Assembly (NCBI GenBank): GCA_009886115.1
Contig: VFJJ01000018.1
Location: 1-64,000, forward strand
Source: Actinomycetota bacterium
GTDB lineage: Bacteria; Actinomycetota; Acidimicrobiia; IMCC26256; VFJJ01
Direction: 5' to 3'
DNA length: 64,000 nucleotides
The notes beneath the pieces were generated by a model that saw only the letters and a list, made by a program, of their open reading frames with translations, did not search any database and was not told the origin of the DNA. The first letter of the stretch is position 1. Every line of letters starts with the position of its first letter. Made by a program: the position numbers and the translations under genes. Of the stretch, positions 1 to 64,000 are shown piece after piece.

Positions 1-30
1 AAGGAGGACCCGAACTGACCTGACCTACCC

Positions 31-264
31 TCACACCCGGCTCACCACCCAGCTCGACACCTGGGGAATTTCGGTGATCGCAAGTGGGGAATTTCGGAGA
101 TCCGCAGCACCGAGGCGGTTCTCGATGAGCCAGGCTGCCTCGGGGATGACCGAAGCAGCGACAACCAGGTCGGTGCGGGTACGCAGAAGCGCGGCGCACT
201 CGCCGTGGCGGGGCTCGTTGCGGTCTGCGGCGGAGACGAAGACTCCGGTGTCAACCAACAGCAC
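31..264 (-). pseudogene. vapC: Truncated VapC-type PIN-domain toxin
   Basis: The N-terminal half of a PIN-domain ribonuclease toxin. It starts at a GTG seven bases after the antitoxin stop and has the PIN opening (LLVDTGVFVSAAD, first catalytic Asp) and the middle segment with PEAAWLIENRLGAA. Whole VapC proteins run to about 130 residues; here recognisable PIN sequence stops near residue 54 and about 23 unrelated residues follow to a stop. The break falls at the edge of a pair of IS21-like terminal repeats (62-102), so an insertion probably removed the C-terminal half with the remaining acidic residues. The toxin is expected to be inactive. Family assignment is from motif and gene order. Confidence 0.7.
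62..102. repeat. Paired direct repeats resembling an IS21-family end
   Basis: Two 18-bp copies of TGGGGAATTTCGG(T/A)GATC lie at 62-79 and 85-102, period 23 bp. Short multiple direct repeats of this kind are typical of IS21-family termini, where the transposase binds. They sit exactly where vapC loses its homology. No IstA or IstB reading frame is in the window, so the element body is either further left or gone. The IS21 identification is from memory of the family, not a search. Confidence 0.5.
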
Positions 265-271
265 GGTTCGC

Positions 272-502
272 TCAGACGCCCTGGGCAAGCTTCTTGGTCG
301 CCAGCTCCGCTCGCTCCCGGTGGATGTCGAACGGCTCGGTGATCGTCGATGCACCGCAACCGATGAACGCCTCGAGCGGATCCTCGACAGGGAGGGCCGC
401 GGCGAGCTCGATGATGAGCTGGGCGAGGCTGATCCCGCGCCGAGTCGCCTCGCCCTCGAGACGGGCCTGAGCGTCGGCTGGGAGATCGATGGTGACCGAC
501 AT
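272..502 (-). CDS. vapB: VapB-type ribbon-helix-helix antitoxin
   Basis: A 76-aa protein opening with a short beta strand (SVTIDLPADAQARLEGEA) followed by two helices (RRGISLAQLIIELAAAL), the pattern of ribbon-helix-helix antitoxins that bind their own operator and neutralise the partner toxin through the C-terminal tail. The toxin start follows seven bases downstream, the usual vapBC order. Because the toxin is truncated, this antitoxin is probably an orphan. The exact RHH subfamily is not determined. Confidence 0.72.
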   Translation of the reverse strand: MSVTIDLPADAQARLEGEATRRGISLAQLIIELAAALPVEDPLEAFIGCGASTITEPFDIHRERAELATKKLAQGV

Positions 503-601
503 GACCCGAGTCTACGGCCGGTCGCAGCCCGGTCACAGCCTCCTCCCGAGCGCGAGGGAGCTCCCCGCCCCTCACACGCCGCGAAGCCGTCGACGCACCT
601 G

Positions 602-894
602 TCAACGCCGCTCGTGTCGGTCGCTGGGTCGATCGGGATGATGGACAGAGGGAACGTCAGCGGAAAGCCCAGCGGCCGTGGAGCATGCTCGCTGGTTCAC
701 GAACGAGTGCACCTCGTTGGCGGTGATGCGGACGGCTCGGCCGATGTGGCCGGTGGCGAGTTGGGGGGTGTTGCGATGAGCTCGTAGAGGGTGCTGCGTC
801 CGACGGCGAGCATGCGGGCGGCTTGGGGGATGGTGAGCAGAAGCGGCGCGGGCGCGCTCGGATGGTCGTAGCTACATCGGGCAGTCGCCCCCAC
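602..894 (-). pseudogene. Frameshifted excisionase/MerR-type HTH DNA-binding gene
   Basis: From a GTG at 894 the frame reads into a classic excisionase-family helix-turn-helix (LLLTIPQAARMLAVGRSTLYELIA). At the C-run of 763-768 (six C on the coding strand) it shifts; the second half of the domain continues in another frame (QLATGHIGRAVRITANEV) and ends at 602. One extra C would restore a single protein. The same upstream frame is open to 1026 and includes HLRGCRECRR, resembling an anti-sigma zinc motif, so a longer protein is possible. A homopolymer sequencing error cannot be excluded. It lies just beyond the 3' end of a tRNA gene, a common position for integrated elements. Confidence 0.6.
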
Positions 895-1046
895 TGGGGC
901 CGATCCTCCGACGATCGCGAGGAAGACACGTTCGAGCGTCCGTCGACATTCGCGACAGCCTCTCAGGTGGCCAGGTAGGTGGTCAACCCACCCCGAGAGG
1001 CGACTAACGCTCTCAGGAAGTAACATCTGACCTGCTCTAATAGCAG

Positions 1047-1120
1047 CGCGCCCGGAGGGAATCGAACCCCCGACCCGCGGATTAGAAGTCCGCCGCTCTA
1101 TCCGGCTGAGCTACGGGCGC
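1047..1120 (-). tRNA. tRNA-Arg (anticodon TCT)
   Basis: The reverse strand folds into a full cloverleaf: acceptor stem GCGCCCG/CGGGCGC, D arm with AGCTCAG, anticodon stem-loop with loop CTTCTAA (anticodon TCT, reading AGA), and T arm with GGGTTCGATTCCC. Discriminator base G; CCA is not encoded. Length 74 nt. Its 3' end faces the remnants at 1-1046. Confidence 0.95.
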
Positions 1121-1230
1121 ATGAGCCGGGTGATTCTACGGCGGGCGACCTGTATCGGGGCTTCACATGAAGTGGGCGTGACAGTGGTCACGAGCTGAAG
1201 GGTCGGTCAGGGATCCGGTCAGGCATGCGG

Positions 1231-1488
1231 TCAGGGACGAAGGCGGGTCCGGCGGCCGATCCAGGTCCCGAGCCGATCGAGGACGGCACCGACGATCATG
1301 GCGCCCACGAGAACCAGGATGAGCGGTATCGCCTTGTCACCGAAGACGTAACCGATGTTGATGTCGTCGGTGTTGTCGAGCACGAACGCCGCGGCCACCG
1401 CAGCCACCACAGCGAACACAACCACCCTCATCACCAGATGTCGATGCTCCGCGGGAGCCTCTCGATCTTGATCCACCCTGGACACCAT
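1231..1488 (-). CDS. LapA-like (DUF1049) small membrane protein
   Basis: An 85-aa protein with two hydrophobic helices, about residues 20-37 (MRVVVFAVVAAVAAAFVL) and 51-68 (AIPLILVLVGAMIVGAVL), separated by NTDDINIGYVFGDKA, and a basic C-terminus. This two-helix layout with an N-x-V/I-F segment between helices matches the LapA/DUF1049 family of small inner-membrane proteins, whose role in Actinomycetota is not established. It stands alone; 162 bp separate it from the end of livF and I see nothing else in that gap. Confidence 0.65.
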   Translation of the reverse strand: MVSRVDQDREAPAEHRHLVMRVVVFAVVAAVAAAFVLDNTDDINIGYVFGDKAIPLILVLVGAMIVGAVLDRLGTWIGRRTRLRP

Positions 1489-1650
1489 GATGGGCTTCCT
1501 TTCAGACGTTCACGTAGATGGCCACGTGACTCAGTGCTGAGCTACCCGAGTCCTGCCGGGCCCCAAACGACCGGCTCGACCTCGATCACGTTTGCGGGCC
1601 CCGCCCGCCCCCCGGCCGTCGTCGCCCGACCCACATCAGCGAGCACAACC

Positions 1651-2385
1651 TCAGGCCTTGAGGTGTTCGGCCTCGGCGTCGTGCACGCGTTCCTGGCCCA
1701 GGTACGAGTCGAGGATGGCTGAACGGTCGCTCAGCTCGGCGGCAGTCCCCGAGAGCACGACGCGTCCGCCCGAGAGCACGGCCGCCCGGTGGCAGAGCTT
1801 CAACGCCATCACGGTGTTCTGCTCCACCAGGAGGACGGGTGTGCGCTCGGCGATCTTGCGGAGCGCACGGAACACCGCCTTGACGACGATGGGGGCGAGA
1901 CCGAGCGACGGTTCGTCGAGCATCAGCAGCCGGGGAGCGGCAACCAGCGCTCGTCCGACGGCCACCATCTGCTGCTCGCCACCCGAGAGGGCCCACCCGC
2001 CGCGATCGCGCATGCCGGCGAGAGCGGGAAAGAGCGCGTAGACCTCCTCGAACGAGTACCCGTCGGCTCGCCCGGCCCGGGCCGTGGCTCCGACCTGGAG
2101 GTTCTCGTGCACCGTGAGCGTGGGGAAGATGTGTCGACCTTCGGGGACGTGGATCAGCCCGGCCTTGGCGGCCTTCTCGACGCCGAGCCGGCTCACCTCC
2201 TTGCCCTCGAACCGCACCGAGCCGCCGTAGGAGACCAGACCCGACGCCGCCCGCAGCGTCGAGGTCTTGCCGGCGCCGTTGGGTCCCAGCAGACCCACGA
2301 CCTCACCGGCGCCGACGCTGAGGCTGACCCCTCGGACGGCCTCCACGGCGCCGTAGCTGACGACCAGGTCCTCGATCTCGAGCAC
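1651..2385 (-). CDS. livF: Branched-chain amino acid ABC transporter ATP-binding protein LivF
   Basis: A 244-aa ABC ATPase with Walker A GPNGAGKTS near residue 37, signature LSGGEQQM, Walker B LLMLDEPS and a switch His in the LLVEQN segment. VSYGAVEAVRGVSLSV at the start is typical of LivF in HAAT-family importers. The GTG start at 2385 comes 1 bp after the stop of the livM-livG gene, so translation is coupled; the longer frame upstream is a shadow. Last gene of the operon livK-livH-livMG-livF. Substrate may be an amino acid, amide or aromatic acid; the family name does not decide it. Confidence 0.9.
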   Translation of the reverse strand: MLEIEDLVVSYGAVEAVRGVSLSVGAGEVVGLLGPNGAGKTSTLRAASGLVSYGGSVRFEGKEVSRLGVEKAAKAGLIHVPEGRHIFPTLTVHENLQVGATARAGRADGYSFEEVYALFPALAGMRDRGGWALSGGEQQMVAVGRALVAAPRLLMLDEPSLGLAPIVVKAVFRALRKIAERTPVLLVEQNTVMALKLCHRAAVLSGGRVVLSGTAAELSDRSAILDSYLGQERVHDAEAEHLKA

Positions 2386-2386
2386 G

Positions 2387-4432
2387 TCAGGCCTCCGAGC
2401 CCGTGAGCGTCGGCGAGGGGGGCTCCCCGACACCGACCGGCTCGTCGTCGGCGACACCGAGGTAGGCGTTGATGACCCGCTCGTCGTCCCAGATCGTCAC
2501 CGGATCGCCCTCGGCGACCAGCGTGCCCAGCTCGAGGACGGCGACCCGTTCGCACAGGTTGGAGATGAAGTCGATCTTGTGGTCGACCACCAGCAGCGAG
2601 ATGCCTTCGTCGCGCAGGGTCCGCAAGTGGCGGGCGAGGATCTGCGTCTCGGCGGCGTTGAGCCCAGCAGACGGCTCGTCGAGCAGGATGATCGCCGGCT
2701 CCGCGGCGATCACGCGGGCCACCTCGAGCAGCCGCTGCTGGCCGTACGACAAGCCCGCAGCCGATCGCTCGGCCTTGTCGAGCAGCCCCACCCGATCGAG
2801 CGCGGCCTCGGCTCGGGCCCATCGGGCCTTCTCGTGCTTGAGCATGAGCGGACGGAGGAACCAGGCCGCGGCGATTCCCGTGTAGCGACGGTCGGCCGTC
2901 GACAAGAGGACGTTCTCGATGCAGCTCAGGTGCAGGAACGTCTGCGGGGTCTGGTAGGTACGCAACAGACCGGCCCGGCGCACGCCTGCGCTGTTGCCGA
3001 GCCGCACCGGCTGACCGTTGATGCTCAACGATCCCGTCGCCGGTACGACACCGTTGACGGCGTTGAGGAACGTCGACTTCCCGGAGCCGTTGGGACCGAT
3101 GAGCCCGAGGATCTCGTTGCGATGCAACGTGAGCGACACCCCGGCCACGGCCCTCACACCACCGAAGCTCACGGCGATGTCGTTGGCGACGAGGACGGGT
3201 GCCCCGGAGTCGGCCGTCGAGCGTGGGGCGGCCGACACCGGAGCAGGATCCGAAACAGCCGTGTCCGACACCGGATCCGACACAGCCGCCTCACCGACGT
3301 CACCGCCGTTGCTCACCGACGACTCGCCACCGACGATCGGGTCGGCTCGAGCGCCGCGCTTGAGCCCCAGCAGCGTCACCAGCCAGTTGGGGGTCGCGGA
3401 CCGGTCCCCGGCACCTGCCTTGGGTCGCCGGATACGCCCCCAGATCCCCACGATGCCGTCGGGCAGGGCGATCATCACGATCACGAGCACGCCGCCGTAG
3501 ACGATCTGGCGGCCCCCGATCAGCGACGGGAACTCCTTCTCGGCCTTGTCGAGGAAGTCGACGATATAGGTGTAGAACCAGGCGCCGACGATGGCGCCCC
3601 AGCGCGAACCGATCCCGCCGAGGATGAGCATCAAGAACACGCCCAGGCCGAGCTCGACGCCCCAGGTGAGGGTCTCGATGAACCCGTTGAGCGCTCCCCA
3701 GCACGCTCCGGTGAGCCCGGCCAGCACCGAGCCGAGCACGAACGACGTGACGCGAAGCTGCAGCGACGGGATGCCGAGGGTCTTCGAGACGACCTCGTGA
3801 TCGCGGTTGGCGATGTTCTCGCGCACGAACGGCGAGCGTTCGAGCCAGGCGCCCAGGGTCATGACGATCCCCAGCAGCACGAGCAGGAAGGCGAACTGCT
3901 CGCCGTAGGAGTCGAGGACATGGCCGAACAGGCTGACGTCACGGATGTTGGTGACCTCGCCGCCCAGACCGCCGTTGAGGCCCTTCCACTTCTCGAACAT
4001 CAGGATGAGGATCTCGGCCACGCCCAAGGTGGCGATGGCGAAGTAGAAGTGGGCGGCCCGCTTGACGAGAAGCGCGAACAACATCGAGATGAGCGCGCTC
4101 GAGACGAGCGCGGCCAGCAACCCCAGCCAGAACGAATGGTTCTTCGACGCCCACTGCGAGGTGTAGGCCCCCAGCCCGGCGAAGGCCGCTTGCGAGAACG
4201 CGAACTGCCCCGACACGCCGAACACGAAATAAAACCCGATGACGAGCACGGAGTACAGGAGCCAGGTGTTGGCCTGCTTCTCGTTGGCCAGGCCGTCGAC
4301 CCACACGAGCCGGAACACGACGAGACCCACCAGGAAGAGCACGATCGCCGAGTAGGGCTGGCCCCGAAAGACCGGCGGGCGTTTCAGGGCACCCATCGAG
4401 CGGCCCCGTCCGGTGCTGCTAGAGGCGGCCAT
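2387..4432 (-). CDS. livM-livG: Fused LivM permease and LivG ATPase
   Basis: A 681-aa protein joining two transporter parts usually made separately. Residues about 20-340 are a LivM-type permease with many membrane helices and the conserved loop around RDHEVVSKTLGI. A polar linker with repeated AVSDPVSDTAVSDPAPVS follows, then from about residue 410 a complete LivG-type ATPase (Walker A GPNGSGKST, signature LSYGQQRLLEVAR, Walker B IILLDEPSAGLN). The frame is open throughout. The ATG at 4432 overlaps the end of livH by 14 bp; Met13 at 4396 is an alternative start. LivM-LivG fusions are known in Actinomycetota. Confidence 0.9.
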   Translation of the reverse strand: MAASSSTGRGRSMGALKRPPVFRGQPYSAIVLFLVGLVVFRLVWVDGLANEKQANTWLLYSVLVIGFYFVFGVSGQFAFSQAAFAGLGAYTSQWASKNHSFWLGLLAALVSSALISMLFALLVKRAAHFYFAIATLGVAEILILMFEKWKGLNGGLGGEVTNIRDVSLFGHVLDSYGEQFAFLLVLLGIVMTLGAWLERSPFVRENIANRDHEVVSKTLGIPSLQLRVTSFVLGSVLAGLTGACWGALNGFIETLTWGVELGLGVFLMLILGGIGSRWGAIVGAWFYTYIVDFLDKAEKEFPSLIGGRQIVYGGVLVIVMIALPDGIVGIWGRIRRPKAGAGDRSATPNWLVTLLGLKRGARADPIVGGESSVSNGGDVGEAAVSDPVSDTAVSDPAPVSAAPRSTADSGAPVLVANDIAVSFGGVRAVAGVSLTLHRNEILGLIGPNGSGKSTFLNAVNGVVPATGSLSINGQPVRLGNSAGVRRAGLLRTYQTPQTFLHLSCIENVLLSTADRRYTGIAAAWFLRPLMLKHEKARWARAEAALDRVGLLDKAERSAAGLSYGQQRLLEVARVIAAEPAIILLDEPSAGLNAAETQILARHLRTLRDEGISLLVVDHKIDFISNLCERVAVLELGTLVAEGDPVTIWDDERVINAYLGVADDEPVGVGEPPSPTLTGSEA

Positions 4433-5375
4433 GAGCAGCTCCCCGGGAGAACAGACCCTGGGGCCTGACCGCGATCACGATGAGCATCAGGACGTACGGG
4501 AATGCCGACTTGTACTCACTCAGGCAGTACCCGCCCACGATCTGCTCGGAGAGGCCGATCATGAATCCGCCGATCACGACACCGCCGAGGCTGCCGAAGC
4601 CGCCGAGGATGGCGGCCGAGAAGCCGGCCAGCATGGCGCCGAACCCCAGCGTGAGATCGACGTTCTGCGTGGGCCCGATGAGGATGCCGGCCAGCCCGGC
4701 GAGCGCGGTCGACAGGCCGAAGGCGATCATCGACATCTTGGTGGCGGCCACACCGTGCATGCGGGCGGTCTCGCGGTCGGCGGCGATGGCCCGTACCTGG
4801 CGGCCGAACTGGGTCCTGTTGAACACGGCGATCATCACGGCGACGACGACCAGGGTGACGACGAAGACGGCGATCTTGACCGGGGGGATGGCTGCGCCGC
4901 CGATCTTGACCGGGTCGCGGCCCTTGAGTGGCGAGAACAGCGAGGTGGGAGTGGTGTCCTGCCAGAGGGCGATGATCGCCCGGATGACCAGTGCCGCACC
5001 GAGGGTGGCGATCACCACGACGTGGATCGACCGCCCCTTCAGCGGGGCGTAGGCCACCCGCTCGAGCACGATCCCGATGCCGAACATCATCACGAGCGTG
5101 AGCACGTAGGCCAACAGCCACGGCGCATCGCGATCTCGCATCCACCAGATGGCGATGTAGGCGCCGAGGGTGATCATGTCGCCCTGGGCGAAGCTGATCA
5201 CCCCGGTGGCCTTCTGCATGAGCAGGAAGCCGAGTGCCGCCAGGGCGGCGATCGAACCGATCGAGAGACCACTGAACAGCAGCGAGATGAAGGTACGCTT
5301 GCCCCCCGTGAACTCGCACAGCGCGGCGATCGTGTTGACGGCGCCTCCGAGCGCCGCGGTCACGACGGTCTCCAT
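4419..5375 (-). CDS. livH: Branched-chain amino acid ABC transporter permease LivH
   Basis: A 318-aa integral membrane protein with about eight hydrophobic helices and the LivH hallmark GVISFAQGDMITLGAYIA near residues 58-75, plus the cytoplasmic coupling loop RAIAADRETARMHGV. It forms the transmembrane channel with the LivM half of the next protein. Its stop overlaps the start of that gene. An 87-bp gap with a strong hairpin separates it from livK upstream. Confidence 0.9.
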   Translation of the reverse strand: METVVTAALGGAVNTIAALCEFTGGKRTFISLLFSGLSIGSIAALAALGFLLMQKATGVISFAQGDMITLGAYIAIWWMRDRDAPWLLAYVLTLVMMFGIGIVLERVAYAPLKGRSIHVVVIATLGAALVIRAIIALWQDTTPTSLFSPLKGRDPVKIGGAAIPPVKIAVFVVTLVVVAVMIAVFNRTQFGRQVRAIAADRETARMHGVAATKMSMIAFGLSTALAGLAGILIGPTQNVDLTLGFGAMLAGFSAAILGGFGSLGGVVIGGFMIGLSEQIVGGYCLSEYKSAFPYVLMLIVIAVRPQGLFSRGAAHGRL

Positions 5376-5409
5376 GGTCCCCCGTTCATGAAGCTGTCCG
5401 TCGACGACG

Positions 5410-5445
5410 CCGGAGGGGGCGGCTCAGCGGAGCCGCCCCCTCCGG
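5410..5445 (-). terminator. 16-bp perfect hairpin between livK and livH
   Basis: CCGGAGGGGGCGGCTC at 5410-5425 pairs perfectly with 5430-5445 across a 4-base loop. It sits between the end of livK and the start of livH on the same strand, with no clear T-tract. This placement fits an attenuator or mRNA-stabilising stem that keeps the binding protein more abundant than the membrane parts, as is common after periplasmic-binding-protein genes. The function is inferred. Confidence 0.7.
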
Positions 5446-5462
5446 GTGAAGCGACTACCAGC

Positions 5463-6749
5463 TCAGAAGCTGAGCTCCTTGATGATGTTGATCGTGCCGC
5501 CCTCGTAGTCGACCACGATGGCCGAGTGGTGCAGCCCGTTGCCCTCGTCGGTCTCGTACGTGGTGCAGATGCCCTCGTGGCTCGTCTCGGCCAGGGCGTC
5601 GCGCACAGCCGCAGGGTCGGTGCTGCCGGCCCGCTCGATGGCCGCCTTGATGATGTAGATGGCGTCGTAGGTCTCGGCCGCCGCGTAGTTCGGCGGGCCG
5701 CCGAACTCGTCCTCGTACTTGGCTGACCACTCCTCGTTCTGCAGCGTCGGGAGACAGTCCTCGACGCCGTAGAGCAGGTCGCGGGCCTCGTCGGTGAGGT
5801 TGCCCGCGAGGAACGCGAAGCCGGCGCTGGCCCCGTCGACGTGGGGGATGGTGACGCCGTTCTCGATGAGCTGGTTGGCGAACACGGTGATCGGGTTCGG
5901 GAAGTTCACGTTGAGGATGAGGTCGGGGTCACCGTTTTGGATGGCCAACACCTGCGTGGTCATGTCGGTGGCGTCGAACTCGTTGGTCTCACGTGTCGTG
6001 ACCTCGATGCCGAGCGCTTCGAGCTCGGTTTCCATGACGTCACAACTCGCCGTGCCGAACGGGTTGTTCACGCAGAGCAGGGCGACCTTGGTCGGTGCGA
6101 ACTCGTCGTTGACGAAGGCCACCTGCTGCGCTGCGATCGCGGTGTTGCGGGGCCGGTAGATGAAGACCCACTCGTTGCCGACGCCACCCTCTCCCTCGTA
6201 GTCGAGGAAGGCTTGCGGTGCGGCCGAGAACAAGATGGCCGGGATCTCGGCCTTGGCGATCTCGGGCGCTGCCGCGATCACCTGACCCGACGACGGCAGA
6301 CCGATGATCACCGTGGGCGCCGCGTCGATGGCCTCCAGCGTCGACTGAACCGCTGCGTCGGCTGCGAGACCGGCTGCGATGCGTTCGTAGCTGACCTCCT
6401 GGCCGCCGATGCCGCCTGCCGCGTTGATCTCGTCGATGGCCATCTGCGCGCCAGCGGCGAAGTAGGGCTGGGCTGCCGGGCTCTCGCCGGTGTCCTCGTA
6501 GAGGCCGATGATCGACACCGGCTCGTCGAGCACGAGCTCGGGAGCGGCCGTGGTGGTCGGGGCGTCAGCGGAAGGCGCTGTGGTCGCGGCGGTGGTCGTC
6601 GCTGCGGCTGCCGTCGTCGTGGTCTCGTCGGCTGCCGGAGCAGTCGTGGTGCCTTCAGCCGCCGGTGCGTCGTCGTCATCGTCGCCGCATGCCGCGGCCA
6701 CGATGGAGAGCAGCGCAACCGGGATGATCAATCTCCGCCAGAGTTTCAC
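5463..6749 (-). CDS. livK: Branched-chain amino acid ABC transporter substrate-binding lipoprotein
   Basis: A 428-aa type I periplasmic-binding protein. The N-terminus has a lipoprotein signal (basic KLWRR, hydrophobic core, SIVAAAC), then an acidic run and a Thr/Ala-rich linker of about 45 residues tethering it to the membrane. The binding domain starts at VSIIGLYEDTGESPA and contains the usual INAAGGIGGQEV loop. I chose the GTG at 6749 because GGGGGAAA lies 5-6 bases upstream; the ATG at 6764 has no clear ribosome site. First gene of the liv operon. Confidence 0.88.
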   Translation of the reverse strand: MKLWRRLIIPVALLSIVAAACGDDDDDAPAAEGTTTAPAADETTTTAAAATTTAATTAPSADAPTTTAAPELVLDEPVSIIGLYEDTGESPAAQPYFAAGAQMAIDEINAAGGIGGQEVSYERIAAGLAADAAVQSTLEAIDAAPTVIIGLPSSGQVIAAAPEIAKAEIPAILFSAAPQAFLDYEGEGGVGNEWVFIYRPRNTAIAAQQVAFVNDEFAPTKVALLCVNNPFGTASCDVMETELEALGIEVTTRETNEFDATDMTTQVLAIQNGDPDLILNVNFPNPITVFANQLIENGVTIPHVDGASAGFAFLAGNLTDEARDLLYGVEDCLPTLQNEEWSAKYEDEFGGPPNYAAAETYDAIYIIKAAIERAGSTDPAAVRDALAETSHEGICTTYETDEGNGLHHSAIVVDYEGGTINIIKELSF

Positions 6750-6921
6750 AGGCTTTTCCCCCATGTGGTCGAGCGGCCGGGTCCCCACCCGACTGAAGGC
6801 GCTCGTCTCCGGACCGTAGCGACCAGATCCGATGCGCCGCAAGACCGATCGGAGCGGCGGGCGCTCACCCGAGCGGATCGGCGCCGCCGTCGCCCGCCCT
6901 GGGTCGCCCCTCGGGCCTTCG

Positions 6922-8001
6922 CTATTCGCCGCGCTCGCTGCCGCGCAGCTCGGCCCGCCGGAGGACCGCCTCGAGCTGGCTGGCGAGCGTTCCCACGTTG
7001 GCCTCGGCGAACATCGAGTTGTGGTCGCCGGGAGCCTCGATCACCTCCAGCGCGCCGCCGATGAACGGAGTCCATCCGTTGTCGGCGGGGAACGTCGCTC
7101 CGAGACGCTCGGCCTTGAACAGCACCGCCGATCCGTCGTAGCGGGTGAGGTCGAAGCGATCGAGCGCGGCGAGGAACGGCTCGGTGAGATCGACCCCTCC
7201 GGCCGGCTCAGGCCCGCCCTGACCCCGCCAGGCATCGAGTCGGGACGCGACCATGTCGCCGGCGTATCGGGCGGAGTATCGGAGGCCGCGGCTTCTCAGG
7301 TTCTGCCGCAGCGTGCGGAGCTGCTCGCTCCGTGGACGCTCGTTGACCCCGGGGCAGAACGTGTCGAGCAACACGACGAGGTCGACGGCGTCGCCGGTCG
7401 TCGCGAAACGCCGGGCCATCTCGATCGCGACGACGCCGCCACCCGAGAAACCACCGAGCAGGTACGGCCCATTGGGTTGCACCGCTCTGATCGCCCGGCA
7501 GTACCGGGCTGCCATCATCTCGATCGACGGGTCGGGGTGCGTGCCGGGGAGGAGCCCGTGCGCCTGGAGCCCGTAGAACGGGCGGTCGTCGAGGTGGCGC
7601 GCCAGGCGCTGGAACGTGAGGACGTTGCCACCTCGGCCGTGCACGCAGAAGAACGGTCGCCGCTCGCCGCCGCGGCTGACGGGCACCAGGTTCGCCCACG
7701 GCGACGAGGCCGACGTTCCGGGGTGACCGATCGCGTCGGTTGTTGGGTTCTCGAGCTCGGCTTGGACGAACGCGGCGAGCTCGTTCGGGGTGGGCGCCTC
7801 CAGCAGGGCAGACAGCCCGAGCTGAACGTTGAAGGTCTCGGTGATGCGCGTGAAGACCCGGACGGCCTGCATCGACGTGCCCCCGAGGTCGAAGAAGCTG
7901 GCGTCGAGACCGATCGACCCCTGCTCGAGCACGTCGCGCCAGATCTCGAGCATCTGGTCGACGACCGAGGGGCCACCATCGTCTCCCGCGCTCGTCGTCA
8001 T
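6922..8001 (-). CDS. Free-standing acyl/peptidyl carrier protein-thioesterase didomain protein
   Basis: A 359-aa protein. Residues 12-90 are a phosphopantetheine carrier domain with DASFFDLGGTSMQ (attachment Ser43). Residues about 110-359 are an alpha/beta-hydrolase thioesterase of the NRPS type I kind: FFCVHGRGGN oxyanion region, nucleophile elbow GGFSGGG near residue 185, C-terminal His in APGDHNSMF. Such didomains normally end NRPS or PKS chains, yet no adenylation, condensation or ketosynthase domain is in the window. It is divergent from the flippase fusion across a 222-bp gap, so it may prepare or release an acyl group for the surface polymer. That role is inference. Confidence 0.85.
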   Translation of the reverse strand: MTTSAGDDGGPSVVDQMLEIWRDVLEQGSIGLDASFFDLGGTSMQAVRVFTRITETFNVQLGLSALLEAPTPNELAAFVQAELENPTTDAIGHPGTSASSPWANLVPVSRGGERRPFFCVHGRGGNVLTFQRLARHLDDRPFYGLQAHGLLPGTHPDPSIEMMAARYCRAIRAVQPNGPYLLGGFSGGGVVAIEMARRFATTGDAVDLVVLLDTFCPGVNERPRSEQLRTLRQNLRSRGLRYSARYAGDMVASRLDAWRGQGGPEPAGGVDLTEPFLAALDRFDLTRYDGSAVLFKAERLGATFPADNGWTPFIGGALEVIEAPGDHNSMFAEANVGTLASQLEAVLRRAELRGSERGE

Positions 8002-8223
8002 CGCGCTGCTCCGCTCCTCGGCCGGGGGTCCAGGTGGCACGATAACCGCGGAGAGTGCCCGAACGCCCGCTAGTAGTGGTATCCGTGGGAAGGGTCCACA
8101 CTACACTCACGGTGCGTCTACCGAACCTCGATCCGCGGCGATCGAGACCGGCGACGTGCCTGGCGACGCTCCCCGAGGCGATCGTCACGGCGTCGAGGAG
8201 TGTCGCACGAGAGTGGCTGCCTG

Positions 8224-11200
8224 ATGGGATTGCGCAACCAGAGCCTTCGGGGCGGCGCGTACCTGGGGGTGCGCGAGGCCTTCGGCATGCTGATCCGCTT
8301 CGGCGGAGCGGTGATCTTCACGCGCGTCATCGGGGCCTCGGAGTTCGGCATCCTGGCCGGCTCCCAGGCCATCCTCTTCGTCCTCACGCTCGTGGCCCAG
8401 ATGGGTGTCGAGGTCTCGATCATCCGCCGTCAGGACGAGCCCGACCAGCGAGCCATCGACGCCGCGTTCTCGCTCGTCGCGGTCAATGGCGCCATCGCCG
8501 TGGCCGTGGGTCTGGTGGGAGCCGTGGTGGCGCTCGGCGTCGGGGTGGGCGGCCATGCCGTCGCCGTGTTCGCGGTGCTCCTCCTGTCGCTGCCCATCAA
8601 CATCATGTGGGCACCGGCCCAGGGCCAGATCGAGCGCAACTTCGGCTTCCGGTCGATGGCCTTCCTCGAGCTCACCGGCGACCTTATCCTCTACTCCGTC
8701 TCGGTCACCCTCGTGTTGGCCGGGATGGGCGTGTGGGGAACGGTCATCGGCGTCTTCGCCTGGCAGACCTGGCTGTTCGTCAGCTCCTACCGGGTCGCAC
8801 GCATCAGGCCCCGCTGGCGTTGGGACCGCGAGGAGATCGCTCGCTACCGGAAGTTCGGACGGGGCTTCAGCCTGGCCGTGGCGGCCGACCGTTCCAAGGA
8901 TCTCGTCAACCCCCTCGTCGTCGGGGCCCTGGCCGGAAGCGCTGCGGTGGGCAACGTCTTCCTGGTGCTGCGCCTGCTCGAGTCGATGGGGTTCGTGTTC
9001 CGGGCCACCTGGCGCCTGTCGCTCGCGGCGCTGAACCGGGTGCGCCACGACATGGACCGCTTCCGCCGGGGCATCGAAGAGGGCATGACCCTGCAGGTGC
9101 TCGTGGTGGGGCCGATCCTGGCTGTCGCCTGTTTCGCCATCGACGAGATCATCCCGTTCGTGTGGGACGACGAATACCCCGAAGCAGCCGCGATCTTCCC
9201 GCTCGTCGCCGTCGCGACCCTGGCGACGGGCGTCACGTCGATGCTCGTCAACGCCCTGTACTCCTTGGGGCGCACCGGTGCCGTGCTGCGAGCCAACCTG
9301 GTTCGGGCCGCGTTCTGTGCCGGGTTCGCCGCGCTCGCCGTCGAGCGCAACGGCGTGACGGGATACGGGGTCGGAGAGATCGCCGGGCTGATCTCCATCG
9401 TGGTGCTCGACGGGGCGCTGCGCCGCGAGCTCGACTTCTCGTACCGCCGCGTGCTGCCGTGGTTCGGCGCGTTCCTCCCCCTGATCGGGGCCACGGCGCT
9501 GCCCCTGGTGTGGCGACCGCTGCTGGCTCTACCGCTCGTCGCCATGCTGACGTGGCCTCGAACCCGCCGAGAGCTCGTCGGGTACGTCCGGACGGTCCTC
9601 GCTTCCCGGATGCCCGGCAGCGCTGATCCCGCTGATCCCGCTGATCCCGCTGATGTCGCTGGGCGCGAGCGTCTCGGCGCCGACCGCCTCGACATGGCGA
9701 CCGTCGACGCCGACGCCTTCGACACCTCCAGCGTGACGAATTGGGCCGAAGTGGTTCCGACCGCTGCCGAGCGCCGAAACGGCCCTGTCATACTCGATGC
9801 AGCGATCGCTGCCGATGTCGCGCGCTCGTCGAACGGCGCGCATCATCCCCATCCCACGGAGGCAACACCGGTGCCGAGTGCGAAGTCACCATCGTCGAGT
9901 CATGCGGCCCGGCCCAGCGTCGACGGTCGCGACGTGATCTTCGTCGCCTGGACGGGTCGCCCGGCGCGCACCCACGAGATCGCGCAGGCCCTGGGTGCCG
10001 AGGCCAAGATCCTGCCCGGCCATCGCACGATGAAGCCGCTGGTGCCCCTGCGGTACCTCTTCCAGGCGATCCAGACGTTGTTCTTCCTCATTCGGCGTCG
10101 CCCCGATGTGGTGCTCGTCCAGAACCCACCGGTGATGGCGGCGGCCGTCGTGTGCTTCTACGGTCGCTTCTCACGGTGCCGGGTGATCCTCGACAGCCAT
10201 CCCGGAGGCTTCGGGGCCCAGGGCGATCGGGTGTCGGCCCGTCTTCAGTGGATGCACCGCTGGGCCGTCCGGCACTCGTCGGGCGTCTTGGTGACCACCC
10301 GAGACTGGGTGCAACTCGTGAACGGCTGGGGCGGTCGGGGCATCGTCGTGCACGAGCCGCCTCCCCACTTCGAGGTCGCGGCCCCGACCGAACGCCCCGA
10401 TCGGGGGCGGGTCCTGTACGTCACGGTGTTCGCCCCCGACGAGCCGCTCGTCGAGGTGCTCGAAGCGGCACGCTCGCTCCCCGACGTCGACTTCGTGGTC
10501 ACGGGCGACCTGCGACGGTGCCCGTCCAAGATCCGTGAGCAGGCGCCCGAGAACGTGGCCTTCGTGGGCTACCTCCGAGGCGACGACTATGTACGGGCGC
10601 TGGCCGATGCCGACATGGTGCTGGCACTCACGAGCGAGCCGACATCGGTGATGCGAGCGGCGTACGAGGCGGTGTACGCGAATCGGCCGCTGCTCGTCTC
10701 CGACTGGCCTGCGCTGCGTGAGACCTTCCCGCTCGCGGTGCCCGTTCGGAACACCGCCGACTCGATCGCCGAGGCGGTCGTCGACACGCTCGACGAGTAC
10801 GACTCACAGTTGATGCTGCTGCGCGAGGCTCGACGCCTCCAGGAGCAGCGCTGGAGTGATCAGCTCGACGACCTTCGTCAGGTGATCCACGCCCCCGAGC
10901 CGATCTCGGCGTTCCGGCGCCGGTCGTTCCTGCGCCGGCAGCCGTTCCTGCGTCGGCGGGCCTGGGTGATCGTGCTGACGGGTCTCCTGGCCTTCGGGAT
11001 GGCCACGCTCCAAGCCGGCAACGAAGTGGTCGACTACACGGCCGAGGCCAGTCTCAACGTGCAGTCGGGGGCGTCCGATGAAGGCCCCGGGCAGGCCTTC
11101 GAGGCCACCAGGCAGGCACTCAACTACGTGACCGTCATCGAACGCGACCAGATCATCCGCACGCACGTGGCCGCGAACATCAACGCCACCGAGTCGACCG

Positions 11201-12096
11201 TCGAAGAGAACCTCGGCATCGCCACCAAGGGCGACACGTCGGTGCTCAAGCTCACGTACACGGCGTCCAACCCCGAGACCGCGCTCCGAGCCGTCGAGCT
11301 CGCTGTCGAGGTGATCACGGCGCAGAACGGCTACGCGACGCCGCCGATCCCGGCCGGCTCGGTGGTGGTCGTCGAGTTCGACCGAACGCCGACCGAGTCG
11401 GGGGGCAAGCTCTTCACCCCGATCAACTCGCTCATCATCGGGCTGTTCCTCGGGCTCGTCCTCGCCGTCATCTGGGAACGCAACGACACCCGGGTCGACA
11501 GCGCCGAGCAGCTCATCGGGCTCGTTCCCGCCCCGGTCTCCGACGCCTCGCTGGTGGGACCGGCGCCGGCGCTGCTGCGGCGCTGGGTCGTCGGGTTCAC
11601 CGGGACCCTGGCCAAGGTGGGTCTCGTGTCGTCACCGCCGGGTCACATGAGCGCGACGGCATGGGTCGCCGACTGGTTGGCCTCGGCGTACCCGGAAATC
11701 TTCCCGGCGCTGGGGAGCCCGTTCTCGTCGCGGGTGGTGCAGGTCGAGCCCCAAGACGCCAGGCCCAAATCGTCGCGAACGCGGTCGACGTCTCGCGAGC
11801 CCCTCGATGTTGAGCTGATCGCGGCCGGGACCGTGACCGGTGGCGAGAACGGCGAGGCTGCAGCCCTCGAGTCGACGTTCCTCGTGCTGGTGGTGCCCAC
11901 GGGTTCCCGTACATCACACGTCACCCGCTCGGTGCGCACCCTGCGCCAGCTCGGCATCGAGGTCGGCTGGACGGTGCTCGCGCCATCGAGCCGGCTCCGC
12001 CGTCGACTGGTGCCTCCGATCGCGCTGCTCCGGGGCCGGACCCGCCTCATGCACGAGCTCGCCGACGATCCCCCTCGTCTGCGCGTGACCGAATGA
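8224..12096 (+). CDS. Three-part fusion: Wzx-type flippase, GT4-like glycosyltransferase, Wzz-like chain-length domain
   Basis: One open frame of 1290 residues. Residues 1-465 have about 12-14 hydrophobic helices and a MATE/Wzx-like opening (RGGAYLGVREAFGMLIRFG), as in lipid-linked oligosaccharide flippases. Residues 465-565 are a low-complexity linker beginning with an ADP tripeptide repeat. Residues 565-890 are a GT-B glycosyltransferase (RRPDVVLVQNPP, late SVMRAAYEAV-YANRPLLVSD donor region). Residues 905-1290 have two helices (about 910-930 and 1065-1085) bracketing an extracytoplasmic segment, as in Wzz/Wzc chain-length regulators, and a soluble tail without an obvious kinase Walker motif. 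The ATG at 8224 is preferred; a GTG at 8200 is possible. These are normally separate genes. Confidence 0.82.
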   Translation: MGLRNQSLRGGAYLGVREAFGMLIRFGGAVIFTRVIGASEFGILAGSQAILFVLTLVAQMGVEVSIIRRQDEPDQRAIDAAFSLVAVNGAIAVAVGLVGAVVALGVGVGGHAVAVFAVLLLSLPINIMWAPAQGQIERNFGFRSMAFLELTGDLILYSVSVTLVLAGMGVWGTVIGVFAWQTWLFVSSYRVARIRPRWRWDREEIARYRKFGRGFSLAVAADRSKDLVNPLVVGALAGSAAVGNVFLVLRLLESMGFVFRATWRLSLAALNRVRHDMDRFRRGIEEGMTLQVLVVGPILAVACFAIDEIIPFVWDDEYPEAAAIFPLVAVATLATGVTSMLVNALYSLGRTGAVLRANLVRAAFCAGFAALAVERNGVTGYGVGEIAGLISIVVLDGALRRELDFSYRRVLPWFGAFLPLIGATALPLVWRPLLALPLVAMLTWPRTRRELVGYVRTVLASRMPGSADPADPADPADVAGRERLGADRLDMATVDADAFDTSSVTNWAEVVPTAAERRNGPVILDAAIAADVARSSNGAHHPHPTEATPVPSAKSPSSSHAARPSVDGRDVIFVAWTGRPARTHEIAQALGAEAKILPGHRTMKPLVPLRYLFQAIQTLFFLIRRRPDVVLVQNPPVMAAAVVCFYGRFSRCRVILDSHPGGFGAQGDRVSARLQWMHRWAVRHSSGVLVTTRDWVQLVNGWGGRGIVVHEPPPHFEVAAPTERPDRGRVLYVTVFAPDEPLVEVLEAARSLPDVDFVVTGDLRRCPSKIREQAPENVAFVGYLRGDDYVRALADADMVLALTSEPTSVMRAAYEAVYANRPLLVSDWPALRETFPLAVPVRNTADSIAEAVVDTLDEYDSQLMLLREARRLQEQRWSDQLDDLRQVIHAPEPISAFRRRSFLRRQPFLRRRAWVIVLTGLLAFGMATLQAGNEVVDYTAEASLNVQSGASDEGPGQAFEATRQALNYVTVIERDQIIRTHVAANINATESTVEENLGIATKGDTSVLKLTYTASNPETALRAVELAVEVITAQNGYATPPIPAGSVVVVEFDRTPTESGGKLFTPINSLIIGLFLGLVLAVIWERNDTRVDSAEQLIGLVPAPVSDASLVGPAPALLRRWVVGFTGTLAKVGLVSSPPGHMSATAWVADWLASAYPEIFPALGSPFSSRVVQVEPQDARPKSSRTRSTSREPLDVELIAAGTVTGGENGEAAALESTFLVLVVPTGSRTSHVTRSVRTLRQLGIEVGWTVLAPSSRLRRRLVPPIALLRGRTRLMHELADDPPRLRVTE
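9622..9657 (+). repeat. 9-bp tandem repeat in the flippase-glycosyltransferase linker
   Basis: Three perfect copies and one degenerate copy of GCTGATCCC. In frame they encode Ala-Asp-Pro repeats at the flippase/linker junction. Copy-number change would alter linker length without shifting the frame. Confidence 0.9.
9858..9873 (+). promoter_or_regulatory. Possible internal ribosome site and GTG start for the glycosyltransferase part
   Basis: GGAGG at 9858-9862 is followed after 8 bases by an in-frame GTG (9871), about 16 codons before recognisable glycosyltransferase sequence begins. It could be the relict start of a once separate gene, or still give a shorter glycosyltransferase-Wzz product alongside the full fusion. 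Confidence 0.45.
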
Positions 12097-12169
12097 GCGA
12101 GCGGGTCACGGGCACATCCGGCAGGTGCGTGCCGGCGGGTGACGGCGCGTGCCCCGCCGTCACGATCGC

Positions 12170-13657
12170 ATGAGCGTCGCCTGGCCTGGTCCGGCCTTCG
12201 ACGGTCTCGACCAGGACGAGCGCGAGCCGCTTCCGGCGTGGCTGGTGGCCAGCTCGGCGGTCATCGGCGCGGTCCTCGTGGGCCTGGCGAGCGGGTACGG
12301 CTCGGGCGCTGCGGTTGGCGCAGCGCTGCTCGTTGCCGGGGCGCTCTGGCTGGCGGTGCGGCCGACGGTGTGCCTGATGATCCTCGTGGGCGCGGCGGCG
12401 CCCCTGTCGGGTCTACGGCGCGGTTTCCCCGTTCCCCAACTTCGAGCCGGCGAGGCTGCCATGTTGGCGGCCGGCGGGATCCTGGTGGTGCTCGGTCGGC
12501 GCTCGATCCACGCCAAGTGGGCCATCCTCGAGTGGCTGTTCTTCGGCTACGTGGCGGCCACCATCGGCATCGGCTTCTACGCCCTCCGCCAGAGCGGCGA
12601 ATCGGCCTCGGCCGACAGCTTCGGGATCCTGTTGGTGCCGGTGTTCCACCTGTTCCTCTACCTGGCGGTCAGGGTCGCCGCGGGCCGTCCCGGAATGCGC
12701 GAGCGGGGGATCCGGGTGCTGATGCTGAGCAGCATCCCGGTCTCGATCATCTCCATCCTCCAGTACTTCGACATCGCCGGGATGAAGAACCGACTCAGCG
12801 AGTACACCGACCTGGGCCAGTTCTCGACCAACGTCGAGCAGGGCTACGTGGCCCGCGCCACCGGGCCGTTCGCCCACTGGCACCTGCTCGCCGGATTCCT
12901 GTTCCCGATCCTGCTGGTCGCGGTGGCCATCGCGCTCGACAAGGCCTGGCACATCATCTCGCCGACCGCCCTCGGCGTGGTCGCGACGTTCGGCGGCATC
13001 GCCATGGTGCTGACCCTCACGTACACCGCGTTCGTGGGTCTGCTCGTGGGGACGCTGCTCGTGGGGGCCTGGGCCCGCAAGGCCACCGTGATGGCGATGG
13101 TGTTGATGTTGGTGACCGTGGTTGCCGGGTTCGCGTTCTCCGAACAGCTCGCCGGGCGTTTCAGCGACCAATTCTCGGGCGTGGAGTCGGCCGGCGGGAA
13201 CCGGTTCATCCCGAGCACCTTGAACTTCCGGTTCAGCGTGTGGACCGAGCAGTTCCTCCCGGTCATCCTCGAAAAACCCACCGTGGGCTACGGGCCGACG
13301 ACGCCCAAGGACGTCACGTGGGAGTTCACCGAGTCGGTGTACATCACGATGCTGCTGCGCGGCGGGCTGATCCTGCTCGCGATCTTCCTGGCCTACTGGT
13401 TCGCGCTGCTCGCCCGATCGTGGGCGACGCGTAACGACGCCGACCCCGCGGTGCGGATACCGGCTCGGGCGCTCACGGCTTCAGTGATCGTGCTCATCCC
13501 GATGAACGCCGTCTTCCCGTACTACACCTCGCCCGGGCTCCCGCACGTGCTGGCGGTGCTGGCGGGCCTGGCCTTCGCTCCGACGCACGAACGCCTCACG
13601 AAGGCACCTGCTGAGCGCCGCGCCTCCAGCTCCCAGCCCGCCTCGGCGTTGCCCTAG
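12170..13657 (+). CDS. O-antigen polymerase/ligase family membrane protein
   Basis: A 495-aa protein with about 10-12 membrane helices and one large extracytoplasmic loop (about residues 320-390) containing FSVWTEQFLPVILEKPTVGYGP. This GYGP loop is a hallmark of the Wzy/WaaL O-antigen polymerase and ligase family, which joins lipid-linked repeat units or transfers them to an acceptor. It follows the flippase fusion by 73 bp on the same strand, giving flippase, glycosyltransferase, chain-length control and polymerase in two consecutive genes. I chose ATG 12170 over 12149. Polymerase versus ligase cannot be decided from sequence. Confidence 0.82.
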   Translation: MSVAWPGPAFDGLDQDEREPLPAWLVASSAVIGAVLVGLASGYGSGAAVGAALLVAGALWLAVRPTVCLMILVGAAAPLSGLRRGFPVPQLRAGEAAMLAAGGILVVLGRRSIHAKWAILEWLFFGYVAATIGIGFYALRQSGESASADSFGILLVPVFHLFLYLAVRVAAGRPGMRERGIRVLMLSSIPVSIISILQYFDIAGMKNRLSEYTDLGQFSTNVEQGYVARATGPFAHWHLLAGFLFPILLVAVAIALDKAWHIISPTALGVVATFGGIAMVLTLTYTAFVGLLVGTLLVGAWARKATVMAMVLMLVTVVAGFAFSEQLAGRFSDQFSGVESAGGNRFIPSTLNFRFSVWTEQFLPVILEKPTVGYGPTTPKDVTWEFTESVYITMLLRGGLILLAIFLAYWFALLARSWATRNDADPAVRIPARALTASVIVLIPMNAVFPYYTSPGLPHVLAVLAGLAFAPTHERLTKAPAERRASSSQPASALP

Positions 13658-13688
13658 GCGTTGCGCTCGGCGTAGCCGTAGACGCTGC

Positions 13689-14909
13689 CTACACAGCGAA
13701 GTCGGTTGCCCAGAACTGCTCGACGATCGTGCCGTGCTCGTTGAGCGTGACCAGATCGCCGATCGTGAGCGTGTTGGGGTCCGACCAGTCCCAGACGAAC
13801 GCGGTGTAGCCGTTGAAGCCGTCGTCGACCTTGGCGATGAGGTGGGCCACGAGCTCCTCATTCCACAGGGGGACGGGGTCGCCGAGATGGTTGAAGAAGC
13901 CGTACTCGGTCCCCACGATCGGGTACTCGTCGACGTACCGGCCGACGACGTTCTCCCACGACTCGAGCTCGTCGCCGCAGAAACAGGTGTTGAGGTTGGC
14001 ATAGCGATGGTTCGCGAAGGCGATGTTCGGTGCGCCGCCGAGCAGCTCGCCGTCGAGGTCGAGGATCTCGTCGGCGTGCTTCGTCGAGAAGCCCCACGAG
14101 TAGTCGATGGTGTCGGCGATGAGGAGGCCTCGGTATCCGAAGTCGTTGCGGAAGAGCTCGACGGTCTCGGTGGTCGTGTCGATCCACTCGTCCCAGGTCA
14201 CCTCGTGGGGCTCGTTCCATGGCTCGTAGACGACCTGGGTGTTGGCCTCGAACCGCTCGTAAACGTCGCGCATCATGCCGTGCACCGAGCTGGCCTCCTC
14301 GGGCCAGTCGGCTCCGGCTCCGAGGCTGTCCCACCAGCTGATGATGATGAGGAGCCCGACGGCGTTGGCGTCGGCGACGATGGCCTCGAGGCGCTCGAGG
14401 TAGGCGTCCTTGCCGCCGAGCTCGTACACGTCGTTCTCGTAGGTGGCCAGGGCGACCGGCACCCGCAGCGTGTTCACCCCCAGCTCGGCCATGCGGGCAA
14501 AGATGGTCGAGCGCTCGTCGAAGTTCCGGGCCGCGGTGGGTCCGATCCCGTCGTCGGGCGAGCCGTCCGGCTTGGTGTAGAAGGGCAACAGGTACGCGGT
14601 CGCCCCCTTGACCACGAAACGCTTGTCGTCCTGCACGAGCACGTTGACCTCGGTGTGCAGCCTCGCCCCGGACGCGGCTCGGGCCTGAGCGGCGGCGGCG
14701 GACCCCTCGTGGGAGCGATTCCCGTCGTCCCCTCCACCCCCTGACGTGGCAACGACGATCGCCACCACCAGCGCGACCACCAGCGCGCCGGACACCAAGG
14801 CAACGAGGCGCCAGCGGCTCGGCTTTCCCGTCCCCGACTTCTCGGGCGACGACGGAGTCTCCGGCTCCGGCTCCGGCGATGCCGGGGTTTCCGGCGATCC
14901 GGTGGTCAT
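13689..14909 (-). CDS. Membrane-anchored glycoside hydrolase family 5-like enzyme
   Basis: A 406-aa type II membrane protein. The short cytoplasmic tail is Pro/Glu/Ser-rich, the single helix is at about residues 30-50 (LVALVSGALVVALVVAIVVA), and a clan A (beta/alpha)8 hydrolase follows. The acid/base region is VYEPWNEPHEV; the nucleophile region is IVGTEYGFF; ELGVNTLRVPVA matches the early GH5 strand. It is the last gene of the polysaccharide operon and overlaps the acetyltransferase stop by 4 bp. This suggests it trims, edits or releases the polymer made by its neighbours rather than degrading food. Substrate unknown. Confidence 0.82.
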   Translation of the reverse strand: MTTGSPETPASPEPEPETPSSPEKSGTGKPSRWRLVALVSGALVVALVVAIVVATSGGGGDDGNRSHEGSAAAAQARAASGARLHTEVNVLVQDDKRFVVKGATAYLLPFYTKPDGSPDDGIGPTAARNFDERSTIFARMAELGVNTLRVPVALATYENDVYELGGKDAYLERLEAIVADANAVGLLIIISWWDSLGAGADWPEEASSVHGMMRDVYERFEANTQVVYEPWNEPHEVTWDEWIDTTTETVELFRNDFGYRGLLIADTIDYSWGFSTKHADEILDLDGELLGGAPNIAFANHRYANLNTCFCGDELESWENVVGRYVDEYPIVGTEYGFFNHLGDPVPLWNEELVAHLIAKVDDGFNGYTAFVWDWSDPNTLTIGDLVTLNEHGTIVEQFWATDFAV

Positions 14910-15565
14910 CGTCGCCCGGGTTCGTCGAGCCAGGCGTAGGCGTGGTCGTAGATCCCCGCCCCGCACGGCAGGGCGTCGCGCTGGCCGCGGATCTGGGCCG
15001 GGCTGCCGACTGCGATGGCGCCGGCGGGCACGTCGCGGGTGACGACCGATCCGGCGCCGATCAGTGATCCGGCGCCGATGCGGACCCCGGGAAGGATCAC
15101 GCTCCGTGCGCCGATCGCTACGCCGTCCTCGACGATGGCCCCGCCGACGCAGTCGAGGTAGCTCGGGCACGGCGGATGGGGATCGTCGGTGAACACCACA
15201 TGGGGACCGCAGAACACGTCGTCGCCCAGCGTCACCGACGAGAGGAAGCCGCCGGTGTGGATCCGGGTCCGGGCCCCGACGGTGTTGCCGGGCTCGAGGT
15301 GGGCGCCGCTGCCGACCGAGCTGCGGTCACCGATCGTGTTGCCTTCGCGGACCATGGAGCCGTGGCCGATCTGGACGCCCGCTCCGAGGGTCACGCCCTG
15401 GTAGAGCACCGCGTAGGCCCGCACCACCGTGCCCGGTCCGAGGACCAGGGGGCCGGTGTCCCCATCGCGTGTGGGGTGAGCGAGCACACAGGGCCCGAGG
15501 ATCTGGGCCTCGTCGAGGCCGATCACATCGCCGAGGATCTCGACCCCGTTCGGGAGGTTCGTCAC
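14906..15565 (-). CDS. Left-handed beta-helix sugar N-acetyltransferase (WbpD-like)
   Basis: A 219-aa protein built almost wholly of hexapeptide repeats (for example IGHGSM, VGSGAH, IGARSV, IGAGSL), with the catalytic-type segment HTGGFLSSVTLGDDVFCGPHVVF and a short C-terminal tail. It resembles WbpD/WlbB, which acetylates the 3-amino group of a UDP-2-acetamido-3-amino uronic acid. Genes of WbpE and WbpB type lie directly upstream, all with 4-bp overlaps, which strengthens the reading. Confidence 0.82.
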   Translation of the reverse strand: MTNLPNGVEILGDVIGLDEAQILGPCVLAHPTRDGDTGPLVLGPGTVVRAYAVLYQGVTLGAGVQIGHGSMVREGNTIGDRSSVGSGAHLEPGNTVGARTRIHTGGFLSSVTLGDDVFCGPHVVFTDDPHPPCPSYLDCVGGAIVEDGVAIGARSVILPGVRIGAGSLIGAGSVVTRDVPAGAIAVGSPAQIRGQRDALPCGAGIYDHAYAWLDEPGRR

Positions 15566-16584
15566 AACCCCAGTCTCGCGTAGTCGGACACTGTCACCGG
15601 CTCACCGTCGAGGCGCCACGACAAGTCGGCAGCATGGAGGGCCTCGACGACCTTGAGGCCGAACCAGCCGTCGGAGATGTGGACCGTTCCGGTCTCGCAC
15701 GCCTGGAGGAAATGCGAGATCTGTCGGCCCAGGGGCTCGGCCGCGGAGACGTGCGGCACGACCGTGTCGCCGTAGCGGTAGGTGAGCTGGTACTCACCGA
15801 AGTCGGGGCTGTCGGGGATCACGACGCCCTTGTCGTAGACCTTGATCGGCTCGTCGTTCTGCGTGTCGTCGTACACGACCATGCGCTGCTCGCCGACGAT
15901 CGTGAGGTCGCGCACCTTCTTCGGGGCCAACCACGAGACCGTGACCGAGGCGATGATCCCGGACGGGAACTGCATGTTGATGAACGCCACGTCGGGAACG
16001 CCTCCAAGCACCTGGCGTGCCGCCGTCTGCACCGAGACCGGGGTCTCGTTCAAGAGTTGGAAGATGATCGAGAAATCGTGCGGTGCGAGATCCCAGATGA
16101 CATTGGCGTCGTGACGAACCAGTCCGAGGTTCAGTCGAGAAGATGTGACGTAATGGACCTTCCCGAGGTGGCCAGTATTGAGGTAATGGCCCAGCAGATC
16201 GATGCGGGGACTGAACAAGAAGGTGTGGCCGACCATCAGAGCCAGCTGGCGCTCCTCGGCCAGGGCAACCATCTCGCGGGCTTCCTCGACGGTGCCGGCC
16301 ATGGGCTTTTCGACCAACACGTGCCGCCCGGCCCGGAGCGCGGCCTTGGCGATGACCCCATGCGACTCGACGGGTGTCGCGATGATGACCCCCTGCACGT
16401 CGGGATCGGCCAGTGCGTCGTCGAGATCGAGCTTCAGCTCCAGCCCCGGATAGGTGCCAGCCACGTTCGAGAGCCGGTCGACGCTGGCGTCGATGGCGAC
16501 GACGTTCTGCGCCCCCGTGGCGCTCACGAGGTTCCGGAGGATCTTCTGGCCCCAGTAGCCCAGACCGACCATGGCGATCTTCAT
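15562..16584 (-). CDS. Gfo/Idh/MocA-family NAD-dependent sugar dehydrogenase (WbpB-like)
   Basis: A 340-aa oxidoreductase with an N-terminal Rossmann fold (KIAMVGLGYWGQKILRNL), the conserved VEKPMAGTVEEAREM segment carrying the EKP lysine near residue 95, and a C-terminal alpha/beta domain. In diacetamido-uronic acid synthesis WbpB oxidises C3 of UDP-GlcNAcA before transamination. The start at 16584 overlaps the aminotransferase stop by 4 bp; the long upstream extension of the frame is a shadow. The first enzyme of that pathway, UDP-GlcNAc 6-dehydrogenase, is not in this window. Confidence 0.85.
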   Translation of the reverse strand: MKIAMVGLGYWGQKILRNLVSATGAQNVVAIDASVDRLSNVAGTYPGLELKLDLDDALADPDVQGVIIATPVESHGVIAKAALRAGRHVLVEKPMAGTVEEAREMVALAEERQLALMVGHTFLFSPRIDLLGHYLNTGHLGKVHYVTSSRLNLGLVRHDANVIWDLAPHDFSIIFQLLNETPVSVQTAARQVLGGVPDVAFINMQFPSGIIASVTVSWLAPKKVRDLTIVGEQRMVVYDDTQNDEPIKVYDKGVVIPDSPDFGEYQLTYRYGDTVVPHVSAAEPLGRQISHFLQACETGTVHISDGWFGLKVVEALHAADLSWRLDGEPVTVSDYARLGL

Positions 16585-17744
16585 GACGCCTCCTTGATTG
16601 CGCTCGTCAGGACCTGGACGCAGGCCGAGACCTGCGACGGGGTGATGCCGGGGAACAGCGGCAGGGACAGGATGCGATGCGCCAACCGCTCGGAGACGGG
16701 GAACTGTCCGAGACGACCGAGAGCGTCGGCGCCGTCTTGGAGATGCACGGGGACGGGATAGTGGATGGCGGCGCCGACCCCGGCCGCATGGAGGGAGTCG
16801 AGGACCCGGTCGCGGTGCTCGACCTGCACGACCATCAGGTGGTGGACGTGACGCCCCCGGGGATCGATGGTGAACACCTCGGCGCCGTCGACGGAGGCGA
16901 GCTCCTCGTGGTACTGCGCGACGGCGCCATCGCGGCGAACCTGGTCGGCCTCGATGCGCCGCAGCTTCACGGCGAGGAACGCCGCTTGCAGCTCGTCCAT
17001 CCGCTCGTTGAAGCCCATGGAGGAGTGCACGTAACGGCGGACGGAGCCATGGCTGCGGAGCAGCTCGATCTGCTCGGCGATCGCGTGGTCGTTCGTGGTG
17101 ACACCACCGGCGTCGCCGAGCGCCCCCAGGTTCTTGCCGGGATAGAAGCTGAAGCTCGCCGCGCGCCCCCACGCCCCGGCGGCGATGCCGTCGTACGACG
17201 CGCCGATGGCCTGGGCGGCATCCTCGAACAGCATGAGGTCGTGGCGGGCGGCCATCGCCGCCAACTCGGTCATCGGGGCGCACTGGCCGTACAGGTGCAC
17301 GGGCAGGAGGGCCCGTGTGTTGGGCGTGATGGCGGCCTCGACCGCTGCGAGGTCGATGAGCGCGGTACGGGGGTCGACGTCGACGAGCACCGGCGTCGCC
17401 CCGGTGTGGTGCACGCCCTCGGCCGTGGCCCAGAAGGTGTTGGCCGGGATGATCACCTCGTCGCCCGGGCCGATGCCGGCCGCGAGGAGCATCATGATGA
17501 TCGAGCAGGTTCCCGATGCGACGCCGAGGGCGCGTTCGACGCCGACGTATGCCGCGAGATCACGCTCGAACGCTGCGACCTCGGGACCGCTGATGAAGAT
17601 GCTGCTGCGGAAGACCCGGTCGAACGCGCCACGGAGCTCGTCGGCGATCGGCGCGTGGACGATCTCGAGGTCGATCAGCGGGATGGGGTGCGTCAGGGCC
17701 GTGATCATCGAGCCTTCCGGTTCGGTTCTGCTGTCGGTGGTCAC
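16581..17744 (-). CDS. DegT/DnrJ/EryC1/StrS sugar aminotransferase (WbpE-like)
   Basis: A 387-aa PLP enzyme. The PLP lysine is in SFYPGKNLGALGDAG near residue 195, preceded by MLFEDAAQAIGASYDG, both diagnostic of nucleotide-sugar aminotransferases. RYVHSSMGFNERMDELQAAFL is the usual dimer and substrate segment. It would put an amino group on the 3-keto sugar from the WbpB-like enzyme. It overlaps both neighbours by 4 bp. Confidence 0.88.
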   Translation of the reverse strand: MTTDSRTEPEGSMITALTHPIPLIDLEIVHAPIADELRGAFDRVFRSSIFISGPEVAAFERDLAAYVGVERALGVASGTCSIIMMLLAAGIGPGDEVIIPANTFWATAEGVHHTGATPVLVDVDPRTALIDLAAVEAAITPNTRALLPVHLYGQCAPMTELAAMAARHDLMLFEDAAQAIGASYDGIAAGAWGRAASFSFYPGKNLGALGDAGGVTTNDHAIAEQIELLRSHGSVRRYVHSSMGFNERMDELQAAFLAVKLRRIEADQVRRDGAVAQYHEELASVDGAEVFTIDPRGRHVHHLMVVQVEHRDRVLDSLHAAGVGAAIHYPVPVHLQDGADALGRLGQFPVSERLAHRILSLPLFPGITPSQVSACVQVLTSAIKEAS

Positions 17745-18829
17745 GCGGCCCCCCGTTGTCTGAAGACCGCAGCGGGAGTCTTATATATGATCTTGAGGTC
17801 GAGACTGGCTCGCCATTGACGCCAATACGAAATATCGTATTCGACCTGTTGTGCCCAGTCGAGCTCCTGGCGTCCTGAGACTTGAGCCAGCCCTGTGAGC
17901 CCGGGCTTCACCCGCAGGCGCTGCCACATGCGGGCGTCGAACATGGCCGTCTCACGCGGGAGCGAAGGTCGGGGGCCGACGATGCTCATGTCGCCGCGGA
18001 TGACGTTCCAGAGCTGGGGAAGCTCGTCGATCGAGTACTTCCGCAGGATCCGCCCGATGCGCGTGACCCGGGGATCGTCGACGAGCTTGAACATCCCGCT
18101 GTGACGTTCGGCGTCGCCTCTGATCATCGCCGCGACGTAGGCGGCATGTTGGCCCTCGTCGTTGGCGAGACGCATCGTCCGGAGCTTGTAGATCCGGAAC
18201 TGTCGCCCGTCGCGTCCGACGCGTTGCTGGCGGAAGAGGACCGGGCCCGAGTCGTCGAGCTTGATGGCCGCTGCCGCCAGGACGAGGATGGGCGCCGCCA
18301 CGAGGAGGGCGACGCCGGCGACTGCGATGTCGATGACTCGCTTGTAGGCCCGAGCGGCGACGGAGAAGACCGGGGCGAAGGGATCGCGGTCGAGCGCGTC
18401 GGGAGCGGGGTCGACGACGACCACGATCGTGCCGTTACGCAAGACCTCGGGATGCGTGGCGGTCATCTGCCCGAAGGTGTGCGACGTCACGAGGATCGCC
18501 CGCGGGTGATCACCCGTCGACGGCGCCTCGATCTGCCATGGCCACGCTCGAACCGCGGTCGCCTCCGAGACGCCGTCGGCGATCTCGGGCTCGGCGATGA
18601 CCAGTGCCGTCTCGACCCGGAGGTCACGCCGGCTGAACGTGGCCGTCACCGCGATGGCCAGCGCCAACGCCCCCACGAGGACCAGACCAGCCGCTGACCA
18701 CAGGAACCAGGCCGCGAGCACCGCGCACGCGCAGAACGAGAGCATCCCGACGGTGAGAGTGGTCGTTCGACGAGCCTCGGCCCCGAAGGAAGTTCCTCGG
18801 TCGGGCCACGTTCCGTGGTAGGTAGTCAT
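17741..18829 (-). CDS. Undecaprenyl-phosphate sugar phosphotransferase (initiating glycosyltransferase)
   Basis: A 362-aa protein. Two close N-terminal helices (about residues 25-65) are followed by a soluble region, a third helix (VIDIAVAGVALLVAAPILVL) and the bacterial sugar-transferase core: PVLFRQQRVGRDG, FRIYKLRTM, RKYSIDELPQLWNV and GDMSIVGPRPSLP. It loads the first sugar phosphate on undecaprenyl phosphate and so starts repeat-unit assembly. It is first in the operon; the ATG at 18829 has AAGGG about 7 bases upstream and fits better than 18877. It has fewer N-terminal helices than WbaP. Confidence 0.88.
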   Translation of the reverse strand: MTTYHGTWPDRGTSFGAEARRTTTLTVGMLSFCACAVLAAWFLWSAAGLVLVGALALAIAVTATFSRRDLRVETALVIAEPEIADGVSEATAVRAWPWQIEAPSTGDHPRAILVTSHTFGQMTATHPEVLRNGTIVVVVDPAPDALDRDPFAPVFSVAARAYKRVIDIAVAGVALLVAAPILVLAAAAIKLDDSGPVLFRQQRVGRDGRQFRIYKLRTMRLANDEGQHAAYVAAMIRGDAERHSGMFKLVDDPRVTRIGRILRKYSIDELPQLWNVIRGDMSIVGPRPSLPRETAMFDARMWQRLRVKPGLTGLAQVSGRQELDWAQQVEYDISYWRQWRASLDLKIIYKTPAAVFRQRGAA

Positions 18830-19408
18830 CACACCCTTTGGGAACCGAATAGATGCGGACCGTCCTCGTCCTGTCACGAGGAGTGAGTGTGTGGCGGGGT
18901 GAAGGCTTATGCAAGTTCACCTTGAGACTTGGGAATACTCGCACACCGGAGGAGCGGAAGCCATCACCCGGTATGGGCGAGATGCCCGAGAGCGGCGGCG
19001 TTCGTGGAGGGCGCCGGCGCGTCGGCGATGGTGGCGTCACGCGCGCAGACCGTTGATGCGGTCAGAATGCCCACGGACGGGATGGATCAAACGCGCAGTG
19101 TCGTGGCGATGACACGCTCCGACGTGCCACAACGCACAGTCCCGTCCGGCTCCGGCAGCAGGTGATGCGGTCCGTGGTCTGAATCGGACGGGCACCCTGG
19201 CCGGAGCGGCGTCAGGTTGCCAGCATCGGCCGTACGGGGAGTGGTCGATTCTGAACGTGCTGAACGTGGGACGCGTCCGATGGCGTGTACCGATGCTGGG
19301 CACCGGGCGCTCCTGGCTTCGCGCGACAGTGGAGCAATGCCGATTCGAGACCGCGCCCCGGGTTCTGATCCCTCGGCCACAACGAACGACTGCGAAGGAG
19401 AGGCCGCC
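18830..19408. other. 579-bp divergent intergenic region
   Basis: It separates the leftward polysaccharide operon from the rightward amidohydrolase genes and must hold both promoters. Short frames cross it but none has convincing protein character. The visible structure is one inverted repeat (18898-18921, listed separately); otherwise I see nothing I can name. Confidence 0.6.
18898..18921. promoter_or_regulatory. Inverted repeat, candidate operator of the polysaccharide operon
   Basis: GGTGAA at 18898-18903 and TTCACC at 18916-18921 form a 6-bp palindrome with a 12-base spacer, about 70-90 bp upstream of the sugar transferase start. On the minus strand the spacer reads CTTGCATAAGCC, containing a possible -10-like element. 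It could be a dimeric regulator site. Confidence 0.35.
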
Positions 19409-20509
19409 ATGACATCAGCTCGCCTCGTCTACTCCTGCGACGACCACCTCGACCTGTTCAGCCTGCCCCACGACGTGTGGACCAGCCGGGTCCCGGCTCG
19501 ACTGCGAACCGCAGTCCCTCACGTCGAGCCCCACGCCGAGCTGAGTCGGCCCTACTGGCACGCTGGAGACCGCGTCATGAGCCCCGCGGGCGGCATCGAC
19601 AAGGTCTACATGGCGTCGGCCCGGCGCGATCTCCCCGATGACGGCTATCGAGCGTCGAACCCGGCGCTGCGCATCCACGACCTCGACCTCGACGGGGTGC
19701 ACGCCTCGGTCATCTACGGCCCCGGGTCGCTGTTCGGGTTCCCCATCGACGATCCCGAGGTCAAGGTGGCGACGGCTCGGGGCTGGAACGACTGGGCCGC
19801 CGAGCAGTTCAACGCCCACGATCCGCGCCGCCTGTGCGCCCTCCCATTCCTCCCGACGACCACCCCCGAGGACGCGGCGTCCGAGCTCGAGAGGTGCGCG
19901 GATCTGGGACACCGGGGCGCCGTCGTGCACGTGCACCAGATCGACGTCGCCGACCGGGCCTGGGATCGGCTCTGGGCGGCTGCGGCAGCGACGGCCATGC
20001 CGATCAGCTTCCACATCGGTGGCGGCGCCGGATACCTGAAGACGGCCCGACCCGGCACGTGGGAGATGGCCGCGTTCTCGGCCGTCGCCCCCATGCAGCT
20101 CGACGAGCCGCTCGTGGCGATGATCTTCACCGGAGCGTTGGACCGCCACCCGGGATTCACGCTGGTCCTCGCGGAAGCCGGTCTGGGCTGGCTCCCGTAC
20201 TTCGTTGCTCGGATGGACGCCTCGTTCGCCAAGCACCGCCATACGAGCGGGCTGCCGGCCGACCAGCGACTCCCGTCGGAGGTGTTTCGCGCCCAGGTGT
20301 ACGCCACGTTCGAAGAGGAGCCCCTCGGGGCCGAGTTCATCCCGATGCTCGGGTCCGAGAACATCATGTGGGCGAGCGACTATCCCCACACCGACAGCAC
20401 CTGGCCCGAGTCACGAGCCGCCATCACCCATCTGGAGTCGTTCATGTCGCCCGAGCAGGTGGCGTTGGTGATCGGCGAGACATGCAAACGCCTCTACCGG
20501 TTGCCCTGA
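19409..20509 (+). CDS. Amidohydrolase 2 family (TIM-barrel metal-dependent hydrolase/decarboxylase)
   Basis: A 366-aa member of the ACMSD/LigY-like amidohydrolase 2 family. Metal-site pieces visible are YSCDDHLDL at the N-terminus (in place of a full HxH), SFHIGGGAGY near residue 195 and WASDYPHTDSTWP near residue 325. Members hydrolyse or decarboxylate aromatic and keto acids. The ATG at 19409 has GAAGGAG 9 bases upstream. The next gene, 31 bp on, belongs to a related family, suggesting consecutive steps. Substrate unknown. Confidence 0.82.
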   Translation: MTSARLVYSCDDHLDLFSLPHDVWTSRVPARLRTAVPHVEPHAELSRPYWHAGDRVMSPAGGIDKVYMASARRDLPDDGYRASNPALRIHDLDLDGVHASVIYGPGSLFGFPIDDPEVKVATARGWNDWAAEQFNAHDPRRLCALPFLPTTTPEDAASELERCADLGHRGAVVHVHQIDVADRAWDRLWAAAAATAMPISFHIGGGAGYLKTARPGTWEMAAFSAVAPMQLDEPLVAMIFTGALDRHPGFTLVLAEAGLGWLPYFVARMDASFAKHRHTSGLPADQRLPSEVFRAQVYATFEEEPLGAEFIPMLGSENIMWASDYPHTDSTWPESRAAITHLESFMSPEQVALVIGETCKRLYRLP

Positions 20510-20540
20510 GCCCGGTACCTCGCGTCGTGAGCCCCTCGCT

Positions 20541-21389
20541 GTGAGCGCCGAGACCCTGGTCGACACGCACACCCACGTGGTCTCCGCCGACCTCGCCCGC
20601 TACCCGTTGCAGCCGCAGCCCTTCGGCGTCGACTGGTACCGGACCGATCCGGTCGACGTCGACGGCCTGCTCGGCGCGGCCAGCGGAGCCGGGGTCGAGC
20701 GGGTCGTGCTCGTGCAGGCCCAAGGGGCGTACGGCTACGACTGCCGGTACGTGCTCGATGCCGTCGCCGGCCATACCGATCGCTGCGTCGCCGTGGTGTC
20801 GATCGACATGGACGGGCCCGATCCCGTCACCAGCCTCCGAGCGCTGGCCGCGCACCCGGCGACGGGCGGCGTGCGGCTCTTCGGGGTGAGCGGCATCGAG
20901 CCGACGTGGCTTGCCGATCCCGACCGTCTCGTCGTCTGGCAGACCGCCCAGGAGCTGGGTCTCACGGTGGTGGCGACCGTGTTCGATCGCCATCTCGCTC
21001 CGCTCAGGTGGACGTTGGAGCGGGTGCCGCAGCTCCCCGTCGCGCTCGATCACTGTGGATTCCCCGACATCGGCGGTGGTCCGCTCCTGCCCAACGCCGG
21101 TCCGTTGCTCGCGCTCGCCGACCTTCCGAACGTGCGCCTGAAGGTCTCGTCGTACCTGCTCGAGCAGGCTGAGCGGCTCGGAGACCCGGCCTCACTGGTC
21201 GATCGCCTGGTCGCGGTGTTCGGGGGCGATCGCCTCCTGTGGGGATCCGACTACCCGCAGACCCACGATCGCACGTATTCGGAGCTGGTGGCGCTGGCCC
21301 GGCACTCGGTGCGCAAGCAGCCGGCGACGGTTCGGGCCGCGGTTCTCGGAGCCAACGCGGCGCGCCTGTGGCGGGACCATCGCGGCTGA
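20541..21389 (+). CDS. Amidohydrolase family lactonase/hydrolase
   Basis: A 282-aa TIM-barrel hydrolase with an intact HxH motif (LVDTHTHVVSADLARYP) at residues 6-22, VALDHCGFPDIGGGP near residue 170 and LLWGSDYPQTHD near residue 233. The pattern matches the 2-pyrone-4,6-dicarboxylate lactonase/fuconolactonase-type amidohydrolases. GTG start, close behind a related hydrolase gene. Substrate unresolved. Confidence 0.8.
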   Translation: MSAETLVDTHTHVVSADLARYPLQPQPFGVDWYRTDPVDVDGLLGAASGAGVERVVLVQAQGAYGYDCRYVLDAVAGHTDRCVAVVSIDMDGPDPVTSLRALAAHPATGGVRLFGVSGIEPTWLADPDRLVVWQTAQELGLTVVATVFDRHLAPLRWTLERVPQLPVALDHCGFPDIGGGPLLPNAGPLLALADLPNVRLKVSSYLLEQAERLGDPASLVDRLVAVFGGDRLLWGSDYPQTHDRTYSELVALARHSVRKQPATVRAAVLGANAARLWRDHRG

Positions 21390-21590
21390 ACGGGTATCAG
21401 GGGGCGTCGAGCCGGCTCTGACCCAGGGTGCCCTGAACAACGGGTCGCGCGGTGTGGGGTGCCACCGGGTGACGACTCAGGTACGCTCGCCCAGGCACAC
21501 GGACACCGGGTGGGCGGTATTCAGGCCACGTCGTACGAGGGGTCGAGATGAGCACGATGACATCGAGTGGATCGACGGTGGTGACCGCAC

Positions 21591-24254
21591 ATGGTTGATC
21601 AGTCGCCGCTGAGCGCCCGCGACCTCGAGGCGATGGGTCTGTCGGGCTACACCGACATCGTCCAGATCGGCCAGGGCGGCTACGGCGTCGTGCTGGGTGC
21701 CCGTCAGGAGCAGTTCAACCGGACGGTCGCCATCAAGGTGCTCCCGAACTCGCTCTACGACGAGGTGGCCCGCAACCGCCTCACCCGTGAACGCCAGGCG
21801 ATGGGCGTGCTCTCGGGCCATCCGGGCATCGTGACCGTCTACGACACCGGGTACACGACCGACGGCCGGCCCTTCCTGGTCATGGAGTACATGAGCGGCG
21901 GTTCGCTCGCCGACCGGGTCGACATCAGTGGACCGCTGCCGTGGAACGAAGCGGTGTCCATCATGGTGGGCATCGCCGAGGCGGTCGAGGCCGCGCACCG
22001 CGCCGGGGTGCTCCATCGCGACATCAAGCCCGACAACATCCTCGTCTCGGCCTTCGGGGCCTCGAAGCTGACCGACTTCGGGATCGCCTCGGTCGTCGGC
22101 GGACCCGCGACCGCCGCCACGTCGATCACCGCGACGATCGAGCACGCCGCTCCCGAGGTGCTCCAGGGCCAGCGGCCGAGCGAGCGCTCCGACGTCTACG
22201 GCCTGGGCTCGACGCTGTTCGCGATCGTGAACGGGATGGCCGCGTTCCGGCGCCCCACCGACGAGTCGCCGCTGCCCATCCTGACCCGGGCCCTCACCGA
22301 GAACGTGCCCGATCTCCGCCTGCGGGGCCTGCCTGCGCCCATCTGTGGGGTCATCGAGCGATCGATGAGCAAGGACCCGGCTGCCCGTCAAGCGAGCGCA
22401 CTCGGCTTCGCCGAGGACCTCCTGCGGGGTGCACAGGCCTGTGGGCTCGATGTGGGCTCGATGCGCTACGGCAACGTGCGCTCGACGAGCGAGCACGGGC
22501 TCGCGTCGCTCAACGTGACGTCGGTGTTCGTGCCCGGCGCCCACTCCACGACGGGCGCCACCCCCGGCGCAGCCCAGACGGGCGATGTCGGTCCGGGCGG
22601 CTGGGGTGGCCAGTACAACCCCCAGGGCCAGACCGGCTCGTCCCCGCCTCCTCCTCCGGGCGCGCCGGGCGCGCCCGGCCTCCCGGGGGGATCGCCCAAG
22701 AGCGGGTCGAAGCGCTGGTTGATCGCCGCGGTGATCGTCGTGGTCGTGGCGCTGGTCGGCGCCGGGGTGGTGCTCATGCAGAACAACGACGACGACGGCG
22801 CGTCACCTCCGGGGAGTGATGGCACCGAGTCGACCAGCGAGACCGACGCTACGGGTGAGACCGACGCTACGGGTGAGACCGTCACCTCCGACGGCGGCAC
22901 GGTCTCGTCGACCGATCCGACGACGACTGAACCGACAACGACACCCCCGACGGGACCGCAGGTGCAGCTCGCGCTGCCGCCGGCCGAGAGCATGCAGGAG
23001 ATCGCCGCCGGCGAGTACCGGATCGGGTTCGACGCGCCGGGCTCGAACCAGGTGGCCGCCCGGCCCGAGAAGGTCGAGCGGTTCTACATCGACCAGACCG
23101 AGGTCGACATCGGCTCCTACATCCGGTTCCTCAAGGACATCAAGGAGCTCGCGGCCGACAATCTCCCGATCGGGTGGTCGCCGGCTGCTCCGTACGTGCC
23201 CGCGGCGACCCAGGCGATCACCGACTTCAACTTCTTCCCCGTGGTGGGGGTCACCCCCGAGCTGGCGGCGGCGTTCTGCCAGTGGGCCGACAAGCGCCTG
23301 CCCACCGAGATCGAGTGGGAGGTGGCCGCCCGCGGGCCCGAGGGGCTGCTGTATCCGTGGGGTCCCGACCTCGACCCGGCCAACGTCGCCGACACCAATG
23401 GCGGGACGTGGGTGGCCGGCTCGATCGACGGCAACCTGTCGTGGGCCGGCACGTTCGACATGGCGGGCAACGCGTGGGAGTGGGTCGACGCCCCGTACGA
23501 CCTGGTGCCCGAGGGCGAGCACGTCGCCCGGGGCGGGGGAGCCGGGGAGATCGTCGACATGGCCTACCGCCGCCGGGGCACGCCCGACTCGGTGGGCTTC
23601 ATCGGCACCGTGGGGTTCCGCTGCGCGGCCTCAGAGGTTCGGCCGCCCCTCGCGATGAGCGAGACGGCGCTGTACTTCGACGAGTTCACGAACATCCAGA
23701 GTGGCTGGCCCATCGACGAGCCCGTCGGCAACGTGCGCTTCGGCTACCACCGGCCCGACGCCTTCCACCTCCAGGCTGTCGAGCCCAACACGCCGGTACG
23801 GGTCGAGCTGCCCTTCGATGTCCTACCGCCGGTGGGCGACGCCATGGTCGAGACCCGGGCCACCATTTTCACGACCAAGACAACGAACGGGACGTTCCGG
23901 TACGGCTTGGCCCTGCGAGTGCAGCCACCGGATTCCAGCGAGTTCGGCTATCTCGCGTTCACCATCGATCCGCGAGCGGGTCGATGGTCGGTGATCCACC
24001 AGTTGGCGACCGATGCTGTCGAGCTCGACTCGGGTGACACCCCCGTGTTGGGCGGGCTCACCAAGGACGTCTACGACGTGCTGCGGGTCGAGATGCGAGG
24101 GACGTCGAACACGTTCTTCGTGAACGATGTCGAGCTGGCCACGATCGAGTCCCCGTTGGGCCCCGGAGGCATCGGCTTCTTCGTGGAGACGTTCGACGAG
24201 GACCAGGCCCACATCCACTTCGACTACATGGCGGTGGCGGCGCTCGACGGCTGA
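21591..24254 (+). CDS. Receptor Ser/Thr protein kinase with extracellular FGE-like and C-terminal beta-sandwich domains
   Basis: An 887-aa type II membrane kinase. Residues 20-280 are a PknB-like domain (GQGGYGVVLGA loop, VAIKVL lysine, HRDIKPDN near 141, LTDFGIAS near 159). A Pro-rich stretch leads to one helix (about 374-397) and an acidic Thr-rich spacer. Residues 465-680 resemble formylglycine-generating enzyme/SUMF1 domains (ITDFNFFPVVGVT, RLPTEIEWEVAARG, GNAWEWVDAP, GFRCA), but the region holding the two catalytic cysteines reads RGGGAGEIVDMAYRRRG, so no FGE activity is expected; it is more likely a sensor. Residues 690-887 look like a LamG-type beta sandwich. Confidence 0.85.
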   Translation: MVDQSPLSARDLEAMGLSGYTDIVQIGQGGYGVVLGARQEQFNRTVAIKVLPNSLYDEVARNRLTRERQAMGVLSGHPGIVTVYDTGYTTDGRPFLVMEYMSGGSLADRVDISGPLPWNEAVSIMVGIAEAVEAAHRAGVLHRDIKPDNILVSAFGASKLTDFGIASVVGGPATAATSITATIEHAAPEVLQGQRPSERSDVYGLGSTLFAIVNGMAAFRRPTDESPLPILTRALTENVPDLRLRGLPAPICGVIERSMSKDPAARQASALGFAEDLLRGAQACGLDVGSMRYGNVRSTSEHGLASLNVTSVFVPGAHSTTGATPGAAQTGDVGPGGWGGQYNPQGQTGSSPPPPPGAPGAPGLPGGSPKSGSKRWLIAAVIVVVVALVGAGVVLMQNNDDDGASPPGSDGTESTSETDATGETDATGETVTSDGGTVSSTDPTTTEPTTTPPTGPQVQLALPPAESMQEIAAGEYRIGFDAPGSNQVAARPEKVERFYIDQTEVDIGSYIRFLKDIKELAADNLPIGWSPAAPYVPAATQAITDFNFFPVVGVTPELAAAFCQWADKRLPTEIEWEVAARGPEGLLYPWGPDLDPANVADTNGGTWVAGSIDGNLSWAGTFDMAGNAWEWVDAPYDLVPEGEHVARGGGAGEIVDMAYRRRGTPDSVGFIGTVGFRCAASEVRPPLAMSETALYFDEFTNIQSGWPIDEPVGNVRFGYHRPDAFHLQAVEPNTPVRVELPFDVLPPVGDAMVETRATIFTTKTTNGTFRYGLALRVQPPDSSEFGYLAFTIDPRAGRWSVIHQLATDAVELDSGDTPVLGGLTKDVYDVLRVEMRGTSNTFFVNDVELATIESPLGPGGIGFFVETFDEDQAHIHFDYMAVAALDG
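22839..22880 (+). repeat. 18-bp tandem repeat in the kinase extracellular spacer
   Basis: GAGACCGACGCTACGGGT occurs at 22839-22856 and 22857-22874, with the first six bases of a third copy following. It encodes ETDATG repeats just outside the membrane helix; length change would keep the frame. Confidence 0.9.
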
Positions 24255-24268
24255 TCGCCCGTCGGCGT

Positions 24269-24286
24269 CGTCGCCCGCTGGCGACG
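24269..24286. terminator. Small hairpin between convergent genes
   Basis: CGTCGCC and GGCGACG pair across a 4-base loop in the 36-bp gap between the kinase end and the thiolase end. It could terminate both transcripts. The stem is short for so GC-rich a genome. Confidence 0.35.
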
Positions 24287-24290
24287 CGTT

Positions 24291-25478
24291 CTACCGATCG
24301 TTTGAGAGGATCAGGGCGCTCGTGGGGACGCCCGTCCCGCCCGTGACCAGCACGTGGCCCGAGTCGGCGCCCGCGACCTGATTCACCGCCGTCCCGCGGA
24401 CCTGGCGAACGGCTTCCGCGATGCCGTTCATGCCGTGGATGTAGGCCTCGCCGAGCTGGCCCCCGTGGGTGTTGACGGGGAGCCGGCCGTCGAGCGCGAT
24501 CTCCCCGGAGCGGATGAAGTCCTTGGCCTCGCCCGGCGCGCAGAATCCGAACTCCTCGAGCTGGGGGAGCACGAACGGTGAGAAGTGGTCGTACAACACC
24601 GCGGTGGCGATGTCGTTCGGGCCCAGACCCGAGGTCTCCCAGAGCTGGCGGGCGCACACCGCCATCTCGGGCAGGCCCATGAGCGACTCGCGAAACCACG
24701 ATCGCATCATCTGCTGGTCGTCGCCCATCCCCTGGGCCGCGGCGGCAATGACGCCCGGCGGCTGGCGCAGATCGCGGGCGCGCTCGAGCGATGTGACGAG
24801 GATGGCCTGGCCGCCGTCGGACTCCTGGCAGCAGTCGAGGAGCCGCAGCGGCTCGCAGATGAAGCGCGAGCTCTGGTGATCGTCGAGGGTGATGGGGCGG
24901 TTGTAGAAGTGCGCCTTGGGGTTCGTGGCCGCGTGCGCCCGGCAGGTAACAGCGACGCGCCCGAAGTCCTCGGAGGTCACGCCGTGCTCGTGCATCATGC
25001 GGCTGGCGAACATGGCGATCCACGACGCCGGCGTGAGCAGCCCGTAGGGGGAGGTCCACGAGAACTGGGCCTGCTCGGCGCTGGCCCCGGCCGGCTGGTC
25101 CTGGACGCCGCTGCCGAAGCGCCGCCCCGAACGCTCGTTGAACGCCCGATAGCACAACACGTAGTCGCTCACGCCCTCGTTGACCGCCATGGCCGCGAGC
25201 TGGACGATCCCCGCTGGGGCGCCTCCGCCGTGGTGGACCCGGCTGAAGTGCGTCAGCTCGGTGATGCCGAGCCCTCGCATCACCTCGTTCTCGGGGTTGG
25301 ACTCCATGGTGAACGTCGTCAGGCCGCTCACCCTCTTGGGCTCGAGTCCCGCGTCGTCGAGCGCGGCGACACAGGCCTCGAGTGCCAGCTGCAGCTCGCT
25401 GCGGCCCGAGAACTTCGTGAACTCGGTGGCGCCGATCCCGGCGATCGCGGTGCGCCCGGCATACGCGTGGGCGGTCAT
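24291..25478 (-). CDS. Thiolase-like lipid-transfer protein / retro-aldolase (Ltp2-like)
   Basis: A 395-aa thiolase-superfamily protein (GIGATEFTKFSGRSELQLALEA at the N-terminus, HHGGGAPAGIVQLAAMAV in the middle, NTHGGQLGEAYIHGMNGI near residue 340). It looks like the SCP-x/Ltp group rather than a biosynthetic thiolase. In Mycobacterium and Thermomonospora Ltp2 works with the DUF35 domain of ChsH2 to split beta-hydroxyacyl-CoA side chains of steroids. Here the gene overlaps by 4 bp a MaoC-DUF35-MaoC fusion, the same partnership. Substrate not known. Confidence 0.8.
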   Translation of the reverse strand: MTAHAYAGRTAIAGIGATEFTKFSGRSELQLALEACVAALDDAGLEPKRVSGLTTFTMESNPENEVMRGLGITELTHFSRVHHGGGAPAGIVQLAAMAVNEGVSDYVLCYRAFNERSGRRFGSGVQDQPAGASAEQAQFSWTSPYGLLTPASWIAMFASRMMHEHGVTSEDFGRVAVTCRAHAATNPKAHFYNRPITLDDHQSSRFICEPLRLLDCCQESDGGQAILVTSLERARDLRQPPGVIAAAAQGMGDDQQMMRSWFRESLMGLPEMAVCARQLWETSGLGPNDIATAVLYDHFSPFVLPQLEEFGFCAPGEAKDFIRSGEIALDGRLPVNTHGGQLGEAYIHGMNGIAEAVRQVRGTAVNQVAGADSGHVLVTGGTGVPTSALILSNDR

Positions 25479-27007
25479 GAGCGTGCCTCCCGCTCCGCGT
25501 GCGCGGCGGCCGATGCGGCGCGGATGGCGTCGTGCTCCGAACCGCCGGGCAACACGAGCGCGGCGGTGCCGGTGACGTGATCGCCGGTCTCGTTGGTGCC
25601 CCTGAACGACACGCTGATCTCGCCGGTCGCTCGGTCGAGCGCGGTGATCGCGCCGCTCATGGTCATGGTGTCGCCGGGATGGTTGGGCACGCCGAGGCGC
25701 ACCCTGATGTCGCGAAAGACCGTCTCGGGGCCCAGACAATCGGATAGATATCGCTGTGACAGGCCCAGGGAGGTGTGAATGTTCATGAAGATGTCGCGCG
25801 ATCCCCGCCGCTGCGCGAGATCGCGATCGTGATGCACGTCGAAGTAATCACGGGTCATGAGCGCGCCGCCGACGATGAGGGTTGCGCTCACGGGAATGGG
25901 GCACAGGGCGAGCTCGTCGCCCACCTCGAGCTCGGTGACGCTTCGGGTGCTCTCACAGCGGGCGGGGCGAACCGGCCGGAACTGGGGGAGCGTGATCGGC
26001 CCTCGGGAGTCGATGGCGCCGGGCTCAAGTGCCGGATGGGAGTCGAGCCAGCACAGCTCGAGCGGCATCCCGATGCGGATGTGCTCGCGCGCCATGGCGA
26101 CGAGGTTGGCCACGAGCCGGGTGCCTTCCTCGAGCTCGACGAGCCCGGTGAGCACCGGGTAGCGGAACCCGTTCACCTGTGGATGATGCGGGACGGCCCA
26201 GGCGTACAGCGTGCCCCGGCCCGACGCGACCCGGAACCCCATCGAGAACGACCCGCAGTCGCGACAACGCGGCGACGGCGGGAAGTGCAAGGCGCCGCAG
26301 GCGTTGCACTCCTGGATGCGCAGCTCGTGGGCGCGGGCTCCGTCCCAGAAGAACTGGTTGTCGGCGTTGATCGCCGGGCGGGGCCGGCGGGACGGGTCGG
26401 GATCGGGCGGCGGTGCGGCCCCGGCCCCGTGGGCACCGGCCGCGCTGGGGCCGTCGACCCTCCCCGTTCCCGGCGCGAACTTGAGCATGCGGAACAGCAC
26501 GCTGCCGACGTGCTCCCCCTCGACCGTGGCGTAGTCGGTGCGCCAGGTGACGAAGTGACCGCGGCCGATCGCCGTGTGCTTCTCGGGGCTCACCGACTCG
26601 AGCCGGGCCACGCTCTCGAGCACCTCCCCCGGTCGGAGGTAGCGGGTCATCTCCAGGTCGGAGTTGGTCGCCAGCGTGGACGTGAAGCCGGCCGCGTCGA
26701 GCACGTCGATCACAGCGCCGACGGGGCTCGCGCCGTCGCGGCGCATCTGCACGCCGGCCTTGTCCCACACGTCGAGCATCGTCGGTGGGGCCACGATGCC
26801 ACCGTGCACCGACAGCGCGGCGGCGTCGGGGTCGACGTAACAGGGGTTGGCGTCGTCGATGATGTCGGCCCAGTGCCGGATCATCGGCTGGTTCACCGGG
26901 TCGCGGGCAACGTTCACCGGGCCGGGCCGTCCCACCGCTTCCTGGAGGCGCGCGAGGAAGGGGTCGTCGGCGTTGCGCATGGCGGTGCTCGCCTCCGGTT
27001 CGCTCAT
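25475..27007 (-). CDS. Fused MaoC-like / DUF35 OB-fold / MaoC-like hydratase (ChsH2-ChsH1-like)
   Basis: A 510-aa protein in three parts. Residues about 20-185 are a MaoC-type hot-dog fold with a weakened hydratase motif (IIDDANPCYVDPDAA). After a Pro-rich linker, residues about 215-345 are a DUF35 rubredoxin-like zinc ribbon (CNACGALHFPPSPRCRDCG) plus OB fold. Residues about 370-490 are a second MaoC fold with DYFDVHHDRDLA, the more complete Asp/His active site. In actinobacterial steroid degradation ChsH1 and ChsH2 are separate subunits; this is both in one chain. The start at 27007 is 61 bp from a divergent acyl-CoA dehydrogenase. Confidence 0.82.
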   Translation of the reverse strand: MSEPEASTAMRNADDPFLARLQEAVGRPGPVNVARDPVNQPMIRHWADIIDDANPCYVDPDAAALSVHGGIVAPPTMLDVWDKAGVQMRRDGASPVGAVIDVLDAAGFTSTLATNSDLEMTRYLRPGEVLESVARLESVSPEKHTAIGRGHFVTWRTDYATVEGEHVGSVLFRMLKFAPGTGRVDGPSAAGAHGAGAAPPPDPDPSRRPRPAINADNQFFWDGARAHELRIQECNACGALHFPPSPRCRDCGSFSMGFRVASGRGTLYAWAVPHHPQVNGFRYPVLTGLVELEEGTRLVANLVAMAREHIRIGMPLELCWLDSHPALEPGAIDSRGPITLPQFRPVRPARCESTRSVTELEVGDELALCPIPVSATLIVGGALMTRDYFDVHHDRDLAQRRGSRDIFMNIHTSLGLSQRYLSDCLGPETVFRDIRVRLGVPNHPGDTMTMSGAITALDRATGEISVSFRGTNETGDHVTGTAALVLPGGSEHDAIRAASAAAHAEREARS

Positions 27008-27068
27008 GGCGCGTATCCTGCCAGACCTCGTGCTCGCCGCACCCGCCGACGGGAGGAGAGAATGCGTC

Positions 27069-28259
27069 ATGGCCGCCACCAGTGACGACGTCGCAACGCC
27101 GGGGGCGGCCGAGTTCCGCGATCGGGTGAGGGTCTGGGTCGCGGCCGAGGCCGAGCGGTTCCGCCCGCCGGGCGTCGAGGACGAGGCCGCGGTCGTGGCC
27201 CGCCAGCGTGCCCGGCAACGGTCGCTGTACGAGCATCGGCTGGCCGGCATCACCGTGCCCGTCGAGCTTGGCGGCCTGGGCCTGAGCGTCATCGAGCAGA
27301 TCGCGTTCAACGACGAGGTGCCCGCGCACGTGCTTGACGCCGGTCATCTCATGATCGGGCTCGGGATGGTCGTCCCGACGCTCGTCGCTCACGGCACGCC
27401 CGAGCAACAGGCACACGTCCCCCGGCTGCTGAGCGCTGAGCAGAAGTGGTGCCAGCTCTTCTCTGAGCCCGGGGCCGGTTCCGATCTTGCAGCCCTGGCG
27501 ACCCGGGCCGTGGCCGACGGTGACGAGTGGGTGGTCGACGGCCAGAAGGTGTGGACATCGGGCGCCCGCTACGCCGAGCACGGCATCCTCCTGGCCCGCA
27601 CCGACGCATCGGTGCCCAAGCACCGGGGCCTCACGATGTTCGCCCTCGACATGACCACGCCCGGCATCACGATCAGGCCGCTGCGCCAGATGACGGGCCG
27701 CTCGGGGTTCAACGAGGTCTTCCTCGACGGGGTGCGCGTCCCCGACCGCTGCCGGATCGGCGGCGCCGGTCAGGGCTGGACGGTCGCGATCACGACGCTG
27801 ATGAACGAACGGGTGACGATCGGCTCGCGAGGCTCCAACCTGGCCGATGCGTTGATCGCCACGGCCCGGGGCGCCGGGCTGGCGGGCGATCCGGTGGTTC
27901 GCGACGCGCTGGCCGAGGTGTGGATCCGCGAGACGATCCTGGGCTATCTGGGCCAGCGCATCCGGGCCGCGGTGCTCGCCGGCCGCCAACCCGGCCCGGA
28001 AGGCTCGATCGCCAAGCTGGGCAACGGGGCGCTGGCGTGGCAGGCGGGGTCTCTGGGCGTGCGCCTGGCCGGGATGGGCGCCCTGGCCCGCCGCTCCGAC
28101 GACGACGACGCCCGGTCGCCCGGTGAGCCCGCCGCCGGTTGGGCCGACGTGCTCTGCGGTGCGCCCGGGCTGACGATCGCCGGCGGCACCACCGAGGTGC
28201 AGAAGAACATCATCGGCGAGCGAGTGCTCGGCCTGCCACGCGAGCCGAAAACCGGCTGA
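27069..28259 (+). CDS. Acyl-CoA dehydrogenase
   Basis: A 396-aa flavoenzyme with the ACAD middle domain (CQLFSEPGAGSDLAALATRAV and DEWVVDGQKVWTSGA) and the C-terminal helical domain ending in GTTEVQKNIIGERVLGLPREP. It would introduce the alpha-beta double bond hydrated by the divergent MaoC fusion. GGGAGGAG lies about 11 bases before the ATG at 27069; the in-frame extension upstream lacks protein character. ChsE steroid dehydrogenases are heteromeric and no partner ACAD is adjacent. Confidence 0.88.
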   Translation: MAATSDDVATPGAAEFRDRVRVWVAAEAERFRPPGVEDEAAVVARQRARQRSLYEHRLAGITVPVELGGLGLSVIEQIAFNDEVPAHVLDAGHLMIGLGMVVPTLVAHGTPEQQAHVPRLLSAEQKWCQLFSEPGAGSDLAALATRAVADGDEWVVDGQKVWTSGARYAEHGILLARTDASVPKHRGLTMFALDMTTPGITIRPLRQMTGRSGFNEVFLDGVRVPDRCRIGGAGQGWTVAITTLMNERVTIGSRGSNLADALIATARGAGLAGDPVVRDALAEVWIRETILGYLGQRIRAAVLAGRQPGPEGSIAKLGNGALAWQAGSLGVRLAGMGALARRSDDDDARSPGEPAAGWADVLCGAPGLTIAGGTTEVQKNIIGERVLGLPREPKTG

Positions 28260-28299
28260 CCGCAGACGGTTGGTCGCGGATTCCCGCTCGACACAACCG

Positions 28300-28346
28300 T
28301 TCTTTGTGTCCCAGGTCAGCGCTGGCGCGGTTCTGGCCACAAAGAA
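28300..28346. terminator. Inverted repeat in convergent gap
   Basis: TTCTTTGTG at 28300-28308 and CACAAAGAA at 28338-28346 are perfect complements; flanking CCG/CGG extends the stem past one unpaired base. It sits in the 135-bp gap between the ends of two convergent genes, so a bidirectional terminator is the simplest reading. The arms resemble the A/T-rich end of the repeat at 31764-31810. Confidence 0.5.
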
Positions 28347-28394
28347 GCGGGGAAGTCGGGGGCGAGCTGGCGGAGCTCCATGGGGACCACGACG

Positions 28395-30011
28395 TCACGA
28401 CCTTTCGTCGACGAGGCGGCTCCGGTTGATCTTGCCGGCGTCGCTGCGGGGCAGCCGGTCGACGATCTCGAACGACTTGGGGCGCTTGTACGCCGTGAGG
28501 CGGGCACGGCAGTGGGCGTCGAGCTCTTCGACGGTCACGGCGCCACCGGTGCCATCGGTGCCATCGGTGCCGGTGGCGCTCGGGGCCAGCTGCACGATGG
28601 CGTGGACCCGTCGGCCCCATTCGGGGTCGGGGAGGCCGACCACGACGACGTCGGCCACGCCGGGGTGCTCGGTGAGCGCCTCCTCCACCTCGGCCGGGTA
28701 CACGTTGGCGCCGCCGGTGATGATGAGGTCGACGCGCCGGTCGGCGATGTAGAGGAAGTCCTCGTCGTCGAGCCAGCCCAGGTCGCCGATGCTCGTGTAG
28801 CCGTCGTCGGTGGTGGGCGGAGCCGAGGCTCCGATGTACTCGAACGACGGGCCCTGGGCATCGGGCTGGCGCATGAAGATCTCGCCGATCGTGCCCGGGG
28901 CGACGGGCTGGCCGTCGGGGTCGAGGATCTTGATCTCGGTGCCGTTGTGGCCCTGACCGACCGTCCCCGGATGATCGAGCCAGGCGTCGCCCCGCACGAT
29001 CGCCAGGCCGACGCGCTCGGTGGAGCCGTAGCTCATGAAGAACCGCTCCGGGCCCACGAGGTCGAGCCAGAACCGGGTGAGCCATTCCGGCATGGGCGCG
29101 CCGCCCTGCTGGACGGCCATCACGCTCGAGAAGTCGCGCTCGGTGACGCCGTCGAGCCGGGCGATGCGCAAGAGCATGGTGGGCACGGCGATGAAGGTGC
29201 CCACCCGGTAACGCTCGATGAGCTCGACGGCCCGGGCCGCCTCGAAGCGCTCCATGAGCACGAGCGGCTCGTCGAGCAGCAGGAAGCGGTACGCGGTGAA
29301 GCCGTTGGTGTGATACAGCGGCGCCGGGATGAGCTGGCACGCTGTCGTGACGCCGGTCATCCGCACCTCGGTCGCCGGGTCGATCTCGCCGGGGAGGGGC
29401 GCCACGATGATCTTGGGGCGGCCCGTGGAGCCGCTCGACGCGATGGCCGACTGGCGGGGTGGGGTGATGTCGGGGAGCGGGTCGGTGGGCCGGTCGGTCG
29501 TCGTGCGGATCTCGTCGAGGGTGACGATCGCCTGGTCGGTGTCGGTCCATTCGGCGATCACCAGGCGGGGTGCGGCCACCTCGAGGAGGCGTTCGCGCTC
29601 CCAGGCGGGGAGGTCGTGGCGCAGGGGGAGCACGCAGGCGCCGAGCTTCCAGAGCCCGAACGTGGCGAAGAAGTGCTCGGTCGAGTTCTTCAGGCCGACC
29701 ACGACGAGATCGTCGTAGCCGACCCCGCGCTCGGCGAGCAGCCGGGCGACCTGGTTGGAGCGGGCCTCGAGGGCGGTCCAGCTCACCTCGACGTCGGGGC
29801 CGTCGACCGGCGCGAACACGAACGCCCGGGCGCCGCCGTGGATCTCGGCGAGGTCGCGCAACCGGCGCCCGTACGAGACGGGATGCGATTCGACGATGGG
29901 GGCGTCGGTCCCTGCGTCGGTCCCTGCGGCGGTCCCTGCGGCGGTCCCTGCGGCTCGGGAGGCGTCGTCGGCCGGGACGGGGCCGGCGTCCGTGGCGTTG
30001 TCGGTGCTCAT
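28395..30011 (-). CDS. Class I AMP-dependent acyl-CoA synthetase/ligase
   Basis: A 538-aa adenylate-forming enzyme. The P-loop is IASSGSTGRPKIIV near residue 190, the A5 motif is FMSYGSTERVG, the hinge is DGYTSIGDLGWLDDEDFLYIADR, and the C-terminal lysine is in LPRSDAGKINRSRL. It activates a carboxylic acid to its CoA thioester, probably the entry step for the neighbouring dehydrogenase-hydratase-retroaldolase genes. The N-terminus carries an Ala/Gly/Thr/Asp repeat from a 12-bp tandem repeat. Start at 30011; the upstream extension is noncoding. Confidence 0.86.
   Translation of the reverse strand: MSTDNATDAGPVPADDASRAAGTAAGTAAGTDAGTDAPIVESHPVSYGRRLRDLAEIHGGARAFVFAPVDGPDVEVSWTALEARSNQVARLLAERGVGYDDLVVVGLKNSTEHFFATFGLWKLGACVLPLRHDLPAWERERLLEVAAPRLVIAEWTDTDQAIVTLDEIRTTTDRPTDPLPDITPPRQSAIASSGSTGRPKIIVAPLPGEIDPATEVRMTGVTTACQLIPAPLYHTNGFTAYRFLLLDEPLVLMERFEAARAVELIERYRVGTFIAVPTMLLRIARLDGVTERDFSSVMAVQQGGAPMPEWLTRFWLDLVGPERFFMSYGSTERVGLAIVRGDAWLDHPGTVGQGHNGTEIKILDPDGQPVAPGTIGEIFMRQPDAQGPSFEYIGASAPPTTDDGYTSIGDLGWLDDEDFLYIADRRVDLIITGGANVYPAEVEEALTEHPGVADVVVVGLPDPEWGRRVHAIVQLAPSATGTDGTDGTGGAVTVEELDAHCRARLTAYKRPKSFEIVDRLPRSDAGKINRSRLVDERS
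29905..29952. repeat. 12-bp tandem repeat in the acyl-CoA ligase N-terminus
   Basis: Four copies of (T/G)CGGTCCCTGCG; on the coding strand they give repeated Gly-Thr-(Ala/Asp)-Ala. A shorter 9-bp run (28543-28569, CCATCGGTG type) lies near the C-terminus of the same gene. Confidence 0.9.
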
Positions 30012-30202
30012 GGGCTCGAACGTAGCTGCGACCGGGGGGTCTGCGCTCGTGGGCCGTCCCTGCACGACCTGGTCGGAAGGCCGGCGCAACTGCTCGCGGC
30101 CACGACGGTGGCGCTTCGTTGCGCTGTCGTTGCGCTGTCGTTGCGCGCCCCTCGTACAACGGGCGCTGGCGGACCCGCCGTCATCGACCTCCAGGAGCCA
30201 GC

Positions 30203-30772
30203 ATGCGCCTCCAACTCGTCCGATCGACCATCGTCCGTGTGCTGCTCGCACTCGGGCTGTTCGCCGTGACCGTCGTCGCCGATGTCTCCGGCGTCTACTA
30301 GTTCGTCCTCGACGTCGTGAGAGGCCGGTCGGTCTCACCCCACGACACCTCGGGCACGGTGCCGGTGGTGACCCCGAACCCGGTCGTGCGGGGCGCTGCT
30401 GTGAGCGTCGCGGCCAACGCTGCCGGTGCGCTCTCGGGGCTGGCCACCAGCGGCTGCGGGACGGTCGCCAGCAGTACCGTCGGCACCCGGAGCGTGACCT
30501 GCACCGGCAGCGACAACGCCGGCAACACGGCGACCGTCACGGCGAACTACCAGGTGCAGTGGGCCTGGCGCGGGTTCGTCGGCGTCAGGGCGGTGCCGGC
30601 CGGACCCCGCGCTTGTGCGACGACACCATCGGATGGGCGGCCGGTCCCCGCCGGTGCTCGGGCGGGGTGGCTGGGTGAAGGCGGGTTCGCTACGGTCCGG
30701 CTGAGACGCCCGTCGGAGCGCGACACTCATCGGCCACCGACACCCGTCAGACCCGAGTTGCCGTCCGCCTGA
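30203..30772 (+). pseudogene. Broken secreted protein with an HYR/Ig-like domain
   Basis: The ATG at 30203 begins a 32-residue signal peptide (VRVLLALGLFAVTVVADVSG) that ends at an in-frame TAG (30299-30301). The same frame continues with VVTPNPVVRGAAVSVAANAAG and CGTVASSTVGTRSVTCTGSDNAGNTATVTANYQV, a typical HYR-type bacterial Ig-like domain with its Cys pair, then degenerates to a stop at 30772. An AGGAG site precedes the ATG. It reads as the stub of a longer surface protein disabled by a nonsense mutation and a 3' deletion. Confidence 0.55.
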
Positions 30773-30797
30773 GTTGCCCATCCGCCTGAGTTGCCCA
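30764..30797 (+). repeat. Two 17-bp direct repeats before the esterase gene
   Basis: TCCGCCTGAGTTGCCCA occurs at 30764-30780 and 30781-30797, ending 23 bp before the esterase start. A partial third copy (GAGTTGCC) is just upstream. It may be a duplication at the edge of the broken gene or a regulatory repeat. Confidence 0.85.
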
Positions 30798-30820
30798 TCC
30801 GTCGAGGAGATCACGAGACC

Positions 30821-31717
30821 ATGGCCAGCACCGAGTTCCACGCCCTGCAGGAGAAGATGGCCGCGGCGCCCAAGCCCGAGCCGCCGGCGAACCTCCAGGC
30901 GCTGCGCGACCGCATCGAGGCGATGATGGACGGCCTGCCCACCGCCGAGGGCGTGACCGTGTCGCCCGTCGACATGGACGGTGTTCCCGGCCTCATGCTC
31001 GTGCCCGAGGGCGGCGCCGACGCGCCGGTGCTCCTCTACTTCCACGGCGGCGGCTTCCGGCTGGCCTCGGCTCGGGCCTACCGGCCCTACGGCTCGCAGT
31101 TGGCCCGGGCGTGTGAGGCCCGGGTGCTGCTCGTCGATTACCGGCTCGCTCCCGAGAACCGATTCCCGGCCGCCGTCGACGACGCCGTGACGGCGTACCG
31201 GTGGCTCCGGGCCCAGGGCCAGCCCGCGGAGCGCATCGTGATCGGCGGCGACTCGGCGGGAGGCGGCATCACCGCCGCGGCCCTGGTCGCGCTGCGCGAC
31301 GCCGGTGACGCACTTCCCGCAGGTGGCGTGTGCATCTCACCCTGGGTCGATCTCACGAACTCGAACGAGTCGTTCACGACCCGCGTCGACGCCGACAAGC
31401 TGTTCAGTCCCACCCAGGCCGCCGAGGCCGCTGCCCTGTACCTGGGCGACGGCGATCCCAAGCAGCCCTTGGCATCCCCGGTCTTCGCCGACCTGTCGGG
31501 CCTGCCGCCGCTGCTCGTCCACGTCGGCGACGCCGAGGTGCTCCTCGACGACTCGGCCGCGCTCGCGGCGAAGGCCCGGGCCGCGGGTGTCGAGGTGACC
31601 CACCGGGTGTACCCGGAGATGCCGCACGTCTGGCATCTCTCGTACCCGGCGTTCCCGGAGGCCGTGGAAGCCGTCGACGAGATCGCCGCCTTCGTACGCC
31701 GGGTCACAGGCGCCTGA
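30821..31717 (+). CDS. HSL-type alpha/beta hydrolase (esterase/lipase family IV)
   Basis: A 298-aa hydrolase with the family IV oxyanion motif LLYFHGGGFRLAS near residue 70, nucleophile elbow GGDSAGGGI (Ser near residue 147), catalytic Asp in HVGDAEVLLDD and His in EMPHVWHLS. No signal peptide, so cytoplasmic. GAGGAG lies about 11 bases upstream of the ATG. It stands alone between a pseudogene and the purine island; substrate unknown. Confidence 0.88.
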   Translation: MASTEFHALQEKMAAAPKPEPPANLQALRDRIEAMMDGLPTAEGVTVSPVDMDGVPGLMLVPEGGADAPVLLYFHGGGFRLASARAYRPYGSQLARACEARVLLVDYRLAPENRFPAAVDDAVTAYRWLRAQGQPAERIVIGGDSAGGGITAAALVALRDAGDALPAGGVCISPWVDLTNSNESFTTRVDADKLFSPTQAAEAAALYLGDGDPKQPLASPVFADLSGLPPLLVHVGDAEVLLDDSAALAAKARAAGVEVTHRVYPEMPHVWHLSYPAFPEAVEAVDEIAAFVRRVTGA

Positions 31718-31763
31718 GGGCGGCGGCCGTATCGGAGCGACGTGGGGGAGGGCTCCCCGCACG

Positions 31764-31810
31764 GTTTCTTCGCGATTTCGCGCACCCCCGGTGAAAGATC
31801 GCGAAGAAAC
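31764..31810. promoter_or_regulatory. 13-bp perfect inverted repeat upstream of the adenine deaminase gene
   Basis: GTTTCTTCGCGAT at 31764-31776 and its exact complement at 31798-31810 enclose a 21-base spacer. It ends 23 bp before the deaminase start and begins 46 bp after the esterase stop. It could terminate the esterase transcript, act as a purine-responsive operator, or form a 5' leader stem. No T-tract follows, which weakens the simple terminator reading. Confidence 0.65.
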
Positions 31811-31833
31811 ACCGAAGGTTCTAGCCTCGTGCC

Positions 31834-33600
31834 ATGACCGAGCACATCGACCGGGCAACGCGGGGTCGGGCCGTGCGCGCTGCGCTGGGCCAGGAACCCT
31901 TCGATCTGATGCTGAGCGGCGGGACGGTCGTCGATGTCGGCGTCGGCGAGATGCGCTCGGCCGACGTGGGGATCGTCGGCCCGCTGATCGCCAGCGTCCA
32001 CGAAACCGGTTCCCGCACCGACAGCCGAAGCGTCTTCGACTGTCGTGGACGGTGGATCGCGCCGGGGTTCATCGACCTGCACGTGCACTTCGAGAGCTCG
32101 ATGCTCACCCCGCGGGCCTACGCGGAGGCCGTCGTCCCGCGCGGCACGACCACGGTCTTCGCCGACCCGCACGAGCTGGCGAACGTCGCCGGCGTGGCCG
32201 GGGTGCGGTACGCCGTCGACGCCAGCCGAGATCTGCCCGTCCGCTTCGTGATCCAGGCTCCGTCGTGTGTTCCGCCGCTGCCCGGGCTGGAGCTGTCGGG
32301 TTCCGACCTGTTCGCCGCCGAGATCGACGAGATGCTCTCGTGGCCCGAGGTCGGCGGCCTGGCCGAGGTCATGGACATGGGCGGCGTCCTCACCAGGGAC
32401 CTGAGGATGGTCGAGATCGTCGAGGCCGGCCACCGCAGCGGCAAGCTCGTGAGCGGCCATGCGGCCGGGCTCACCGGCCCGGCGTTGCAGGCCTACCTGG
32501 CGGCGGGGATCCTGTCCGATCACGAGGTGTTCGCCCACGTCGACGCCATGGAGAAGCTGCGCAACGGGATGACCGTCGAGCTGCGGGGGGCGTTCGACTT
32601 CGTGCTCCCGTCGCTTGTGGCCGAGATCGCCGCGCTTGCCGAGTTCCCGACGCACCTGGTGGCCGCGACCGACGATCTCTTCGCGCTCACCCTGCTCGAA
32701 CACGGTGGCATCGACGACCTGCTGCGCCGACTGGTCAGCCACGGGATGCCTCCCGTGCGAGCGTTGCGGATCGCCACCTACAACGGTGCGTACCGGCTGC
32801 AGCGCCCCGATCTCGGTCTCGTCGCCCCCGGACGCCGCGCCGACATCGTGGTGTTGTCGTCGCTCGACGACGTCGCGGTCGACGACGTGTTCTTCTCGGG
32901 CGCCCTCGTCGCCAGCCATGGCCGACTCGTGGTCGACCTGCCCGACCCTCCCGCCACTCCGCTGGCCGATTCGGTGAAGCTCTCGGCCATGGTGCCCGAC
33001 GACTTCGTGATGCGCCTCGACGTGCCCGACGGCCGTCACCGGGTTCGGGTCGTCGACGGCGTGGTGCTCACCGCGTGGGGGGAGGCCGAGGTCGAGGTGC
33101 GCAACGGTCGGGTCGAGCCGCCGGCCGGCCACCTCGTGCAGGTCGTCGTTCACCGCCACGGCCGGGTCGCGCCCACACCGGTCGCCGGGCTGCTGCATGG
33201 CTGGGGCGACTGGACCGGCGCGGTCGCCACCACCCTCAACCACGACACCCACAACCTCGGGGTCTTCGGACGAGACCCGCACGACATGGCCGTGGCGGCC
33301 AACGCGGTGATCGCCGCGGGGGGAGGTGTCGCAGTGGCGAGTGGTGGCGTGGTGCTGGCGCTGCTCGAGCTGCCGATCGCCGGTATCCTCTCGCCCCGTT
33401 CGGCAGCGGAGGTGGCCGGTCTCCAACGCCAGGTCTCGGACGCCGCGCTCTCGATCGGCCTGCCGGTGGGGCCGCTCACCCAGCCCCTCTTCTCGGTGAT
33501 GCTGATGAGCCTGGCCTGCCTGTCGGGTCCCCACTTCACCGACGTCGGGCTCGTCGACGGCACGACCGGGACCCGGGTGCTCGATCTCGTTATCGCCTGA
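31834..33600 (+). CDS. ade: Adenine deaminase family protein (paralogue 1)
   Basis: A 588-aa amidohydrolase of the Ade family (adenine to hypoxanthine plus ammonia). Metal motif GFIDLHVHFESSML near residue 77, VPRGTTTVFADPHELANV, SGHAAGL, SDHEVFAHVDAMEKLRNGM, and the AATDDL segment are family landmarks. The C-terminal Ade domain is present (NHDTHNLGVFGRDPHDMAVAAN, and AGGGVAVASGG). The loop usually reading REGS is RGAF here, so substrate preference may differ. First of four rightward genes for purines. Confidence 0.85.
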   Translation: MTEHIDRATRGRAVRAALGQEPFDLMLSGGTVVDVGVGEMRSADVGIVGPLIASVHETGSRTDSRSVFDCRGRWIAPGFIDLHVHFESSMLTPRAYAEAVVPRGTTTVFADPHELANVAGVAGVRYAVDASRDLPVRFVIQAPSCVPPLPGLELSGSDLFAAEIDEMLSWPEVGGLAEVMDMGGVLTRDLRMVEIVEAGHRSGKLVSGHAAGLTGPALQAYLAAGILSDHEVFAHVDAMEKLRNGMTVELRGAFDFVLPSLVAEIAALAEFPTHLVAATDDLFALTLLEHGGIDDLLRRLVSHGMPPVRALRIATYNGAYRLQRPDLGLVAPGRRADIVVLSSLDDVAVDDVFFSGALVASHGRLVVDLPDPPATPLADSVKLSAMVPDDFVMRLDVPDGRHRVRVVDGVVLTAWGEAEVEVRNGRVEPPAGHLVQVVVHRHGRVAPTPVAGLLHGWGDWTGAVATTLNHDTHNLGVFGRDPHDMAVAANAVIAAGGGVAVASGGVVLALLELPIAGILSPRSAAEVAGLQRQVSDAALSIGLPVGPLTQPLFSVMLMSLACLSGPHFTDVGLVDGTTGTRVLDLVIA

Positions 33601-33667
33601 CGGTCGGGGTCCGCGCAGGTGCCCTGAGCCCACCGGCAGCGCCGCCGAGCCCCGAGCCGAATAGCGT

Positions 33668-35548
33668 GTGACGATGGACGAGGCGACGACCCCGACGTTC
33701 CCGACGTTCCCCACGACCGGCAGGGCGCTGGGCGCCGATCTCGTGCCGACGCCCGAGCAGATCATGCGTCTCCAGGCCGTCGCCCGCGGTGACGAGGTGG
33801 CCGATCTGGCGATCCGCGGCGGAACGGTGATGTCGGTGCACAGTCGCGAGCTCGTCGAGCGCGACGTGCTGATCGTGGGGCCGTACATCGCGGCGGTCAC
33901 CCCTCCCGGTCGGCTCCGCGCCGTCGTCGAGATCGACGCCGCCGGGCGATTCGTCACCCCCACCTTCGTCGACACGCACCTCCACATCGAGTACACGATG
34001 CTCACGCCCGGGGAGTTGGCCCGCCTCGTCGTGCCCCGCGGAACCACCACGGTCCTGGCCGACCCCAATTGCCTCGCCAACGTCTGCGGCGCCGCGGCGA
34101 TCGATGTCATGGGCCACACGACCACCCCCATGCGGATCTTCCAGCAGATCTCCCACAAGGTCCCCCGCGTTCCGGGACGTGAGCTGGGCGGAGCGACGGT
34201 CTCCGAGCAGGAGGTCCTCGACCGGTTGGTGCTCGCCACCACCGCCACCCTGGGCGAGTCGAACCCGTTCGACCTCGACCTCTCAGCGGCCCGCAAGGCC
34301 CACGTGACGCTGGCGGCCGGACGGCGTATCACCGGGCACACCGCCCGGCTCGCCGACGAGCCGTTGTGGTCGTACCTCGCCGGCGGCGTCGGCGACGATC
34401 ACAACGCGTTCAACACCACCGAGGTGCTCGATCGACTCCGTCTCGGCGTGATGATCACGGTGATGGCCGGCTCGATGAACGACAACGTGCCCCTCGTGTT
34501 CGCCGACGTCGACGCCGTCGCGGGCGGTTTCGACCACATGACCTTCTGCGCCGACGACCGTCACGTCGAGGACCTCCACGAGCTGGGCCACATCGATCAC
34601 CACGTTCGCAGCGCCATCGCCTGCGGGGTGCCCGTCGTCGAGGCCTACCGCATGGCCACGCTCAACGCGGCCCGTCACTACCGGCTCGACCACCTCCTCG
34701 GCTCGATCACGCCCAGCCGGCTCGCCGATCTCATGGTCCTCGACGATCTTGCTGCGGTCTCGCCGTCGCTCGTCGTCGTCGGGGGTGTCGTGGTCGCCGA
34801 GGACGGGCGGGCAGCCTTCGCCAACACCGACGCGCCCCTGCCCGCGTGGACACGCGACACCATGCGCCTGCACGCGGGCATCGGTGTCGAGACCTTCAGG
34901 GTGCCGGCGACCCCCGGGCCCGACGAGGTTGCCGTCGTCCGGGCGATGGAGATGTACGACGGTTACTTCAAGCGGGCCTTCGAGGCCGAGTTGCCCGTGG
35001 TCGACGGGAACGTGATCGCCGATCCGTCGATCGACGTCGCCAAGATCGCGGTGGTAGACCGCCATCACGCGACGTCGCACCGGGCGATGGGATTCGTTCA
35101 GGGTTTCGGTCTGCGCCGGGGCGCGCTCGGCATCACCTCGAATTGCGAGAACCAGAACCTGGTGGTGGTCGGTACGAGCGACGCCGATCTGGCGCTGGCG
35201 GCCAGCGCTCTGCGGGAGCTCGGGGGCGGCTACGTCGCCGTTGCTGACGGGCGGGTCCTGGCCTCGGTGCCGTTGCCGTACGGCGGGATCATGAGCGACC
35301 AGCCCTGGGAGGTGGTGCACGAGCAGTCGGTGGCGATCAACGCTGCCGCCCGGGAGCTGGGCTGCGACATGGCCAGCCCGTTCATGATCCTGGCGTTCGT
35401 CGGCCTCGCCGGCGTTCCCGACTACGGGCTCACCGAGCTGGGGCTGATCGACACGTTCACCCAGGAGATCATCCCCGTGCTGCTGTGCTGTCGATGCCCG
35501 CTGCACGTGCACCGAGCCCGGGTCCCGCCGCAGGGGGAGCCGGGGTGA
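33668..35548 (+). CDS. Adenine deaminase family protein (paralogue 2)
   Basis: A 626-aa second Ade paralogue, clearly diverged from the first. Family landmarks are THLHIEYTMLTPGELA, VPRGTTTVLADPNCLANV, GHTARLADEP, DDHNAFNTTEVLDRL, TFCADDRHVEDLHELGHIDHHVR and the C-terminal VVDRHHATSHRAMGFVQGFGL. It keeps the CADDR segment that paralogue 1 lacks. The GTG at 33668 or ATG at 33674 could start it. The last 25 residues (CCRCPLHVHRARV) are Cys-rich and unusual. It may act on a different aminopurine. Its stop overlaps the next GTG start. Confidence 0.85.
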   Translation: MTMDEATTPTFPTFPTTGRALGADLVPTPEQIMRLQAVARGDEVADLAIRGGTVMSVHSRELVERDVLIVGPYIAAVTPPGRLRAVVEIDAAGRFVTPTFVDTHLHIEYTMLTPGELARLVVPRGTTTVLADPNCLANVCGAAAIDVMGHTTTPMRIFQQISHKVPRVPGRELGGATVSEQEVLDRLVLATTATLGESNPFDLDLSAARKAHVTLAAGRRITGHTARLADEPLWSYLAGGVGDDHNAFNTTEVLDRLRLGVMITVMAGSMNDNVPLVFADVDAVAGGFDHMTFCADDRHVEDLHELGHIDHHVRSAIACGVPVVEAYRMATLNAARHYRLDHLLGSITPSRLADLMVLDDLAAVSPSLVVVGGVVVAEDGRAAFANTDAPLPAWTRDTMRLHAGIGVETFRVPATPGPDEVAVVRAMEMYDGYFKRAFEAELPVVDGNVIADPSIDVAKIAVVDRHHATSHRAMGFVQGFGLRRGALGITSNCENQNLVVVGTSDADLALAASALRELGGGYVAVADGRVLASVPLPYGGIMSDQPWEVVHEQSVAINAAARELGCDMASPFMILAFVGLAGVPDYGLTELGLIDTFTQEIIPVLLCCRCPLHVHRARVPPQGEPG

Positions 35549-36789
35549 CCGGCTCGCCCCGCCCGCTGCTGGGCGCGGCGTTCCCGCTCCCGCGCCTCAC
35601 CGGGACCGAGGCCCGGGCCATCGCCGAGCTCGACGATGTGATCGAGGCTGTCATCGCCCCGCTGGCCGACGAGCACGACGCCGCCGGGCGCTACCCCACC
35701 CGGGCCGTGGCCGCGCTCAAGCGCAGCGGGATCCTGAAGATCTCGGTGCCTGCGGCCTTCGGTGGCCTGGGCGCCTCCCATGCCGCCAGCCTCGAGTGCC
35801 AGGTCCGGCTGGCGGCCGCCGACAGCTCGGTCGCCCAGATCTTCAAGGTCCACGACGAGCTGGTGCGGGAGATCTTCACGTTCTGCCCCGACGAGCTGAG
35901 GCCACGTCTGGCCCGGGCCGTGCTCGACGACGACGTCATCCTCGGGCTGGCAGTGGCCGAGGCCACCAGCACCGTCGCCGAGCCGCTGCGCACGACGGCC
36001 ATCGCCCAGCCTGACGGTGGCTACGTCATCGACGGCACCAAGATCTACACGACCGGCGCGGCCGAGGCCGACCTCGTCGCCGTCTGGGCACTGAACCCGG
36101 CCGAGCTCACCCCCGAGCAACCCTGGCGGGCGTTGCAGCTCAACCTCGTCCCGGCCGGTGCCGCGGGCATGACCGTCCACCGCGACTGGGACGCGCTCGG
36201 ACAACGAGCGACCGACTCCGGGACGATCACGTTCGCCGGCGTCCGAACCGACCCTCGCTGGAAGGCCTCCGAGCCCGGCCGCGCCCCGTTGCCCCACAGC
36301 GGCGCCCGGTTCGAGGCCGGGTTCGCCGCCTGCGCCGTCGGCATCGGGATCGGCGCCCTCCGAGCCGGTGTGGCGTTCGTGAACGAGCACAGCCGGCCCT
36401 GGCCGGCAGCCGGTGTGAGCAACGCGGCCGACGACCTGCTCGTCCAGCGCAAGGCCGGCCAACTCGTCGCCGATCTCGTGGCCGCGTACGCGCTGGTCGA
36501 GCGCTGCGGCGAGCTGCTCGACGCGTTCGAACGGGGAGAGCTCGGGCGGACCGCGCTGGCCGTGCCGATCTACGCGGCCCGCTCCGCTGGCGACCGTGCC
36601 GGGTTGGCCGCGGCGGCTGATGTCATGTCGCTGTTGGGGACCCGCTCGGCGCGTAGCACCCATCGCTTCGACCGGTGGTGGCGCAACGTCCGCACCTTGT
36701 CCCTGCACGATCCGGTGGAATGGAAGCATGCCGAGATCGGGCGTCACGTGCTGACGGGCTGGGACCCTCCACCGGGCATCTACACGTGA
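35545..36789 (+). CDS. Acyl-CoA dehydrogenase-fold flavoprotein (DszC/monooxygenase-like)
   Basis: A 414-aa protein of the acyl-CoA dehydrogenase fold: LKRSGILKISVPAAFGGLGAS near the N-terminus, DGGYVIDGTKIYTTGAAEADL in the beta domain, and a helical C-terminal domain ending in VRTLSLHDPVEWKHAEIGRHVL. That ending (HDP-x4-K) resembles flavin monooxygenases such as DszC, SfnB and related N-hydroxylases rather than true dehydrogenases. The GTG start overlaps the deaminase stop with GGGGGAG upstream, so it is coupled to purine genes. It may oxidise a purine-derived compound; this is inference. Confidence 0.78.
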   Translation: MTGSPRPLLGAAFPLPRLTGTEARAIAELDDVIEAVIAPLADEHDAAGRYPTRAVAALKRSGILKISVPAAFGGLGASHAASLECQVRLAAADSSVAQIFKVHDELVREIFTFCPDELRPRLARAVLDDDVILGLAVAEATSTVAEPLRTTAIAQPDGGYVIDGTKIYTTGAAEADLVAVWALNPAELTPEQPWRALQLNLVPAGAAGMTVHRDWDALGQRATDSGTITFAGVRTDPRWKASEPGRAPLPHSGARFEAGFAACAVGIGIGALRAGVAFVNEHSRPWPAAGVSNAADDLLVQRKAGQLVADLVAAYALVERCGELLDAFERGELGRTALAVPIYAARSAGDRAGLAAAADVMSLLGTRSARSTHRFDRWWRNVRTLSLHDPVEWKHAEIGRHVLTGWDPPPGIYT

Positions 36790-36827
36790 GCTCCCCGGCT
36801 CTGCCATCGATCCCGAAAGGTCGGCCC

Positions 36828-37838
36828 ATGACCACGCCATCGATCGACGCCGAGTTGATCCGGCGGATGCCCAAGGTGGAGCTGCACATCCACCTGGAGG
36901 GGTGCTTCACGCCGGCCCGGATCGCCGAGCTGGCCGAGCGGGCCGACGAGCCGCCACCCCGGCCGCTGGGCGAGCTCTGGGCTGTCGACAACCTCGCCGA
37001 CTTCCTCCTGTCGCTCGATTGGGTGTGCTCGCTCGTGCGCGACGCCGAGACCGCCGAGACGATCGCGCTCGACTTCGCCCGCTACGCCCACGATCAGGGG
37101 ATCGCCTACGCCGAGGTCATCGTCAACCCCACGCACTGGACGGGCCTGAGCACCGACACGCTGTTCGCGGCGTTGGCGTCGGGGTTCGACCGGGCGGCCC
37201 GCGGCGGGCTCGGCGATTTCCGGCTGCTGCCGTCGATCCTGCGCCAGCAGTCGGCCGACGACGCCGTCGCGCTCGTGCGATGGATGGGCGCCGCCGGCAT
37301 CGATCGCATCGTCGGCCTGTCGATCGACGGGAACGAGGCCGCAGCCGGTCGCACGGGGACGCGCTTCGCCGGCGCCTACGCCCTGGCCCGGAGCTTGGGA
37401 CTGGGTGCGACGGCCCACGCCGGTGAGTCGTCAGGTGCCGAAGGGGTCCGCGACGCCATCGAGCTGCTCGGGGTCAGCCGCATCGATCATGGCATCCGTT
37501 GCGTCGAGGACCCAGCCGTGCTCGACCTCGTCATCGAGCGCGGCATCACCCTCAACCTCTGCCTCACGTCGAACTGCACGCTGGTGTACGGCCACCTCGA
37601 CGCCCATCCCGTCGTCGAGCTGGCCCGGGCCGGCGTTTCCTTCACGATCAACACCGACGACCCGGAGACCCTCGGCGTCACCTTGTGCTCTGAGCTGGAG
37701 CTGGCTGGCGCCCATCTGGGTTGGACGACGGCCGATCTCGTCGCGGCCCAGCGCCGGGCCGTCCGGGCCGCGTTCTGCGACCCGACGACCCGGCTGAAGC
37801 TCACCGGCGCGCTCGACCGCTTCGCGCAGGGCGGCTGA
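36828..37838 (+). CDS. add: Adenosine deaminase
   Basis: A 336-aa member of the adenosine/adenine deaminase family. MPKVELHIHLEGCFTPARI (zinc HxH) is at residues 14-32; the third zinc His and catalytic Glu are in TAHAGESSGAEGVRDAI near residue 200; SRIDHGIRC and the fourth ligand region TINTDDPETLGVTLCSE follow. The ATG at 36828 has GAAAGG 7 bases upstream. Some family members deaminate adenine or aminodeoxyfutalosine, so substrate is likely but not certain. Last of the rightward purine genes, convergent with the transporter. Confidence 0.88.
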   Translation: MTTPSIDAELIRRMPKVELHIHLEGCFTPARIAELAERADEPPPRPLGELWAVDNLADFLLSLDWVCSLVRDAETAETIALDFARYAHDQGIAYAEVIVNPTHWTGLSTDTLFAALASGFDRAARGGLGDFRLLPSILRQQSADDAVALVRWMGAAGIDRIVGLSIDGNEAAAGRTGTRFAGAYALARSLGLGATAHAGESSGAEGVRDAIELLGVSRIDHGIRCVEDPAVLDLVIERGITLNLCLTSNCTLVYGHLDAHPVVELARAGVSFTINTDDPETLGVTLCSELELAGAHLGWTTADLVAAQRRAVRAAFCDPTTRLKLTGALDRFAQGG

Positions 37839-37873
37839 TCGCTCGGGTACTCGGGCGCCGACAGCTCGGGCGG

Positions 37874-38812
37874 CTATCGGTCGGCCACGTAGTTGACGCC
37901 GAGCCCCCGGGGCATCCGCGCCCGACGGGCCCCGATGATCAAGATGGTGAGGGCCACGAGGAAGGGGATGGCATTGAGCGCCTCGGTCGGGACGTCTCCC
38001 GAGACGACGTTGCGCAGGTTCGACGAGAACGCCTCGAAGAAACCGAACACGAACGCTCCCACGGCGGCGCCCCACACGCTCCAGCTGGCCATGATGATGA
38101 CGATCAGGGCGATGAAGCCCCGGTTGGCCGTGAGGAACGGTTGGAACTGGCCCACCTGGCCCAGCATGAGCGCGCCCCCGCCGACGCCTCCGAGGAACCC
38201 CGACAGGAGGCAGGCGAGGCTCCGTACCCGGACGACAGGCACGCCCCGGGCCGCGGCTGCGTCGGGATCCTCACCCACCGCCCGCACCTGCAGGCCGAAC
38301 GTGGTCCGGGCCGAGCACCACCACGCGATGGGGACGAGCGCGAAGCCCATCCAGCTGATCCAGTTGTTCCCGAAGATGGCATCGCCGAGGAAGGGCACGT
38401 CCGAGAGCCCGGGGATGTCGATCTCGGAGAGGCGCGACACCCGACGGGCATCCTGGGGGGTGGGGGTGGTCTCCCGGAAGACGAACCCCGTGAGGCCGAT
38501 GCCGAGGGTCGTGAGCGCGAAGCCGACGACGACCTGGTTGGCGCTGAGGCGGACGCTCAGCGCCACCATGAGCAGCGCCATCAGCATGCCGGCGATGCCC
38601 CCTGCGAGCAGGCCGATGAGCGTCCCCGTCTCAACGGCCACATAGAGGCTGGTGAGCGAACCGACGATCATGTAGCCCTCGAGGCCGATGTTCAACACCC
38701 CGGCTCGCTGCGAGAAGGTCTCGCCGATCGATGCGTAGATGAGCGGCGTCGCCAGGCGAAGACCACCCGAGATCGAGGCGATCCAGAAGGTCTCGGTGAG
38801 CAGGCGGTCCAT
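37874..38812 (-). CDS. Nucleoside-type ABC transporter permease (BmpC/NupQ-like)
   Basis: A 312-aa permease with about eight helices and the family signature SQRAGVLNIGLEGYMIVGSL near residues 33-52, plus RAVGEDPDAAAARGVPVVRVRS as the ATPase contact loop. It pairs with the permease encoded 2 bp upstream in an importer of the BmpA/YufNOPQ class. Members move purine and pyrimidine nucleosides, which fits the deaminase genes on either side. Confidence 0.88.
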   Translation of the reverse strand: MDRLLTETFWIASISGGLRLATPLIYASIGETFSQRAGVLNIGLEGYMIVGSLTSLYVAVETGTLIGLLAGGIAGMLMALLMVALSVRLSANQVVVGFALTTLGIGLTGFVFRETTPTPQDARRVSRLSEIDIPGLSDVPFLGDAIFGNNWISWMGFALVPIAWWCSARTTFGLQVRAVGEDPDAAAARGVPVVRVRSLACLLSGFLGGVGGGALMLGQVGQFQPFLTANRGFIALIVIIMASWSVWGAAVGAFVFGFFEAFSSNLRNVVSGDVPTEALNAIPFLVALTILIIGARRARMPRGLGVNYVADR

Positions 38813-38814
38813 GG

Positions 38815-39981
38815 TCAACGCCCCCGGGCCGAGCCGGCCGCGGGCGTTGAGCCGGAGGCCCGGCTCGACCGGTCGGGGACGAGACGGAACGATCGAGCGG
38901 CTCTCCGCAGCAATGATGCGATCTGCGGCGCGTAGCGCACCGCGAAGCCGAGGAGGATGAGCGCCTGGATCACGTCGCTTAGCGACGCCGGGATGCCCTC
39001 GCTCGACTGCATGGCCAGGCCGCCCGACTGGAGCGCCCCGAAGAGGAGGGATGCGGCGAGGATCCCGGCCGGTCGTGCTGCACCGAGGAACGCCACGACC
39101 AGACCGAAGAACCCGATCTCCGATGCGATCTCGAGATAGAGGCGCTGCAACAGGCCGGCGGCCTGGATCCAGCCGACGACGCCGGCCGCGGCGCCCGAGA
39201 TCAGCAGCGAGTTGAGCACGACCCGCCGGCCGGGGATCCCCAGGCTCTCGGCGAGCCGCGGGTTCTCGCCGTAGAGGTCGTACCGGAACCCGACCGTCGA
39301 ACGGATCCACCACCACAGGCCCAGCAGCACCGCGGGGGCGACGAGCACGCCGATGTGGAAGCGGGTGCCGTCGATCACGAGGCCGAGCACGCCGTTGTCG
39401 GGGTAGGCATCCGACTGCGGGGTGATCGCGGCTGGAGGCTTGAGCGGGCCGTTGAGCAGGTACTCGATCAGCAGCGCGGCGAACTCGGTGAACAACAGCG
39501 TCGAGAGGATCTCGTTGACCCCGAGGTAGGCGCGCAGCAACGCGGGCACGAGCGCCCAGGCCGCTCCGAAGAGAGCTCCGCCGATCGCCGCCGCCGGGAT
39601 CGCCAGGCCCGACGGAGCGCCGTCGAACAGCTTGGCTGTGAGGAGCGCGCCGATGGCCCCCACGATCACCTGGCCCTGGGCGCCGATGGTCACCATGCCG
39701 GCGCGCAGTGCCACGGCGGCTCCTGCGCCCACGATCACGAGCGGTGCCGACCGGGCCAACGTCTCGCCGATCGCGAACTTCGAGCCGAACGCCCCGTCGA
39801 GCATGGCGCCGTACGCGCTGAACGGGCTGTCGCCCGAGACGAGCAGGATCACGCCGCCGACGATCAGGGCTCCCAGCACGGCGAGGATGCTCGTGCTCGC
39901 GCCGATGGTGGCCCGCTCGAGGCCCGATGCCTCGAGCTCGACATCGTCGTGCGTCTCGGCGACGACCGGCTCGTCAGCCAT
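38815..39981 (-). CDS. Nucleoside-type ABC transporter permease (BmpB/NupP-like)
   Basis: A 388-aa permease with about nine helices. Family landmarks are GAGAAVALRAGMVTIGAQGQVIVGAIGA and YLGVNEILSTLLFTEFAALLIEYLLNG. YGENPRLAESLGIPGRRVV is the coupling loop. It has a longer polar C-terminal tail than usual. The start overlaps the ATPase stop by 8 bp. Confidence 0.88.
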   Translation of the reverse strand: MADEPVVAETHDDVELEASGLERATIGASTSILAVLGALIVGGVILLVSGDSPFSAYGAMLDGAFGSKFAIGETLARSAPLVIVGAGAAVALRAGMVTIGAQGQVIVGAIGALLTAKLFDGAPSGLAIPAAAIGGALFGAAWALVPALLRAYLGVNEILSTLLFTEFAALLIEYLLNGPLKPPAAITPQSDAYPDNGVLGLVIDGTRFHIGVLVAPAVLLGLWWWIRSTVGFRYDLYGENPRLAESLGIPGRRVVLNSLLISGAAAGVVGWIQAAGLLQRLYLEIASEIGFFGLVVAFLGAARPAGILAASLLFGALQSGGLAMQSSEGIPASLSDVIQALILLGFAVRYAPQIASLLRRAARSFRLVPDRSSRASGSTPAAGSARGR

Positions 39982-41584
39982 GATGGTCTGCCCTTGGGGC
40001 GCCGCCGGTCCCCGCGCCCGCGCCCCGGCCCGCGCCCGGTCGCGGTCGCGGTCGCGGTCGAGCCATGCCGGCCATGGCCGCGCCCAGACGGCCCGACGTC
40101 ATGTCCTCGATGGCGAACTCGTCGGTGACCCGTCCCCCGCTCAGCACCACGACCCGGTGGGCCAGCTCGCGAACCTCGTCGAGGTCGGCGCTGATCACCA
40201 CGACCGCCCCACCCCGCTCGGCAACGGCGAAGCACCGGTCGCGCATGGCCCGAGCGGCATGGGGGTCGAGCCCCTTGGTGGGGCCGGCAGCCACCAGCAC
40301 CGCAGGATCGCGCTCGAGCTCGCGTGCCGCCATCAGCTTCTGCTGGTTGCCTCCCGACAGCGCTCCGGCAATGGCGCTGGGCTCAGGAGGGCGCACCTCG
40401 AAGCGGCCGGCCAGCTCGCGGACGTGCGCTCCGACCGGGCCCGGCAACCGCACGCCCAGACGGGCGAAGCCCCGGTCGCCGATGCGCCGCGCGATGGCGT
40501 TGTCGGCGAGGGTGAACCCGTGGGCCAGACCGGTGGCGCGGTCTTCGTGGAGATGGGCCATCCCGGCTGCGATGGCCTTGCGACTCGACCCGGTCACGTC
40601 GACGCCGTCGACCACGACGTGTCCCCGGGTGGGCCGCCGCACGCCGGTGAGCACCTCGGCCAGAGCCTCCTGGCCGTTGCCCGCCACGCCGACGACACCG
40701 ACGATCTCGCCGCCGCCGACCGTGAAGCTCACCCCGTCGAGCCCGACACCGTGATCGAGGTGCGCTCCGAGGCCCTGGGCCGAGAGGCGCACCTCGCCGC
40801 GGACCGTCTGCGGGCGCTCGACCCGGAGCAGCGACAGGTCGCCGATCATGAGCTCGGCGATACGGGCCAGGTCGGCCTGACGCACGTCCTCGCCGGCGAG
40901 CACGACACGGCCCTGGCGCAGGATGGTGAGCCGGTCGGCCAGCTGGGCCAGCTCGGGCAGGCGATGGGAGATGTAGATGATCGGCGTGCCTTCGGCCCTC
41001 AGTCGTTGACACAGCCGGATGAGGGCGTCGGTCTCGACCGGGCCCAGCGCGGAGCTGGGCTCGTCGAGGATGAGCGCCCGTGCTCCCCAGGCGACGCCGA
41101 TGAGGATCTCCGCCTGCTGACGCACGGCCAGGGGCAGGTCGTCGACGATCGTCGCGGCCGGCACCGCCAGCCCGAGCTCATCGGACAGGCGCGTGACCTC
41201 GGCCCGGGCTGCCCTGGCGTTGAACAGGGCCGATGCGTTGGGCCGTCCGAGCTGCAGGTTCTCGGCGACGGTGAGCCCTCGCACCAACGAGAGCTGTTGG
41301 CGGATGTGCGCCACCCCGCGGGCCGCGCCTTCGCGTCGTGAGCCCGGTGCATACGGTTCGCCGAACAGCGCCATCTCGCCGCTGTCGGCGCGCAGCACGC
41401 CGGCGACGATCTTGGCCAGGGTCGACTTGCCGGCTCCGTTCTCGCCGACCAGGGCGTGGATCTCGCCGGCCCGCAACGTGAAGTCGACATCGGCCAGCGC
41501 CTGCACCGCGCCGAACCGGCGGGAGATCCCCCGGGCCTCGAGGACCGGGGGATCTCCCGTGATCGGAGGGACGCCGCTCGGCAT
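39974..41584 (-). CDS. Nucleoside-type ABC transporter ATP-binding protein, two cassettes
   Basis: A 536-aa protein with two ABC cassettes, as in sugar and nucleoside importers of the CUT2/BMP class. Cassette 1 (about 1-250) has Walker A GENGAGKST and Walker B ALILDEPSSALG. Cassette 2 (about 255-510) has the expected degenerate Walker A (GVAGNGQEALAEVL) and signature LSGGNQQKLMAAREL. The C-terminal tail is an Arg-Pro/Gly-Ala repeat from low-complexity DNA. The stop of the binding-protein gene overlaps its start as TGATG, giving tight coupling. Confidence 0.9.
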   Translation of the reverse strand: MPSGVPPITGDPPVLEARGISRRFGAVQALADVDFTLRAGEIHALVGENGAGKSTLAKIVAGVLRADSGEMALFGEPYAPGSRREGAARGVAHIRQQLSLVRGLTVAENLQLGRPNASALFNARAARAEVTRLSDELGLAVPAATIVDDLPLAVRQQAEILIGVAWGARALILDEPSSALGPVETDALIRLCQRLRAEGTPIIYISHRLPELAQLADRLTILRQGRVVLAGEDVRQADLARIAELMIGDLSLLRVERPQTVRGEVRLSAQGLGAHLDHGVGLDGVSFTVGGGEIVGVVGVAGNGQEALAEVLTGVRRPTRGHVVVDGVDVTGSSRKAIAAGMAHLHEDRATGLAHGFTLADNAIARRIGDRGFARLGVRLPGPVGAHVRELAGRFEVRPPEPSAIAGALSGGNQQKLMAARELERDPAVLVAAGPTKGLDPHAARAMRDRCFAVAERGGAVVVISADLDEVRELAHRVVVLSGGRVTDEFAIEDMTSGRLGAAMAGMARPRPRPRPGAGRGAGAGTGGAPRADHHG

Positions 41585-42750
41585 CAGCCGGGCGTGGGGA
41601 ACGGGATCTCGAACGTGCCGTCCTGCACCGAGGCGATGAGGTCGTCGACGATGGCCTGGAGCTCGGCCGGGGTCTTGGCCAGCTCGACGGTCACGCCGGT
41701 GTTGATGGGAAGGACCGCGACCTGGTTGTTGAAGATGCCCGAGGGGTTGAAGGCGTCGTCGGGCTCCTCGCCGAATGTCCCGTCGCGGAGCTCGACGAAC
41801 CAGTTCAGGTAGAGGTCCTTCAGCACCATCTGCGTCGCCGAGACCAGCACCTCGGGTGCCGTGTCGAGCTGCGTGCCGAATCCGGTCGAGATCGGGATGC
41901 CGGCCGCCGACGCAGACTGGACGGCGCCGATGCAGATGCCGTCACCCGAGCAGTAGATGAAGTCGGCGCCCTGGTCGATGAGCGACTGGGTGACCTCGGC
42001 GGCCTTTTGCACGTTGATGAAGTCACCGGCGAAGCCCTCGAGGAACTCGACGTCGTCGCGCACCGACTGCACGCCCTCGCGAAACGCCTCGTGCCCATCC
42101 TTGACGAACTGGAACTCGGGACCGCCGACCACCCCGATCGTCTCCCCGATGAGCGCGTGGCCGGCCACGACGCCGTTGGGGTAGGCCATGTCCTGCAGGT
42201 TGTACAGCCAGTCCTCGACGTTGGGACCGGTCGTGGCTCCTTCGACGAGGACGCCGCCCGACATCGTGAAGTTCACGTCGGGGAACTCGGAGTACACCTG
42301 TTGGATGGGATCGACGTACTCGATGCCGTGGCCGATGACGAGGTCGTACCCCTGCGTCGCGAAATCGCGAATCGCGGGCAGCGAGTCGGTCGGGTCGACC
42401 AGCTCCTCGATGAACGTGCACTCGATCGCACCGTCCTCGGCGGCGGCATTCAGCAGGCCCTGGTAGCCGCCCTGGCTGAACGAGTTGTCGTTGCGGATAC
42501 CCGGCAACAAGAGCGCGACCCTGAGCACGTCCTTGGTCGCGGACTGACTCGTGTTGCTGCACTCGCCTTCACCACCACCATCACCTTCGGCGGGGGCGGT
42601 GGTGTCGGTCGCTCCCGCGGTGGTGCCGCTCTCCGGTGCCGCCGTGGTCTCGGCGGACGATCCCGAGTCGTCGTCATCGCCACATGCCGTGGCGAACACC
42701 GTCAACGCGGCGGTCGCCACGACGATCCACCATTGCGAACGCTTGCTCAT
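41584..42750 (-). CDS. BMP-family nucleoside-binding lipoprotein
   Basis: A 388-aa substrate-binding protein of the Bmp/PnrA (Med) family. Lipoprotein signal with TVFATAC near residues 19-25, an Asp/Ser/Thr-rich tether to about residue 60, then RVALLLPGIRNDNSFSQGGYQG, DLVIGHGIEYVDPIQQV and FVKDGHEAFREGVQSV. PnrA-type proteins bind purine nucleosides. First gene of the leftward transporter operon. Asp and aromatic purine contacts cannot be checked without an alignment. Confidence 0.88.
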   Translation of the reverse strand: MSKRSQWWIVVATAALTVFATACGDDDDSGSSAETTAAPESGTTAGATDTTAPAEGDGGGEGECSNTSQSATKDVLRVALLLPGIRNDNSFSQGGYQGLLNAAAEDGAIECTFIEELVDPTDSLPAIRDFATQGYDLVIGHGIEYVDPIQQVYSEFPDVNFTMSGGVLVEGATTGPNVEDWLYNLQDMAYPNGVVAGHALIGETIGVVGGPEFQFVKDGHEAFREGVQSVRDDVEFLEGFAGDFINVQKAAEVTQSLIDQGADFIYCSGDGICIGAVQSASAAGIPISTGFGTQLDTAPEVLVSATQMVLKDLYLNWFVELRDGTFGEEPDDAFNPSGIFNNQVAVLPINTGVTVELAKTPAELQAIVDDLIASVQDGTFEIPFPTPG

Positions 42751-42894
42751 GTTCCCTCCCGGTGAGCACCGTCCCCATGCGGCGCCACGTGGGGAAAGCT
42801 ACCAAGCTCGCGCAGGTCACAACATTTCTCCGGTGTTACGGCCGTCGAAACGACCAGCGCGCGAGCGTCGGGCGTGGATCGACCGGCAGCGTGT

Positions 42895-44277
42895 TCACCG
42901 GTCGCCGATGCTCTGACGCAGGAGACGGCGTGCCTCGCGAGCAACCGCTCGTTCGTCGACGGTGACGCAGCGACCGTCACGCACGACGACGCGGCCGTTC
43001 ACCACGACGAGATGGGCCCGGTCGGAGATCCCCGTCAAGACCAAGCCGGCCACGGGATCGTGCACGCCCACCCGGTCGACGGTCGTCATGTCCCAGCCGG
43101 CCAGGTCGGCACCGAAGCCCGGGGCCACCACACCGAGGTCGGTGCGGCCCAGACACCGGGCCGAGCCCCGGGTCGCCATCCGTAGCAGCTCGCGCGCCGA
43201 CAGCCAGCGCCGCGGATCGGCGGAGCTCATCCGGTGCGCCAACGCCGCGACCCGCAGGTCGCCGAGCACGTTCGAGCCGTCGTTGCTGGCCGAGCCGGTC
43301 GTGCCGAATCCCATCTTCACGCCGGCATCGAGCATCTCGCGCACCGGTGAGAGGCCCCAGCCCATCTTCAGGTCGGGGCCGATCAGGTGGGCGACGCCCA
43401 CACCCGCCGCCGCGAACTCGGGTATCTCCTCGGCCGGGGGATCGACGACGTGCGCCAGCCAGACCCGCTCGCTGTGCCAGCCATGGCGCAGCAGGATCCG
43501 CCAGGGTGTGGTGCCGTAGCGCTCGGCGCAGAACCGGGTGTCGACGACCTCGTAGAGGTGCGTGTGAAGCCCGACGCCCGGGTTCAGCGCGGCGAGGATC
43601 GCCGTCTCGGTGTAGAGCTCGAGACGATCGGCGTGCACACCGCACGGAGCGAGGTCGATGCGCACCATGGCGAGCGGCTCGGGGTCGTGGTAGCTCTCGA
43701 TGAGGGCCTGCGAGTGCTTGAGCACCTCGTCGATCGTCTGCACGACGACGTCGGGAGCGCTGCCGCCCCGGTCGCGGCCCAGTGTGATCGACCCCCGGCC
43801 GGCGTGGAGTCGGAGGCCCACCTCGGTCGCCGCCTCGATGGTCTCCTCGATGAACGGCAGGGTCCAACCACCCGGGAAGAAGTAGTGCTGGTCGGCGACG
43901 GTCGTGACGCCGGTGAGCACCGACTCGACCATGCCGGCGCGGGCCAGGGCGCCGACCGTCTCGGGCTCCATGGCGCCGTTGCGCCACATGTCCAGACAAC
44001 GGGTCGTGACGCCGCGGAGCCAGGGGAGGATCGTCGTGCGCTCGAGCTCGGGCAGGGCGCGCAGGCCGATCTGGTAGAGGTGGTTGTGGGCGTTGACCAA
44101 CCCGGGCAGCACGAGCAGGCCCTCGCCGTCGATGACCTCGGTGTCGGGCGGGCAGGGCAGATCGGACCCGACCGCGACGATGCGTCGACCCTCGACCAGC
44201 ACGTCGACATCGACGAGCTCGCGGTCGGCGTCGTCGCAGGTGACCAGATGGGAGATACGTCGGAGGAGCAGGCTCAC
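42895..44277 (-). CDS. 8-oxoguanine deaminase-like amidohydrolase (TrzN/AtzA superfamily)
   Basis: A 460-aa cytosine-deaminase-like amidohydrolase. Zinc HxH is in LPGLVNAHNHLYQIGLR near residue 60, then DQHYFFPGG, GLHTHLYEVVDTRF (third His), VWLAHVVDPP (fourth His) and MGFGTTGSASNDGSNVLGDLR in the place where the metal Asp normally follows. The architecture matches 8-oxoguanine and isocytosine deaminases. GTG start at 44277; the upstream extension is noncoding. Co-directional with the purine transporter (143 bp gap), supporting a purine substrate. Confidence 0.82.
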   Translation of the reverse strand: MSLLLRRISHLVTCDDADRELVDVDVLVEGRRIVAVGSDLPCPPDTEVIDGEGLLVLPGLVNAHNHLYQIGLRALPELERTTILPWLRGVTTRCLDMWRNGAMEPETVGALARAGMVESVLTGVTTVADQHYFFPGGWTLPFIEETIEAATEVGLRLHAGRGSITLGRDRGGSAPDVVVQTIDEVLKHSQALIESYHDPEPLAMVRIDLAPCGVHADRLELYTETAILAALNPGVGLHTHLYEVVDTRFCAERYGTTPWRILLRHGWHSERVWLAHVVDPPAEEIPEFAAAGVGVAHLIGPDLKMGWGLSPVREMLDAGVKMGFGTTGSASNDGSNVLGDLRVAALAHRMSSADPRRWLSARELLRMATRGSARCLGRTDLGVVAPGFGADLAGWDMTTVDRVGVHDPVAGLVLTGISDRAHLVVVNGRVVVRDGRCVTVDERAVAREARRLLRQSIGDR

Positions 44278-44503
44278 GACACCAGGATGTTGAACCGGGA
44301 GGCCCGCGTCAACCGCCAGCGCGCGAGACCGCCTTCCGAGGGTCGTGCGCGGTGAGTCCGAGGCAGCCGCCGCCACGTGCGGGGACCGCGCGGTGACCGG
44401 GAGCCCGGTCGAGCGTGTCGCCGCCGTGTGCCGCCTTCCTGGTCCCCTGCCCGGCCGCTGCCCCCTGTGCCCCGGCCGGCCTCGTTGGTTTAGTGTCCCG
44501 CCG

Positions 44504-45628
44504 GTGGTGCGGGGACGCGAGCTGGGGATCGCCATCGGGCGAGGTCGGCCGGGGCCGCTCGACGCGATCACCGACGTGGCCGGCGTCCGAGTGGGCCACG
44601 CCACCATCGTCGAGGGCGACGACGTCCGAACCGGGGTCACGATCGTGGAGCCCCGGCCCGGATCGGCCTACGAGGAGCCGTGCTTTGCCGGTATCCACCG
44701 TCTCAACGGCAATGGGGAGCTGACCGGGGCCCACTGGATCGCCGAGTCGGGGCTGCTGGGCGGACCGGTGGCCATCACGAACACCCACAGCGTCGGCGCG
44801 GTCCACGAGGCCCTGGTGGCCCTGGAGCGCGAGCGCCGCCCCGACGTCGACGACTGGGCCCTGCCGGTCGTGGCCGAGACCTGGGATGGGTGGCTGAACG
44901 ACATCGACGGCTTCCACGTGAGGGCCGAGCACGTGCGCTCGGCCGTGGCCGGCGCGGCCGGGGGCCCGGTGGCCGAAGGTGCGCTCGGCGGGGGGACGGG
45001 CATGGTCTGTCACGGCTGCAAGGGCGGGATCGGGACCGCGTCGCGGGTGACCGACGACGGGTGGACCGTGGGCGCGCTCGTCCAGGCCAACTACGGCCAA
45101 CGAGAGCTGCTCCGGGTCGACGGTTACCCGGTGGGCCGGGTGCTCGACGACGACCGCCTCCCGCTCCCGCTCGACCCTCGTGACACTCCTCGCCCCGGAC
45201 GCGGTGGCGGGACGGGACCGGATGGCCGCGGCTCGATCATCGTGGTGCTGGCGACCGATGCTGCGCTGGTGCCCCACCAGTGCACGCGTCTCGCTCAGCG
45301 GGCGACGATCGGCCTGGCCCGAGCGGGGGGATGCGGCGACGACTCGAGCGGCGACCTGTTCCTCGCCTTCTCGACGGGCAACTCCGGGCTCCGGCCGGCG
45401 CCCCCCGAGCCGGGAGAGCGGGTCGAGCCGGTCACGATCGGCTTCCTGCCGAACGCGGCGTTGACCCCGCTGTTTCACGCCGCCGCCGAGGCGGTGGAGG
45501 AGGCGATCCTCAACGCGCTCCTCGCTGCTGTCACCACCACCGGGCGCGGCGGTCGCACGGCTTGGGCCCTGACCCCCGAGGCTCTCCTGGCGGCCTTGGC
45601 CGAGACCGGATGGCGCCCGTCGACATGA
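44504..45628 (+). CDS. P1-family N-terminal-nucleophile aminopeptidase (DmpA-like)
   Basis: A 374-aa peptidase of the DmpA/BapA group, which self-cleaves to expose an N-terminal Ser. LDAITDVAGVRVGHATIVEG opens the fold, NTHSVGAVHEAL is the first conserved block, GTGMVCHGCKGGIGTASR precedes the active site, and the expected cleavage is at GRG-SIIVVLATDAALVP near residue 245. Members cleave D-Ala or beta-amino peptides. Two adjacent GTGs (44504, 44507) can start it. It is divergent from the purine genes with no functional link visible. Confidence 0.85.
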   Translation: MVRGRELGIAIGRGRPGPLDAITDVAGVRVGHATIVEGDDVRTGVTIVEPRPGSAYEEPCFAGIHRLNGNGELTGAHWIAESGLLGGPVAITNTHSVGAVHEALVALERERRPDVDDWALPVVAETWDGWLNDIDGFHVRAEHVRSAVAGAAGGPVAEGALGGGTGMVCHGCKGGIGTASRVTDDGWTVGALVQANYGQRELLRVDGYPVGRVLDDDRLPLPLDPRDTPRPGRGGGTGPDGRGSIIVVLATDAALVPHQCTRLAQRATIGLARAGGCGDDSSGDLFLAFSTGNSGLRPAPPEPGERVEPVTIGFLPNAALTPLFHAAAEAVEEAILNALLAAVTTTGRGGRTAWALTPEALLAALAETGWRPST

Positions 45629-45697
45629 CAGGTGATCGAGCCCGCTCCCGGGCGCCGTGCGATCCGACCGTCGGGTTGCGGTGGGCCCGCCGAGCGA

Positions 45698-47089
45698 TCA
45701 GAGCTCGAGCAGGGCCTGTTCGACGGCCTCGGTGAGCGCGGGGTGGATGTAGATCACGTCATGGGCGAGCTGGTCGACGGTCTGGCCGAACGTCATGGCC
45801 TGCACGAGCGGCTGGATCAGGGTGGCCGCCTGGGGGCCCATGATGTGGGCGCCGAGCAGGAGTCGGGTCTCGGCGTCGGCGATCAGCTTCACGAACGAGG
45901 TCGTATCGCGGAGCGCCCATCCGTAGGCGGTGTGCGAGTAGTCGCGCACCGCGATCGACAGCGGACGTCCCGTCTCGCGGGCGGCGCGCTCGGTGAGCCC
46001 GACGGCCGCCACCTGCGGGTCGGCGAACACGGCGTGCGGGGCGAGGGGGAAGGTTCCCGTGCGGAGGTCGTCGGGGTGCAGGAGGTTGTGGCGCAGGGCC
46101 CGTCCCTCGGCATTGGCCATGTGCTTGAGCTGGAGGTGGTTCGCCAGGTCGCCGAACGCGAACACGCCGTCGACCGAGGTGCGGAGGTACTCGTCGACGA
46201 GCACATGACCATGGACGTCGACGGCGATCCCGGCCGCGGCGGCGTCGAGCAGATCACTGTTGGGGATTCGCCCGGTCGCCACGAGCACCGTGTCGACGGT
46301 GAGCTCCGATGGGCCGACCGTCTCGGCCCCGGCCGATGGCCTCGATGTCGACGTGAGGTTGAGCATGATCCCTTCACCACGCTGGCGCATCCCCACCACG
46401 CGAGCGTTCGTGTGGATCTCGAATCGTCCTCGGGCGATCTCGGTGAAACGCCGGCTCACGTCGTGATCTTCGGCGGTGAGCAGCTCGGCGCCGCGCTGGA
46501 CGATCGAGACGTGCGAGCCGAGCGCCTGGAAGACGTGGCCCAGCTCGGCGGCGATGAACCCACCTCCGATGATGGCCAACCGGGCCGGGAGGGTTTCGAG
46601 GCGCATGATCGTGTCTGAGGTGTGGAACGGAACCTCGTCGAGCCCGGGGATGTCGGGGATCATCGGCCGGGCTCCGGCAGCCAGGACGATTCGGTCGCCG
46701 GTGATGCGCTGACCGTCGATCTCGAGCACCTTGGGAGCCACGAAACGGGCCGTACCCTCGTACACGACGGTACCCGTCCGGCGGCGGTACTCGATGGCGC
46801 TGGCGTGCGCGGGATCGATGGGGGCGAAGACCCGGTCCCGAATGGCTGGCCAGTCGACGGCGTCGAGGCTCGCAGTGATGTCGAAGCGGGCCGCGTGGCG
46901 GACGTGCTCGGCGATGTCGGCGGAGTGGACGAAGATCTTCGACGGGATGCAGCCTCGGTTCAGGCACGTGCCGCCGAAGCGGTCGCGCTCGACGATCGCG
47001 ATGCGCCATCCCTCGAATTCCGGTCCGGGGAGCATGTTGCCGCTGCCGGCCCCGACGATCACCAGGTCGTAGCGCTCCACTGTGGCCAC
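45698..47089 (-). CDS. mtr: Mycothione reductase
   Basis: A 463-aa flavoprotein disulfide reductase. FAD-binding GAGSGNM at the N-terminus, redox-active pair in GGTCLNRGCIPSK near residues 39-51, NAD(P)-binding IIGGGFIAAELGHVF, second FAD segment DGVFAFGDLAN, and the C-terminal catalytic IYIHPALTEAVEQAL. The GNM motif and overall length match actinobacterial Mtr, which reduces oxidised mycothiol. This is the clearest phylum marker in the window. Confidence 0.92.
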   Translation of the reverse strand: MATVERYDLVIVGAGSGNMLPGPEFEGWRIAIVERDRFGGTCLNRGCIPSKIFVHSADIAEHVRHAARFDITASLDAVDWPAIRDRVFAPIDPAHASAIEYRRRTGTVVYEGTARFVAPKVLEIDGQRITGDRIVLAAGARPMIPDIPGLDEVPFHTSDTIMRLETLPARLAIIGGGFIAAELGHVFQALGSHVSIVQRGAELLTAEDHDVSRRFTEIARGRFEIHTNARVVGMRQRGEGIMLNLTSTSRPSAGAETVGPSELTVDTVLVATGRIPNSDLLDAAAAGIAVDVHGHVLVDEYLRTSVDGVFAFGDLANHLQLKHMANAEGRALRHNLLHPDDLRTGTFPLAPHAVFADPQVAAVGLTERAARETGRPLSIAVRDYSHTAYGWALRDTTSFVKLIADAETRLLLGAHIMGPQAATLIQPLVQAMTFGQTVDQLAHDVIYIHPALTEAVEQALLEL

Positions 47090-47482
47090 CTGCCCTCGGG
47101 GTTGGGTCGGTGGTGAGTCTCCCGCCGAAAGGACCCGTTCCCGGGATCGAGGTGAAGCCGGGTGTTGTGCGCTCGGCGGCGGCTCAGGAGGATGGCTCAG
47201 GAGGATGGCGCGGATCGGCGGCGGAGCACGACGACGACTCCCCCTCCGATCGCTGCGACCGCGGCGAGGATCCCGACCACCACGGCCGCACCCCCACCGT
47301 CACCGTGAGTGGGAACGCAACCCGGTCCTGAGCGGCGATGAGACCGCCTTCCCACCGTGAACAGCACGGCTCCCGAGGACTTCGATCCGATTCGCTGGGA
47401 GACGTCGTCCCGACGCCGCACCCGGGACCACTTGGGACCGCTCGGCTCGGTGTGCCGGTGGTCGATCGGCCAACATCGCCGC
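47090..47482. other. 393-bp divergent gap with a possible membrane-anchor remnant
   Basis: It lies between mycothione reductase and the DUF3105 gene. On the minus strand about 47197-47310 encodes a Gly-rich hinge, a helix (AAVVVGILAAVAAIGGGVVVV) and LRRR, the typical C-terminal anchor of a CopC-like or other exported protein, but with no start or body in frame that I trust. It may be the 3' end of a deleted gene. The rest shows nothing I can name. Confidence 0.4.
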
Positions 47483-48022
47483 ATGGGTGATCGACGGGCG
47501 TTCCGAAGTGTGGTCGTGGCGATGGCTGGCGCGTGTGCCATGACGCTGGCTGGCGCGTGCGCCGGCGACGATGATTCCGACGATGATTCCGACGGTGATC
47601 GCCTCGCTTCGGTCTGTGACTCCGTCGAGGTGCTCGTCGAACCCATCCAGGGTCACGTCCTGCCCGGGGTGGCCGTCTCGTACCGGTACCATCCGCCCAC
47701 GTCGGGACAGCACGTCCCCGAGCTGCCCGAGGCGGGAGTGCACACCGTGCCGATAGACGAGACCCGCCAGGTCTTCGCCCTCGAGAACGGCTTCGTGATG
47801 CTCCAGTACGGGCCCGCTGTCTCCGATGACGATCAACGTGCACTCGAAGCGCTGGCCGAGCTGGACGACCGCGTGATCGTGGCCCCTGCGGTGTCGATCG
47901 ACGACGACAGAGTCATCGCGCTGACGGCCTGGCAGCGGCGCCAGCTCTGCGGCGGTGTCTCGACCGACGATGTCCGCTCGTTCGTGGCGAGCCACGTCGG
48001 CCAAGGGCCCGAGAGTGCGTGA
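47483..48022 (+). CDS. DUF3105 lipoprotein
   Basis: A 179-aa exported protein. Lipoprotein signal with MTLAGAC near residues 22-28 and an Asp-rich stretch. The body shows the DUF3105 core YRYHPPTSGQHVPELPEAGVH, usually YxxxPPTSGPH, with ENGFVMLQYGP and TAWQRRQLC further on. Function of DUF3105 is unknown; conserved His residues suggest metal or small-molecule binding. I chose ATG 47483, where the signal peptide begins. Its stop overlaps the next gene's GTG start. Confidence 0.78.
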   Translation: MGDRRAFRSVVVAMAGACAMTLAGACAGDDDSDDDSDGDRLASVCDSVEVLVEPIQGHVLPGVAVSYRYHPPTSGQHVPELPEAGVHTVPIDETRQVFALENGFVMLQYGPAVSDDDQRALEALAELDDRVIVAPAVSIDDDRVIALTAWQRRQLCGGVSTDDVRSFVASHVGQGPESA

Positions 48023-49193
48023 GCTCCCGGCTCGGCTCTGGTGGGGGAGCAGCGGTGCACCGTCGTCAGCCGGAGTGTGCCGTCGGCGGTCGCGGTCGCC
48101 CGTCACGTCGCTGGTGATCGTGGTCCTGGGGTTGCTCCTCGGGCTGGTCATCGGGGCCTCGCCCGCCGGCGCCGACCCCGCCGAGCCCACGAACTACCGA
48201 TCGCGGGTGCTGGCCGAGACGCCCGACGCTCCCGGTGTCGAGGTCCGGATCGAGGGCGGCGACGCGTTCGTCACGATCGAGGTCGAACCCGGTCACACCG
48301 TGATCGTCGAGGGTTACGACGGCGAGGAGTGGCTGCGCGTCGACCCCGAGGGCACCGTGTCGCAGAACCTCCGGTCGCGAGCCACGTACCTGAACGGTGA
48401 TCGTGTCGTCGACTCGGCGCTCCTGGCGGACGTTCCGACCGGCATCGCTCCGACCGATCCGCCCGAGCATGAGGTGGTGGGCGACGGGGGGCGCTACACG
48501 TGGCACGACCACCGCACACACTGGATGTCCCCCGACCCACCTCCGAGCGTGATCGGACGGGAGTCGGAGACGGTCGTCGTTCCCCTCGTCGCCGGTTCGT
48601 CAGAATGGACCATCGGCCTGATCGTCGACGGCACACCGACGGTCGTCACGGGCCAGTTGGTCTGGAACCCGGATGTTCCTTCGGGATGGCGGATCGCCAC
48701 CATCGCTCTGGGACTGACGGTCGCGGCAGTCGCCTGGAGGCGAGGGGCGGCATCGCTGCGGTGGAGTGCACCGCTCGTGGGCCTGGCCGGCCTGGCGATG
48801 CTCGTCGTGGCGGTCGGGGAGTGGCGCGGCCAGCCGGCAGCTGTCCGGGGCTCGGGCACCGAGGTGATCACCCCGACCGTGGTCGTCGTGCTCGCTGCGG
48901 TGGGCGTCTGGCAATCGACGCGGCGGCGCGATCGGCGTGACCTGTCCGCCTTGGCGACACTGGGCGCCACCCTGATCGGGATCCTCTGGGCGTTCGGCCG
49001 CACCGAGACGATCAGGCTGCCCGTCCTGCCGTCGACGCTGTCGTCGGCCACGCTCAGGGTGCTGTACGTGGCGATCGTGGCCCTGATCGCAGCGGGCGCC
49101 GGAGCCGCTCGCGTCGTGCTCGTGTCGGTGGGAGGACCGACGGCGTCCCGGGCGGCGCCGCGTCGGCGGATCGGGCCCACCCGGCGCCGATGA
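48015..49193 (+). CDS. Exported membrane protein linked to copper-resistance genes
   Basis: A 392-aa protein with a signal-type helix (LVIVVLGLLLGLVIGASPAGA), an extracytoplasmic beta-rich domain to about residue 220 containing YTWHDHRTHWMSPDPP, and then about five membrane helices. The HDHRxHWM cluster could bind metal. It is coupled on both sides: GTG 48015 overlaps the DUF3105 stop, and its stop overlaps the CopC-CopD start. Similar proteins sit beside CopC/CopD in Actinomycetota, so a copper role is plausible. I do not recognise a named family. Confidence 0.6.
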   Translation: MRELPARLWWGSSGAPSSAGVCRRRSRSPVTSLVIVVLGLLLGLVIGASPAGADPAEPTNYRSRVLAETPDAPGVEVRIEGGDAFVTIEVEPGHTVIVEGYDGEEWLRVDPEGTVSQNLRSRATYLNGDRVVDSALLADVPTGIAPTDPPEHEVVGDGGRYTWHDHRTHWMSPDPPPSVIGRESETVVVPLVAGSSEWTIGLIVDGTPTVVTGQLVWNPDVPSGWRIATIALGLTVAAVAWRRGAASLRWSAPLVGLAGLAMLVVAVGEWRGQPAAVRGSGTEVITPTVVVVLAAVGVWQSTRRRDRRDLSALATLGATLIGILWAFGRTETIRLPVLPSTLSSATLRVLYVAIVALIAAGAGAARVVLVSVGGPTASRAAPRRRIGPTRRR

Positions 49194-49849
49194 GCGCCCT
49201 CACGCGCACGGGCCGTCGAGCGGCGTTCCTCGGGGTCGTCGGCGCGCTTTCGTTTGCGGCCCTCGCTGCCCTGGCGGTCGCCGGGGCCGCTCCCGCGTTC
49301 GCCCATGCCTCCCTCGCCGAGTCGACCCCGAGCGATGGTGCGATCCTCGAGGAGGCCCCGACCGAGGTGGCCCTGCGGTTCACCGAGCCGGTCGAGGTCT
49401 CCGACGATCCGGTGAAGGTGTACGACGACGCCGGCGCCCGCCTCGACCGGGGAGGGGCGAGCCTCGAACCGGGCGGCTCGGTGCTACGACTGCCCCTGCC
49501 CGTCTCCGTGTGGTTCGGCGGCCTGGTGTTCCTGGCCCTCGCCTTGCGTTCGGGACGCCCGTCTGCGGGCTCGGCCGAGATCGACCGGGGAGCACTCGTG
49601 CGCCGGTGCTCCCGCGTGGCCACCGTCGCCCTGGTTGCGGTGGTCGCTTCGGGGACGGTCTACGCCATCGCTCAGACGCGCTCGGTCGACGCCCTCACCT
49701 CCACCACGTACGGGCGCCTACTGCTCGTGAAGGTGGGCGTGGCCGTCCTCCTGGCCACGGTGGCTGGGACGTACGAGGTGACGGTCGTCGCGCGGGTCTC
49801 GGAATTCGATGAGGTGTCAGCCACCACGAGGGTGGTGGTCGCCCCATGA
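49190..49849 (+). CDS. Internally deleted CopC-CopD fusion protein
   Basis: A 219-aa remnant of a copper-handling protein. After a signal peptide the mature protein would begin HASLAESTPSDGAILEEAP, the CopC start with its copper-binding His1. The CopC domain stops at about residue 100 (LRLPLP); the part with the second copper site (DGH) is missing. CopD-type sequence follows at once (SVWFGGLVFLALALR, then helices near residues 143-160 and 180-195). CopC-CopD fusions are usually several hundred residues, so a large in-frame deletion seems to have joined the two ends. It overlaps the preceding gene by 4 bp. Confidence 0.68.
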   Translation: MSALTRTGRRAAFLGVVGALSFAALAALAVAGAAPAFAHASLAESTPSDGAILEEAPTEVALRFTEPVEVSDDPVKVYDDAGARLDRGGASLEPGGSVLRLPLPVSVWFGGLVFLALALRSGRPSAGSAEIDRGALVRRCSRVATVALVAVVASGTVYAIAQTRSVDALTSTTYGRLLLVKVGVAVLLATVAGTYEVTVVARVSEFDEVSATTRVVVAP

Positions 49850-49965
49850 GCCGGCCGCCGGTGAGCGTCTGCCGGCAGGTTGAGCGCAGGCGGCGCAGCC
49901 CCTAGGGTCGCCGCCGATTCGGTTCAGCGGCTGGGGCTGGACGCGACGGAAGACACGGCCGACAC

Positions 49966-50745
49966 ATGGCGGGGCAACTCCTTCTCGAGTACCGCGGCCC
50001 GATCGCGGTGCTCACCAACGACAACGTCGACAAGCACAACGCGTTCGACGACGACATGGACGTCCAGCTCTTCGATGCGTTCACCGAGCTCAAGGCACGC
50101 AACGACATCCGGGCGGTCATCTGGCGGGGCAACGGGAAGTCGTGGTCGTCGGGTCGCGACGTCGGCTCAATCGGCCAGCAGAAGACCACCCTGACCCACC
50201 ACGAGCTGATGACCAGAGGTATCCGCGGGGTGCAGCAGATCTTCGAGATCGAAGCCCCGATCATCGTGGCGATCCAGGGCTGGGCGATGGGCGGCTCGTT
50301 CCAGCGGGCCCTGTTGTGCGACATCCGCATCGCCGCCGAGGGTGCCCGCTTCAGGCTCCCCGAGGTCGGCCACGGCGTCATTCCCGACACGGGTGGGGTG
50401 GCCCGCCTCTACCAGATGTGCGGCCACGGCGTCGTCACCGACATGGTGTTGACCGGCCGGATCATGAGTGCCGCTGAGGCGCTCTCGCTCGGTGTGGTGT
50501 CGCGGGTCGTGGCGCCCGACACGCTCGACGACACGGCCTGGGAGATGGCCGAGCAGATCGCGGCCTCGCCCGCGATCGCAGTGAAGCTGGCCCGGCGGGT
50601 CCTCAAGCACCTCTCCGAGCCGTCGCTGCGGGCCTCGATGGAGGACGAGCTCTTCTACCAGACGTTCCTGAACAAGTCAGACGACTTCGCCGAGTTCCGC
50701 GCCGCCCGAGCCGAGGGCCGCGACCCTCGTTACACAGGAAGCTGA
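49966..50745 (+). CDS. Enoyl-CoA hydratase/isomerase family protein
   Basis: A 259-aa crotonase. Oxyanion-hole segments are WRGNGKSWSSGRDVGSI near residue 55 and GWAMGGSFQRALLCDIRIAAEG near residue 105; the catalytic area contains RLPEVGHGVIPDTGG. The usual second Glu is not obvious, so hydratase versus isomerase or thioesterase is open. Next gene begins 7 bp after its stop, forming a catabolic pair. Confidence 0.85.
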   Translation: MAGQLLLEYRGPIAVLTNDNVDKHNAFDDDMDVQLFDAFTELKARNDIRAVIWRGNGKSWSSGRDVGSIGQQKTTLTHHELMTRGIRGVQQIFEIEAPIIVAIQGWAMGGSFQRALLCDIRIAAEGARFRLPEVGHGVIPDTGGVARLYQMCGHGVVTDMVLTGRIMSAAEALSLGVVSRVVAPDTLDDTAWEMAEQIAASPAIAVKLARRVLKHLSEPSLRASMEDELFYQTFLNKSDDFAEFRAARAEGRDPRYTGS

Positions 50746-50751
50746 CGAGCC

Positions 50752-51636
50752 ATGACCGAGCTGATCGGGTTGCCCGAACCGCCGACTGTGGGGGCATCGG
50801 CCCTGCCCGCGGGAACCTATGACGGCGCCACCGTGTTCGTCACCGGCGGTGGGACGGGCCTGGGCAAGGCCATCGCGCAGGAGTACGCCCGTCTGGGCGC
50901 CGCGGTGGTGATCGCCAGCCGCAAGCCCGACCACCTCGCCGCTGGCCAGGAGGCCATCGAAGGCCTGGGCGGCAAGGTCCTGGTCGTCGGGTGCGACATC
51001 CGCGACCCCGACTCGATCGCCGCCGCGTTCGATGCTGCCGAGGCCCGTTTCGGGCTGCCGTCGGTGCTCGTCAACAACGCCGCGGCCAACTTCCCCGTGC
51101 CCGCCGAGGACATGTCGCCCAACGCCTGGCGCACCGTCGTCGACATCACCCTCAACGGCACGTTCTTCTGCTCGCGCGAGTTCGGTCGTCGGCATCTCGC
51201 GATCGGCACCCACGGCTCGATCGTCAACGTCGGCGCGTCGTACGCATGGACGGGCGGCCCCGGGTTCGCCCATTCCGCGGCGGCCAAGGCCGGGGTGAAG
51301 AACATGACCGAGACCCTGGCCGTCGAGTGGGGCCCCTACGGGATCCAGGTGAACGGGCTCGTACCCGGTCTGTTCCCCCACGAGGACATGACCGCCGACA
51401 TCCAGAGCAACCTCGTACGCACCAGCGACAAAGACGTGTGCCAGCCGGCGTTGCGCGTCGGGCGGCTCCGGGAGCTGGGCTGGGCGGCGACGTTTCTCAC
51501 CTCGCCTTACGCCCGCTTCATCTCGGGCCACACCCTCGTCGTCGACGGCGCCAACTGGCAGCGGCGCTCGATGACCAACCCGCCCGTCGTCAGCATCCGC
51601 GACCAGATGGGCAAGGGCCCCTTCGAGATCGGCTGA
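50752..51636 (+). CDS. SDR oxidoreductase resembling peroxisomal-type 2,4-dienoyl-CoA reductase
   Basis: A 294-aa short-chain dehydrogenase. Cofactor motif TGGGTGLGKAIAQEYARLGA at residues 26-45, LVNNAAANFPVPAEDMSPN, and SYAWTGGPGFAHSAAAKAGVKNMTETLAVEWGPYGIQVN. The catalytic Tyr of the usual YxxxK is replaced (HSAAAK), as in 2,4-dienoyl-CoA reductases that finish unsaturated acyl-CoA oxidation. It follows a crotonase gene directly. Confidence 0.84.
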   Translation: MTELIGLPEPPTVGASALPAGTYDGATVFVTGGGTGLGKAIAQEYARLGAAVVIASRKPDHLAAGQEAIEGLGGKVLVVGCDIRDPDSIAAAFDAAEARFGLPSVLVNNAAANFPVPAEDMSPNAWRTVVDITLNGTFFCSREFGRRHLAIGTHGSIVNVGASYAWTGGPGFAHSAAAKAGVKNMTETLAVEWGPYGIQVNGLVPGLFPHEDMTADIQSNLVRTSDKDVCQPALRVGRLRELGWAATFLTSPYARFISGHTLVVDGANWQRRSMTNPPVVSIRDQMGKGPFEIG

Positions 51637-51745
51637 GAACGTGTCGGGCCTCCCGGTGCCTGGCTCGCCGGCTGGTCGGCTGGTCGAGCTCGTCGAGCTG
51701 GTCGAGTGGTGGAGGGTCCCCGGAGGTGGGGACTAGACATGGACC

Positions 51746-52684
51746 GTGCACGCCGACGACGAGTTCCACGATCCGACGAGCGACGATCCCTACTTCACCG
51801 AGACGTGCTGGTTCACGTTCACGGTCCCCGAGCGACGCTTGTCGGGCCAGCTCTACCCGTTCTTCCGCACGAACCAGGGGGTGGCGGCTGGCGGGGCCTA
51901 TTTCTGGGACGACCAGGGTGACCAGCTCTGGAACTGCTTGTACGCCAAGAACTTCTGGCACCTGCCGATTCCCGCACAGCCCTTGAGCGACATCTCGCTT
52001 CCGAACGGGATCAGCTACCAGTGCCTCGAGCCGCTCTCCCGTTATCGGGTGCGGTACGACGACCCCGACGGGGGCGACGAGATCCACGTCGATCTCACGT
52101 TCACCGGCGTGCTCCCACCCCACTACCTCGGTTCGTCGCACCTCGACCAGCCGGGTCGCTACCAGGGCACGATCGTCCTGCGGGGCGAGGAGATACTGGT
52201 CGACTCCTTCGGCTTTCGTGACCGCTCGTGGGGCGTGCGCACCCAGTTCGGCCAAGGACTCACCGGATCGCCGGCCCCGAACGGCGGCTACAGCTACGCG
52301 ACGGCCTCCGAAGCGGATGCCTTCCACACGATCAGCATGAACTACGCCGGCACGGGCTGCCTCAACATCCACGGATATCTCCTGCGCGACGGCACCTGGG
52401 CGAGGCTGGCCTCGGGCCGACGCGATGTCGTCGAGCGGTCCCCGTCCACGGGTTACCCGACGCGGGTGGCGATCGACGCGACCGACGAGCTGGGCCGGGC
52501 GCTGCACGCCGAGGGCCGTACTCTCAACGGTTTGGGGTTGCACCTCAACCCCAACCTCTTCACGGTGAACTCCCTCACCGAGTGGACGTTCGATGGCGTC
52601 ACGGCGTTCGGCGAAGACCACGACAACTGGAGCGCCCCGGCCATCCGCCGCTTCGCCCGCGATCACCTCGGCTTCGGGTCCTAG
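51746..52684 (+). CDS. AttH/CrtC-like beta-barrel protein of unknown function
   Basis: A 312-aa cytoplasmic protein, rich in Trp, Tyr and Phe. DDPYFTETCWFTFTVPERRLSG opens it and VDSFGFRDRSWGVRTQFGQG in the middle resembles the RDHSWG motif of the AttH/hydroxyneurosporene-synthase-like (double lipocalin) superfamily; many uncharacterised actinobacterial members occur beside Rieske oxygenases and SDRs. GTG start. Next comes a Rieske oxygenase. It may bind or modify a hydrophobic, perhaps steroid-like, substrate. Confidence 0.65.
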   Translation: MHADDEFHDPTSDDPYFTETCWFTFTVPERRLSGQLYPFFRTNQGVAAGGAYFWDDQGDQLWNCLYAKNFWHLPIPAQPLSDISLPNGISYQCLEPLSRYRVRYDDPDGGDEIHVDLTFTGVLPPHYLGSSHLDQPGRYQGTIVLRGEEILVDSFGFRDRSWGVRTQFGQGLTGSPAPNGGYSYATASEADAFHTISMNYAGTGCLNIHGYLLRDGTWARLASGRRDVVERSPSTGYPTRVAIDATDELGRALHAEGRTLNGLGLHLNPNLFTVNSLTEWTFDGVTAFGEDHDNWSAPAIRRFARDHLGFGS

Positions 52685-52695
52685 CCGTGCTCGCC

Positions 52696-53640
52696 ATGGA
52701 GTACCGGTATCCCTTCGCCCCCTATCCCACCGGGTGGTATCTCGTGGCCACCTCGAGCGAGGTGGCCGTCGGATCGGTGACGCCGCTGCGTTTGTTCGGC
52801 CGCGATCTCGTGGTGTTCCGCACGGCGTCGGGCCAAGCGGTGGTGACCGATGCCCACTGCCCGCACATGGGTGCGCATCTGGGCTACGGCGGGCAGGTGC
52901 ACGGCGAGACGATCCGTTGTCCCTTCCACCACTGGAGCTTCGGCGTCGACGGAGCCTGCGTCGAGGTCCCGTACGCGCCGGTCGGTGCTGCGCCGCCGAC
53001 GGTGGGTCTGTCGTGCTGGCCCGTGCACGAGACGAGCGGGCTCGTGCTCGTGCACCACAGCGAGCACGGTCGGGCGCCGTCGTGGACCATGCCCGCTCGT
53101 CCCGAGTGGGGCGCTCCGGGCTGGGTCGGATACGAGTCTGTTTCGTGGCGCATCCGGATGCACGTGCAGGAAGTGGCCGAGAACGTGCCCGACACGTCGC
53201 ACTTCCTCGCAGTGCACGGGGTCGACCCGATGCCCACGTCCGAGGTCGAGACCGACGGTCCGGTGTTCCGTCAACAGATGCGTTTTCCCGATGGCACGCC
53301 TGTCGTCGAGCAAGAGGTGTTCGGCCTGGGGCTGATCTGGCTCAGGAGTGGCGCGCCTGGCGGCCCGCCGGGACTCCGGACGTCGTTCCTCACCGCCACG
53401 ACCCCGATCGATGATCAGCATGTCGATCTCCGGCTCCTGTATCTCGTCTACGAAGGCGAGGGAGCGACGGAGATATCACCCACGGGTCGAGCCATGATCG
53501 CCTCGATCAGTGACAACACGGCGCGCGATGTCCCGATCTGGGAGCACAAGGTGTATCGGGAACGTCCGGCGCTCGTCGCCACCGACGGACCGATCGGGGT
53601 GTTGCGGAAATGGGCCCGCCAGTTCTACGAATCCCCGTGA
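52696..53640 (+). CDS. Rieske-type oxygenase alpha subunit (KshA-like)
   Basis: A 314-aa protein with an N-terminal Rieske [2Fe-2S] domain: CPHMGAHLG and CPFHHWSF near residues 55 and 75. The catalytic domain has the mononuclear-iron motif ENVPDTSHFLAVH near residues 160-175. Size and single-subunit layout match KshA 3-ketosteroid 9-alpha-hydroxylase and related monooxygenases. No ferredoxin reductase is adjacent. ATG 52696 chosen; GTG 52687 is equally close to the preceding stop. Substrate unproven. Confidence 0.84.
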   Translation: MEYRYPFAPYPTGWYLVATSSEVAVGSVTPLRLFGRDLVVFRTASGQAVVTDAHCPHMGAHLGYGGQVHGETIRCPFHHWSFGVDGACVEVPYAPVGAAPPTVGLSCWPVHETSGLVLVHHSEHGRAPSWTMPARPEWGAPGWVGYESVSWRIRMHVQEVAENVPDTSHFLAVHGVDPMPTSEVETDGPVFRQQMRFPDGTPVVEQEVFGLGLIWLRSGAPGGPPGLRTSFLTATTPIDDQHVDLRLLYLVYEGEGATEISPTGRAMIASISDNTARDVPIWEHKVYRERPALVATDGPIGVLRKWARQFYESP

Positions 53641-53691
53641 GCCGAGGCCCTGACAGGATTTCCGGCCGAGCTGATCCCGGTCGCCTGCTTA

Positions 53692-53740
53692 CCGGCTGAT
53701 CCGGCTGATCCGGCTGAGCCGGCTGATCCGGCTCAGCCGG
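53692..53740. terminator. 9-bp tandem repeat forming a 13-bp hairpin between convergent genes
   Basis: Five copies of CCGGCTGAT-like units run from 53692 to 53736. Within them CCGGCTGAGCCGG (53710-53722) pairs perfectly with 53728-53740 across a 5-base loop. It lies between the Rieske gene end and the stop of the leftward membrane-protein gene, which it just overlaps, so it probably ends both transcripts. Confidence 0.65.
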
Positions 53741-54227
53741 CGATGTCGACGATGTCCTGGATGAGCAGGACGGCCAGCAGGCACATGACGGCGACGGCGA
53801 TCGCCGAGAAGCGCCACCGCCATTTGTGGTCGACGGCGAAGAACCGTCTTATCGCGAAGACATCGCAGACCATGGCGATGATGCCGATGACGAGGCCGAT
53901 CACGACGCCCGTCCCGGCGACGAGGCCCAAGGCCGGCAGGACGAACGGGAACACCAAGTACGTCAGGGTGCACCGAATCGTGGAGATGACCATCGATTTC
54001 CGAAATGCTCTGACGGCACCAGCGGGCGCGCCGCCTTGGTGGTGCTCCGGAACCCGCAGGAGTTGACGCACGAGAACGTCGGCCCGCGACCGTTGGGGCC
54101 CTTCGGTTCCGGCGAGGGCAGCGGATCCTGCGTGTGAAACGGCTTCGGTGCCGACGCTGACCTCGGTGCCGTGGCGGAACGGACACCCGGTGACGGTGGC
54201 GGTGGCGGTGGCTTGGAGCTGGGTCAT
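53733..54227 (-). CDS. Small membrane protein, unknown
   Basis: A 164-aa protein I do not recognise. Residues 1-75 are polar with ATATATVTGCPFRHG and Ala/Gly-rich stretches; then three helices, about residues 80-102, 104-124 and 138-158, with a basic loop RRFFAVDHKWRWRF. The start overlaps the stop of the 96-aa gene upstream by 4 bp, so the two are made together. No enzyme motif is visible. Confidence 0.65.
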   Translation of the reverse strand: MTQLQATATATVTGCPFRHGTEVSVGTEAVSHAGSAALAGTEGPQRSRADVLVRQLLRVPEHHQGGAPAGAVRAFRKSMVISTIRCTLTYLVFPFVLPALGLVAGTGVVIGLVIGIIAMVCDVFAIRRFFAVDHKWRWRFSAIAVAVMCLLAVLLIQDIVDIAG

Positions 54228-54514
54228 GACGCCTCCTGCATGGCGATTCGAGCGGGTGCGAGCGGGTCGATCGTCGGCATCGTGACGCCGTAGGAGGCGA
54301 GCACTGACAAGGCCGCCTGCTCGTCTCCGGCGGCGATCAGGCTCTTGATCGTGCGCGTCGGTGCATGGAGGAGCTTGTTGGCGGTGGCGCGCGCAACGGC
54401 AGCCATGGCTTCGGGCGCCACGCCCGACTCGTCCAGCGTCATCGGGGTGCTCGTTGCATCAGCGTTCCTTCTCACATCGCCGCCGGCCCGTCGGATTCGG
54501 CGAGCAGTGGTCAT
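54224..54514 (-). CDS. 96-aa protein resembling the HemA (glutamyl-tRNA reductase) dimerisation tail
   Basis: The C-terminal half (EAMAAVARATANKLLHAPTRTIKSLIAAGDE followed by a short helix ending ASYGV) closely follows the end of glutamyl-tRNA reductase, where (T)RxxxNKLLHxPT and a final L-x-x-x-(F/Y)G motif form the dimer helix. The catalytic and NADPH domains are absent. It starts its own operon with a small membrane protein. It could be a degraded HemA end or a small protein that binds HemA; the first 35 residues show no HemA similarity. Confidence 0.6.
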   Translation of the reverse strand: MTTARRIRRAGGDVRRNADATSTPMTLDESGVAPEAMAAVARATANKLLHAPTRTIKSLIAAGDEQAALSVLASYGVTMPTIDPLAPARIAMQEAS

Positions 54515-54667
54515 CTTGCGCCCCGTGCGGGGTCGCCATCATCCGCAGAGGGAGCGCCCTCCGCAACCGTGACGGCGACCTTGGTGCCCTGTCGTCGCTT
54601 TTGGGAAGAATCACCTCCTCAAGTCACCGAGCAAGACGCTCGAGGCGCGGCACTCGCAGGTTGGGTG

Positions 54668-54696
54668 TTGACTGAGTCAAGAGGTGGGGTTAGGGT
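54668..54696 (+). promoter_or_regulatory. Candidate promoter with a palindromic operator for the SDR-marR operon
   Basis: TTGACTGAGTCAA (54668-54680) is a perfect 13-bp palindrome. Its first half is a good -35 box (TTGACT), with TAGGGT as -10 after a 17-bp spacer (54691-54696), 62 bp before the SDR start. A MarR-family gene is second in the operon, so autoregulation at this palindrome is a natural guess. Confidence 0.5.
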
Positions 54697-54758
54697 CCAC
54701 TTCTGGCCCGACCAACGGCTCGGGCGGGGCCACGGCGACCGCAACAGGAGGCACGGAG

Positions 54759-55514
54759 ATGATCTTCGATCTGGCGGGACGCGTGGCCGTGGTGACCGGG
54801 GCCGGCCAGGGCGTCGGGGCGGGGATCGCCCGGATGCTCGCCGCCCAGGGTGCAGCCGTGGCTGTGAACGACCTCCTGGCCGAGCGGGCGCAGGCGACGG
54901 TCGATGCCATCACGGCCAAGGGCGCCAAGGCGATCGTGTCGGCCTTCGATGTCACCGACTACAACGCGGTGACCGCCGCGATCGCCGACGTCGAGCGCCA
55001 GTTGGGCCCCGTCGACATCCTCGTCAACAACGCTGGCAACGGTGGCGCTGAGCGCATGCGCCCCGCCCAGTTCCGCGACACCGATCCGGCCGAGTGGCGG
55101 GGCGCGATCGACGTGAACCTCTACGGCGTCATGAATTGCTGCCGGGCCGTCATCAACGGCATGTGCGAGCGGCAGCACGGACGGATCGTCACGATCTCGT
55201 CGGGCGCCGGCTCGGTGGGCCTGAACATCGGTGTGTCGGCCTACGGCGGGGGCAAGGGTGGAGGCCAGGGCTTCATGCGCCACCTGGCGGTCGAGAACGC
55301 ACGGCAGGGCGTCACGGCGAACTCGGTGGCGCTCGGGCTCATGCGCTTCGAGGGTGAGCGGACCGTGACCGCAGGGCTCGAGCGCACCATTCCCGTGGGC
55401 CGCTTGGGTGAGCCCGACGACGTGGGCGCGATCTGCGTGTACCTGGCATCAGACGAGGCGGCGTGGGTCACCGGCCAGACCATCCATGTCAACGGCGGGA
55501 ACGTCACCTCCTGA
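54759..55514 (+). CDS. Short-chain dehydrogenase/reductase
   Basis: A 251-aa classical SDR: VVTGAGQGVGAGIARMLAAQGA at residues 9-30, VDILVNNAGNGG, catalytic ISSGAGS and SAYGGGKGGG (Tyr/Lys), and the C-terminal ASDEAAWVTGQTIHVNGGNV. The start has CAGGAGG 10 bases upstream. Gly residues around the catalytic Tyr are unusual. It heads an operon with a MarR regulator and another SDR. Likely a 3-hydroxyacyl-CoA or alcohol dehydrogenase. Confidence 0.86.
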   Translation: MIFDLAGRVAVVTGAGQGVGAGIARMLAAQGAAVAVNDLLAERAQATVDAITAKGAKAIVSAFDVTDYNAVTAAIADVERQLGPVDILVNNAGNGGAERMRPAQFRDTDPAEWRGAIDVNLYGVMNCCRAVINGMCERQHGRIVTISSGAGSVGLNIGVSAYGGGKGGGQGFMRHLAVENARQGVTANSVALGLMRFEGERTVTAGLERTIPVGRLGEPDDVGAICVYLASDEAAWVTGQTIHVNGGNVTS

Positions 55515-55555
55515 GCGCGGCCCGGCCCCCGACGACGCCGAAGCTCAGGTCTCCC

Positions 55556-56173
55556 ATGAACGCCCGCGACGGCGCATTCGTAGACCCTGCGACGGCGCAG
55601 TCGCCTTCGATGCCGTCGCAGGCTCCCGAGCATCAGGCGTCGCTCGACGGTGTGACCGAGATCGCGGCTGCGCTGGCGCGGATCAAGCAACTCCAGAGCA
55701 GCCGCAGGGTCGCGGTCATCATGAACGCCGCGGCGGGGGTCGAGCTTTCCCAGCAGGAGGCCCAGGTCCTGCGGACGCTCGCCGACGGGATCGTGAGGCC
55801 GGTGGCCGAACTGGCCCGTGCCGCGCACATGGACGTCGGCGCTGTGAGCCGCCAGATCCGTGCGCTCGACGAACGCAGCCTCGTGACACGCTCGCCCAGT
55901 CCCGACAACGGCAGCGTCGTCCTGGTCGAGCTCACCTCCGCCGGCCGCGCCGTGGCGACCCGTCTCGTGACCGTGGCGCATCGTCATCTCGTCCAGAGCC
56001 TCGCCGGCTGGACCGAATCCGACCGTCGGCGGATGGGCCACCTGCTGATCCGCCTGGTCGACGACCTCCAACGCACGCCCTATCCCGCAGTCGACGGACG
56101 CGGCGACGACCGTGACCGTGCCCCCGGCGGCGTCCCCGACCCGTGCCCCTCCGAGCGAATGAGCAGATCATGA
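55556..56173 (+). CDS. MarR-family transcriptional regulator
   Basis: A 205-aa winged-helix regulator. ELSQQEAQVLRTLADGIVRPVAELARAAHMDVGAVSRQIRALDERSLVTRSP is the DNA-binding core (about residues 60-115), followed by the wing DNGSVVLVELTSAGRAVA and a dimer helix. MarR proteins usually respond to aromatic or CoA ligands and repress neighbouring catabolic genes. It overlaps the next SDR gene by 4 bp and lies downstream of a palindromic promoter. Confidence 0.85.
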   Translation: MNARDGAFVDPATAQSPSMPSQAPEHQASLDGVTEIAAALARIKQLQSSRRVAVIMNAAAGVELSQQEAQVLRTLADGIVRPVAELARAAHMDVGAVSRQIRALDERSLVTRSPSPDNGSVVLVELTSAGRAVATRLVTVAHRHLVQSLAGWTESDRRRMGHLLIRLVDDLQRTPYPAVDGRGDDRDRAPGGVPDPCPSERMSRS

Positions 56174-57018
56174 ATCGATTCCAGGGCCGCAAGGTCGTCG
56201 TCACCGGATCGAGCCGAGGGATCGGCGCCGCGCTGGCCGAGCGCTTCGCGGCCGAGGGCGCCGACGTGGTCGTGACCGCCCGCACCGTCGACAAGCACGA
56301 CCACCTCGCCGGCTCGCTCAGCGAGACGCTCGAACGCTGCCGGCGCTACGGGACCGTCGTCGAGGCGGTGGCCGCCGATCTGGGCGACGGCGACTCGAGG
56401 GCCACGATCATCCCGCAGGCGCTGGCGATCCTGGACGGGCGCATCGACATCCTGGTGAACAACGCCGCTGCGGCCATCTACGCCTCGTCGTTGACCTATC
56501 CCCTCAAGCGTCGCCGGATCAGCTTCGAGGTCAACGTCCATGCACCCGTCGATCTGGCCCAGGCGGTCATCCCGGGCATGGTCGAACGGGGAGAGGGCTG
56601 GATCGTCAATGTTTCCAGCGCCTCCTCGAAGCTCGTCGCCGGACCGGCTCCGTTCAAGATCTCCGAGACGGCCTCGACCATCGCCGTCTACGGCTCGAGC
56701 AAGGCCGCGCTCAACCGCATCAGCAATGCTCTCGGCGTTGAGCTCTACGGGACGGGCGTTCGGGTGAACACCGTCGAGCCGCGTGCCGCCGTGATGAGCG
56801 AGGGCGCCGAGGCCCTCGTCGGCGGGCGCATCGCCGACGACCTGATCGAGTCGATGGAAGCCATGGTCGAAGGCACGCTGGTGCTGTGCGACTGCCCGCC
56901 GGAACGGACGGGTGGCATCCACGTGAGCCTCGATCTCCTCGACGAGCTCGGGGTCACGGTCATGGAGCTCGACGGGTCGGCCCCCTATCCCGGTGGTCAA
57001 CGGGTGCACCGTGGCTGA
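56170..57018 (+). CDS. Short-chain dehydrogenase/reductase
   Basis: A 282-aa SDR with VVVTGSSRGIGAALAERFAAEGA at residues 10-32, IDILVNNAAAAIYASSL, IVNVSSASSKL and VYGSSKAALNRISNAL (catalytic Tyr/Lys), and VRVNTVEPRAAVMSEG in the substrate loop. It lacks the usual VDGG ending and has an extra C-terminal stretch. Coupled to marR by ATGA overlap, so probably under its control. Confidence 0.85.
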   Translation: MNRFQGRKVVVTGSSRGIGAALAERFAAEGADVVVTARTVDKHDHLAGSLSETLERCRRYGTVVEAVAADLGDGDSRATIIPQALAILDGRIDILVNNAAAAIYASSLTYPLKRRRISFEVNVHAPVDLAQAVIPGMVERGEGWIVNVSSASSKLVAGPAPFKISETASTIAVYGSSKAALNRISNALGVELYGTGVRVNTVEPRAAVMSEGAEALVGGRIADDLIESMEAMVEGTLVLCDCPPERTGGIHVSLDLLDELGVTVMELDGSAPYPGGQRVHRG

Positions 57019-57102
57019 CCCGTCGACTCCCGTCGTCGAGGTGGGTCACGATCACGCGCCTTCCATCGAGCAGCTCCAGCCGGGGTGGAAGGGACGGTAA
57101 CT

Positions 57103-57942
57103 GTGGTGAATGTCGGTTTCGTCGGGATCGGCCAGCAGGGTGGGGGAATGGTGCGGCGCATGATCGCCGAAGGCCTTCCCACGACGTTGTGGGCCCGTCG
57201 GCCCGAGGTGCTCGACGAGTTCCCTGGCGCGGCTCGGGCTGCGAGCCTGCGCGAGCTCGGTGCTCGGAGCGAGATCGTCGGCGTCTGCGTCGTCGACGAC
57301 GCCGGGGTCGAGGCCGTGGTGCTGGGGACTCCCGACGGTGGCGCCGCGGGCGACGGGCTCCTGGCTGGCATGGCGCCGGGCGGCGTGATCGCCATCCACT
57401 CCACCGTGCACCCGGCAACCTGCGTTCGCCTCGGAGAGACGGCCGCGGCACGCGGGGTGACGGTCATCGACGCTCCGGTGAGCGGGGGCGCCGACGCGGC
57501 CGAGCAGGGTCGTCTGGTGGTGATGGTGGGCGGCGATCGTGACGTGTTCGAGCGGGCGCTCCCGGTGTTGTCGACCTACGGCGATCCCGTGGTGCACATG
57601 GGCCCGCTTGGGAGCGGTCAGCTGGCCAAGCTCGTCAACAACGTGATGTTCACCGCCCACCTGGCGCTCGCCCAAGACGCCATGGAGCTCGCCCAGGGAC
57701 TGGGGATCGACCCGGCCCGCCTGGTCGAGGTGCTCCAGCGCGGATCGGCCGGCAGCTTCGCGCTCGGGATCGTCGCGCAGGTGGGCTCACTGCCGGCGTT
57801 CCCCACATCGGGGAGCGTGCTGCTGAAGAAGGATGTCGGGATCGTGGACGGCGTCGCGGCGGCGCACGGTGCACCTGCAGGTCTGCTCATCGACGTGGCC
57901 GATCGTGCCCTGCGCACCATGGGCCAGCCCCGCTGGCAATAG
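57103..57942 (+). CDS. 3-hydroxyisobutyrate dehydrogenase-like beta-hydroxyacid dehydrogenase
   Basis: A 279-aa NAD(P)-dependent dehydrogenase. VGFVGIGQQGGGMVRRMIAEG is the Rossmann motif, IDAPVSGGADAAEQG the substrate motif, and GQLAKLVNNVMFTAHLALAQDAM holds the catalytic Lys; LLKKDVGIVDGVA follows. I chose GTG 57103 because GGAAGGGA lies about 8 bases before it, rather than 57085. Co-directional with the SDR operon but 84 bp away. It ends convergent with the next SDR. Confidence 0.85.
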   Translation: MVNVGFVGIGQQGGGMVRRMIAEGLPTTLWARRPEVLDEFPGAARAASLRELGARSEIVGVCVVDDAGVEAVVLGTPDGGAAGDGLLAGMAPGGVIAIHSTVHPATCVRLGETAAARGVTVIDAPVSGGADAAEQGRLVVMVGGDRDVFERALPVLSTYGDPVVHMGPLGSGQLAKLVNNVMFTAHLALAQDAMELAQGLGIDPARLVEVLQRGSAGSFALGIVAQVGSLPAFPTSGSVLLKKDVGIVDGVAAAHGAPAGLLIDVADRALRTMGQPRWQ

Positions 57943-57981
57943 CGAGGCCGCTCGCGGAGCCGAGCTCGTCCCAACCGACGC

Positions 57982-58764
57982 TCAGCCGAACAGCGCCGGG
58001 GTGGGGAGGCGGGCCGCGAGGCTGCCGTCGATGGCGATGACCGCGCCGCTCAGGTACGACGCGTCATCGGACGCGAGGAACACGGCCAGCGACGCCACCT
58101 CGGCCGGGGTGCCTATGCGCCCCAAGGGGAGCTTGGCGCCGTAGCCCGCAACACCGCCGGGGATCTGGTCGTCGATGGAGTCGAAGGCCGGCGTGTGGAT
58201 CGGTCCCGGGCACATGGCGTTGCTGCGGATCCCGTGCTCGGCGTACTCCACCGCAGTGGCCTTGGTGAGCCCGATGAGCGCGTGCTTGGCCGAGGTGTAC
58301 GCCGCCATGTTGTGCTCGGCGAGCAGACCAGCTCCCGAGACGGTGGTCACGATGGCCCCGCTCCTCTGGGGCACCATGACCCCGAGGGCGGCCCGGATGC
58401 AGTAGAACGCGCCGTCGACGACCACTGCGAACTGCCGACGCCAGTCGTCGTCGCTCAGGTCGCCCACCTTGCCGAACACGCCGATGCCAGCGTTGCAGTG
58501 CAGCACGTCGAGACGGCCGAAGTGTTCGACGGCCGTGGCCACCAACCGCACCGCCGTTGCGGGGTCTGACACGTCGCCGGCACAGGCCACGACCGAAGCG
58601 CCGGTCGCAGCCAGCGCCGCCACCGCGGCATCGGCTCCCACGGGGTCGACATCGTTGAGCACGAGGCGAGCTCCCTCGGCGCAGAACCGTTCCGCGCACG
58701 CCCGTCCGATCCCCTGTGCCGCCCCGGTGACGATCGCCACCCGGCCCTCGAGCCGTCCGTTCAT
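57982..58764 (-). CDS. Short-chain dehydrogenase/reductase
   Basis: A 260-aa SDR: AIVTGAAQGIGRACAERFCAEGA at residues 10-32, LDVLHCNAGIGVFG (an unusual HCNAG for NNAG), VTTVSGAGLLAEHNMAAYTSAKHAL with catalytic Tyr/Lys, and FLASDDASYLSGAVIAIDG at the end. GGAGA lies 7 bases before the ATG. Transcribed leftward, divergent from the second kinase. Substrate unknown. Confidence 0.86.
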   Translation of the reverse strand: MNGRLEGRVAIVTGAAQGIGRACAERFCAEGARLVLNDVDPVGADAAVAALAATGASVVACAGDVSDPATAVRLVATAVEHFGRLDVLHCNAGIGVFGKVGDLSDDDWRRQFAVVVDGAFYCIRAALGVMVPQRSGAIVTTVSGAGLLAEHNMAAYTSAKHALIGLTKATAVEYAEHGIRSNAMCPGPIHTPAFDSIDDQIPGGVAGYGAKLPLGRIGTPAEVASLAVFLASDDASYLSGAVIAIDGSLAARLPTPALFG

Positions 58765-58946
58765 CGTTGTCTCCTCGATGTCGTGGCTCGATGGCCCGAC
58801 TGCGGGCTCGACCCGTCGAGGCCTCGAACTGCCCGGACGGGGAGGTTCCTGACCGCGAGCTCGGAGCTTTCGCACCGATGCTCGCCGCGAGCATCGAGCG
58901 CCCGCAAGGCGTGGGTCTACGGTGGGGTGCGAGTCGAGGAGGCGCT

Positions 58947-61373
58947 GTGGACGTGGGCTCGGAGAGGCACAGGATCCCGGGTATCGCCGGCTTGGTCGAG
59001 ATCGGCCGTGGCGGATTCGGTCGCGTGTACCGGGCCACACAGACCGAGCTTGGTCGTTCGGTGGCCGTGAAGGTGCTCGCGCCTGCCATCGACGAGCGCT
59101 CGCGATCACGGTTCACCCGCGAGCGCCGCTCGCTGTCCGCGCTGTCGGGTCATCCCAACGTCGTCACCGTGTTCGACTCCGGCTTCACCGACAACGACGA
59201 GCCGTACCTGATCATGGAGCTGATGGAGGGCGGCTCCCTCGCCGAGCGGCTTGGCGACATAGGGCCGCTCGACTGGACCATCGCGGTGCCTCTCGTGGTG
59301 GCGGTTGGTGGAGCGCTGGAGTCGGCGCACCGTCGCGACGTGCTGCACCGCGACGTGAAGCCGGCCAACGTTCTCGTCGACCGGTTCGGCACTCCGAAGC
59401 TCGGCGACTTCGGCATCGCATCGGTCAGCTCGGGTGACACCACCGGGACCGGCGCCGTCACTGCCAGCCTCTCGCACGCTGCGCCCGAGGTGATCTCCGG
59501 CCATCGGGCGTCGGCGGCGAGTGACCAGTATTCGCTGGCATCCACGCTGTACGAGTTGTTGCACGGCGCCCCGGCGTTCGTGCGCCCGACCGACGAGTCG
59601 GTGCTGCCACTGGTGGCCCGGGTGGCGGCGGAGCCGGTGCCCGATCTTCGACCGATCGGGGTTCCCGACGGCGTGTGCATCGTCCTCGAGCGAGCCATGG
59701 CCAAGACGCCGGATGAGCGGTTCTCCGACGTTCTGGCGTTCATCGGGGCTCTCGGTGACGCGGCCGGGAACGCCGGTCAACCCCGGCCTAGCTTCGTCGT
59801 CGAGGCTCCAGGGCTGGGCTCGACGCCCGATCCGGGCCTGGTAGTTCCCGCGCTGGCGTTGCTGGGCTCCGAGGCCGAGGTCCTCGAAGCCGACCGTGCC
59901 GTCGGCGTCACCAACGCGGGTGTCGCCGACTCGGGTGTCGCCGGCGTGCCCCTCGGCGCGCCGTTGCTCTCGGGCGCCAAGGCCGATCCCGGGGTACCCC
60001 CGGGGTCGGAGACGACCGCGATACCGAAGGCCTCGTCGGTGGACGTCGGCCACGACGATGCCACGGGGGGTGTGCCGAGTTCGCGCTCGCGACGGCGATT
60101 GGCCGTGGCCGCCGGTCTGGCGGCGGTCGCGATCGCCGCCGCTGCGCTGGTGATCGATCTCGGCGGCGAGGGCCCCGGTGCCCCAGACGACATCGTCGCC
60201 GCGGAATCGGAGTCCTCGGTCGATGGCCCTGGTGTTGAGAATGGCGATGGCGCTGGCCCGGTGAGTGGTGAACCGAAGAACTCCGACTCGGCGCCTGCGT
60301 CCGGCTCGGGTTCCACAGCGGTGCTCGAGGAGGTCTCGGGCACGGGGGCCTCGACCGGACGTTCGTCGACCGCGACCAGCTCGGACGGGGCTTCGCAGGC
60401 TACCGACTCGAGGAACGTCTCGCCGACGGTTGGTACGGCCCGGGGTCCGGGCTCGCTCTCGACGCGGGTCGAGGGTTCGAGCCCGGCCAGCTCACCGTCC
60501 GGTGGCACCGTGACCTCAGGCCCGCCGGGCTCGGCCACGATCCCCGCGACCGCGACCTCATCGGCCGCCCAGGGCAGCGCTTCGCCTTCTCCGTCTCCCT
60601 CCCCTTCGCCTTCTCCGTCTCCGTCTCCGTCTCCGTCTTCGTCTTCGTCTCCGTCTTCGTCTTCGTCTTCGTCTCCGTCTTCGTCTTCGTCTTCGTCTTC
60701 GTCTTCGTCTCCTGCTGCGCCCACGCTGCCGCCTCCTCCCCCGCCGCCTCCTCCGGCCACAACGACCACGCAGCCCGTCACGGCTCCGGGAGCAGTGACG
60801 AACGCCAGTGCGCAGAACCCGACGCAGTCGACCTTCAACGGACCCGTCTCGGTTTCGCTCTCGTGGTCGGCCCCCACGAGCACCGGCGGCGTCGCCCTCA
60901 GGCCCTACGTCGTCACGGTCGAGACGGTGTCGAACGCATCGGGCGCCGTGCTCACCTCCAACACGGCCGAGGTCAGCGGCACCTCGACCTCGGTCACGGT
61001 CAACGTGGGGAACAATTCCCGGGGCCGCTACACCGTCAGAGCCGTCAACGTGGCCGGGCTCAGCGGTCCGACGACCACCCTCCAGGGCCGTATTCCGGTC
61101 GTCGCCCCGCTGAACAACTTCGCCACGTCGAGCGCGTACTTCCTGGTCCGGGCCGTCGGCATGCCGACCGCCACGATCCCGTATTACGAGACCTCCGGCC
61201 CCTATGGCCCCAACGACTCGGTGACGGTTTCGCAGCGACCGGCACCGGGGACGACGTTCGCCGCCGGCACGACCGTGACGCTGGTCATCTGGGACCGAGC
61301 CAGCTGCGAGGCCGATGGCGACCAGCCCAACAACTACTGCTACAAGCCGCCGCCGCCCGGAAGCACGTTCTGA
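58947..61373 (+). CDS. Receptor Ser/Thr protein kinase with Ser/Pro repeat, FN3 and PASTA-like domains
   Basis: An 808-aa type II membrane kinase. Residues 12-270 are the kinase (GRGGFGRVYRA, VAVKVLAPAI, HRDVKPAN near 134, LGDFGIAS near 152). One helix is at about 380-405. A Ser/Thr/Gly-rich spacer leads into Ser-Pro and poly-Ser repeats (about 547-590) and a poly-Pro run. Residues 612-715 look like a fibronectin type III domain, and 720-795 end like a PASTA domain (VSQRPAPGTTFAAGTTVTLVIW). GTG 58947 has GAGGAG 5 bases upstream. Its layout parallels the kinase at 21591-24254 with a different sensor, perhaps for cell-wall or surface polymer. Confidence 0.85.
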   Translation: MDVGSERHRIPGIAGLVEIGRGGFGRVYRATQTELGRSVAVKVLAPAIDERSRSRFTRERRSLSALSGHPNVVTVFDSGFTDNDEPYLIMELMEGGSLAERLGDIGPLDWTIAVPLVVAVGGALESAHRRDVLHRDVKPANVLVDRFGTPKLGDFGIASVSSGDTTGTGAVTASLSHAAPEVISGHRASAASDQYSLASTLYELLHGAPAFVRPTDESVLPLVARVAAEPVPDLRPIGVPDGVCIVLERAMAKTPDERFSDVLAFIGALGDAAGNAGQPRPSFVVEAPGLGSTPDPGLVVPALALLGSEAEVLEADRAVGVTNAGVADSGVAGVPLGAPLLSGAKADPGVPPGSETTAIPKASSVDVGHDDATGGVPSSRSRRRLAVAAGLAAVAIAAAALVIDLGGEGPGAPDDIVAAESESSVDGPGVENGDGAGPVSGEPKNSDSAPASGSGSTAVLEEVSGTGASTGRSSTATSSDGASQATDSRNVSPTVGTARGPGSLSTRVEGSSPASSPSGGTVTSGPPGSATIPATATSSAAQGSASPSPSPSPSPSPSPSPSPSSSSSPSSSSSSSPSSSSSSSSSSSPAAPTLPPPPPPPPPATTTTQPVTAPGAVTNASAQNPTQSTFNGPVSVSLSWSAPTSTGGVALRPYVVTVETVSNASGAVLTSNTAEVSGTSTSVTVNVGNNSRGRYTVRAVNVAGLSGPTTTLQGRIPVVAPLNNFATSSAYFLVRAVGMPTATIPYYETSGPYGPNDSVTVSQRPAPGTTFAAGTTVTLVIWDRASCEADGDQPNNYCYKPPPPGSTF
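60581..60713 (+). repeat. TCTCCG/TCTTCG hexamer-type repeat coding for Ser-Pro and poly-Ser
   Basis: About 130 bp of near-perfect TCNCCG and TCTTCG units, all multiples of 3, encode (SP)n then S-rich residues outside the membrane. The opposite strand also stays open across it as an Asp/Glu run, which is an artefact of the repeat. Length polymorphism is likely and would not shift the frame. Confidence 0.92.
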
Positions 61374-61476
61374 CCCGCTCCAACGGCTCCGCCGACTGCG
61401 TCAGCCTGAGGCACCGCCAAGACCTCGACCGCCGGCCCTTGGGCTGTTGCCCGCCCAGCACTGCGAGGATCGTCTT

Positions 61477-62235
61477 ATGACCGTCGACATCGACCAGCGC
61501 GGAGCCGTTCGGATCGTCACCATCAACCGGCCTGAGCGGCGCAACGCGCTCGACCCCGAGACCTTCGCCGGGGTGGGTCGAGCCTTTGCCGAGGCCGAGA
61601 CCGACGACGCCGTGCGCGTCATGGTGATCACCGGCGCCGGCGATCGGGCGTTCTGCTCGGGCATGGACCTCAAGGCCTTCGCCGCCGGAGCAGCCATGCT
61701 TCACCAGGGCGGTCCGGGCATCGACGTGTTCACCGAGCGGCGCTACCCCAAGCCGGTGATCGCTGCGGTCAACGGTGCCGCGGTGGGCGGAGGGTTCGGG
61801 ATGATGCTGGCGTGTGACCTCATCGTGGCGGCCGATCACGCCGTGTTCGGCCTGCCCGAGGTCAAGCGGGGACTGGTTGGAGCCGGGGCCAGCGCCAAGG
61901 CGGCCCTGCGACTCCCTCCGGCCATCGCCCTGGAGTTGGCCCTCACCGGCGAGACGATCGACGCGGCGCGGGCGCTGCATCTCGGGATCGTGAACCGCGT
62001 CGTCGCCGGGCGCGATGTGCTCGCCACCACGGTTGCTCTGGCTGAGACGATCGCCGCGAACGGGCCGATCGCGGTGGCCGCGTCGAAGGAGGTCGTCTAC
62101 CTGGTGGCCGGTCTCGACACCATCGACATGCCCCGGATCAGGGCGATGACGGCGCACGTGTCGAAGACCGCCGATGCCGCAGAGGGCGCCCGGGCCTTCG
62201 CCGAGAAGCGCCCGCCGAGGTTCACGGGCCGCTGA
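61477..62235 (+). CDS. Enoyl-CoA hydratase/isomerase family protein
   Basis: A 252-aa crotonase with INRPERRNALDPETF, oxyanion hole GDRAFCSGMDLKAFAAG near residue 65 and NGAAVGGGFGMMLACDLIVAADHA near residue 100, catalytic-region GLPEVKRGLVGAGASA, and C-terminal FAEKRPPRFTGR. A typical beta-oxidation hydratase, 103 bp behind the kinase with no visible link to it. The 233-bp gap after it has a weak 7-bp stem (62261/62286) and duplicated GCTCAACAGG. Confidence 0.87.
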   Translation: MTVDIDQRGAVRIVTINRPERRNALDPETFAGVGRAFAEAETDDAVRVMVITGAGDRAFCSGMDLKAFAAGAAMLHQGGPGIDVFTERRYPKPVIAAVNGAAVGGGFGMMLACDLIVAADHAVFGLPEVKRGLVGAGASAKAALRLPPAIALELALTGETIDAARALHLGIVNRVVAGRDVLATTVALAETIAANGPIAVAASKEVVYLVAGLDTIDMPRIRAMTAHVSKTADAAEGARAFAEKRPPRFTGR

Positions 62236-62468
62236 GGCTCCCTCGATCGGGGTGCGCTCCGTCATCCAGCCTCGGTCAGTGCGACGGATGACACATGGTC
62301 GACGGCAGGACACCGCATCGATGCCACCAGGCTGAGCACCCCAAAGTGACCACTTCTCACAGAACGCGAAACATGCGCTCAACAGGGGCTCAACAGGTTG
62401 ACGATCGCCGACGAAATGAGGGAAGGGCACCGTACGTTGACCGGAGTCCACCTACCAGGAGCTCCTGA

Positions 62469-63077
62469 ATGACACGTCGTCCTCGCACTCTTGCCCGTCT
62501 GGCCCGCTCGGCAGCCATCCTCAGCCTCGTCGTGCTCGCCGTTGCCGCATGTGGCGATGATGATGATGATGCGGCCTCCCCCGTGACCATCGCACCCGAA
62601 ACGACCGCCGCCCCGGCCGCCACGACGGCTCCCGCGACCGCAGCGCCAGCCGCCGGTGACATCCTGGAGGTGGCCGCAGCCGAGGGCGACCTCGGGACCT
62701 TCCTCACTTCGCTCGAGGCGGCCGGCATCATGGACGGTCTGCACGGTGCAGGGCCGTTCACGGTCTTCGTCCCCACCGACGAAGCCTTCAGCGCCTATCT
62801 CACGGAGGCTGGCATGAGCCAGGCCGAGCTGTTCACCGACCCGGCCCTGCTCAGGTCGGTGCTCGACTACCACCTGGTCGAGATGATCGAGAGCTCCGAG
62901 CAGGTGATGGGTATGGCCGGTCAGTCGTTCGTCACTGCGAACGGTGCGGAGCTGGCTGTCGCTGTCGATGGCGACACGGTGAAGGTCGGTAACGCAACGG
63001 TCGAGCGCTACGACATCCAAGCATCGAACGGCGTGATCCACGTGATCGACGCCGTTCTGATCCCGCCCGCAGCGTGA
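62469..63077 (+). CDS. Fasciclin-domain lipoprotein
   Basis: A 202-aa exported lipoprotein: signal with LAVAAC near residues 23-28, Asp run, Ala/Thr/Pro tether, then one fasciclin (FAS1) domain from about residue 63 with GPFTVFVPTDEAF, LDYHLV and NGVIHVIDAVLIP, the H1 and H2 motifs. FAS1 domains mediate adhesion or protein contacts. AGGAG lies 8-9 bases before the ATG. It is 18 bp from a molybdopterin oxidoreductase gene, a pairing that suggests joint function at the membrane. Confidence 0.88.
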   Translation: MTRRPRTLARLARSAAILSLVVLAVAACGDDDDDAASPVTIAPETTAAPAATTAPATAAPAAGDILEVAAAEGDLGTFLTSLEAAGIMDGLHGAGPFTVFVPTDEAFSAYLTEAGMSQAELFTDPALLRSVLDYHLVEMIESSEQVMGMAGQSFVTANGAELAVAVDGDTVKVGNATVERYDIQASNGVIHVIDAVLIPPAA

Positions 63078-63095
63078 ACGTTCGAAGGTGACCCT

Positions 63096-64000
63096 GTGAG
63101 CATCGAGACCCAGCTCCCCGACACGACCGTCCCCGCCCGGGATCGAAGCCCTGATCCCGATCCCGGAGCGGCGAGCCACTCCCGGCTCGGCGCGGCGTTC
63201 AGCGGCCTCATGGCCGCGGGCGCCGCGCTGGCGACCGGGGAGCTGATCTCGGGTCTCAGCCGGCGAGTGCCGTCGCTGGTGATCAGCGTGGCCGAAGTCT
63301 TCGTCGACTCGACCCCGGGCGGCGTCGTCCGCTGGAGCATCCGCACGTTCGGCACCAACCAGAAGACCCTGCTCGTGTGGGGTGTCACCCTGGCCGCACT
63401 GCTGGTCGGCGTGCTCTTCGGCGTCTGGGCTCGCCGCCAGTTCGCCCAGGGCGCCTTGGCATTCACGGGCTTCGCGATCTTCGGCGGATGGGCGGTGGCG
63501 CGGAGCCCACTCTCGGCCGACGGGTGGTCGTGGGTTTCGGCGATCCTGGCCGGGGCGATCGGGATCGCCGTCCTCTGGTCGATGCTGCGGACCCTGGCCG
63601 GGCTGCGGATCGTGCCCGATCGGCTGAAGCGCCGTTCGTTGCCGAGCCCCGCTGCGAGCGTTGCCGGCCCGGCACCCATGGCGGCCTTGGCACCCATGGC
63701 ACCGATAACCATGGCAGCCACGCCCAAGACTGCCATGGTTATGAACATACCCGGACGCCCGAGCCGGCGCGGGTTCCTCGCCGCGGGCGGGATCGCCGTG
63801 GCGTGGTCGGCCGGCGGCATCGGCATCGGGCGTCATCTTCGCAACTCGCACAACGTCGAGGCAGCCCGCGACGAGGTCGCGACGCGCCTGGGGGCCGAGC
63901 CGACGGCCGGCGCTTCTCCGACCACGATCCCGACAGGTCTCACGAGCTTCGACGGCCTGGTCGACGACCTCACCCCGCTCGTCACGCCCAACGCCGACTT
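63096..64000 (+). CDS. Membrane-anchored molybdopterin-dependent oxidoreductase, 5' part
   Basis: The frame opens at GTG 63096 and runs off the window after 301 codons without a stop. The visible part has four to five helices (near residues 35-50, 90-105, 115-130, 145-165, 225-245), an Ala/Pro/Met linker, and RRGFLAAGGIAVAWSAGG, which is Tat-like or a membrane helix. The last residues (GLTSFDGLVDDLTPLVTPNADF) match the segment just before the molybdopterin domain of sulfite-oxidase-like proteins (TPNxxFYRIDTA). The catalytic domain lies beyond the window. Confidence 0.72.
   Translation, partial: MSIETQLPDTTVPARDRSPDPDPGAASHSRLGAAFSGLMAAGAALATGELISGLSRRVPSLVISVAEVFVDSTPGGVVRWSIRTFGTNQKTLLVWGVTLAALLVGVLFGVWARRQFAQGALAFTGFAIFGGWAVARSPLSADGWSWVSAILAGAIGIAVLWSMLRTLAGLRIVPDRLKRRSLPSPAASVAGPAPMAALAPMAPITMAATPKTAMVMNIPGRPSRRGFLAAGGIAVAWSAGGIGIGRHLRNSHNVEAARDEVATRLGAEPTAGASPTTIPTGLTSFDGLVDDLTPLVTPNAD
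63705..63742. repeat. 13-bp perfect inverted repeat inside the oxidoreductase gene
   Basis: ATAACCATGGCAG at 63705-63717 and its exact complement at 63730-63742 with a 12-base spacer. It lies in the coding sequence for a Met/Ala/Pro linker, next to direct copies of CACCCATGG. AT content is locally higher than in the surroundings. Confidence 0.85.

Follow-up and report, generated by a model that had tools for sequence, protein, structure and literature searches.

The 1290-codon frame at positions 8224 to 12096 (plus strand) of the window, the 64,000-nucleotide stretch of actinomycetotal DNA analysed here, is on balance probably a genuine, lineage-specific gene fusion in a Wzx/Wzy-type polysaccharide locus, perhaps with a second internal start. 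Translation of this frame gives a polypeptide of 1290 aa, and no stop interrupts the frame across either of its two linkers, as the preliminary description had it. A flippase, a glycosyltransferase (GT) and a Wzz-like co-polymerase are joined in this order, with conserved domains flanking each of the two joins. It is a new arrangement of known parts, found in a single draft genome, in which the GT-Wzz join is solid and the flippase-GT join looser.

The identities of the three parts, proposed earlier from motif reading, agree with the results of Pfam, of a profile built for this work and of fold comparison, and the domain search recovered each part. Residues 1-460 (8224-9603, plus strand) are a MOP/Wzx-type flippase with a Polysacc_synt_3 (PF13440) match at residues 31-321 (1.2e-28, 100.6 bits for a cut-off of 23) and a match to PF01943 (3.3e-11). 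This part matches at 33-35% the flippases of three relatives: G103 and G198 (MAGs TL1-3.bin48 and FK2.bin64) and G199 (MAG Acidothermaceae LS_ISSM_2_bin.15). Simple hydropathy merges several of its helices, the family expectation being 12-14 transmembrane (TM) segments with cytosolic ends.

Residues 567-885 (9922-10878, plus strand) form a GT-B glycosyltransferase that matches separate GTs at 46-48%. Pfam GT matches cover residues 568-705 and 745-871 with values of 7e-10 to 8e-7, over the cut-off. The GT-B fold is found in the predicted model, whose pLDDT is mostly 80-97 across the GT, and a fold search gives the GT4 enzymes BshA, MshA and HepE (E about 1e-12) and also PimA. The region departs from the retaining-GT4 motif E-x7-E, reading EPTSVMRAAYE with the glutamates two residues too far apart. 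Five K/R residues stand ahead of the first TM helix (TM1) of the co-polymerase and none behind it. By the positive-inside rule this distribution gives the GT a cytosolic location, the proper place for such an enzyme.

The third part, residues 909-1104 (10948-11535, plus strand), has two TM helices around an external part of about 130 residues. It scores 48.6 bits from TM1 to TM2 against our own profile, built from six actinobacterial Wzz domains, and weakly against TIGR01006 (18 bits, below cut-off). Its predicted model, of low overall confidence (58.5), matches Wzc and KpsE in Foldseek with E of 1e-8 to 1e-4. The Pfam Wzz family PF02706 has no match in the fusion genome or in G103. From profile and fold, the third part is a divergent Wzz-like co-polymerase rather than a PF02706 member. 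It shares TM1, external part and TM2, with profile and fold matches, with Wzc (a PCP with tyrosine kinase) and actinobacterial Wzz-BY-kinase proteins; it differs from them by the N-terminal GT and by a tail without significant BY-kinase match. This cytosolic C-terminal tail comprises residues 1105-1290 (11536-12093, plus strand). By eye it suggests a degenerate BY-kinase, but the profile does not support this: against a BY-kinase profile the tail scores like its own shuffles, and the search gave no kinase domain with Walker A in these residues.

The polymerase gene lies where it had been described, its ATG at 12170 standing 73 bp past the fusion stop. This Wzy-type polymerase (12170-13657, plus strand) scores 29.0 bits for Wzy_C, slightly under the cut-off of 31.7, and has 31% identity, over 480 aa, with the Wzy portion of G103 protein P0002, which clears that cut-off with 43.1 bits. 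Further downstream the minus strand codes for a GH5-like hydrolase, a hexapeptide acyltransferase, a GFO/IDH/MocA oxidoreductase and a DegT aminotransferase (13689-17708), followed by an initiating sugar-phosphate transferase (Bac_transf, 5.9e-66; 17741-18745). The presence of the initiating transferase and of sugar-modifying enzymes among these genes identifies a polysaccharide locus. As in the Wzx/Wzy-dependent pathway, flippase, GT, co-polymerase, polymerase and initiating transferase are complete at one locus; the difference is that Wzx, GTs, Wzz and Wzy are separate in that pathway, whereas one frame carries flippase, GT and co-polymerase in the window. On the other side, divergent to the fusion gene, 6922-8001 (minus strand) codes for a protein with a phosphopantetheine carrier and a thioesterase domain.

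At the GT-Wzz join TM1 follows the end of the GT after only about 20 residues. GC3 is 0.96 in residues 886-912 and the codon signature is full across the join. No strong Shine-Dalgarno (SD) plus start was found there, and a 15-bp tandem repeat (x1.9) lies at 10910-10938 (plus strand). This join looks like an integrated fusion. G199 has the same order GT-Wzz-Wzy as the window, but its GT and Wzz are separate genes whose stop and start overlap as ATGA (L035 3426-3429), and its flippase lies on another contig in a frame running off the contig end. The 17 Wzz loci inspected, chosen mostly for long open frames, showed no GT-Wzz fusion; the N-terminal parts shown among them look like spurious or low-complexity reading frames.

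The flippase-GT join is less simple. In a frame-by-frame score the coding signal of the ORF frame lasts to about 9780, past the flippase fold, and the following 40 or so codons lose it. The first segment is a disordered flippase tail (9604-9780, plus strand), in which the codon signature favours the ORF frame at 9630-9780. It contains a perfect 9-bp tandem repeat (x3.8, 9621-9654, plus strand) coding for Ala-Asp-Pro. Every unit of the repeat has a TGA in frame 0 (9624, 9633, 9642 and 9651), stops interrupt frame 2 at 9548, 9734 and 9935, and the ORF frame has none over 9500-9950. An assembly or consensus error that masks a stop or frameshift at this join is improbable. The genome is indeed a draft of 5.45 Mb in 224 contigs, with a tandem repeat at the join, and the GT is a separate gene in all three relatives; however, with a unit of 9 bp a wrong copy number would keep the frame, and the coding signal does not change frame across the repeat.

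The second segment, from 9780 to about 9890 (plus strand), is a stop-free, spacer-like stretch without coding signature. A score as low is found in 0.36% of 40-codon coding windows and in 2% of weakly hydrophobic ones. A first hint from low GC3, that the linker is non-coding throughout, was weakened by a baseline taken without the repeat, in which 26 of the 172 weakly hydrophobic windows reach a GC3 as low as that of the linker, so that disordered coding stretches can be low, and by the frame score upstream. Homology of the linker to the G199 flippase tail was not significant, 1148 of 2000 shuffles being as good.

A Shine-Dalgarno sequence, GGAGG (9858-9862, plus strand), is followed after 8 nt by an in-frame GTG (9871). 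The predicted second product from this GTG is a GT-Wzz protein of 741 aa (9871-12096, plus strand). Its start fits the N-termini of the separate GTs in G103, G198 and G199: it lies 23 residues ahead of the conserved GT start, inside the range of the separate enzymes. A strong SD precedes 14% of gene starts (23/161), for about 0.05 expected by chance per 90 internal codons; as a sign of an internal start the SD thus gives modest support rather than proof, with a likelihood ratio between roughly 3 and 8. It is unlikely that a dedicated three-in-one protein is the sole product and that the internal SD and GTG occur by chance. This would agree with the open ORF frame and its coding signal in the flippase tail, with the similarly low GC3 of disordered coding stretches elsewhere in the genome and with the other flippase fusions maintained in G103 and G198, but the SD and GTG sit at the relatives' GT gene starts, the codon signature is lost around them, and the triple fusion is not conserved.

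Neighbouring genes of this genome are often close to fusing. Among same-strand pairs less than 400 bp apart in 341 kb, 22 of 135 (16%) are in frame and stop-free bar the stop of the upstream gene; one mutation could therefore fuse many of them, and a recent accidental join is plausible. A recent, near-neutral stop loss, leaving flippase and GT-Wzz to act as two proteins with a readthrough that has no selected role, would also fit the spacer-like stretch with its SD and the perfect repeat beside the join. We nevertheless hold it to be quite unlikely, because a C-terminal extension of 741 aa on the flippase would probably not go unnoticed by the cell and because the codon signature of the flippase tail persists well beyond the fold.

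The same fusion was searched for in related genomes, and its parts, but not the triple fusion, were found in relatives. The search covered 198 relatives, 58 genomes sampling the order, class and phylum, viral contigs and plasmids, and gave no further case of the triple fusion. A contig scan with the GT profile, following a scan that gave none, found the same gene set in only three other genomes, G103, G198 and G199. Absence from relatives means that nothing yet shows selection keeping the triple fusion. No precedent for a flippase-GT-Wzz fusion appeared in the open-access literature searched, whose coverage is incomplete. Six of the inspected flippase relatives with long open frames have clearly spurious extensions; since such frames are often artefacts in this GC-rich group, an open frame on its own counts for little as evidence. 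In a genome of the same order, a flippase is followed in frame by a putative acyltransferase-3 (OafA-like) domain recognised by eye (L004 1156-4176, plus strand), with a repeat-rich linker, GAIAGAIAGANAGPIAG..., between them.

G103 and G198 have flippase, Wzz, Wzy and GT homologous to those of the window, and in them, too, the flippase belongs to a fusion. Unlike in the window, the flippase comes last, after Wzy and an aminoglycoside-2''-adenylyltransferase (ANT(2''))-like nucleotidyltransferase (NTase; PF10706, 1.2e-23), in single frames of 1291 and 1346 codons (L031 5358-9233 and L068 1391-5431, minus strand), while the GT is separate. Between the two genomes Wzy is 83% identical, the NTase 57%, the flippase 78% and the linkers 46%. 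This divergence of parts and linkers indicates that the frame was kept open while the sequences changed. The Wzz of these genomes (L031 9237-11561, minus strand) differs from that of the window in its N-terminal region. This region of about 430 residues has a motif, CQHxGAxxCLYTLTW, that by eye resembles V4R-type sensor domains, and has no Pfam match. A gene for a PAS-GGDEF protein adjoins the L031 Wzz.

We favour for the window a genuine fusion with an internal start. Comparison shows GT and Wzz as separate genes in relatives; in the window they are joined stop-free with full coding signature. The upstream flippase frame is also without a stop and runs in phase into the GT over a spacer that retains a ribosome-binding site. 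If the assembly is right, initiation at 8224 must yield the fusion, as no stop intervenes. Ribosomes starting there would make the 1290-aa protein and some starting at GTG 9871 would make GT-Wzz alone. The co-polymerase part could then form a membrane ring gathering cytosolic GTs and some flippases round the separate Wzy, and such a ring would tie sugar addition to flipping and to length control. With the shorter product, the ring could form with some subunits lacking a flippase, which would ease packing. In the complex of Wzy with Wzz, an octamer of Wzz is paired with about one Wzy, and genetic data led to the proposal of a Wzx-Wzy-Wzz complex (PMC10030265). A co-polymerase in which every subunit bears a flippase and a GT would agree with this model.

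The single scaffold for sugar addition, translocation and length control put forward in the preliminary description holds in part: the GT-Wzz join is integrated, but the passage from flippase to GT crosses the signature-less codons with an intact SD and GTG, and no relative has all three parts together. A working three-in-one system, with a co-polymerase ring that bears GTs and flippases of its own, an internal start that provides flippase-free subunits and one gene that sets the number of flippases and transferases per polymerase, is possible but doubtful. Flippase contacts in a Wzx-Wzy-Wzz complex are hard to show, and a natural flippase-GT-co-polymerase fusion would be direct evidence of parts working side by side. 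The window fusion and the Wzy-NTase-flippase fusion of two genomes suggest that export parts of this group are prone to joining.

Two other regions of the window were noted. ORF 21591-24254 (plus strand) codes for a fusion of a Ser/Thr protein kinase with a sulfatase-modifying-factor (FGE) domain. The predicted 860-aa gene at 58791-61373 has an unusually low GC3 and contains a long imperfect 6/12-bp repeat (TCTCCG/TCTTCG) at 60580-60712.
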